Below, one piece after another: positions 1 through 38,284 of a stretch of DNA of 38,284 nt. This DNA comes from a virus. The stretch is taken from IMG/VR virus record IMGVR_UViG_3300013126_003301, positions 1-38,284 of that record. One strand, written 5' to 3'. A program made the position numbers and the translations under genes. The notes beneath the pieces are model-generated. The model did not search any database. It was given only the letters and a program-made list of their open reading frames with translations, and was not told the DNA's origin. How positions within the stretch are numbered: the stretch's first letter is position 1; each line of letters starts with the position of its first letter.

Positions 1-1
1 C

Positions 2-127
2 GGCGTTTTTGACCTGACCGTAAAGGCGAAAGGAGATCTCGAGATCGACCCGCACCACACCATGGAAGATACCGCGATCTGCCTTGGGACGGCATTTCTG
101 CAAGCCGTTGGCGACAAAAAAGGATGA
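2..127 (+). pseudogene. hisB: hisB fragment (imidazoleglycerol-phosphate dehydratase), truncated at both ends
   Basis: The frame from base 2 reads 41 residues before a TGA at 125-127. It contains the hallmark HisB stretch [16 protein letters not shown], whose paired histidines and following glutamate bind manganese in this histidine-biosynthesis dehydratase. HisB is normally near 200 residues and continues after GDKKG with a conserved C-terminal half; here that half is missing and AT-rich phage-like sequence begins at about 124, supplying the stop. The 5' part lies outside the window. The fragment is bacterial chromosome, either a real breakpoint or an assembly join. The identification is firm; how it came to lie beside a phage is not known. 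Confidence 0.88.
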
Positions 128-263
128 TGGTAAAATAAAAAAAGAAAAGCGAGCGTCGGCGCTTATTTTGGTTAATGAACTAAACCAGCGAGATTTCGGA
201 AAATTAAATAATGCCGAAAAAGACGCTCTAATAAGCGCTATAATTACGGTCATGGGTCTATAA
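123..263 (+). pseudogene. 5'-truncated phage ORF (C-terminal 46 residues)
   Basis: The frame beginning with Asp-Asp-Gly-Lys at 123 runs open to TAA at 261-263 and encodes a lysine-rich segment ending ITVMGL. It has no in-frame ATG, and upstream of 123 the sequence is hisB in another frame, so only the 3' end of a phage gene seems to be present. The stop lies 8 bases before the endolysin ATG and overlaps its ribosome binding site (TAAGGAGG), so the two genes were probably translated together. I do not recognise the family. A TATAAT at 239-244 has no good -35 box and I do not call it a promoter. Confidence 0.5.
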
Positions 264-271
264 GGAGGATT

Positions 272-1885
272 ATGCTATTAGGTGTTGATGTTAGCAAGTG
301 GAATTATGGTTGGAATCCTAGTAACGCTACAAAGCCTATTCATTACGTTATCCAAAGAGCGTCATACGGGGGAGGAACGGGCGCTATAAAAGATGAGCAC
401 TTTGAAGATATTTATGTTCAGGCGCTTAAAATTCCCGTTCGTGGGTTTTATCATTATTATTCATCGCATGTCCACTGGAAACTTCAGGCTGACGCCTTTT
501 TAGGCATTGTCGGGGATAAAGACTATCATTTTCTGGCGGTGGATTACGAAAGAGCTTATAACACGCTTGACAAACGAACAATCGCTGAATTCGCCGAGAT
601 GGTGAAATACCTTAAAGAAAAAACTAACAAGCGGGTATTGGTATACTTCAATATGGACGTGTATTTTGACGCTATCGCCGGGTACGGTTACGCTGATTGG
701 GCAAACACGCAAGATGTTTGGTACGCTCAGTACCCGTATGGAAGCCCTAGCGCTCCAAAGCTTCCCGCTGGGTTGGATAAGTGGGTTATATGGCAATGGG
801 GCGGGGCGGATGTCGAAAGTAACGAAGCGTCTACCGCTGGAATTTATTATGGCGGTGGTCTGCGTGGAATTGACCTGAATTGGTTTGACGGAACGGAACA
901 AGAACTAAAATCTTATTTCGGAGTTTCGGAAACGCTTCCGATTCCTGAACCAATATCCCCAATTGGTAAGGTTACTGTTCAAGTGTTGTCACTTAACGTA
1001 AGGCAAGAACCAAATACAAACAGCGCCGTTGTTGGAAAAAAGTTTTTATTTCAATCTGTTAACGTATATGATATTTTGGAGGGCGCGGATGCGTGGGCTT
1101 TGACCGATGACGGTTTTATAGCGCTACGCTACCAGGGCGCTTACCTAACATCATGGCGACCTGCCGTCGCCGTAACAGGTAAAATCGTCTGGATAAAACC
1201 ACGTCCGTTATCTTACGACGGTCCCGCCGTTGTGGCTGGTTCTGACGCTCCAAGACAAAATCACCCACACTATCCCATTGATGATAGATGGCAGACATGG
1301 ATAAAAAGCCTTTCTAACTACCGTTCGGATTGCTGGGAGTTATTCTCCGCAAAGGATGTTGGTCCTAGCAAGGGATTCAATGACCTGGGGAAGCTTATTT
1401 ACATTCCAGCTACGTGGAGTTTCAACGTTGTATCGGCGACAGGCAAAAAAGATAATGGCTGGGTTGAGGTGAAGTGCGTAAACATGAATAATGGAATTCC
1501 AGCTAACATGTCGCATGAAACACACCCTACCCTTATAGGCGTTATGACTACATCGACAAAAGACGGTAATATCATGGGATTTGAGCAAAAAAACGGCATC
1601 CCGTCACCGTGGAATTCTACCCGTGACCCGCTGATGTCTTACGCCGATACGCTTTGGCTTCCAGAAGAATTCACCGAAGATAAATGCGTGATACGGGCGA
1701 GATCTCTCAATGTGCGCTCGTCCTACGGAACCCATAATCCTGTCATCGCTTCGTACACGTACGGCGACTCCGTCGACGTTCTAGAAGTGAAACATTATGG
1801 CAACGATATTTGGGCGAGGTCAAACAGGGGATGGTTCGCCCTTAAATATAATGACGCGTTTTACACGAGCTGGAAGGTAGTCTAA
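272..1885 (+). CDS. GH25 endolysin (lysozyme) with SH3-like wall-binding domains
   Basis: The N-terminal domain, about residues 1-215, is a glycoside hydrolase family 25 muramidase: it opens with GVDVSKWN and carries the catalytic acidic pair in FLAVDYE (Asp91, Glu93). It would cleave the glycan backbone of peptidoglycan for lysis. Two SH3b-like modules follow, at about 231-295 (LSLNVRQEP) and at the C-terminus, about 470-537 (RSLNVRSSYG); both end in a TSW motif and probably bind the wall. The 300-460 region is unassigned. At 537 residues it is longer than a simple GH25 lysin. ATG 272 follows a strong GGAGG. The next gene overlaps by one base (TAATG). Residues SETLPIP in the first linker are encoded by one copy of the dispersed palindrome. 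Confidence 0.92.
   Translation: MLLGVDVSKWNYGWNPSNATKPIHYVIQRASYGGGTGAIKDEHFEDIYVQALKIPVRGFYHYYSSHVHWKLQADAFLGIVGDKDYHFLAVDYERAYNTLDKRTIAEFAEMVKYLKEKTNKRVLVYFNMDVYFDAIAGYGYADWANTQDVWYAQYPYGSPSAPKLPAGLDKWVIWQWGGADVESNEASTAGIYYGGGLRGIDLNWFDGTEQELKSYFGVSETLPIPEPISPIGKVTVQVLSLNVRQEPNTNSAVVGKKFLFQSVNVYDILEGADAWALTDDGFIALRYQGAYLTSWRPAVAVTGKIVWIKPRPLSYDGPAVVAGSDAPRQNHPHYPIDDRWQTWIKSLSNYRSDCWELFSAKDVGPSKGFNDLGKLIYIPATWSFNVVSATGKKDNGWVEVKCVNMNNGIPANMSHETHPTLIGVMTTSTKDGNIMGFEQKNGIPSPWNSTRDPLMSYADTLWLPEEFTEDKCVIRARSLNVRSSYGTHNPVIASYTYGDSVDVLEVKHYGNDIWARSNRGWFALKYNDAFYTSWKVV
926..941. repeat. Dispersed palindrome copy 1
   Basis: TCGGAAACGCTTCCGA lies inside the endolysin gene, in the linker between the catalytic and first SH3-like domains, read in frame as Ser-Glu-Thr-Leu-Pro. 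It is one of seven matching 16-bp sites in the phage. Confidence 0.85.
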
Positions 1886-2154
1886 TGGCTGTAACTAACA
1901 ACGAACTCCACAGTGAACTCGTAGCAATACGTGAGTTACTCGAAGTGAAAATAACGAACCTGAGCGATAAAATCACTGAAACATCGGATAAATCGGATAA
2001 ATTAGATAGCATGATTCGAGGGAATGGAAGCAAGGGGCTTACAACCAGGGTGGCGGAAATAGAAAAAGTCATCACTGCCCTGGAATGGGCTACTGGGTTT
2101 ATTATCACTCTTCTCATAGGTTATATAGCGACCAAGCTGTTCGAGTTGTTATAG
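1885..2154 (+). CDS. XhlA-like coiled-coil membrane protein (holin accessory)
   Basis: This 89-residue protein has a heptad-rich N-terminal helix (about 5-70, with ITNLSDKITETSDKSDKL) and one C-terminal membrane segment (about 70-85, GFIITLLIGYIATKLF). The architecture is that of the haemolysin XhlA family, found beside lysins in phages of Gram-positive bacteria, where it helps the lysin cross the membrane. Start and endolysin stop share one base (TAATG), so translation is coupled. It could act as the holin itself or as a partner of another small membrane protein. The role is inferred from architecture and position. Confidence 0.7.
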   Translation: MAVTNNELHSELVAIRELLEVKITNLSDKITETSDKSDKLDSMIRGNGSKGLTTRVAEIEKVITALEWATGFIITLLIGYIATKLFELL

Positions 2155-2174
2155 TTATTCGTGTAGTGTATAAT
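2146..2174 (+). promoter_or_regulatory. Promoter giving a probably leaderless mRNA
   Basis: TTGTTA at 2146-2151 and TATAAT at 2169-2174 are separated by 17 bases. The ATG of the next gene is at 2182, only 7 bases after the -10 box, so transcription would start at or next to the start codon. No Shine-Dalgarno sequence is present in between. Confidence 0.65.
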
Positions 2175-2181
2175 TAGCGTT

Positions 2182-3042
2182 ATGGATAAACAACATGACG
2201 CAACGATAGTACCGATATTCGGCGATTTGCACGCTGGTAGTACGGTCGCAATGATGCCACCAGATTCTTGGATTGACCAAGACGGAATAGAATACAGGCG
2301 AAACAAGGTGCAGGCTCTTATGTGGTCGCACTGGCTCAGATCGTGGGAACAGGTATCCGCTACGGCGGGGAAATACAAGAACCCACGATTTGTTGTTATA
2401 GCCAATGGCGATATGGTTGAAGGAAATCACCACGATTCGCGCCAACTTGTTACACGCAGTCTGACAGGGCAAGTTTATATTGCCGAGTCTATTATCAAAG
2501 AAGCGCTTAGTATCATCGGGTTTGATCATGGAAGGGATAAGGGTTATGTTCTTGAGGGGACGGAAGCGCACGCCGGGAAGGCGCATGAGCAAGAAGACGA
2601 ACTAGCGAGAAGGCTGGAATTTGAGCCGAGAATGAAGGGAAGGTACGTACACGGGCATTTGAAGCTTACCATAGATGGTGTGAACGTTGACATCGCTCAC
2701 CACGGCGGAAGCGTAGGTGGAAGGGCGTGGACGAGAGAGGGAGGCTTGCTCGGCGTTGCCAAGAATATTTACTGGCAGGCTGTGGAAAACGGGGAGAAAA
2801 TACCAGATTACGTAATACGCTCTCATTTGCATAGGTTTACGCAAGCCCAGTATATCGGGAAGAAAAAAACAGTAAACTCTATGGTGTTGCCAGCGTGGCA
2901 ATATAAAACTCACTTCGCTAATCGTGTTGTCGTTGATAGCGACGCAAGTATTGGCATGGTGTGGCTTGAAATCGCTAATGGTAATTGCAAGCTACATACA
3001 AACGTCATGGAATATGATATGGAAGGGTATAAGAAGATATGA
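2182..3042 (+). CDS. Calcineurin-like metallophosphoesterase
   Basis: This 286-residue protein carries the ordered metal-binding motifs of the superfamily: GDLHAG (Asp15, His17), NGDMVEG (Asp77), GTEAH in the place of the usual GNHD (126-130), paired histidines at 173-174 and SHLH at 214-217. It should be a two-metal phosphodiesterase or phosphatase; the substrate (nucleotide, nucleic acid or protein phosphate) cannot be told. The change in the GNHD position is notable but keeps a histidine. It is the first gene after its own promoter, has no ribosome binding site and overlaps the next gene by ATGA. Confidence 0.85.
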   Translation: MDKQHDATIVPIFGDLHAGSTVAMMPPDSWIDQDGIEYRRNKVQALMWSHWLRSWEQVSATAGKYKNPRFVVIANGDMVEGNHHDSRQLVTRSLTGQVYIAESIIKEALSIIGFDHGRDKGYVLEGTEAHAGKAHEQEDELARRLEFEPRMKGRYVHGHLKLTIDGVNVDIAHHGGSVGGRAWTREGGLLGVAKNIYWQAVENGEKIPDYVIRSHLHRFTQAQYIGKKKTVNSMVLPAWQYKTHFANRVVVDSDASIGMVWLEIANGNCKLHTNVMEYDMEGYKKI

Positions 3043-3263
3043 AAAAGGAAGAATTGAATCGGTTGCTTGACGAGTTGGATTTGACACCAGACATAGTTGA
3101 CGTGTTAGACAATGATATATTGCTTGAGGATTTGGTTGGCGCTGGCTATAGTTATACGCAAGCTAAACGGACAATGGACAAGGGTATAAAAAGTGGGAAA
3201 CTACAAAAACTGTACGCTGTCATAAATGGTAAGAGAACGAACGTATATAGAACAGTAAAATAG
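3039..3263 (+). CDS. Small winged-helix-like protein
   Basis: This 74-residue protein consists of an acidic helical N-terminus (EELNRLLDELDLTPD), then a segment resembling a helix-turn-helix (YSYTQAKRTMDKGIKSGKL) and a short beta hairpin ending in NVYRTVK. The pattern is that of a minimal winged helix, so it may bind DNA or regulate transcription. It starts by ATGA overlap with the phosphoesterase. It is the last plus-strand gene of the module. The 106 bases after it hold no gene and no convincing terminator, only a G7 run at 3264-3270. The family is not recognised. Confidence 0.6.
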   Translation: MKKEELNRLLDELDLTPDIVDVLDNDILLEDLVGAGYSYTQAKRTMDKGIKSGKLQKLYAVINGKRTNVYRTVK

Positions 3264-3369
3264 GGGGGGCGCGTGGCATAATCACCTACACGAGGGCGTT
3301 CTCATGTATAAATTTTGGTAGTTTTTGGACATGATTGCCTCATTATATCCTTTTTGTCAACATATTTGG

Positions 3370-3816
3370 TCATTTAGGCTCCGCTTCTTCCAACATTTCA
3401 ACCGCTAATTTTATCTGTTTTTCGTACGTGGATTTTCTGCCGTATTTTTCCCGCACGGCTTGTATTGCCTCTTCTGACTTTCCCCAAAAACAGCCCAACT
3501 GAATCATTACGCAAGTATCGTGTTTCACGGCGATTCCCGTTCTTTTTTCCGTACCAACTGGTCCAAAGATATACGCGCCGTCAGTACAGTTAAAATTCGC
3601 CCCAGGTAAATCCGCGCTGTATAAATTCGCGTTGTGTAAATCCGCGTATCGTAAATTAGCGTTTGTTAAATCCGCGTTGGTCAAATTCGCGCATGACAAA
3701 TCCATACCCGATAAGTCGATATGCCCAAAATCAACCAGGTATTTGCTTCCACTGTTCAACCATGCTACATGATCCTCAAGCATTGTCTTCAATTCTTCTT
3801 TTGTAATTGTTTTCAT
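3370..3816 (-). CDS. Pentapeptide-repeat protein
   Basis: This 148-residue protein has a central stretch (about residues 34-80) of A(D/N)LXX repeats such as LTNADLTNANLRYADL, which fold into a right-handed beta helix. Some pentapeptide proteins mimic DNA and inhibit gyrase (the Qnr and MfpA types), but this one has only about eight repeats and the function is open. The C-terminal 60 residues are charged and helical. I chose the ATG at 3816 because it overlaps the previous gene's stop as ATGA and has AAAGGA upstream; an in-frame ATG at 3849 is less likely. It is the last gene of the leftward early operon. Confidence 0.8.
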   Translation of the reverse strand: MKTITKEELKTMLEDHVAWLNSGSKYLVDFGHIDLSGMDLSCANLTNADLTNANLRYADLHNANLYSADLPGANFNCTDGAYIFGPVGTEKRTGIAVKHDTCVMIQLGCFWGKSEEAIQAVREKYGRKSTYEKQIKLAVEMLEEAEPK

Positions 3817-4163
3817 TCCAATAATCCTTTCGCTACTAAATCTATGCATCCAGACGGATCCCGTGACAAAGCTTGCGGACTAAACCTGTAAACTCTCCAG
3901 CCAAGCATTGCCGCTATATTCAGCTTCTCCCTGTCCGAGTCGGTGGCGTGTCTTCCGCCGTTGACGGCGTGGGAGCCACCGTCAACCTCAACCGCCACTT
4001 TTTCGTCAACGAAGGCCCAGTCGAACCGGTGCCTTCTCCCTAATTCCCTATCGAAGTGGTACTCCGCCGTTGGAACCTCTTTGTGACCCAAGAGTTTCCA
4101 GTAGTAAAGAAACAAACCGCTCTTGTCGCTTGACTTTGGACCGACCGCTATTTTTTTACCCAA
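3813..4163 (-). CDS. Vsr/DUF559-like PD-(D/E)XK nuclease
   Basis: This 116-residue protein has the compact core of very-short-patch-repair-like endonucleases: Asp48 in RFDWAF, then KVAVEVDGGSH (Glu59, Asp61) and a C-terminal LGWRVYRFSPQAL strand-helix. Such phage proteins often nick or resolve DNA intermediates; I cannot say whether this one is a resolvase, repair or nicking enzyme. The likely start is TTG at 4161-4163, preceded by AAAGG at a normal distance; no in-frame ATG fits better. It overlaps the pentapeptide gene by four bases. Confidence 0.75.
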   Translation of the reverse strand: MGKKIAVGPKSSDKSGLFLYYWKLLGHKEVPTAEYHFDRELGRRHRFDWAFVDEKVAVEVDGGSHAVNGGRHATDSDREKLNIAAMLGWRVYRFSPQALSRDPSGCIDLVAKGLLE

Positions 4164-4197
4164 GCTCAGCCTTTCCTAGTTCTTTCGTGTCGACAAC

Positions 4198-4605
4198 TCA
4201 TTCATCGCCATATTCGACCACGTACAGCGTTTCGCTTGAGACGCACCATAATATCGAGCCATTAGACAGCACCCTGTCGAGCAACATTTGATTTACATCA
4301 TCGGTGTGGAATACAGAACCTGGTCTGAATCCGCCGTCCTTGATGGTGAGCTGGTCTTTGAGCAAGATATAATATTGCGTTATCGTCGTTCCTTCCCTTG
4401 TCGCGCTCTGGTATTTCTTCTTTGGCTTCGGCGCTCTGTTTTCATCCCTGCATTCAGGCGTGCAATATGAGCGGTTTCTTCCGTCGGAATATTTAACATA
4501 CGTGTATTCTTTGCCACACCCAACGCATGTCGCCATTTCATCGGGCGCCCAATCTTTCGTTGCCTCAAGAATATCAGCGTCACTAAGCGTCAAGGTCATA
4601 TTCAT
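4198..4605 (-). CDS. Zinc-finger protein of unknown function
   Basis: With the ATG at 4605 the protein is 135 residues. It has a treble-clef-like cysteine pattern (Cys27, Cys30, Cys48, Cys52 in CVGCGK and YCTPEC), expected to bind zinc. The C-terminal half (about 70-135) is a predicted alpha/beta region with no motif I know. GAGGAA upstream supports this start; a longer frame reaching 4659 lies deeper inside the MazG gene. The start overlaps the MazG stop by 23 bases. Its role is unknown; its neighbours are nucleic-acid enzymes. Confidence 0.65.
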   Translation of the reverse strand: MNMTLTLSDADILEATKDWAPDEMATCVGCGKEYTYVKYSDGRNRSYCTPECRDENRAPKPKKKYQSATREGTTITQYYILLKDQLTIKDGGFRPGSVFHTDDVNQMLLDRVLSNGSILWCVSSETLYVVEYGDE

Positions 4606-4927
4606 CACGATTCCTCGATTTATCTGCGTCAAAACCATCCAACGGATAGCGTTTTTCAAGCTTCTCGATATTCATGCGAGCGATTTCGTTGAGCGGGGTT
4701 CCGAGTTCACGAGCCGCCAGAGCGCAATACCACATGATGTCGCCTATTTCCTTCAGCGCCAGGTCACGGTCAAATTCGTGGCTTTGGAAGCGGAATTTTT
4801 TCACCATATCCACAAACTCACCAGCTTCACCGGCGAGTCCGAGAGCAACATTCACAATCTGGTCGTTCTCGTTTAGCATTGTGTTTATCGTTCTGTTAGC
4901 TTTTTTCTGGTATTCGTTTAAGTCCAT
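4583..4927 (-). CDS. MazG-like nucleotide pyrophosphohydrolase
   Basis: This 114-residue all-helical protein has the MazG/dUTPase-like metal site: GLAGEAGEFVD gives Glu34 and Glu37, and LKEIGDIMWY gives Glu60 and Asp63. The family splits nucleoside triphosphates to monophosphate and pyrophosphate. Phage versions are proposed to clean nucleotide pools or to lower host ppGpp signalling. It lies between the exonuclease and the zinc-finger gene, in keeping with a nucleotide-metabolism role during replication. The start is ATG with AGGTG upstream. Confidence 0.85.
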   Translation of the reverse strand: MDLNEYQKKANRTINTMLNENDQIVNVALGLAGEAGEFVDMVKKFRFQSHEFDRDLALKEIGDIMWYCALAARELGTPLNEIARMNIEKLEKRYPLDGFDADKSRNRDEYDLDA

Positions 4928-4935
4928 TTTGTCAC

Positions 4936-5532
4936 CTAAAAGTATACGCCGGACATTTTATTGAATAATTCCGTTGTCATCATAACATCATTCATGACAT
5001 ACTTCATCACGGTTCCATCGTCCATGGTGGCGACCTGGCTGCCGTCTAAATCGGGTAAAGGATTATTTATTCCGTACCTTTTGCACACCCATTTTAGCCC
5101 TTTTGCCCTGTCCGGGTACAAGATGTTCATCAGGTCGAGCGTGTTCGCGTTCCCATACTTGCGCAAATCGGGAACGTTCGGGACTTTGATTCCGAGCGCC
5201 ATAGAACGGCGAAGCAGGAATGGAAAATCGAAGCCTATGATGTTATAACCGCATGATTTTCCGAACCCTCCCTGATATATATCCCAAAACTCGCTAATGG
5301 TTTCGGCTTCGTCCCCAATCAGTACCAGGAATTCGGAAGCGTTTCCGATTCCAATCGCCCGCACAATTCCGTAATCTGGGTCGAGCGCCATTTTACTAAT
5401 CCATTCTTCACGCTGTTCCTGAATGTGCGCCAAGATTTTCTCTTCGTCTTTGTAATTTGACGGCGGTTTGAATACCGGCTCAAACTCCTTCGCTTCCTCA
5501 TTTGCCATGGTCTCTATGTCGAAAACTAACAT
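4936..5532 (-). CDS. PolB-like 3'-5' exonuclease (DEDDy)
   Basis: This 198-residue protein shows the DEDDy exonuclease motifs: FDIET (Asp5, Glu7), GYNIIGFDFPFL (Asn97, Asp102) and YVMND (Tyr178, Asp182). This matches the stand-alone PolB-type exonuclease family, which lacks a polymerase domain. It would trim or proofread DNA 3' ends. As no DNA polymerase was found, it probably assists the host replicase or acts in recombination. ATG 5532 is preceded by AGGAG. One dispersed palindrome copy lies inside it, encoding part of GNASEF. Confidence 0.85.
   Translation of the reverse strand: MLVFDIETMANEEAKEFEPVFKPPSNYKDEEKILAHIQEQREEWISKMALDPDYGIVRAIGIGNASEFLVLIGDEAETISEFWDIYQGGFGKSCGYNIIGFDFPFLLRRSMALGIKVPNVPDLRKYGNANTLDLMNILYPDRAKGLKWVCKRYGINNPLPDLDGSQVATMDDGTVMKYVMNDVMMTTELFNKMSGVYF
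5333..5348. repeat. Dispersed palindrome copy 2
   Basis: TCGGAAGCGTTTCCGA lies inside the exonuclease gene. It is read in a different frame from copy 1 (Gly-Asn-Ala-Ser), so its conservation is not due to a shared peptide. Confidence 0.85.
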
Positions 5533-5565
5533 TTTATTCTCCTTGAATTAATTTATATTTGCCAT

Positions 5566-6813
5566 TTAGTTCTGAATTAGGCTATCAGAATAGTACGTTC
5601 TGGTTCCATCGAACTTGACGAAAAATTGCCCGACCTCACCATGCCTGTGTTTTTTCAAATACAGCGTTTTGTCAAAATTACCCTCCTCTTGATGCAAGAA
5701 TATGATAATATCCGCCTCTTGTTCCAGTGAACCCGATTCCCGCAAATCAGACAACTGAGGAGTTTGGTTAGACCTACTCTCGATAGCTCTGTTGAGCTGG
5801 GCGGCGGCGATTACCGGGAGGTTGTATTCTTTCGCTATCGCCTTCAGTTCTCTGCTCACGTAACCTACTTCCTGCTCTCTATAATTCGATTTCACGTCAG
5901 CCGTCATCAATTGCAAGTAATCTACAAATATTATATTTACATTCCCGAGCTTGTCGAGCTCTTCTCTGATACCCTTCGGCGTAATCGCTGACGTGTCGTT
6001 TATATAAAGATTCCTCTTGACCTTCGTTAGGCTTTCCACGCCGTCAAGCAATGTGTCAAATTCTTCATCCGTCATTCTCCCCGTGCGTTGTTTGACCGTG
6101 CTTATTCCTGTACGCATAGATATAAACCGCATAGCCACCTGCTCGTTGCTCATCTCCAAAGAGAAGAACGCTATTTTCTTCGGGGTGTCGGAGTAGATAA
6201 TGTTGTACATGATAGACGTAAGCAATGAAGTTTTACCGACCCCTGGACGAGCGGCGACAATCACAAGGTCTGGGGGCGTAAAACCGCTTATCATCAAATC
6301 AAGTTGCCTTATACCCGTCTTTATAAATGTCAGCTCACCCCGGCTCGCCCTTCCCGTAGCGTCAAACGCCCCAGAGACAGCGTCATACAGCTCAACAGTA
6401 TTGGATTTCAAAAGTGGGTCGACTGATTTCAACAGAATAGCCAAATTCGCCAAAATTTGCCCTGTTTTTTCGCCGGCATACGCCTGTATCGCAATCTCGC
6501 TCATAATGTAAATAATTTTACGATTCTCGGCGTAATTTCTGACAATGTCGGCGTAAGATTCCGCCATGAGCGTTGTTGAAAAAACGGATAACAGATGGGC
6601 AATGTAATCCTCACCGACGATGTCATATTTTCCGGCTCGTTTTAGTTCTTCCGTTACGGTAATTGGGTCAATCGCCGACAGCGATTGGAAAGCTGTCCAG
6701 ATGTGCTGTATTCTGACATCGTGGAAATCCTCTGGCGATAGTATGCTTTTCAGGGTTCCGTCTATAAAAACAGCGCTTGTTACGCCCTCTTCCGCCTCTT
6801 GGTTATAAATCAT
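5566..6813 (-). CDS. dnaB: Replicative DNA helicase, DnaB family
   Basis: This 415-residue protein has the DnaB layout: an N-terminal helical domain (about 1-100), a linker, then a RecA-like ATPase. Walker A is ARPGVGKTS (188-196), followed by FFSLEMS (216-222), Walker B IIFVDYLQLM (294-303) and the AAQLNR and LRESGSLEQEADII motifs (about 338-370). It forms a hexamer that unwinds the fork 5' to 3'. It is slightly shorter than bacterial DnaB because the N-terminus begins close to the first helix. It overlaps the initiator gene by 11 bases, as in phages where initiator and helicase act as a loading pair. Confidence 0.94.
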   Translation of the reverse strand: MIYNQEAEEGVTSAVFIDGTLKSILSPEDFHDVRIQHIWTAFQSLSAIDPITVTEELKRAGKYDIVGEDYIAHLLSVFSTTLMAESYADIVRNYAENRKIIYIMSEIAIQAYAGEKTGQILANLAILLKSVDPLLKSNTVELYDAVSGAFDATGRASRGELTFIKTGIRQLDLMISGFTPPDLVIVAARPGVGKTSLLTSIMYNIIYSDTPKKIAFFSLEMSNEQVAMRFISMRTGISTVKQRTGRMTDEEFDTLLDGVESLTKVKRNLYINDTSAITPKGIREELDKLGNVNIIFVDYLQLMTADVKSNYREQEVGYVSRELKAIAKEYNLPVIAAAQLNRAIESRSNQTPQLSDLRESGSLEQEADIIIFLHQEEGNFDKTLYLKKHRHGEVGQFFVKFDGTRTYYSDSLIQN

Positions 6814-7729
6814 TTTTCATCCTTTCCAGTTTTTCTTGAATGAGCCTAGCCCTGTCTGGGTTTATTTCACCCGTTGGTGGCTCGAATACTTTTGATTCCT
6901 GTTTTTTGGGCTGGTTCAGCGCCCAGGTTATGGACTGTGGTCTTACTACTGTCAGGTCTTTGCGGACACACAAGTTGACCGCCGAAACGATGTCTTTCTT
7001 CGATACGCCTATAACATCCCATTCTGCGAACGCCTCATCCCATGCCGTAAAGTAGCGTGGAAGATATGTCACGCCCGACGCTTCTACAAACGCCTCGGCG
7101 TATAGGCGATGTTGGTCGGAATAGTCATTTATTCCAGAACCGAGGTTTCGTGTAGCTTTATTATTGTTGGTTGGTTCTACATACGCTTCCCGGAGGGATG
7201 AGAACTTTGTTTTTTTGTTATCCCTAATAAAATCTTTGAAAGTGTCAACGGCTTCAGGGTCGAGTAAATTTTTCTTGGTTTTTCGCACGGGTTTTGGTTT
7301 AGCGAGCACTTCATCCCTTAAAGGGTTAATATGATGGTTATTATTATGGTTTAAGTCAAGTGGCTTGACTATCTGATAGTCAAGTGGCTTGACTATCGAT
7401 AGTAAAGTGGCTTGACTATCATTTATTTTTTGAACGTTCAATTTATAAATGTTTGTCCTGCTATCGGCGTTGGTTCCTGATATTTCGAGGTATCCATTTT
7501 CCTTCAGGGCTTCGATTGTGTCTACAATACCTTGTCGTGAAAGGCATGTTTTCGCTTCCAATCTTGTTAGCCCCGGGTAAGCTATTCCATCGTCATTACA
7601 GTGGTCGGCGATGGCGAGCAACAAAAGCTTTGCTGTTGAAGCTTTCGCCGTGCTTTCAACGCCGTTTTTGGTATAAGACAGGTCTTTTATGTCCGCCTCA
7701 AAAGTAGCGGACATAATTCGTATGCTCAT
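6803..7729 (-). CDS. Replication initiator (winged-helix, lambda O / replisome-organiser type)
   Basis: This 308-residue protein has an N-terminal winged helix (about 30-97; LTRLEAKTCLSRQGIVDTI is the likely helix-turn-helix). Residues 104-126 form a linker encoded by three palindromic iterons, followed by a basic tail and a C-terminal helical domain (about 210-290; YFTAWDEAFAEWDVI) of the kind that contacts helicase. The order of winged helix, iterons inside the gene and helicase gene next is that of lambda O-type initiators, which bind repeats within their own gene. The family is judged from architecture and context, not from a diagnostic motif. The start ATG has GAGG upstream. Confidence 0.72.
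   Translation of the reverse strand: MSIRIMSATFEADIKDLSYTKNGVESTAKASTAKLLLLAIADHCNDDGIAYPGLTRLEAKTCLSRQGIVDTIEALKENGYLEISGTNADSRTNIYKLNVQKINDSQATLLSIVKPLDYQIVKPLDLNHNNNHHINPLRDEVLAKPKPVRKTKKNLLDPEAVDTFKDFIRDNKKTKFSSLREAYVEPTNNNKATRNLGSGINDYSDQHRLYAEAFVEASGVTYLPRYFTAWDEAFAEWDVIGVSKKDIVSAVNLCVRKDLTVVRPQSITWALNQPKKQESKVFEPPTGEINPDRARLIQEKLERMKNDL
7354..7417. repeat. Three palindromic iterons, likely replication origin
   Basis: AGTCAAGTGGCTTGACT occurs at 7354-7370 and 7378-7394, and with one change (AGTAAAGTGGCTTGACT) at 7401-7417. Each is an inverted repeat with 7-bp arms around TGG, set 24 and 23 bases apart, about two helical turns. In the middle copy the arms extend to 10 bp (GATAGTCAAG). 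AT-rich DNA flanks both sides (about 7321-7353 and 7418-7455), including the 12-bp palindrome TTGAACGTTCAA at 7430-7441. The site is inside the initiator gene. Confidence 0.75.
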
Positions 7730-7736
7730 ATAAGCC

Positions 7737-7973
7737 TCATTCCTGATTAATAATTATGTACTTGTTCGTGTAATATCTGCCGAACTTTTTTCTGGTAGCT
7801 ATTTTTATGAAACCGCATCGCTCTAATTTAATCACCGTGGACCTAACTGTCGCCGCCGTAAGATATACATGCCTGGCGATATTTGGCAATGAGTCATCGG
7901 GATTATCCGAAATGTAGTTATATACAGCCACGGCGTTCCATCCGCAAATCTTAGCAATTTTATTATTCATCAT
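7737..7973 (-). CDS. Small winged-helix DNA-binding protein
   Basis: This 78-residue protein is essentially one winged helix: SLPNIARHVYLTAATVRSTVIKLERCGFI is a MarR/GntR-like helix-turn-helix followed by a basic wing (KKFGRYYTNKYI). It lies directly upstream of the replication initiator, so it may regulate the early operon or assist initiation. Two adjacent ATG codons (7973 and 7970) could serve as start; AAAGG lies just upstream and suits the second. A strong hairpin precedes the gene. Confidence 0.7.
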   Translation of the reverse strand: MMNNKIAKICGWNAVAVYNYISDNPDDSLPNIARHVYLTAATVRSTVIKLERCGFIKIATRKKFGRYYTNKYIIINQE

Positions 7974-7986
7974 TAACCTTTCAGTA

Positions 7987-8011
7987 AGCCCCGTGAGTTC
8001 ATCACGGGGCT
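7987..8011 (-). promoter_or_regulatory. Strong intergenic hairpin before the winged-helix gene
   Basis: AGCCCCGTG (7987-7995) pairs perfectly with CACGGGGCT (8003-8011) around a 7-base loop. In the leftward transcript it follows the 226-residue gene and is succeeded by ACTGAAAGG rather than a U run, so it is not a classical terminator. It could protect the upstream mRNA end or control access to the AAAGG binding site a few bases after it. Confidence 0.55.
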
Positions 8012-8018
8012 GGTGTAT

Positions 8019-8699
8019 TTACAGGGTTTCGGCACCAATCACGTTCTTATAATGGTTGCCGTTGCTCATCGTTTTCTCTGAGTACTTCCAGAACACCCTA
8101 ATGGGTTTCTCGATTTTCTGCGCTTTGCGGAAATCGTCCTCAAACAAACCCAGCAACAAGCCGTATGTTTCAAGGGCGAATCTCGGATAAGTGGTGTAGT
8201 TGAGCCTCGGGAATTTGTCGCCAACCCGCCAGACCTCAATCCCTACTTTGTCGTCCTGCTTCGGGTTGATGATTAACCAATCGCCATCGACGAACTGAGT
8301 CTCATCGTTATTTTCTCCTTCCTTCGGCTGTGTAACAGCGGGCTTTTCTGGCTGTGTAACGGCTGGAGCTGGCTTTTCGGGCTGTGTAACGGCTGGAGCT
8401 GGCTTTTCGGGCTGTGTAACGTCAACAGTATCCCGCTTCGGATATGGGAAAAAGTCGAAGCTCTTCGCCGTGTCGACCATGTCGATAAGCTGTAGAAACG
8501 CTGACAGACTATCTACCGACCGTGCCGTTACGTTGATTCTGAAAGGCATACCGTCCTGCTTGCCCCACAGTTCCGTCCACGCTACTCCGCCCGCCTCAGG
8601 AAGCTCTGTTCTTTCTGAGAAAACTTCCACTAAGCTATCGGTTACGCTCTCGGTCTCGTCGCCCGGGAGGTCAAACGGTGTTCCATTATCTTTTGCCAT
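8019..8699 (-). CDS. Unknown early protein with Pro-rich repeat linker
   Basis: This 226-residue protein has an acidic N-terminal domain (about 1-90), a linker with the ten-residue repeat TQPEKPAPAV two and a half times (about 94-125), and a C-terminal domain (about 135-226) with GDWLIINPKQDD and PIRVFWKYSEK. Two domains joined by a proline-rich tether suggest a scaffold or nucleic-acid-binding protein, perhaps an SSB substitute since no SSB is visible, but no motif proves this. The linker is encoded by 30-bp tandem repeats and may vary in length. It overlaps the upstream gene by 14 bases. Confidence 0.65.
   Translation of the reverse strand: MAKDNGTPFDLPGDETESVTDSLVEVFSERTELPEAGGVAWTELWGKQDGMPFRINVTARSVDSLSAFLQLIDMVDTAKSFDFFPYPKRDTVDVTQPEKPAPAVTQPEKPAPAVTQPEKPAVTQPKEGENNDETQFVDGDWLIINPKQDDKVGIEVWRVGDKFPRLNYTTYPRFALETYGLLLGLFEDDFRKAQKIEKPIRVFWKYSEKTMSNGNHYKNVIGAETL
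8327..8420 (-). repeat. 30-bp tandem repeat in linker
   Basis: Units at 8351-8380 and 8381-8410 are identical, with partial units on both sides. They encode the Thr-Gln-Pro-Glu-Lys-Pro-Ala-Pro-Ala-Val linker repeat. Confidence 0.85.
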
Positions 8700-9009
8700 T
8701 GTTCCTCTGATACTTTCTGTAATATTCTTCCGCTCCTTCTTCTACGTTGCGGAAGTTGGATAACCACCAATCGCCATCGTACAAATACACTTTGGCGATT
8801 TCTATCTTCACACCACATTTCGGGCAGACCATAAACACGTCCCCCATTTCATTCCCCGTGATTTCGGAGTACTTGCCGTTTGGCTCTATCAGCTCTAACA
8901 TTTTCTCTCCGCAGTCCTTGCAGTATCTGTGCTCGTAAGCCGCTTTGATACCACTGATGGGGAATTCCGTTTTTTCTAGGGTAGCTCTGTCAAATTGATA
9001 AACATTCAT
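8686..9009 (-). CDS. Zinc-ribbon protein of unknown function
   Basis: This 107-residue protein has two cysteine pairs, CKDCGEK and CPKCGVK, about 36 residues apart, forming a probable zinc ribbon. The C-terminus (EEGAEEYYRKYQRNN) is a charged helix. It begins by ATGA overlap with the preceding small gene. Early phage operons often carry such small zinc proteins that bind host polymerase or DNA; no specific role can be assigned. Confidence 0.65.
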   Translation of the reverse strand: MNVYQFDRATLEKTEFPISGIKAAYEHRYCKDCGEKMLELIEPNGKYSEITGNEMGDVFMVCPKCGVKIEIAKVYLYDGDWWLSNFRNVEEGAEEYYRKYQRNNGKR

Positions 9010-9215
9010 TGATTTTCCTTTCCGTCATTATTGTTCAATTCTGGGTTCTCTTCATACTTTGGCACCCATTCATCACCTATTTCTTCCATCTCGACTCCAC
9101 AATATTTGCAAACGTAGTAATAAATAGATGTATCGTCTAGCCCATATCCAGAATAATAACGCTGGAACGCTATTTCACGTTCTTCTGGTTCATGCGTGTG
9201 ATTTATAAATTCCAA
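9006..9215 (-). CDS. Small CxxC protein
   Basis: This 69-residue acidic protein has a single CKYCG motif (cysteines near 36 and 39) and two conserved-looking histidines near the N-terminus (NHTHEP), which could complete a zinc site. It overlaps the genes on both sides (13 and 4 bases), which supports real translation. No family is recognised. Confidence 0.55.
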   Translation of the reverse strand: MEFINHTHEPEEREIAFQRYYSGYGLDDTSIYYYVCKYCGVEMEEIGDEWVPKYEENPELNNNDGKENQ

Positions 9216-9319
9216 GCCCAGCCTCCTCCCACGTGCGTGATAAGCATGTGGAACATTACAGCTATGGCTATCACCCCGAAAATGTATGTAAGTAAATCAG
9301 CTCCAGATATGTTTTTCAT
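9203..9319 (-). CDS. 38-residue single-span membrane peptide
   Basis: Starting at the ATG at 9319, this peptide begins MKNISGADLL and has one membrane span (YIFGVIAIAVMFHMLI) and a short glycine/tryptophan tail. AAAGGAG lies 8 bases upstream, and the -10 box of the leftward promoter about 23 bases upstream, so this is the first gene of the early operon. A longer frame starting at 9415 would include the promoter and is rejected. Its function is unknown; it could be a small inhibitor or exclusion peptide. Confidence 0.6.
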   Translation of the reverse strand: MKNISGADLLTYIFGVIAIAVMFHMLITHVGGGWAWNL

Positions 9320-9341
9320 TTTGTGTTTCTCCTTTACTAAA

Positions 9342-9369
9342 AGTATAACAGAGTTTTGATAATTGTCGA
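9342..9369 (-). promoter_or_regulatory. Leftward early promoter
   Basis: On the minus strand TCGACA (9364-9369) and TATACT (9342-9347) are 16 bases apart. It lies in the divergent gap and would drive the 9319-3370 operon. It overlaps the rightward promoter region, so the two may compete or share regulation. Confidence 0.55.
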
Positions 9370-9382
9370 GGGGTGTTATAAT
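9354..9382 (+). promoter_or_regulatory. Rightward extended -10 promoter
   Basis: TGTTATAAT, an extended -10, ends at 9382 (TATAAT at 9377-9382). A weak TTTTGA or TTGATA lies 15-17 bases upstream. It faces away from the leftward early promoter and would transcribe the holin-like gene at 9402. Confidence 0.6.
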
Positions 9383-9401
9383 TGAATTACGGAGGAACAA
9401 T

Positions 9402-9575
9402 ATGACAATTTTCAAATCACGTAAGTTTTGGCTGGCTGTATTTGGGGTCGCTCAGACCCTGGTGTTGCATTACTACAATGTGCCTGAAGCGGTCTGGCAG
9501 TCAATTTCAGCGCTTGTTGGCGTTTTGATTGCTGGCATCGCTATCGAGGACGCTGGCGAGAAGTCGGCAGGCTAG
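9402..9575 (+). CDS. Small holin-like membrane protein
   Basis: This 57-residue protein starts MTIFKSRKFW and has two hydrophobic stretches (WLAVFGVAQTLVLHYY and ISALVGVLIAGIAI), ending EDAGEKSAG. A basic start, two short spans and a charged end are typical of phage holins and of small phage membrane proteins of unknown role. ATG 9402 is preceded by GGAGG; an in-frame upstream ATG at 9363 would overlap the promoter and is rejected. It is distant from the lysin, so the holin role is only suggested. Confidence 0.6.
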   Translation: MTIFKSRKFWLAVFGVAQTLVLHYYNVPEAVWQSISALVGVLIAGIAIEDAGEKSAG

Positions 9576-10130
9576 GTGGAATATATAAAAGCGGGGGAAA
9601 CCTATGAGGACGTGGTTTCCCTCGCCATATCCGCCTATAAATCCTCCAGTAAGAATTTGTGGACGTGCGCTTCGCACGTATGGCGTCTTTACGAAGAATA
9701 TGGCATGTATGAGCGTTATTTCACGGCGATGCTATGCTCTGAATTATCCGTACAGCGTGACACTGTTTACCACTGGCGGAAGGCATGGGAGCTTAGGCGA
9801 CAAATATCGGAAGCGTTTCCGAAATTCGACCATGAACGTTACAGCATATCGCATTATTACCACGCTTACGACCACCTCGACCTGGGGCTGGAGTGGATTG
9901 TCGATTTCCTCGCCGTAAGTGGCGAAGAAGGCTGGTCGACTCGTCGGTTCGCCATGGAAATGGAACAGGCTACCGACGATTCAGGCACCATCGTGTGGCT
10001 GAAGCGCAAGCTGTCTAACCTGTTGAAAAGGCTTACCAGATTGTACCAATCAGCTGAGTACAGCGGTCTTTCAGACGAAGATCAAGAGACGATGAGAAAA
10101 GCCATATCCATGCTAGAACGGCTTACCTGA
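9576..10130 (+). CDS. HTH-containing unknown protein (frame may continue after a +1 shift)
   Basis: GTG at 9576 directly follows the TAG of the holin-like gene, giving 184 residues. Residues about 46-76 (YFTAMLCSELSVQRDTVYHW) resemble a helix-turn-helix, and SGLSDEDQETMRKAISMLERLT forms the last helix. The TGA at 10128-10130 is followed, one base out of register, by an open frame of 64 codons that continues naturally and has no normal start codon. Either this is a +1 frameshift (programmed, or a lesion or sequencing error) or the downstream piece is relic sequence. One dispersed palindrome copy encodes ISEAFP. Function unknown. Confidence 0.65.
   Translation: MEYIKAGETYEDVVSLAISAYKSSSKNLWTCASHVWRLYEEYGMYERYFTAMLCSELSVQRDTVYHWRKAWELRRQISEAFPKFDHERYSISHYYHAYDHLDLGLEWIVDFLAVSGEEGWSTRRFAMEMEQATDDSGTIVWLKRKLSNLLKRLTRLYQSAEYSGLSDEDQETMRKAISMLERLT
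9807..9822. repeat. Dispersed palindrome copy 3
   Basis: TCGGAAGCGTTTCCGA lies inside the 184-residue gene, read in frame as Ser-Glu-Ala-Phe-Pro. Confidence 0.85.
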
Positions 10131-10323
10131 ATCGCTTGCACTTATAGCTATCAGCGCCGGCGTTGTAGACAGATATAATCATATCGAGCGCAAGCGCCAA
10201 TTGGCTTTAGCTGATTTGTATCAAGAACCCCTCACTAACTTTGGGGAAGACGCTGTGGATCGCTGGTTTGAACCCAAGCAAGTGGAAGAGATGCTGGCTT
10301 TTGTAAATAAGTTGGCGATTTAG
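10129..10323 (+). other. Probable +1-frame continuation of the preceding gene
   Basis: The frame from 10129 to TAG 10321-10323 encodes 64 residues beginning ESLALIAISAGVVDRYNHIE and ending EEMLAFVNKLAI. An in-frame TAG at 10114-10116 closes it upstream, and it holds no ATG or GTG; TTG codons occur only well inside it. If one T in ACCTGAA is skipped, the upstream protein reads ERLT then ESLALIA without a break, giving about 248 residues. The amino-acid composition looks coding. It could also be a separate ORF with a rare start. Confidence 0.5.
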
Positions 10324-10478
10324 GACTCAATTAAAATAAAAACCAGGGATTTAGGGTTGTCTGACCGCAGTCTGACCGCCACACGGCATGAAGCCGAATT
10401 TTGTCCTCTGGCAACTTTATTATACATCTTGGTACACTATGTCAACATGAATTTTCATACTGATTACAGGAGTATTTC
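10324..10478. other. Non-coding junction between phage and RM block
   Basis: No gene is seen here. It holds a tandem GTCTGACCGC (10359-10368 and 10370-10379, 11-bp period). Base composition shifts from phage-like to the style of the hsd block, so the boundary is probably inside this stretch. The start of hsdM has AGGAG at 10469-10473. No clear -35/-10 pair with good spacing was found. Confidence 0.5.
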
Positions 10479-12191
10479 TTGCTTACTGATCCCAAACTTA
10501 AAAGCCAGGTAGACCAACTCTGGGACAAATTCTGGACCGGCGGGCTGGCCAACCCGATGGACGCCATTGAACAGTTCTCCTATTTACTCTTTCTCAAACG
10601 TCTGGATGATGCTGAAAACCGTCGGCAACGCCAGGCAGAACGACTCAAGAAGGATTATCAAGCGCAGCTTCAGTCGGAATTTCGTTGGGGGTATTGGACA
10701 AACCTAAAAGCGGAAGAATCCCTGAAGTATTTAAAAGAAGCGATCTTTCCACAAATGCGCACACTCGGCGGAACTACCAGTTCTTTTCAGCTTTATATGC
10801 AAAATGCCGAGTGTAAGATCAACAAACCCTCTTTACTGATCGAAGTTTGCAAACTGATCGACAACATGGATATTGCCCAACAACAGCAGGATGTGCAGGG
10901 CGACCTTTATGAGTATCTTCTTTCCAAGCTCAGCACTGCTGGGCGCAACGGACAATTCCGTACCCCGCGTCATATCATCCGCATGATGGTGCAGATGATT
11001 GCTCCGCGTCCCAAAGAGCGCATTGGTGATCTGGCAGCCGGCACCTGCGGCTTTTTGGTCAATGCGTATCAGTACATCCTGGAAACGCATACCTCCTCTG
11101 AAATTCTACGTTATGACGAGCAGGGTTGGCCGCATAACTTGATCGGTGACCAGTTGACGGATGAGGAACAGAAGGCACTCAAGCAGCCCGAATCACTGCG
11201 CGGTTTTGATAACGATTCAGGTATGACCATGCTGCGCATCGGCTCGATGAACCTGATGCTGCACGGAATTGAGTCACCACAATTCTTCTACAAAGATACC
11301 CTTTCCAAAGTCTACGAACAGGAACGGGATTACGATGTCATCCTGATGAACCCGCCTTTCAAGGGTGCGGTGGATAAAAATGACCTGAACGATTCCCTGC
11401 AGCCTGCCGGCACAACTAAAAGCGAACTTCTCTTCTTGCACTTGATCCTGCGCACATTGGATATGGGCGGTCGCTGCGCGGTGATCGTGCCGGACGGTGT
11501 GCTGTTTGGCTCCAGCCGGGCACATGTAGAGCTGCGACGGAAATTAATTGAAGAAAACCGCCTGGATGGAGTGATTTCGATGCCGGGCGGGGTTTTCAAA
11601 CCCTACGCCGGCGTATCAACCGCGGTATTGTTCTTCACCCGCGGCGCGAAGACGGACAAGATTTGGTTCTACGATATGGCCAGCGACGGTTTCACGCTGG
11701 ATGATAAAAGAACGCCTGTAACAGAAAACGACATTCCCGACATCCTGACCTGCTGGCAAAACCGCCAGAATGTGGAATTTCAGACCAAACGGCAGACACG
11801 GATTGAGGAGCTGACATTCCAGCTCAAACCACTGAACGAGGAACGGCTGCGTCTGGATGCTGAGATCAACCGATTGACCTTTGAACAAGCTATTTCTCCT
11901 ACCGGTGACGGTCCAATCGCGGAGGAACTGCAAGGTGTAAAAAGCCACTTGAAAGAATTGCAAACTCAACTTGCACCACTGCGCGCTGAATTTAACCAAC
12001 TTTCCCGTCAGTTTTGGGTAAGCAAAGAGCAGGTCAAGACCAATAAATATGACCTGAGCGTCAGCCGCTATCGTCAAAGTATTGGGGATAAGGTTTATTA
12101 CGAAATACCACAGGTAACTTTAGAACGATCATTACAGTTAGAACTTGTGATTGTAGATGAAATAAATCAACTAAAGGGAATGTTGGGTTGA
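10479..12191 (+). CDS. hsdM: Type I restriction-modification DNA methyltransferase subunit
   Basis: This 570-residue protein has an N-terminal HsdM helical domain (about 1-140), GQFRTPRHI (159-166), the SAM-binding motif I as DLAAGTCGF (184-192) and the catalytic NPPF (291-294), which marks N6-adenine methylation. Helical C-terminal segments (about 440-510) are predicted coiled coil and contact the specificity subunit. The start is TTG 10479 with AGGAG seven bases upstream. It overlaps hsdS by four bases (TTGA). Its base usage differs from the surrounding phage. Two HsdM and one HsdS would form a methylase; no hsdR is present here. Confidence 0.94.
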   Translation: MLTDPKLKSQVDQLWDKFWTGGLANPMDAIEQFSYLLFLKRLDDAENRRQRQAERLKKDYQAQLQSEFRWGYWTNLKAEESLKYLKEAIFPQMRTLGGTTSSFQLYMQNAECKINKPSLLIEVCKLIDNMDIAQQQQDVQGDLYEYLLSKLSTAGRNGQFRTPRHIIRMMVQMIAPRPKERIGDLAAGTCGFLVNAYQYILETHTSSEILRYDEQGWPHNLIGDQLTDEEQKALKQPESLRGFDNDSGMTMLRIGSMNLMLHGIESPQFFYKDTLSKVYEQERDYDVILMNPPFKGAVDKNDLNDSLQPAGTTKSELLFLHLILRTLDMGGRCAVIVPDGVLFGSSRAHVELRRKLIEENRLDGVISMPGGVFKPYAGVSTAVLFFTRGAKTDKIWFYDMASDGFTLDDKRTPVTENDIPDILTCWQNRQNVEFQTKRQTRIEELTFQLKPLNEERLRLDAEINRLTFEQAISPTGDGPIAEELQGVKSHLKELQTQLAPLRAEFNQLSRQFWVSKEQVKTNKYDLSVSRYRQSIGDKVYYEIPQVTLERSLQLELVIVDEINQLKGMLG

Positions 12192-13357
12192 AATCTAAAT
12201 TAGTCCCTCTTTATGAATTGGGAGAAATAATATCTGGTTCAACACCAGATACTACAAATTTGGAATATTGGAGGGGTAATATTCCCTGGATTACTCCGGC
12301 TGATTTAACTGAACATCAAGGAATATTTTTCACAGGAGACCTAAGGAAGATTACTGAGTTAGGCTATAAAAGCTGTTCAACTAAGTTAATTCCCCCAGGA
12401 AGTATTTTATTCAGTAGTCGTGCCCCCATTGGACATTGCGCGATCACCACTTATCCACTTTGTACCAACCAAGGGTTTAAAAATTTAGTCCCCAATAAAA
12501 AACTTGACCCAATTTATGGTTACTTTGCTCTAAAATACCTTACCCCACAAATTGAATCTCTCGGTAGAGGAGCGACATTTACTGAGGTTAATAAAGAGTT
12601 ATTTGAAAATATTTGTATTCCACTTCCTCCCCTCCCTGAGCAGCAGCGGATTGCCGCCATCCTGCAAAAAGCCGACCACCTGCGCCATCTGCGCAGGTAT
12701 GCGCGTCAATTGAGTGATGGTTACTTGCAGTCCGTGTTTTTGGAGATGTTTGGGGATCCAGTAACTAATCCAAAAAAATGGCGATTAACTCAATTCAATA
12801 AGGTTTGCGATTCTAGATTAGGTAAAATGCTGGACGAAAAAAGGCAAACCGGTATGAACAAGCACCAATATCTACGAAATTTTAATGTTCATTGGTTTTA
12901 TTTTGACCTATCCAACATGGCCGAAATGGATTTTGATGAGAAGGATCAATTAGAATTTCAACTAAGGTATGGAGATGTTTTAATTTGTGAAGGTGGAGAA
13001 GTCGGTCGGACTGCTATTTGGCGAGATGAAGTAAAAGGATGTTATTTTCAAAAAGCACTTCATCGCGTTCGCCCATATTCGAAATTGGTTACTTCTGAAT
13101 ATATTATGTACCTTATGTGGTGGATGGCAAAAAATGGGGGTTTGGGCGATTTTACTTCCCAAGTAACAATCGCTCACCTAACTGGTGAAAAACTCAAGGA
13201 TTTGATTATTCCAATACCTCCATTGTCCAAACAAAACGAATTTTTAAATGTCGTTAACCAATACATTCTCCTTTCAAATAAACAATTCGAATCTGAGCGA
13301 CAAATGGAGTACCTTTTTCAATCATTGCTGCAACGAGCATTTCAAGGGGAGTTGTAA
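12188..13357 (+). CDS. hsdS: Type I restriction-modification specificity subunit
   Basis: This 389-residue protein has two target-recognition domains. The first (about 1-150) ends with PLPPLPEQQRIAAILQKAD, then a central conserved helix region (about 160-195), then TRD2 (about 195-345) ending with IPIPPLSKQNEFLNVV and a C-terminal helix. The two half-repeats read the two parts of a bipartite DNA site. The start is TTG inside the hsdM stop. It is more AT-rich than hsdM, as is common for hsdS, which evolves by domain exchange. The target sequence cannot be inferred. Confidence 0.93.
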   Translation: MKSKLVPLYELGEIISGSTPDTTNLEYWRGNIPWITPADLTEHQGIFFTGDLRKITELGYKSCSTKLIPPGSILFSSRAPIGHCAITTYPLCTNQGFKNLVPNKKLDPIYGYFALKYLTPQIESLGRGATFTEVNKELFENICIPLPPLPEQQRIAAILQKADHLRHLRRYARQLSDGYLQSVFLEMFGDPVTNPKKWRLTQFNKVCDSRLGKMLDEKRQTGMNKHQYLRNFNVHWFYFDLSNMAEMDFDEKDQLEFQLRYGDVLICEGGEVGRTAIWRDEVKGCYFQKALHRVRPYSKLVTSEYIMYLMWWMAKNGGLGDFTSQVTIAHLTGEKLKDLIIPIPPLSKQNEFLNVVNQYILLSNKQFESERQMEYLFQSLLQRAFQGEL

Positions 13358-13360
13358 AAT

Positions 13361-14134
13361 ATGAGCGACCTGCCAACCTGGATAGACATTCTTCTTCAAT
13401 CAGGTCCCATAATAATTAAAGGAATTCAGCGAATTTACACTCGCTACAAATGGCGTGGAATTTCAAAGGATGCCCGTGAAATTGCTCTAGCTATTCACAG
13501 CTTTTCATGGACAAATCTCCAGCAGCAACTCCCAACAATTATCAAAATTGGTGAAATTGATCGACCTGAAATTACCCAAATCCAGAAAATTTGGCAATCA
13601 ACTGATACCTCAATTCTTCTAGATGGAGATGCTGGTTCAGGAAAATCAGGGATTGCGATTAGACTCGGGAAGCGTCTTTCTGAAGGGGGAATGCCTGTTC
13701 TCTTTCTTAGAGCAACTGAATTTTCCTCTGATCAAGATCCAATAACAATTATCCAAAACCGAACGGCAATTAAATATCCACTGATGGAGGCTTTGAGTAA
13801 ACTTAGCAAAGAAAAACCAATTGCTATTATTGTTGACCAGCTCGACTCCGTTTCAGAAACTGACCTATGCAAAAACTTTGTCGGTTTTCTCAAAAGCGTT
13901 GCAGGAATTCCAAATATAAAAATACTTGCTGTAACACGCAAATACGAATTACAACATGATCCAGATATTTCTTCATTGGGTTTTCAACAAGAAGAGATTG
14001 GCAGATTTACAAATGAACAGGCGATAAATTTTCTTTCCCAATTAGGCGTTAACAAACCATCTCAAGTATTGATTGATTTGTCAAACAATTTGCTTAATCT
14101 CAGCCTGATTGCTGAGGTTCTTTCTCATCTCTGA
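13361..14134 (+). pseudogene. STAND/NACHT-type ATPase, C-terminally truncated
   Basis: This 257-residue frame follows hsdS after three bases. It has a short helical N-terminus, Walker A in LLDGDAGSGKSG (about 87-98), Walker B-like AIIVDQLDSVSE (about 148-159) and an LAVTRKYEL sensor-like strand. It stops shortly after NLSLIAEVLSHL, where NACHT/STAND proteins normally continue into a long sensor region. Phage-like sequence resumes within about 20 bases of the stop, so the gene seems to be cut at a junction. Intact relatives are often phage-defence proteins. hsdR might have been expected in this position. Confidence 0.7.
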
Positions 14135-14239
14135 TACTAATTTTTTGAGTTCCATTTTGATTCATCCTTTCATTTTGGCGTAAACAATTTTTCAATTCTT
14201 TTCGCGGGTTTGTTTTTGCTTCCCACATATCTCATATCA

Positions 14240-14437
14240 CTACTCCCAATCATCACTATCGACCCAGATGTCGAATGGAACGAATTCCAGGCATCCATCC
14301 AGATATATACCATCTTCCTTGACCTCTAATTTTGAAAAATCCAAATCGCAAGCGTAGAAGTCGCTTTTCATTTCCTCGACGGTGGCGATGTACGGCTTCA
14401 TCATCAGGCTACCAACCGATACATACAGCTTATCCAT
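14240..14437 (-). CDS. Small acidic protein, distal late operon
   Basis: With the ATG at 14437 this encodes 65 residues (MDKLYVSVGS start, DIWVDSDDWE end). AGGAG lies seven bases upstream, inside the end of the previous gene, and the start follows the previous TAA after one base. A longer frame reaching 14536 has no such signal. No family is recognised. It is the last leftward phage gene before the RM block; the 105 bases between it and the ATPase stop hold no gene. Confidence 0.6.
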   Translation of the reverse strand: MDKLYVSVGSLMMKPYIATVEEMKSDFYACDLDFSKLEVKEDGIYLDGCLEFVPFDIWVDSDDWE

Positions 14438-14438
14438 G

Positions 14439-14753
14439 TTACGACTCCTTGTCGACTCCAAAATACCTTCGCGCTGACGCTCCCATCGCGTTGGCGTATA
14501 CGCCGTAGCTATCGCATACGACCCTGGATTTCGCAATTACGCTATCATACCACTGCTGTGGGTTATCGACCTGGCCGTCCCAGCCGTCAACCTCGGTTAC
14601 TGGGTCTCCAAGCAGGGCATCCCTGACGCCAACCCATTCGCCGGCGTCGCCGTATTCGAGACCTCCGACAGCGCTCACAACTACGCCCTCGCGGAATGTG
14701 ACTATATACAGTCCTCCGCCGTTATCCTCAATTATCTCAAACCCGTTTCTCAT
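14439..14753 (-). CDS. Unknown small protein
   Basis: The start is the second of two close ATG codons (14753), seven bases after AAGGAG; the first (14759) is too near that site. The protein is 104 residues, beginning MRNGFEIIEDNGG, with an N-terminal beta-rich part and a region rich in Gly, Asp and Trp (GWDGQVDNPQQWYDSV). No motif is recognised. It sits between two other small genes at the end of the fibre operon. Confidence 0.6.
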   Translation of the reverse strand: MRNGFEIIEDNGGGLYIVTFREGVVVSAVGGLEYGDAGEWVGVRDALLGDPVTEVDGWDGQVDNPQQWYDSVIAKSRVVCDSYGVYANAMGASARRYFGVDKES

Positions 14754-15027
14754 TTTCATTCTCCTTTTTATATTTTTCTATCTCCTTTTTATATTTTTCT
14801 ATTGTTTTTTCCTTACCGCTGAACCTCCAGCAATGGATTACGCTGTCAAGTATCTCCAGCTTCTGGACATCGCTAAGGTCGGTAATTACGCCCTGTATAT
14901 CTGCCGATAATCCCGAGTCAATCAATAATGCTATAGACTCTAATGCGTTGATTATCTTGCGTTTAGGCGAAACGTCGTGTGAGTACCCTCCATACATATG
15001 TGTGATCTCCTCAGCCACTATTATCAA
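14737..15027 (-). CDS. Small helical protein with lysine/glutamate repeat tail
   Basis: This 96-residue protein has a helical core (about 20-75) and a highly charged C-terminal helix with the duplicated segment IEKYKKE. The best start is TTG at 15027 with AGAGG upstream; GTG at 15018 is an alternative. The charged repeat comes from a 21-bp exact tandem duplication that also carries the ribosome binding site of the next gene. Function unknown. Confidence 0.55.
   Translation of the reverse strand: MIIVAEEITHMYGGYSHDVSPKRKIINALESIALLIDSGLSADIQGVITDLSDVQKLEILDSVIHCWRFSGKEKTIEKYKKEIEKYKKENENEKRV
14761..14802 (-). repeat. 21-bp exact tandem duplication
   Basis: Units 14761-14781 and 14782-14802 are identical. 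They encode Lys-Tyr-Lys-Lys-Glu repeats, and each contains GGAG on the minus strand; the left copy provides the binding site for the following gene. Confidence 0.85.
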
Positions 15028-15169
15028 ACGTCCTCTTATTTACAATCATTTTGCATGTCATTTTATATTCCCCATTCCCCTTTGTCAGTTTGTTTTTTTG
15101 GGGGGGGGAGGTATACCTACCCCTCTTGTAAGTATTTCTAATCCATCCGTATACTTCATATTCCTCCAT
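15011..15169 (-). CDS. 52-residue protein with C9/A7 homopolymer tract
   Basis: ATG at 15169 shares one base with the LamG gene stop (TAATG), the coupling used throughout this operon. The frame runs to TGA at 15011, overlapping the next gene. The protein starts MEEYEVYGWIRNTYKRG and is basic. Codons 21-28 are read from nine C and seven A residues, and the A-tract contains A_AAA_AAC in the zero frame, a classical -1 slippery heptamer. Slippage or strand-slip mutation here would change the C-terminus. No family is recognised. Confidence 0.5.
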   Translation of the reverse strand: MEEYEVYGWIRNTYKRGRYTSPPQKNKLTKGNGEYKMTCKMIVNKRTFDNSG

Positions 15170-15870
15170 TAGCTATAAGCGCACGCTTGCGGTGTAAAAT
15201 TACTAGTCCACCTTGCCACACCCTTGCTGATTCTAAATTCGTCCACATACCCTAACATTAAAAACCCATCTATTCCGCCGATAGTCATACTTGCGGCGAA
15301 GTTAGCCATAGGTGTCGTGTCTGTTTGCGTTGTCCCAATTTGCGTTCCGTCGATAAAGCAATTATAGCCTGTCGTTCCCTGTTTTACAAGAGCGACGTGA
15401 TACCATGTATTTGTTGACGGAGACCAAGCGAAGCTCAAATCAATTGTAATGCTCGCCGATTGCCTTTGGCGGAATTGTATGCCCCCGACATTGGTATTGT
15501 ACAAAAAGCGCCACAGATTATTGTTATCCACCTTTTGTCCACAAAAACCCCTGTTCGAACCTACATTGTCGAATCTTACCCAGAAGTCAATCGTCCACTC
15601 ATTAGAATTGCTCCCGCCGTCCAGTTGCCAGTCCAAACTGTCTGAGGCGCTAATGTAGTCTCCTGTCCCGTCAAAGTAGCCCGACGCTCCGCCAAACTTA
15701 TACTGCGTTGTGCTGATTTTTGCGTTACCGCTAGCCGTCCATGTTCTTCCGCTTTCGTCAGTGAACGTAGTTGAGTTGTTTGCGCCGTTCATGTGCAAAA
15801 GAGTTTTCACGTATGAATCGAATCCTCCTCCACACCCTCTTTGTACGGAACGCAATTTATGGCTGAGCAT
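15169..15870 (-). CDS. LamG/concanavalin-like domain tail protein
   Basis: This 233-residue protein is one LamG-type beta sandwich: VKTLLHMNG at the start, FGGASGYFDGTGDYI, WTIDFWVRFD, WYHVALVKQG and the final GYVDEFRISKGVARW, which are signature strands of the laminin-G_3 fold. Such domains bind sugars and are common in phage receptor-binding fibres. Its N-terminal part is clearly related to the LamG domain at 17633-18649, pointing to duplication. It overlaps the collagen-like gene by one base (TAATG). Probably a tail tip or fibre decoration protein. Confidence 0.82.
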   Translation of the reverse strand: MLSHKLRSVQRGCGGGFDSYVKTLLHMNGANNSTTFTDESGRTWTASGNAKISTTQYKFGGASGYFDGTGDYISASDSLDWQLDGGSNSNEWTIDFWVRFDNVGSNRGFCGQKVDNNNLWRFLYNTNVGGIQFRQRQSASITIDLSFAWSPSTNTWYHVALVKQGTTGYNCFIDGTQIGTTQTDTTPMANFAASMTIGGIDGFLMLGYVDEFRISKGVARWTSNFTPQACAYS

Positions 15871-17315
15871 TACACCACGCTCCCGACATAAGCGCCGTAA
15901 ATGGTTGACCCAACCTTCCAGAATTCAATAACATCATTAGCCGTAAGTGTCGGCGCTGACCCGCCAACCCACTTTGTGGTAAACCACGTAGCCGTGTATG
16001 TATTCCCGCCGTTTAGGTGTAGTGTAAGGGACTCACCAGCGTTCATAGAAAGCGTAAAGGTGGTATTCGCTGTCATTGTGTATGTTTGAATACCGCCGTC
16101 CGCCCTGCTCAAAGTACTTGAGGAGGCATATACGACTTCAGCGAATTCTTTTAGAGCGTCAAGTTCCACATTTCCGGTAACTGTTCCGCCACTCAGCTTC
16201 AAATAAGCGCTGTCATGGTTGTGGTCGTCTAATATATCAAGAGCCTCCTGCACGTTATCTTGTGTGGAAGATAAAAACCCGCCAAAGTTAGTTGTATCAG
16301 TGGCGACCTCCAAAGCGTTCAGCTCAATAGGTAAAGCCCGCACCAAAAGTATTCCATTGCCATTACTTGAATGCACAACCGCGGCTACAGGAAATTTCCA
16401 ATACCCATTCGCCGGTTCCACGTTTGTGAGACCGCCGGCGACGGACGGGTCGCAGTATAGAATATCACCCTGGCTAAACGAGCTTGTGTTTAAATTGGAA
16501 ACGTTTCCAAAAAACGTCACCTTCCCAAAAGCGTTATTCAATATCTGCTGGGTTGCGATTCCCATGAAGTACTCGTGCGGGTATGTGCCGTCACTTACCG
16601 CTTTCGCCCCCTTTAGCACACCGCTTGCCCCAACAGCTCCGGTAAACATTACGGCGTCGCCGTCATTAATTGTGGCGCCAGATTCATTCTTTATGTAAAA
16701 ATGAATCTCTTGTCCTAATTGCAAAGTTGTTCCCGTTTGTGGCAAATCGAGCGTATCGTATGTGCTGTTCCACGAGAGCGTGTGCCCGTCAATGCCGACA
16801 GTGGTGAATCCTGGCGTAAGCGATGTGGCGACAACAGGGTTCGCAGGGTCGGCGCTGTCAACGGTAATGTTAGACCCTGCGACAACAGAAGCCATGATGC
16901 CGTCCGCTCCCGTAGCGCCCGTTTCCCCCTGTATACCTTGTGTACCTTGCGGACCCGTTTCCCCCTGTATACCTTGTGCGCCTTGCGGACCCGTTTCCCC
17001 CTGTATACCTTGTGCGCCTTGCGGACCTGTTTCCCCTTGAACGCCTTGCTCCCCTTGTATTCCCTGAATTCCCTGCGGTCCTTGTTCGCCGATTGCTCCA
17101 GCCGGTCCTTGCTCCCCTTGTATTCCCTGAATTCCCTGCGGTCCTTGTTCGCCGATTGCTCCAGCCGGTCCTTGCTCAAATACAACGGAAGCGACTTCTA
17201 ATTGCTCAACGGAGGTTACCACGGAAGAATCGTCTACGGTAATAGATATCTCATTGGATGAATTTATCGCCGTTATTTCATCAGGAGCGATTACAATACT
17301 AATTTCTTGCGGCAT
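15870..17315 (-). CDS. Tail fibre protein with collagen-like repeats
   Basis: This 481-residue protein has an N-terminal part (1-50) likely to attach to the virion, then about 90 residues of Gly-X-Y triplets (for example [13 protein letters not shown]), which form a trimeric collagen-like shaft. A trimeric fibre body follows (about 150-380), and a C-terminal domain ([18 protein letters not shown] onward) is probably the tip. The shaft is encoded by near-identical 36- and 63-bp repeats, so its length can vary. It lies among LamG proteins and most probably takes part in host recognition. The TTGGAAACGTTTCCAA palindrome lies in it. Confidence 0.87.
16495..16510. repeat. Dispersed palindrome copy 4 (variant)
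   Basis: TTGGAAACGTTTCCAA is a perfect 16-bp palindrome that keeps the GGAARCGYTTCC core of the other copies but has TT/AA ends. It encodes part of FGNVSN in the fibre. Confidence 0.75.
16921..17040 (-). repeat. 36-bp tandem repeats in collagen-like shaft
   Basis: Units begin at 16921, 16957, 16993 and 17029 (last partial), with few differences. Each encodes four Gly-X-Y triplets. Confidence 0.85.
17048..17175 (-). repeat. 63-bp tandem repeats in collagen-like shaft
   Basis: Two essentially identical units begin at 17048 and 17111. Each encodes seven Gly-X-Y triplets ([13 protein letters not shown] and following). Confidence 0.85.
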
Positions 17316-17640
17316 TTTGAGTACTCCGTAAGAAGAAGTTACCCGCTATGATTGTTCTAATGTAACCGCTTGCGTCAGTCCATTTTAGGTACCATGTGTA
17401 TGTTCCCGGAACAACCTCTGTATCTATACTTGTGCTCGCTAGAACGGCTTTGATAACACCCGTTGACGCCGTAACAGTCGTTACGGTCATGGAAACGGTC
17501 GTTGTGTCATCTACAATAACTCCAGCTGAAAATGTATACCCGGTTACATCTATCCCAAGAGTGATATTGAGTACCAGGTCGTCATCGTCGACCATATATA
17601 CATCAACTTTTGCCGGTAGTTGGTTGATAATTTCAGCCAT
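17299..17640 (-). CDS. Fibre-associated beta-rich protein
   Basis: This 113-residue protein is almost all beta strands (VDVYMVDDDDLVLNITL, YTWYLKWTD, AGNFFL). It resembles the small proteins with a BppU-like N-terminal domain that sit at the base of phage fibres. It overlaps both neighbours (8 and 17 bases) in the fibre operon. Probably it joins the fibre to the tail; the similarity is to an overall pattern, not a firm family match. Confidence 0.6.
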   Translation of the reverse strand: MAEIINQLPAKVDVYMVDDDDLVLNITLGIDVTGYTFSAGVIVDDTTTVSMTVTTVTASTGVIKAVLASTSIDTEVVPGTYTWYLKWTDASGYIRTIIAGNFFLRSTQNAARN

Positions 17641-18649
17641 ATTTATTCTCCTTATTTACTCTTATCTCGCACTTTCTTGTTTTAACTTGCCCGTCAATTG
17701 TGACACGTGCGGATAAAATATACACATTGCCGCCCTTTAGCCCGCTTATTTTTCCAGTCGAATACCTGTTAAGCGAACCAGAAGAACCAGACTGTGTTGA
17801 CATTCCGACTTCTACATCGGCAATATACTCTGAAGCCTTGTCCGTTGCCCCTAAGTACAGGTGAGTATCAACACTTGTTATATTCAATCCGCCTATAATC
17901 TCGTCAGTGATATAAAACTCATCGTGTTCGCTTACGGTCATAGGGCTTTGCCTCATCCATATTTCTGGGGCGATTTTATATAAGACAGCCTCATCAGCGA
18001 ATACGGGTGGCGGTTCTTGCGCCTCCGCTCCAAACTCTTCCGTTTCGACCGTGTAATCGCTTATATATCTTGCTGTGCCCTTGCTTATCCGAATTTCATC
18101 AAGCCAGCCAGAGAATGCTGTACGCTCATCATACCCCCTGCCTATATGCCACGCTGCATTCTCAAACATATCAATAGACAAAAACGTTCCAACAAGACCG
18201 CCATTCACAAACAATCGAATATTTGCCCCTTGTCTGGCGATAGCCACGGCGTACCATGTGGCTGTAGAAAACGCATAAGTGATAGACCTTGTTAGTCCAA
18301 CAGAATTATGTTTGCTATACAGCGTAACCTTAGTATTGTTTATCTCGATTGTGGAGTAGTTTTCCGTATTGCTCACCGACACAAAAAGAACCCTCTGCGT
18401 CGTATCTGACAACCGAACTCTAAATTCTACGCACCAATCGCTACCATAGAGCAATAAATCGTTTGACGTGCGGGATAAGTAGCCACTTCCACTAAACTTT
18501 CCGCTGGCACCGCCCAAAACGTACTGTCCCGTATCTATTTCCGGACCAGAGGTAACGCTCCACGTTGAGGCGGCTTCATCCGTGAACACAGTAGAACCGT
18601 CCGTTCCGTTGCAATGAAGAAGAGCCTTAGTGTAACTGTCAATTGTCAT
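17633..18649 (-). CDS. LamG plus Ig-like tail protein
   Basis: This 338-residue protein has an N-terminal LamG beta sandwich (about 1-200; KALLHCNGTDGSTVF, WLDEIRISKGTARY) and a C-terminal beta domain (about 235-338; EFYITDEIIGG, YILSARVTIDGQVKTRKCEI). The LamG part is related to the protein at 15169-15870, and the C-terminal part is a paralogue of the separate 95-residue protein just upstream. It is likely to be a receptor-binding or decoration protein. It starts by ATGA overlap. Confidence 0.8.
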   Translation of the reverse strand: MTIDSYTKALLHCNGTDGSTVFTDEAASTWSVTSGPEIDTGQYVLGGASGKFSGSGYLSRTSNDLLLYGSDWCVEFRVRLSDTTQRVLFVSVSNTENYSTIEINNTKVTLYSKHNSVGLTRSITYAFSTATWYAVAIARQGANIRLFVNGGLVGTFLSIDMFENAAWHIGRGYDERTAFSGWLDEIRISKGTARYISDYTVETEEFGAEAQEPPPVFADEAVLYKIAPEIWMRQSPMTVSEHDEFYITDEIIGGLNITSVDTHLYLGATDKASEYIADVEVGMSTQSGSSGSLNRYSTGKISGLKGGNVYILSARVTIDGQVKTRKCEIRVNKENKYG

Positions 18650-18933
18650 TGTAAATCGCTCTCTTTCTGAACAACGATTTTGAACTTACGGGAGATAATC
18701 TCGCCATCCACTGTAACCCTTGCTACATACAGATATGTATTTCCTCCAACAAGCCCGGAAATTGTCGGGGTAATGTATGTGTTTTTGTTGATAGCCACAG
18801 AACCGCTCAAATATAAATACCCTTCATCCACTGAGCCGTGATAAATATAAGAGCTAACATTGGTTATGAGAGACCCGCCTATAATTGTATCGGTAATCGT
18901 AAAGGAGTCTGTCTCTACAATATTCTTATTCAT
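18646..18933 (-). CDS. Stand-alone copy of the fibre beta domain
   Basis: This 95-residue protein aligns along its length with residues about 235-338 of the next gene's product: SFTITDTIIGG against EFYITDEIIGG, and LYVARVTVDGEIISRKFKI against ILSARVTIDGQVKTRKCEI. It is therefore a duplicated Ig-like or similar beta domain. ATGA overlaps tie it to both neighbours. It may be a decoration protein or a spare domain for exchange. Confidence 0.7.
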   Translation of the reverse strand: MNKNIVETDSFTITDTIIGGSLITNVSSYIYHGSVDEGYLYLSGSVAINKNTYITPTISGLVGGNTYLYVARVTVDGEIISRKFKIVVQKESDLQ

Positions 18934-19373
18934 ATGAATATATCCTTTGCTTTTGTCACAGCCTCTTCGTGTGTTGCAAGATATGAGCCTGGTATTCTGA
19001 TAACTGGAACGACATTTCCGTATTCATTCCTCAAATTTTCGTACACAAGTATATCCTTCATGGCATCTTTCTGTTTCTTGCTTTCATTTTTATGAGCGTA
19101 CTCACCATCTATTTGAATTGGGTAATAATACGGTATATGCGCCACAAGAAAGTCAACCTCCAGCCACCCAAGCATATTTCTCGGCGATATTACAGGCAAC
19201 CTGAACGCGAATTCTTTTCCAATGGAGGATAGAGCCCTGGCGAATCTTTCCTCGATATCCGAAGCTTTATTCCCATTAACCCAACCCGTAAGTGTCTCAT
19301 CGCTTCTTACAACGGTTGGGGTTCCGAGTGGAAGGTCGTCATGCCGAGGTCGGTTCAGTTTATATTTAAACAT
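18930..19373 (-). CDS. PD-(D/E)XK-like nuclease domain protein in tail operon
   Basis: This 147-residue protein has an early acidic helix (SDIEERFARAL, Glu41/Glu42), then GWLEVDFLVAHIP (Asp74) and YYPIQIDGEYAH (Gln88, Asp90), followed by KKQKDAMKDILVYENL and VIRIPGSYL. This is the strand-turn-strand core and flanking pattern of Vsr/DUF559-like nucleases, and the tail is similar in plan to the early protein at 3813-4163. Finding it between tail genes is unusual; it may be a homing-like insertion or a DNA-processing enzyme. Start and upstream stop form TAATG. Confidence 0.6.
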   Translation of the reverse strand: MFKYKLNRPRHDDLPLGTPTVVRSDETLTGWVNGNKASDIEERFARALSSIGKEFAFRLPVISPRNMLGWLEVDFLVAHIPYYYPIQIDGEYAHKNESKKQKDAMKDILVYENLRNEYGNVVPVIRIPGSYLATHEEAVTKAKDIFI

Positions 19374-21769
19374 TACGCTTCCCTTAGCACAACAGTAATA
19401 ACACCGCCCCAGGACTTTTGAAGCGTGTCCACATACTCTCTACGAACAGCGGGCGGTTCAACAATCACATCTTTTCCGTCTAAATCAATAATTGAAGCGT
19501 GAAGCCTAAGAACTTCGGCGCTTCTCGCTTTTTCTTTTAGCCATTCAAGAATAACATCCGGCTTTTTATCAGGTGCCCCGGTAAGCGTGCTCTGATTGGA
19601 ATCAGCGCTCACTCTTATTACCCATTGATACTTCACCGGGGTTCTAGCGAAACATTTAACCACGGTGGCATCTACAATTGGAGGTGTAAGGGCATTCCCC
19701 GTAAGCATAATCATTTTATACTGAAACGTGTATACATTGCTCTTATTTACCATGACTGAGCCGTGCGGGGAGTCAAAAATAGTGCCAGCTTCTATGTAGT
19801 TATTTGTTCCTATATCGCTATCGCAATGATACTTAACGACGATATTTGCGTTATTTTTATTGGAGGCGGGCATGGTGAAGTCACTTCTGTTGTTATAAAG
19901 ATTCTTCCCAATAACCGATAACTCCCTGAACATCTTCGGCAAACTCACCATGTTCATATCAATAACGGAGGATTCTACAACGCTATGCGGGGCATAATAC
20001 ATGGTGTCGTCTTTAGACGGCGTGAAGCCAAGAGCCGGGAACCGCATAAATACAATATCCCCGCCACAATCCCATACGAGTAACGGATTCACAACATACT
20101 TACCCGAATACCACATTATGCTGTTAATCGCTTTCCCCGCCTCTGGCGCTCTCCATAGCTCATGCCAGCTCACCCCATCGAATACCATAATAGAGCTGTA
20201 CCCAGCCCCAGCGTCTACCGCTACAAATAGTTTATTGAAGACGGCACGCATATCTGTTACAAAGCCCATCCTGTCGGAAGGCAAACCATTCCCCTTGTGA
20301 TAACCAACGTCATTCATGTTGGTGCCGTAAATCTGGTCTATTGACTTGTCAATGGAGACGTATAAATATTGCCCAAGAATCTCGGTCGCTCTTCCGTTCG
20401 TTGTGTTATAAGCGTCATCTATATTTGCGTTAAACCGAACAATGTTTGACGCCGTTCCGTCTTTCTTTTCGGCTTTATAATATATCCCGTTTGTTGTGAA
20501 CATCCATAAAGAGTTGTTATATCCGTTTAGACCGGTAACTTTTTCACTCTTGAAGTCGTTGACATTGGCATACACTAAATTGGTTCCCCAGTCTTTTACC
20601 GGAGAAGATTTCACATAATTGCTGATGCTAACGTAAATATTTTGCCCGCTTACGCCCTCCGCAATAACTGAAATGATGTCAGCTCTATTTGTTCCGTCAT
20701 CCGCCCATGTTGTTCCGTCCCAGCGCCTTACGTTATCGTCCGCCCCCTGAGCGAAATAAGCGATGTTATTGACGACGCATACATCCCGAACGTATCCCAA
20801 CCCGGTTGATGTTACTTCGGTTGCCACTAAATCTGTATGCGAACTCCATAAAAAGCTAGCAGGTGTTGATACAAGTTTATAAAGTTTGCTAGTCCCGCTT
20901 GTTTTTATCTGAACAGCGTACATATCATCTTTGTACATAAACAGTTTGTAATCGTCGCTTGTAATAGCTTCTGATATTTTGAAGTAGAGCCTATAATAAT
21001 TTGCAGACCACGTAACGGCGTCTGAGGAAGTATATGATAGTGGGGCGTAATCGTACGGAAATTCGCACGTCATTATTTCCCAGTGATTGGCTGTAGTATC
21101 GGAAGCGCTTCCGAAAGTAGAGATAAAATACTTAGTCCCGCTAACAAGGCTTACTGGTGTTTCAAGCGTAAGCTTATGATAAGTTGGCTCATCACCAATT
21201 TCTCTATTCGTGATGAGCATTGTTTCAGATATGGAAGCGTCCGGCAAATCACCGGTTGAAGAGTAAAGCGCTATTTGCAGATTATTTGGGTTGCCAACTT
21301 TCCTTACCCAAACATAAACCTCATCAGCGTCAAAATTCGAGCTTGGCGTGAACTCGGTTGTTCTATGAGTTCCAGAGGTTGATTTCCATTGATAATTCTT
21401 CGCCGGCTGTATTCCAACCTGCGCCTGATTCGCCCCAATAGCGTAATGCCACTGTGGGATAGCGTGAACAACGCTATCAGATAGCGTCCACGCATATTTT
21501 GAATCTGAAAATCTTGTTATATCCTTAGAGAACCGCTGATTTCCTCTTCCACCGCTCCAATCGCTTTGCTGAATGTGGCTCATGGTCGGGTCAGCGTCGC
21601 CAAATTCGCCACCCTGCTGTACCAACGATAAAGTTGATGGGGTTTGTGGTGTCTCTTGTATGTACTTATAATCACCTTCTAATCTCAACCCAATGGTCTC
21701 ATATCCGTCCGATAGAGTTAAGGTGTGAGTTGGAGAAGATGTTTTTGGATTAACATTAACTCTCGGCAT
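19373..21769 (-). CDS. Large tail protein (tail tube/nozzle candidate)
   Basis: This 798-residue protein is rich in beta strands and in aromatic and Gly/Asp turns, with repeated propeller-like pieces (IAYFAQGADDNVRRWDGTTW, NKLFVAVDAGAGYSSIMVFDG). Its length and place after a roughly 280-residue adaptor are like those of the tail tubular protein B (nozzle) of T7-like podoviruses, which also contains a propeller. The C-terminal segment (about 700-798) ends in VLREA. I infer the role from size and order, with no diagnostic motif. It carries the perfect copy of the dispersed palindrome. Confidence 0.6.
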   Translation of the reverse strand: MPRVNVNPKTSSPTHTLTLSDGYETIGLRLEGDYKYIQETPQTPSTLSLVQQGGEFGDADPTMSHIQQSDWSGGRGNQRFSKDITRFSDSKYAWTLSDSVVHAIPQWHYAIGANQAQVGIQPAKNYQWKSTSGTHRTTEFTPSSNFDADEVYVWVRKVGNPNNLQIALYSSTGDLPDASISETMLITNREIGDEPTYHKLTLETPVSLVSGTKYFISTFGSASDTTANHWEIMTCEFPYDYAPLSYTSSDAVTWSANYYRLYFKISEAITSDDYKLFMYKDDMYAVQIKTSGTSKLYKLVSTPASFLWSSHTDLVATEVTSTGLGYVRDVCVVNNIAYFAQGADDNVRRWDGTTWADDGTNRADIISVIAEGVSGQNIYVSISNYVKSSPVKDWGTNLVYANVNDFKSEKVTGLNGYNNSLWMFTTNGIYYKAEKKDGTASNIVRFNANIDDAYNTTNGRATEILGQYLYVSIDKSIDQIYGTNMNDVGYHKGNGLPSDRMGFVTDMRAVFNKLFVAVDAGAGYSSIMVFDGVSWHELWRAPEAGKAINSIMWYSGKYVVNPLLVWDCGGDIVFMRFPALGFTPSKDDTMYYAPHSVVESSVIDMNMVSLPKMFRELSVIGKNLYNNRSDFTMPASNKNNANIVVKYHCDSDIGTNNYIEAGTIFDSPHGSVMVNKSNVYTFQYKMIMLTGNALTPPIVDATVVKCFARTPVKYQWVIRVSADSNQSTLTGAPDKKPDVILEWLKEKARSAEVLRLHASIIDLDGKDVIVEPPAVRREYVDTLQKSWGGVITVVLREA
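21099..21114. repeat. Dispersed palindrome copy 5 (perfect)
   Basis: TCGGAAGCGCTTCCGA is perfectly self-complementary over 16 bp. It encodes Gly-Ser-Ala-Ser in the tail protein, in a different frame from copies 1, 3, 6 and 7. Confidence 0.85.
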
Positions 21770-22604
21770 CAGTAGCCTCGTTCTTATAAGGCGTCAGGTA
21801 TTTTGGTTTTTTCCGTTTCGGTTGCGTATATCTGCGCATTGCCTCTCGTGAATCTTCCATAGCCTTGTTGGACGTTTGTCTTAGAAACTCGTTTGTTCCG
21901 CCGGTTCTGCGAAGTTGATATTCAAGAGCCTTTTCAACAACAACTTTCACAATATAGTCAGAATGAAATACCTCTGATATTTCATCGCTAAGAAGGTCTA
22001 CGTCGGGGTGCTCGGTTTCATAAAGTAATTTTAGCGAATACCCACTCGGCAGTTCATTGGAAAAACACAATAACCCGGTTGACCCGGCGGCTGAATTGAT
22101 AACGTACCATCCCCCAATGTCGTTCCAGTCATTATTCGTTTTGTCCGTTTGCATTTGAACGCCATTGATTTTATACTTCAACGCTGTCGGAATTGTATAT
22201 TCACTTTGGCTTGCCACTGTCACTAAGGATGTATCAGCCAATTGAATTGTCCCCATAGATTGTAAGGCGTCATTCACAAGCTCTTTTAGCGTTTCTAGCT
22301 CAATAATATTTCTTACCAACCCATATTTATCGCCCCTATCGACAGCGACAGTAAGGCTTGAGGAAAATGTAATAGTATTAGTAGAACTCGAGTAAGCGCT
22401 TACTCTTGCGACTTCACCCTCCGGTGCCGTTCCGCCAGCCTTGATAATGAATACGAGATTTCCGACGATATCGTCATCGCCGTAATTATCGGGACCGATG
22501 TTCGTATCAACTAAATACCCCCTTGAGCCACCGGTAGCGGTGGAAATTTCCATATACCCAAGCGAAAGATAAGTTTTTTTCAATATGTCAAAAAGAGTTG
22601 TCAT
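21756..22604 (-). CDS. Head-tail adaptor or tail tube A candidate
   Basis: This 282-residue protein begins with a helix (TLFDILKKTYLSLGYME) and a beta domain (about 20-90), then a helical and beta region with TLKELVNDALQSMG. It ends in a basic tail (YTQPKRKKPKYL). Proteins of this plan lie between capsid and nozzle genes in podoviruses and act as adaptor or gatekeeper. It starts by ATGA overlap with the methyltransferase and overlaps the tail protein by 14 bases. The assignment rests on position. Confidence 0.55.
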   Translation of the reverse strand: MTTLFDILKKTYLSLGYMEISTATGGSRGYLVDTNIGPDNYGDDDIVGNLVFIIKAGGTAPEGEVARVSAYSSSTNTITFSSSLTVAVDRGDKYGLVRNIIELETLKELVNDALQSMGTIQLADTSLVTVASQSEYTIPTALKYKINGVQMQTDKTNNDWNDIGGWYVINSAAGSTGLLCFSNELPSGYSLKLLYETEHPDVDLLSDEISEVFHSDYIVKVVVEKALEYQLRRTGGTNEFLRQTSNKAMEDSREAMRRYTQPKRKKPKYLTPYKNEATDAES

Positions 22605-23140
22605 CGCTTTACTCCAATAATCTCATGCTGTTCGGCCTCGACACGTTCATTGCCAACCATAAGGGTGTATTTACTTGTTCTCGCCTCAATAACATTCATC
22701 CCTATTTTTTCTAATATCACCCTGAGGTGTGATAATTTAAACATCGCTCTATGAACATCCCACTCGTTAGTTTGTCCGGCAAATGTATGCCCCCAGATAG
22801 CCTTAGAAGGCGTTTCGGATAACACTTGTCTTGCCGACCACTCCCAGCTGGGGACTATTATAATTAATTTGCCGTCCTTGATAAGTGCGTCTTTCCATCT
22901 TGTCAAAACATCAATCGTTCTGTAATATGGGAAATGTTCCAAAACGTGGCTGGCGAGGATAGCGTCAAACATTTCTTTATATTCCATATCCCCGGCATCC
23001 ATTACGATGTCTGGTTTCTGTGATGGGTCCACGTCCAGTGTCATAACCTTAGCGTCAGGATACAGATTGGCAATTTGCGGTTTTACATTAGGACCGATTT
23101 CGAGAACTAATTGTTTTCCGTTCTTTCGTTTAGGCGCCAT
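22601..23140 (-). CDS. SAM-dependent methyltransferase
   Basis: From the ATG at 23140 this is 179 residues. It has class I Rossmann motifs: LVLEIGPN (motif I), VMTLDVDP (acidic end of strand 2, binding the SAM ribose), IVMDAGDM and FDAILASHVLEHFPYY (motif IV region), as in methyltransferase families 11 and 12 acting on small molecules or sugars. A longer TTG-started frame to 23167 exists but has no good binding site. It follows a glycosyltransferase, so the two may act on the same glycan. Confidence 0.8.
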   Translation of the reverse strand: MAPKRKNGKQLVLEIGPNVKPQIANLYPDAKVMTLDVDPSQKPDIVMDAGDMEYKEMFDAILASHVLEHFPYYRTIDVLTRWKDALIKDGKLIIIVPSWEWSARQVLSETPSKAIWGHTFAGQTNEWDVHRAMFKLSHLRVILEKIGMNVIEARTSKYTLMVGNERVEAEQHEIIGVKR

Positions 23141-23894
23141 AAAGTTTACGGTACTCCGCTCCTTCAAATGCCTTAGGGTAAAGGTGCCCGCTTTCTACGG
23201 ATGTATCAACATACACCTTATAGCCGCATCGCTTAGCCCTTTCCGTAAACCCAATGTCCTCCGTCCTGTTATGCTCAATCATAAAGAATGGGAACTTTAT
23301 ATCTATGGTCGGGTCTGTAAGTTTTTTGTGCAACACATTCCCGATAAGTTTGTCAGTAATTTCAGCGTCTTTGCCGGCAATGATGTCGTCTTTGTGGATT
23401 AATGTAATGCCCCCACCCGTTTCCATTTTTGGAACGTACTTCTTTTTTATATCTTCAAATATGGAACGGTGCGTAAGCATTGACCCGAACCCGACAGAGT
23501 CTACTTCGATTATTTCTCCAACTTCCCATTTTTTATTGTCCGAGTTTATTGTCCTATAAGCGTTGTTATATTTTTCATACGCTATTGGGTTATGCGGAAA
23601 GTGCTTACCGTAGTAAAGCCCGCTAACCATTTTTTTCTCTGTTCTGAGCAGTCTCTCTAGACCGCCAATTGGAACAATCGTGTCAGCGTCAATCCAGAAT
23701 AGCCACTCAACATCCGACTTGAGAAATTCATCGGCAATAAGGTTGCGGTTGTGGTCAGTGGTCATAGAGTCGGACACTAATATATCGACCAACTCAACGT
23801 GTTTTGTAATCTCTACAATGTTCTTCATCATGTGCGCCCACCACTTCGCCTCTTGCGCTCCGTAGCAGGGTATTCCCAAGCTAACCCGTTGCAT
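23130..23894 (-). CDS. GT-A-fold glycosyltransferase
   Basis: This 254-residue protein starts VSLGIPCYGAQEAKWW and has DILVSDSMTTDHNRNLIADEF and then WLFWIDADT (69-71), the DxD-like metal and nucleotide-sugar motif, followed by a hydrophobic strand (VDSVGFGSMLTHRSIF) seen in GT2-like phage enzymes. It would transfer a sugar to a virion protein, DNA or host glycan. Its place right after the capsid genes fits capsid or fibre glycosylation. No sugar specificity can be seen. Confidence 0.78.
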   Translation of the reverse strand: MQRVSLGIPCYGAQEAKWWAHMMKNIVEITKHVELVDILVSDSMTTDHNRNLIADEFLKSDVEWLFWIDADTIVPIGGLERLLRTEKKMVSGLYYGKHFPHNPIAYEKYNNAYRTINSDNKKWEVGEIIEVDSVGFGSMLTHRSIFEDIKKKYVPKMETGGGITLIHKDDIIAGKDAEITDKLIGNVLHKKLTDPTIDIKFPFFMIEHNRTEDIGFTERAKRCGYKVYVDTSVESGHLYPKAFEGAEYRKLYGA

Positions 23895-24111
23895 TCTTCC
23901 CTCTGGGCTTATTGTCAGAGGTTACAACCTCATCTTGCTTTTTATTATTTATAACTTTTTTTTCTTCCTCTTTTACAATCGAAAAAACGCCTCCAGAGCG
24001 TTTGATTTTCATAGCGTCAGCGTTTGATACTTCTTCGATTGTTCCAATTCGAATATTCCTGCTTCCGAAGATGTTGCCATCCTTGAAGGGTTCTTCAAAC
24101 ATAATTCTCAT
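23881..24111 (-). CDS. Small charged protein after the capsid gene
   Basis: This 76-residue protein has an N-terminal beta part (MRIMFEEPFKDGNIFG) and a lysine/glutamate-rich, probably disordered tail (VKEEEKKVINNKKQDE). It lies between the capsid terminator and the glycosyltransferase, which overlaps it by 14 bases. Such genes may encode head decoration or completion proteins; no family is recognised. Confidence 0.55.
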   Translation of the reverse strand: MRIMFEEPFKDGNIFGSRNIRIGTIEEVSNADAMKIKRSGGVFSIVKEEEKKVINNKKQDEVVTSDNKPRGKNATG

Positions 24112-24122
24112 TACATTCTCCT

Positions 24123-24148
24123 AAAAGGGGAGGGTGTTACCCCTCCCC
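24123..24148 (-). terminator. Terminator-like hairpin after the capsid gene
   Basis: GGGGAGGG (minus strand, from CCCTCCCC at 24141-24148) pairs with CCCTCCCC (from GGGGAGGG at 24127-24134) around a 6-base loop, followed by TTTT. The stem is strong but the U run is short, so partial termination after the capsid gene is likely. Confidence 0.7.
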
Positions 24149-24164
24149 AGTTTGATGGTTTTTG

Positions 24165-25289
24165 TTACGAGGTCAAACCGTAAACGAATCCATGAGCCTT
24201 ATCGTTGGCGACTGCCAATGATATCTCGCCTACTAATTCGGCGGCTTCAAAGTCGCCAGTCTTGCCGAGCGGACTCCAAGCGAATGGGCGTAGAGTGTAC
24301 AAGCCGATTTTGCTTGAGTCGAGAGCATAGGCTTTCGACAATGGGCACCAGCGGTCTTCTATTAACCGCAAACTGCCGTATTGGGTATTCACGCTGGTGA
24401 TAGCTCGCATCCCAAACTCGGTATTCATCTGGTCGACACGTACGAAGCTTGAAGAATCAAGCAGGGCACGAAGGTCGTTAGCGACTGACGGGTTAAGCAC
24501 AAGTAAGTCTGGCATACCACCGTCAAGATAGATATACTCAAACAAATTGTCAATATCCGACTTAGCGATAGCGCCACCAGCGTTTACCGAGTTATCGGTA
24601 ATAAAAGTTCCCAACCCACCGAATGAGCGTGGGGTAGTGGCTGAACCAACGGCTCGAATGCCATGAAAGATAGACTGCTCAATCTTGCGGAACATTTCTT
24701 TCATTCCCTTATTCGCTTTGTAAGCCCACACATCGTCATACCCGTAAGCGTCAACCACCATTTCGGATCCGTTTATCTTCAGCCCTTTCTGGAAAGTGCT
24801 GGTGTAGTTATACGGCGCCGAGATATCGACAAGAGCGTCAAAGGAAGAAGTCGCTCCCTCTAGACGAGCCTGCGATACGATAGAAACGGTCGAGGAGCTA
24901 TTGTGCGTGGCATTGGTTCCGCCATAAGTACGGGTAACAGTCAAATCTTCACCCGAAACAGCGGATACCCACATATACTCGCTATCCACAAGGATAACGT
25001 CGCCGGACTTGAACAGCGAACCGTCCGCCACAGTAAGAGTAGTGGCGTTAGTTGAGATAGTGGAAGTTCCCATTGCCCCGGCGGTTGGGAAGTACTCATC
25101 CTCCAGCCATTCAATTTTAGTCCCATTCCCACGCAAACTGAATTTACTTCGAGCTGAATCCAAACCCCCAAGAGCATCGAGTAACGGCGTATCGACAGGG
25201 TCGATAAGCTGAATTACATCATTGACAATACGTTCCTGATTAGTCGTATCAGAATACGTAGATTTTGGAGCGTCATACACAGTAGTCAT
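24165..25289 (-). CDS. Major capsid protein (SU10/DUF5309-like HK97 fold)
   Basis: This 374-residue protein begins with a helical arm (NQERIVNDVIQLIDPVDTPL) and has TKIEWLEDEYFP, typical of the SU10/DUF5309 capsid group, with a beta insertion at about 75-135. SMVV-like and MPDLLVLNPSVANDLRAL segments follow in the A domain, and the C-terminus ends with ELVGEISLAVANDKAHGFVYGL. It assembles the head. ATG 25289 is preceded by AGGAG. Scaffold candidate upstream and terminator downstream fit a highly expressed structural gene. Confidence 0.85.
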   Translation of the reverse strand: MTTVYDAPKSTYSDTTNQERIVNDVIQLIDPVDTPLLDALGGLDSARSKFSLRGNGTKIEWLEDEYFPTAGAMGTSTISTNATTLTVADGSLFKSGDVILVDSEYMWVSAVSGEDLTVTRTYGGTNATHNSSSTVSIVSQARLEGATSSFDALVDISAPYNYTSTFQKGLKINGSEMVVDAYGYDDVWAYKANKGMKEMFRKIEQSIFHGIRAVGSATTPRSFGGLGTFITDNSVNAGGAIAKSDIDNLFEYIYLDGGMPDLLVLNPSVANDLRALLDSSSFVRVDQMNTEFGMRAITSVNTQYGSLRLIEDRWCPLSKAYALDSSKIGLYTLRPFAWSPLGKTGDFEAAELVGEISLAVANDKAHGFVYGLTS

Positions 25290-25304
25290 TGCTACTCCTT
25301 ATTG

Positions 25305-25931
25305 TTATGTGATATTGAGTCCTTTCTTACGATACTCCATTTTCAGGTTGATAAGCGCGTCGCCCCGTAAAGTAGAGGCTCTGCTCTTATACTCGCTCAT
25401 AAGATCGGTACTCGTTCCTTTGCCAGTTTCCTGCGCCAAAAGCGCCGGATTGGCAGTTTTATTTTTCCGCATAGCGAGCTCGCTTAGCTGAACAGCTTGT
25501 TGCTCTGTATTTTGCGTGCTAAGCAATACTTGCATAACGTCCGGGTCATTATCTTCAAACCCAAGTGCTTTTACGAGAACCTGCGCGGTTTGCAATTTAT
25601 CGCCGTGAACACTACTGCCGGTAGTATTATTAGCGTTCCGTTCTTCCAGCTCTTTGATTCGGAATTCCTGTTCGATTTCACGGTCAGTCATTCCTGTTTG
25701 TTTCATGGAGCTGTACTCTCGGAAAAAGTCCCTGAACCCCTTGTCTTTTTTGATCTCCGCTATCACTTTATCTTTTTGTGACTGCATAATTCGTGGGTCG
25801 GAAATCATTTCTTTGACGGCGTTCAATACTTTGTTTTCAAAAGCTTCTGCGTCAAATGAATTCGGCTTACCAACATTCTCTGAAACTTCGCCGTTGGCTA
25901 CGGTTTGTTCCGTGTCTTGTGTGCTATCCAT
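25305..25931 (-). CDS. Scaffolding protein candidate
   Basis: This 208-residue acidic, helix-rich protein lies directly before the capsid gene. Residues about 25-110 are heptad-like (FENKVLNAVKEMI, REIEQEFRIKELEERNAN) and a basic C-terminal helix (LRGDALINLKMEYRKKGLNI) could bind the capsid, as in many phage scaffolds. It has no enzymatic motif. The ATG at 25931 follows GGGAG. The role is inferred from size, composition and order. Confidence 0.7.
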   Translation of the reverse strand: MDSTQDTEQTVANGEVSENVGKPNSFDAEAFENKVLNAVKEMISDPRIMQSQKDKVIAEIKKDKGFRDFFREYSSMKQTGMTDREIEQEFRIKELEERNANNTTGSSVHGDKLQTAQVLVKALGFEDNDPDVMQVLLSTQNTEQQAVQLSELAMRKNKTANPALLAQETGKGTSTDLMSEYKSRASTLRGDALINLKMEYRKKGLNIT

Positions 25932-25954
25932 TTTTATATATTCTCCCGTTCATC

Positions 25955-25960
25955 ATTATA
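25955..25960 (-). promoter_or_regulatory. Extended -10 promoter candidate for scaffold and capsid
   Basis: TGTTATAAT on the minus strand (TATAAT at 25955-25960) lies in the gap between the 1875-residue gene and the scaffold gene. The -35 region (TTTTTA) is poor. It would boost scaffold and capsid expression. Confidence 0.45.
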
Positions 25961-25966
25961 ACACGC

Positions 25967-28900
25967 CTATTTCAGGTAAAAATCGGCGGCTATGTCTAAT
26001 AGTGTATCACGGTCAATATTCAGACCGAAGTTTAGATTTACCGAGTTTATCATTCTCGTTACCATTGAGCTCTCGGTGCTTGTAAATGGCTTCCCGTCAG
26101 AGAAGTATTTTTCTAACGCAAGCTCTAAGCTTGCCGGAATCGGAAGCGTTTCCGAAATCTCATTCCACGCAGGATATTGCTGTTGGACAACCGGAGAAAG
26201 CTCTCGCATTATATTTTGTTGCCCTATACTCGGGTTCTCTACTCCACTTTGAACGCCCGTCGGTATTGATTGAGGAAGGAGAGTTTCGTACCTGTCCATG
26301 CTTATGTCGACTTTAACATCCCACTCTGCTTTTAGAGCGTTATACTTCTTCTGCATAGCGTCCCACCCTATTTGCTTATCAAATACATCTTGCTCTTTCG
26401 GGTCGATAATAAGCCCACGAGCCTTGTAGTACTCGTAATAGTCCGGGTCGACTTCTTTTTCTACCTTTTCTCTAAACTGACCGTCATAATATCTTTCAAG
26501 CTTCTCCATGCCATCATAATACGGAGCGACTATTGGGCTACTGGCGATAAGGTAATCCCTATATTCTAAGGCTTGCCGAACTTCCGGGTACGCCATCTTG
26601 AAATTCTCTTGGTCAATGCTTCCATAACTAAAACTGTAATACACGTCTATTTTGTCAAGAATATCAGAGCCAAATCTTGACTGAATATCTTGGTCAATAT
26701 AACGATAATTCTGGCGTACCTCGAGCCACTTTTGAGCGGTTGAATCCGGCGGAATGGATATAAGCGTTCCTATTTCTACCATAGCCGTCATGAAGTTATC
26801 CCTGTCAAGCGGATTCCAATTCCTCATGTTCCCCTTGTCAGAATAGAACTTATCAAATAGCTCTGGGTCTAGGTTTACAGCGTTGGCTATTGCCGTAGTT
26901 TGACCCGGGGCAATGCGTGATAAAACAGAGTATGAATACGCTTTGTCTCTTTCCTCCCCCCCCTTTGAGGATAACAGAATAAGGTCAGCGAATTTATACT
27001 TCTTGTGTATGAAGTTCTGGTAGTTACGCATTTCCTCCGAGGTAAACCGGTCAGAGTTTTGCCACATCTGGTAATAATCTTCATAGAATCTATCAACTTC
27101 AGCGTCATACCCGGTTCGTACTTTCATTCCGGTGCCAAGAAAATACGAAGAAAGGGTTCCTACCGCCCTGTTTTTCGTTGATAGCAACACCGCCTTATCC
27201 CACACCTCCCCTTTAGACTCACGAGCCGCCTCATACGCCTGCTCTAATGTTATCTGCCCGCTTTCTGTAAGCGCCATAAGAGCACGCCCAACCCTTCGGC
27301 GTTCGTATGGGTCTGTTCCTGTTTGCTGACCAAACAAATGAACAAATGGGTCTATCTCAACATTTTTCCCAAACATCGAGCCTACCGCCTTAATTGAGGC
27401 GCTTTGTGGTAACAGCCTCCCCGCCCATCTCGCCGCGGCGTCTTGTTCGCCATTTGAATACAGGAACGCCGCCATAGCCATCGAAATAGGCGTCCACGTG
27501 GTAGGTCCGAATTTGCCGATAGCGTCTAGGGTATTCGTCCAAGCGTATTCCATTGTCCCTGGCTGACCAACAATTTTTTTCTTGTCCGTGAAGTCGATAC
27601 CCGTAATTCCGTTTAGCGGGTTTAGACTCGCCTCAAGGTTCAGGAATATATCATTGCCAGATTCCATACCGAAAAAGTCACCAGATATACGAACGTTGTT
27701 CCGCATATACTCTGGCATATCTTCGTTTTGCTTTTCCATTGCTTCTCTGTAATTCATATATCTGTTGGCGATAGCCGGGTTTGCCGCTAAGCGTTTCGCC
27801 CAGTGCCCATATGTTCTTGTGTACCAAAACTGATAAGGGAAAACGTATTGCAGGGCGAGGTCAAAGTTTCTTTTCCCTCCCGCATAGTCGAGTAACACAA
27901 AATCGCGCGTTTCTTTCATATGGCTGAATAAATTCTGTTTGAAATCAACCATTCTAGCGCCATTTATTTTTAGCCATTCGTCAAAAGAAGCCTGCTGCGC
28001 CGGTGACAAATCATCTACAAGATATTTCGGGTTCCCGAACGCTTCCCTTACAGCGCTCTTAGTCGCCGATATTCTCTCACGAACCCCCCTATAAGCCGTA
28101 GAATACATTTGGCCGCTTGTTGGCATAGCTTCCGCCTGCAATGGAGTTTTTGGGTATGGGATTTCGTCAAGAGGTCTGACAAAATCACTACCAAGATTCG
28201 CCATTACGTCGTCAAAATCTTGCGCGAAATCGCCTAGTTGCTCAGCCTTCAATTTAGCTAACTCATCTGATTTAGCTATAAGTTCATTGCCAAGCCCGGC
28301 ACCGTGTTTTTCTATTTCTTCTGACAATTGCAAAATGACATCGTCGGCGTAACGAGCTAGGCTTCTATCCCCAATGGCGCCAGAATATATATCAACTCCT
28401 GTAATACGTCCCATATTTGTATATGTAACCAAGTTGTTATAAAGCGACTTTATATCGTCGGGCATATCTTTGCCGAACTTTTCCTTCAGGAAGTTTTTTG
28501 CCCCAAGCAGCCTTTCCCTGTTGATGGCAAAGCTTCTAAGGTCAGTCATCGCCTCACGGAAGTTATCAAAAGATTTTATATCGCCGAGCTTTCCCTTGCC
28601 CAGTCTGATTCTTTCCATATTGACAATTTCAAAAGCGGAGCTTGCCGGATTCCGATTTCCAATACGAGTTTTTAGCCCAAGAATGGTAGCGAACTCCGCA
28701 AACGCTGTATGGAATTCTTGCCGTATAGAGTAATAATTTACGCTATTTAGAAAAGCCTTTCCGTCCTCAAACTTGTCAGCCGATAAGTACTTCCTGCTTA
28801 TCTCAAATCTTTTCGCTAATTCTACATACGCTGAGCCAGCCACCGTATTCGGGTTACGCTCGGCGATGTACTTCATTAACGTGCTTAAGTTTTTAGCGAG

Positions 28901-31594
28901 GTGTTCTTCTTTACTCGCTATTCTCATATCCCAAAGTTTATTTTTCGCCACATCAAGCAAATCGGTATGGTTAAGGCGCAAATACTTTTTGACGACAGCT
29001 TTCAATTCCTTTTTTCCGCCTACCGCAGCGATAAGTTCAGTCGTGTTTTTTATATTTCCATTAGCTATATCATCCGTCAGGTTTTTAACGGCATTCCACA
29101 CTTTCATATCGGCTACATCTGATTTTTTAGCTAAGCTATCACGCATGCTTCTAAACGTGTCTAATCTATTTGAAAAGATTTTTCCGACAAACTCATCCAT
29201 ATCTCGTAACAAATCCTCAAACACGGCTATTTTTTTGCCGAACCTGGTCGCTTTTCCGGTATCTACTCCGGCGTGTCTTAGGTCGTCAATAATCCTTTGG
29301 GATTCAGGGTGTAGCAAATCGGCAACAACATTATCTATGTCATCAAATGATTTTGCCCATTCGGCGTAGTCGATATCGTCTAATTTAGACATAACCTCAT
29401 CAATGTTGCCATGAGACATTGCCACAGATATTTTTTCCATAAGGAACGGGTCTTGGTTGATAAGCGCCTGTAATGGTTCCGGCAGGACGTATCTTGGATC
29501 TCTAAACGCCTCTCGGCTTATTTCACGAATGGATTTTACCTGGTCTCCGTTATAGCGCATAAGTTTAGCTTTGAACGCCTTTACGAATTCTTCTGGAACG
29601 CCGGCTCTTATTAGTTCGTCTGTGTCAGCCATGAAATGCCCAAGCATTTTTTCAGAAAAGTTTCGCCCAGCCTTCGCCGCCACATTCGCCCCGAGTAGTT
29701 CTTCGCCCTTGCCGGCGATTCCACGCATAAACTCAAATGGCGCAAGCAAGCCCTTTGCGCCTTTTTTCGCCGTTAGGACCGGACCAAACTGCCGTACAAG
29801 GGAATCTGGAACTAGCCCAAACGCTTCTTCAATATACTTATAAGCGCTTCCGGGTTTATGCGCTACTGCGGAACCTACCTCAGTGACAGCTCCAATAGCC
29901 GCTTTTGGTCCCAAATCCACGAATGTTTGAGCGATACCATTCAGGTAGTTACGTATAGCGTACCCGGGAGAAGACAAATAAAGCATGGAAAGGTTTTCAT
30001 TAATTGTGGCTATTCCCTTATCGCCGACAATCCCGGTCTGAAGTTTTTTGTGCAGAAGCGCCGTAGCCTTCGCCGTATTTGACAATTTGAAGCGTTCAAA
30101 CTTCATTAGTTCTTCCGGAATAACAGCGTTTTTATCCTGTTTCAAGAGTTTAGCTATTTCGTCCTGCTTACTCGCTATTTCCGCTATATCCGGGTACATC
30201 TCTTCTGTCGCCTTAGAAAGGTTTTTAGACATCCACTCAAATACTTTTTTCTGGTCTCCGCCCTTCGCTATGTCATATAATTTTCTTGCGTCTAATTCGC
30301 CTAACGCGTAGTGCAAAAACTTAGCTGTTTCTGAGCCGTTATCGGATAACGCCATAAAAGCGAGGTTGTGTCTTTGGAGTAAGTCAAGCCCAACCTCTAT
30401 ATCATCCGCTTTTCCGCTACCAATTTTCACAAACCCGGTGATAATATCGCTCATCGCTGACATATTTCCACGTGTAGCGTTTAGCATCGGTGTCAAAACT
30501 GTGTTCACTCTATCCATAACCTGAACACGCTTTGAGCCTTGTGTTAAATCCCAAAGCCCGCCGAGTTTATTCACATCGCGCGGATTATCAGCGATAATTT
30601 TCGCCGTAGCTTTTATAATATTGCCGACCTCGTCAGTAGCTTTGGCGGTTTTTAGCGCCTGAGCGACATCCACAACCTCTTCGCCGACTTTTACAGCCTT
30701 GAATACTGTTGATGTTTTTACGCCGGACGCAACTTCTACAGCCGTAGCGCCCTTTGTAAGTGGTCCCAATAAGTTCATTGGGTCAAGAGCGATATCAGCG
30801 GCGAAGTTAGCCCACGGTTTCGCTAACTCTTTCGTGAGTTTATACGGGTCCTCGCCGGCGAGAACGGAATCAATATAACGCTCATGTATTCCGGCATTCA
30901 TAATCATGGTGCCAACGTTCGTTTTGTACCAAATCTTGTTAGCTTTAAATATAAGGTCTTGCTCGTCTTGTGGAAGTCTATTTGTTCCCGTTTTTATTCT
31001 GTTCTTATCATAGTCCGTAGTTAGCGAACCGAGCCCGAATATGCTAATTGGGTTTAGCGCTCGATACGCCTCTTCTATAACAGAATCGCCGTACATATCT
31101 ATCCTGCCCTTATTAGACCTATCGGCGATATCTTCGTAACTTCGCCTATCAGCCAGGTACCCATAATAAAGTTGTTGGGGGTATGAAAAAGCCGTAAGAA
31201 CGTCAGTGACGCCTCCCCACAGCGCTCTTCCCACAACTTTGAGGGCGCCCGGTTTCACATAGACCTCTTCGCCATTGACACCCGTAGCTACTGTTGGGGC
31301 GTACGCTTCTGACGAATGTTTATTAAGCCACCCCATAAAGCCCTCCCCATAATCTGGGGTGCCGTCTTCTTTCCATCCCTTAGCGCCGTATGGAAGCTGA
31401 TTGTTTTCATCGGACATTTGCGATACCATTTCATCCGGTGTTCTTGGCTCTTCTCGTTGTGGCGCTTGCGCCCTAAGGATATTATTTTGAGCGTTTTGTA
31501 TTTGAGAGTTTATGTTAGTCTGCGGAACCGTTACATCACGTTGCGTGAGATTTTGCTGGGCAGATTTTATTTGGTCTAGAAATGATTTATTCAT
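25967..31594 (-). CDS. Giant 1875-residue virion or ejection protein candidate
   Basis: This protein is mostly helical. It has a Gln-rich N-terminus (QSAQQNLTQRD type), a hydrophobic stretch at about 265-300 (WANFAADIALDPMNLLGPL), long charged helices through the middle (about 600-1250) and a segment with many aromatic residues (about 1290-1560, for example PYQFWYTRTYGHW and WTPISMAMAAFLY). The C-terminus is SETLPIPASLELALEKYF and following. It has no polymerase or protease motif I recognise. Size, late-operon location and position next to a LysM/glycine-zipper protein suggest an internal protein ejected with DNA. It starts by ATGA overlap. It could instead be a polyvalent protein carrying early functions. 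Confidence 0.6.
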   Translation of the reverse strand: MNKSFLDQIKSAQQNLTQRDVTVPQTNINSQIQNAQNNILRAQAPQREEPRTPDEMVSQMSDENNQLPYGAKGWKEDGTPDYGEGFMGWLNKHSSEAYAPTVATGVNGEEVYVKPGALKVVGRALWGGVTDVLTAFSYPQQLYYGYLADRRSYEDIADRSNKGRIDMYGDSVIEEAYRALNPISIFGLGSLTTDYDKNRIKTGTNRLPQDEQDLIFKANKIWYKTNVGTMIMNAGIHERYIDSVLAGEDPYKLTKELAKPWANFAADIALDPMNLLGPLTKGATAVEVASGVKTSTVFKAVKVGEEVVDVAQALKTAKATDEVGNIIKATAKIIADNPRDVNKLGGLWDLTQGSKRVQVMDRVNTVLTPMLNATRGNMSAMSDIITGFVKIGSGKADDIEVGLDLLQRHNLAFMALSDNGSETAKFLHYALGELDARKLYDIAKGGDQKKVFEWMSKNLSKATEEMYPDIAEIASKQDEIAKLLKQDKNAVIPEELMKFERFKLSNTAKATALLHKKLQTGIVGDKGIATINENLSMLYLSSPGYAIRNYLNGIAQTFVDLGPKAAIGAVTEVGSAVAHKPGSAYKYIEEAFGLVPDSLVRQFGPVLTAKKGAKGLLAPFEFMRGIAGKGEELLGANVAAKAGRNFSEKMLGHFMADTDELIRAGVPEEFVKAFKAKLMRYNGDQVKSIREISREAFRDPRYVLPEPLQALINQDPFLMEKISVAMSHGNIDEVMSKLDDIDYAEWAKSFDDIDNVVADLLHPESQRIIDDLRHAGVDTGKATRFGKKIAVFEDLLRDMDEFVGKIFSNRLDTFRSMRDSLAKKSDVADMKVWNAVKNLTDDIANGNIKNTTELIAAVGGKKELKAVVKKYLRLNHTDLLDVAKNKLWDMRIASKEEHLAKNLSTLMKYIAERNPNTVAGSAYVELAKRFEISRKYLSADKFEDGKAFLNSVNYYSIRQEFHTAFAEFATILGLKTRIGNRNPASSAFEIVNMERIRLGKGKLGDIKSFDNFREAMTDLRSFAINRERLLGAKNFLKEKFGKDMPDDIKSLYNNLVTYTNMGRITGVDIYSGAIGDRSLARYADDVILQLSEEIEKHGAGLGNELIAKSDELAKLKAEQLGDFAQDFDDVMANLGSDFVRPLDEIPYPKTPLQAEAMPTSGQMYSTAYRGVRERISATKSAVREAFGNPKYLVDDLSPAQQASFDEWLKINGARMVDFKQNLFSHMKETRDFVLLDYAGGKRNFDLALQYVFPYQFWYTRTYGHWAKRLAANPAIANRYMNYREAMEKQNEDMPEYMRNNVRISGDFFGMESGNDIFLNLEASLNPLNGITGIDFTDKKKIVGQPGTMEYAWTNTLDAIGKFGPTTWTPISMAMAAFLYSNGEQDAAARWAGRLLPQSASIKAVGSMFGKNVEIDPFVHLFGQQTGTDPYERRRVGRALMALTESGQITLEQAYEAARESKGEVWDKAVLLSTKNRAVGTLSSYFLGTGMKVRTGYDAEVDRFYEDYYQMWQNSDRFTSEEMRNYQNFIHKKYKFADLILLSSKGGEERDKAYSYSVLSRIAPGQTTAIANAVNLDPELFDKFYSDKGNMRNWNPLDRDNFMTAMVEIGTLISIPPDSTAQKWLEVRQNYRYIDQDIQSRFGSDILDKIDVYYSFSYGSIDQENFKMAYPEVRQALEYRDYLIASSPIVAPYYDGMEKLERYYDGQFREKVEKEVDPDYYEYYKARGLIIDPKEQDVFDKQIGWDAMQKKYNALKAEWDVKVDISMDRYETLLPQSIPTGVQSGVENPSIGQQNIMRELSPVVQQQYPAWNEISETLPIPASLELALEKYFSDGKPFTSTESSMVTRMINSVNLNFGLNIDRDTLLDIAADFYLK
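26140..26155. repeat. Dispersed palindrome copy 6
   Basis: TCGGAAGCGTTTCCGA lies near the 3' end of the giant gene, read on the minus strand as Ser-Glu-Thr-Leu-Pro; with the next codons it gives SETLPIP, as in the endolysin. Confidence 0.85.
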
Positions 31595-32928
31595 AAGCCA
31601 CTCCAGGATACCCCACCGCCGGTGCCGATTGATTTCGCGTTTCCGCCTCCGAATCCACCGCTGTTATAGACATTCATCGGGGACACGTCATACCAGTACG
31701 GCAACTCATTGAGCGACTCATATAGGCTTCCAATAAGCTCTTCTTCCGACGTACTTTGAATAATTGTCTCTGGGTCAGTAAGAGAATTCAAAAAATCTAT
31801 GGTCTGTCTGTCATTAACGTTAAACGTGTAAATAAACTGCTCAACCGCCTGAGCTGGTATTTTTTGTTGTTCCAATCCCACAAGCGAGTTTCCCGTAGCG
31901 TTAGCGAGAAGGTTTATGAAATTCCCATAAAACTCAACATTTTCTGGGAATATATCGCCGTTAGCGTACATGGTATCAAGCTGAGCAATCGTGTTTTGAG
32001 TAATTGGCGGGTTAGCGTTATTATACGTTTTGCCGTATGAGCTAACAAAATATTCAGATGTATCAACCGTCGGCGGTTTGGGAACAAATGGTTTTGCCGT
32101 AACTGGCGGAGCAGTTAGTGGAGCGGTTGTCGGGGCAGTTTTTTGAATCGGCCGCCCCGTATTTGGGTCTACCATTTGCCCCATGTAGTTTTTCCATGCT
32201 TTTGCCATTGGGTCATACAAGAGACTACCGGCTAAACCTACTCCGGCACCGATAAGACCACCGGGACCGGCAAACGGAGCGCCAACCGCCGACCCCGCTA
32301 AAAAGCCATAGGCTGTCGCTCCGAGCATGTCCCCAGCCTTGTTAAGGATTTGTTTCTGTGCTTCAGGGTTAACTTCCCTGCGCATTGGGTTCACAATTCC
32401 AGCCAAGTATTCTTCCCTTGATATCGGGGCAGGTTGATTTTTTAGTTGTGAACCCGGTACGGTTTGCTCACGCAGAATATCAGATGTTGAAATATATGGC
32501 GGGCGTTGCGTTCCATACGTATATCCTCTTTGCGCCATGTCGTTCATTCTTATTTGTTGTTCAGAGCGATTAGGACCTGTTTTAATGAGTCCATAACCGG
32601 CATCCCCGAAAGTTGGTTGCCCGGGAGCGCCAAACGTTCCCTGTTGTGTCGACAACTGCACTTCTTGAGTTGTTGGAACACGACCGGTATCTTGCAAAAT
32701 CTTATTTTCTGTTTTCAGATAATTCATCGTATCACGATTGATAACGATTTGCGATGATGGTTTTTGTCGTGGAAGAGTGAGAACCATTCCTGGGCGGATG
32801 ACGCCGGAACTGAGTTTATTCAAGCGCATGATTTCAGCAAACATGCGCTGGTCGTTGTAAACTTTTTCGGCGATTGAGAATAAATTATCTCCGCCAGATA
32901 CTACAAATTGGTTTCCTTGCTGTGGCAT
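31591..32928 (-). CDS. LysM protein with glycine-zipper segment
   Basis: This 445-residue protein has an N-terminal LysM module (about 7-52; GDNLFSIAEKVYND, VIRPGMVLTLP), which binds N-acetylglucosamine polymers. A Gly/Pro/Gln-rich middle follows, then a small-residue hydrophobic stretch at about 199-238 (GFLAGSAVGAPFAGPGG) like the glycine zippers of pore-forming or membrane-inserting proteins. The C-terminal 150 residues are unassigned. It lies between portal and the giant protein and overlaps the latter by ATGA, so the two may form a DNA-ejection apparatus that crosses wall and membrane. ATG 32928 has AAGGAG. Confidence 0.7.
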   Translation of the reverse strand: MPQQGNQFVVSGGDNLFSIAEKVYNDQRMFAEIMRLNKLSSGVIRPGMVLTLPRQKPSSQIVINRDTMNYLKTENKILQDTGRVPTTQEVQLSTQQGTFGAPGQPTFGDAGYGLIKTGPNRSEQQIRMNDMAQRGYTYGTQRPPYISTSDILREQTVPGSQLKNQPAPISREEYLAGIVNPMRREVNPEAQKQILNKAGDMLGATAYGFLAGSAVGAPFAGPGGLIGAGVGLAGSLLYDPMAKAWKNYMGQMVDPNTGRPIQKTAPTTAPLTAPPVTAKPFVPKPPTVDTSEYFVSSYGKTYNNANPPITQNTIAQLDTMYANGDIFPENVEFYGNFINLLANATGNSLVGLEQQKIPAQAVEQFIYTFNVNDRQTIDFLNSLTDPETIIQSTSEEELIGSLYESLNELPYWYDVSPMNVYNSGGFGGGNAKSIGTGGGVSWSGL

Positions 32929-32937
32929 TTTCTCTCC

Positions 32938-38284: not shown

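Follow-up and report, generated by a model that had tools for sequence, protein, structure and literature searches.

The DNA analysed here, referred to below as the window, is the whole of the 38,284-nucleotide viral record IMGVR_UViG_3300013126_003301 from IMG/VR; it carries on its minus strand a replication initiator gene followed by the gene of a DnaB-type replicative helicase [Table 1]. The initiator belongs to the HTH_36 family of Pfam (PF13730; E = 1.7e-08, 34.6 bits against a cut-off of 25) and matches two PHROG families, phrog_1032, 'replication initiation protein' (4e-16, 60.8 bits), and phrog_391, 'O-like' (4e-12, 47.4 bits). AlphaFold2, given 21 sequences, modelled residues 1-103 with confidence as a winged helix (pLDDT about 90-97) and residues 113-202, mostly below 50, as largely disordered. 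Comparison of folds yielded Z scores of 8.0-8.2 to 4pt7 and 5kbj (the latter a Rep-DNA complex, Z = 8.0), both of which we take to be RepA_N proteins, in a tie with unrelated winged helices. Foldseek returned generic winged helices only, with no match at E <= 0.001, while a sequence search of solved structures found no relative of the initiator and the annotated phage records held no direct relative at either the protein or the DNA level.

Directly upstream of the initiator gene, positions 7737-7973 of the minus strand encode a 78-aa winged-helix protein that is weakly similar to replication initiators and may regulate the origin operon. The contig also carries terminase, portal-like and major head protein genes, together with Type I restriction-modification genes on the plus strand (10479-14134) comprising HsdM (10479-12191), HsdS (12188-13357) and an ATPase-like gene; no HsdR was identified on it beside HsdM and HsdS.

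Table 1. Features of the replication region (positions in the window)
Feature	Position	Strand	Remarks
Replication initiator gene	6803..7729	-	308 aa; N-terminal winged helix (HTH_36), disordered linker, helical C-terminal part
DnaB-type replicative helicase gene	5566..6813	-	Overlaps the end of the initiator gene; DnaB_C, E 6.5e-76; DnaB N-domain, 6.2e-13; phrog_19
Iteron A	7398..7420	-	Most distant from the AACC repeats; codon phase SQATL
Iteron A core change	7398..7420	-	Coding-strand G to T, removes a TGA stop; L003, L031 and L033 share it in this frame
Iteron B	7375..7397	-	Perfect palindrome, GATAGTCAAG-CCA-CTTGACTATC on the coding strand; reads VKPLD
Iteron C	7351..7373	-	Adjoins the AACC repeats; 17-bp core perfect; reads VKPLD
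AACC element	7322..7352	-	TAAACCATAATAATAACCATCATATTAACCC on the coding strand; AACCATMAT twice, 12 bp apart; 25% G+C
Second palindrome	7430..7441		TTGAACGTTCAA; one of 14 perfect 12-bp palindromes in the window

Within the initiator gene lie three 23-bp units (register 7351-7420), each containing a 17-bp hyphenated palindromic core, AGTCAAG-TGG-CTTGACT (7-3-7). The cores start at 7354, 7378 and 7401, a spacing of 24 and 23 bp or about two helical turns; two of the three are perfect and the third has a single mismatch (C to A at 7404). No comparable triple arose in 100 dinucleotide shuffles of the window. The array sits about 310 bp into the coding sequence and corresponds to codons 103-126, at the start of the linker that the model predicts to be disordered. 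The initial annotation, which had described three 17-bp inverted repeats at 23-24-bp spacing in the linker region of the initiator gene, next to the helicase gene, was thus accurate as to both the repeats and their setting. The sole other tight triple in the window, at about 8326-8410, is a tandem 30-bp repeat of the GGCTTTTCTGGCTGTGTAACGGCTGGAGCT type that forms part of the coding sequence of ORF 8019-8699, whose product has no family matches.

Elsewhere among 2.9 million viral contigs, the exact 17-mer occurs in one only, L003, which is also the nearest relative of the window by protein alone; a two-copy pattern search added three more contigs, L031, L032 and L033. Two contigs returned by a triple-core scan (L034 and L035) were discarded as carrying unrelated low-complexity coding repeats of the PLKPLVPDSP type. 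In all four retained contigs the palindrome recurs three or four times at the matching position, with the winged-helix N-domain on one side and the remainder of the initiator on the other; these initiators are 37-52% identical to the window protein. The nucleotide identity of their N-domains to that of the window is 52-63%, and their iteron cores match the consensus at 88-100% identity. Loss of the repeats from relatives that conserve the protein, named by the initial annotation as the outcome contrary to its reading, is the opposite of what we found, every close relative found having kept them. Elsewhere in the superfamily, initiators differ in their recognition helix and have other iterons in this position.

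The iteron unit is translated in three codon phases, as VKPLD, SQATL or SSHLT, and the order of these phases is SQATL-VKPLD-VKPLD in the window, VKPLD-SQATL-VKPLD in L003 and L033, and VKPLD-SSHLT-SQATL-VKPLD in L031. In the SQATL phase a perfect unit (AGT CAA GCC ACT TGA) would run into a stop codon; all four SQATL-phase units have T in place of this G and so read TTA (CTTTAC), and they otherwise differ from one another solely at the last base of the core. The VKPLD phase uses the codons GTC AAG CCA CTT GAC in nine of its ten occurrences, against 33-39% of codons shared at identical residues of the N-domain. Because the same unit is kept in different frames and the TGA is removed by a single change, selection acts on the DNA and not on the peptide. 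In L032 (4004-4871) the initiator frame shifts inside the iteron array, one ORF (4004-4396) ending just past the array and another (4353-4871) holding the rest; the core change in the third unit avoids TGA in the second frame only. A sequencing indel, splitting of the gene or a frameshift could each account for this change of frame.

Three functions other than that of an origin may be considered for the palindromes. They could be operators at which the initiator, or the small helix-turn-helix protein encoded at 7737-7973, represses transcription, replication starting elsewhere. We regard this as improbable: palindromes are typical of operators and a 78-aa winged-helix protein is encoded next door, but those of the window are buried in coding sequence, throughout the superfamily such repeats separate the two initiator domains, and the equivalent position in lambda and P22 is the origin. 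Autoregulation could nonetheless occur alongside origin function. It is less probable still that the palindromes work through their structure, as RNA hairpins or DNA cruciforms, and not by being bound for their sequence: each unit could fold into a 7-bp stem closed by a 3-nt loop, but the stop-avoiding change disrupts one pair that the other arm leaves uncompensated in all four units, and it is the sequence, rather than the pairing, that is kept across phages. Least probable of all is selection for a protein repeat, which the presence of VKPLD twice in the window protein and again in relatives might suggest and which is already contradicted by the frame data (the same DNA read as three different peptides, in an order that varies between phages, with fixed codons) and by the predicted disorder of the encoded segment.

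The flanks of the array are both low in G+C (25% at 7322-7353 and 23% at 7421-7460), in line with the AT-rich flanks of the initial annotation, and the 3' flank is below the gene mean in all five phages. Only the 7322-7353 flank contains a motif conserved in the relatives. The 7421-7460 side is the more AT-rich of the two in the window, yet in L003 and L033 it is not AT-rich, and its sequence is not conserved; for this reason we place the unwinding element on the 7322-7352 side. The second palindrome that had been noted next to the iterons does exist at 7430, but it is not above chance given the number of its kind in the window and is missing from L003, L031, L032 and L033; we therefore reject it as a part of the origin and consider it probably fortuitous. 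Right about the iterons themselves, that earlier reading had overlooked the conserved AACC repeats at 7322-7352. These AACCRTCA-type repeats, 11-12 bp apart, are located just past iteron C. They are conserved in L003 and L033, the equivalent place in L003 reading AACCATCATTTAACCATCATTAAATCATTGA with the second copy in a different reading frame.

The distribution of this motif was surveyed in 19 related initiator genes collected by protein similarity only, which represent about eight lineages including Alphaproteobacteria and Salinivibrio prophages. AACCRTCA was present within 80 bp past the iterons in 18 of them, with 30 exact copies in the 1,520 bp of post-iteron sequence compared to four in the remaining 12,403 bp; the copies are all on the coding strand and mostly 10-12 bp apart. 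The AACC motif notwithstanding, iteron sequences vary between these lineages. A matrix derived from 17 of the genes, from which the window and its close relatives were excluded, gave its highest-scoring pair in the entire window at the 7352 site (23.5 bits; none of 100 mononucleotide shuffles exceeded 21.1).

A blind scan for three AACCRTCA copies at 11-bp spacing identified 88 viral stretches, and 65 of the 80 that were read had an HTH_36-type initiator N-domain upstream on the same strand; the others were largely contig edges or members of a second group (e.g. L044, L057, L092 and L112) with many repeats of the AACC 11-mer itself. The first AACC copy occupied all three reading frames (30, 26 and 22 times). 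A scan at 12-bp spacing, meant as a negative control, was not clean: 33 of 80 loci lay behind an initiator N-domain, most of the others being microsatellites. Since this control also found initiators, the spacing is best described as 10-12 bp, not strictly 11. At L044, L057, L068, L092, L109, L112 and L114 the proteins do not match HTH_36 and the AACC 11-mer is itself present in many tandem copies, no separate iterons being seen by eye; the L112 protein resembles phage replisome organisers (Phage_rep_org_N), under the family cut-off. The motif crosses initiator types, in that these non-HTH_36 proteins carry the 11-mer too.

Variants were seen past the iterons of other O-like phage initiators (loci L242, L244, L245, L246 and L247), namely AACCAGTCA in mEp460, Vibrio D67 and Klebsiella RothD, AACCTATCAATG in Psychrobacter Y8A and CCTAACAACT in Vibrio K71, suggestive of a drifting consensus. 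Lambda, P22 (in the ori stretch examined, which has no AACCRTCA) and SfIV are without the motif, which is thus not required of every such origin. We found no earlier description of it in the open literature, which does not prove it new.

The arrangement in the window has close counterparts in well-studied phages. In lambda, the iterons lie inside the linker-coding part of O at a spacing of 20, 24 and 23 bp and are followed by an AT-rich tract, as in the window. The Salmonella phage P22 (NC_002371) has its annotated rep_origin inside the O-like initiator gene 18, directly followed by gene 12 for a phage-encoded DnaB-like helicase, again as in the window, although its iteron sequence is unlike ours. 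Together with the retention of the repeats in relatives, this shared layout of lambda O and P22 gene 18 supports the proposal of the initial annotation that a lambda-like origin lies inside the initiator gene. The differences from lambda on which it had remarked are not ones of kind: lambda iterons are likewise inverted repeats, bound by O dimers (PMC7466680, PMC5043065), and three copies come near the numbers known, since copy number varies (four in lambda, six in Stx phages). A genuine difference is that lambda uses host DnaB with its loader P, while the window phage has a DnaB-type helicase of its own.

At the protein level, lambda and P22 O match Phage_rep_O and TIGR01610 (the lambda O N-terminal family in Pfam and NCBIfam) strongly, and the window initiator matches neither; it is not detectably homologous to lambda O in sequence, a profile comparison with lambda and P22 O (E = 0.039, probability 1.3%) leaving homology unsupported. 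Since the window initiator falls outside the lambda-O sequence families, its membership of them is undemonstrated, and it probably works like lambda O by analogy of layout. Closer in protein family are the HTH_36-type O-like initiators of many prophages (PHROG 391 and 1032), which share the N-domain family, have family-specific linker iterons and carry AACCRTCA repeats just downstream of these, as in the window; their iteron sequences and C-terminal parts are unlike those of the window. In the RepA_N plasmid pSK41, ori is central in rep and the encoded part is a dispensable linker; the chimeric plasmid pPR9, in whose initiator the N-domain is of the Pfam 13730 (HTH_36) type, replicates autonomously and so shows that an HTH_36-type initiator can drive replication (PMC5703833). 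While pSK41 and pPR9 are Firmicutes plasmids whose C-domain is of another type than that of the window initiator, pPR9 is an experimental precedent for the initiator type found here.

We are confident, overall, that the theta-type origin of this phage lies within the part of its initiator gene that encodes the linker. By analogy with lambda, P22 and iteron plasmids, the N-terminal winged helix would bind each of the three palindromic iterons as a dimer, and wrapping or bending of the array would cause the adjoining AT-rich AACC repeats at 7322-7352 to open under negative supercoiling; the phage's own DnaB-type helicase, the product of the next gene, would then be loaded on the opened strand. 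In lambda, once O dimers have bound the inverted repeats, the array bends and negative supercoiling lets the AT-rich DNA beside it open (PMC5043065, PMC7466680). The Rep proteins of iteron plasmids attach to a single strand of the 13-mers repeated in their unwinding element, every one of which is needed (PMC4081077), and it is by analogy with these 13-mers that we infer the AACC repeats to be the unwinding element. The GC-skew inflection anticipated at 7.4 kb was not seen; the skew gave no origin signal, tracking gene direction and staying flat from about 6.5 to 8.5 kb, and is uninformative here.

More tentatively, and with somewhat less than even confidence, we suggest that 11-bp-phased AACCRTCA may be a general and previously undescribed phage origin element, acting as a sequence-specific unwinding or helicase-entry site common to origins whose iterons and initiators have diverged beyond recognition. 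It would then probably be recognised by a common factor, such as a replication protein of the host or a surface that the initiators share, and not by the iteron-binding helix.

An origin embedded in an initiator gene is of a known kind; what is added here is the frame-independent conservation of the iterons and a widely shared AACC element. The origin of an uncultured phage lineage, very probably inside the initiator gene, is placed to within about 100 bp, and the motif beside its iterons recurs next to the origins of many unrelated phages. One and the same stretch thus keeps both a DNA signal and a protein, the iteron being read in any frame and mutated only where translation would stop. These findings raise the question of what recognises the unwinding element in phages with AACCRTCA, and the repeats may provide a DNA-only marker of phage origins in metagenomes.
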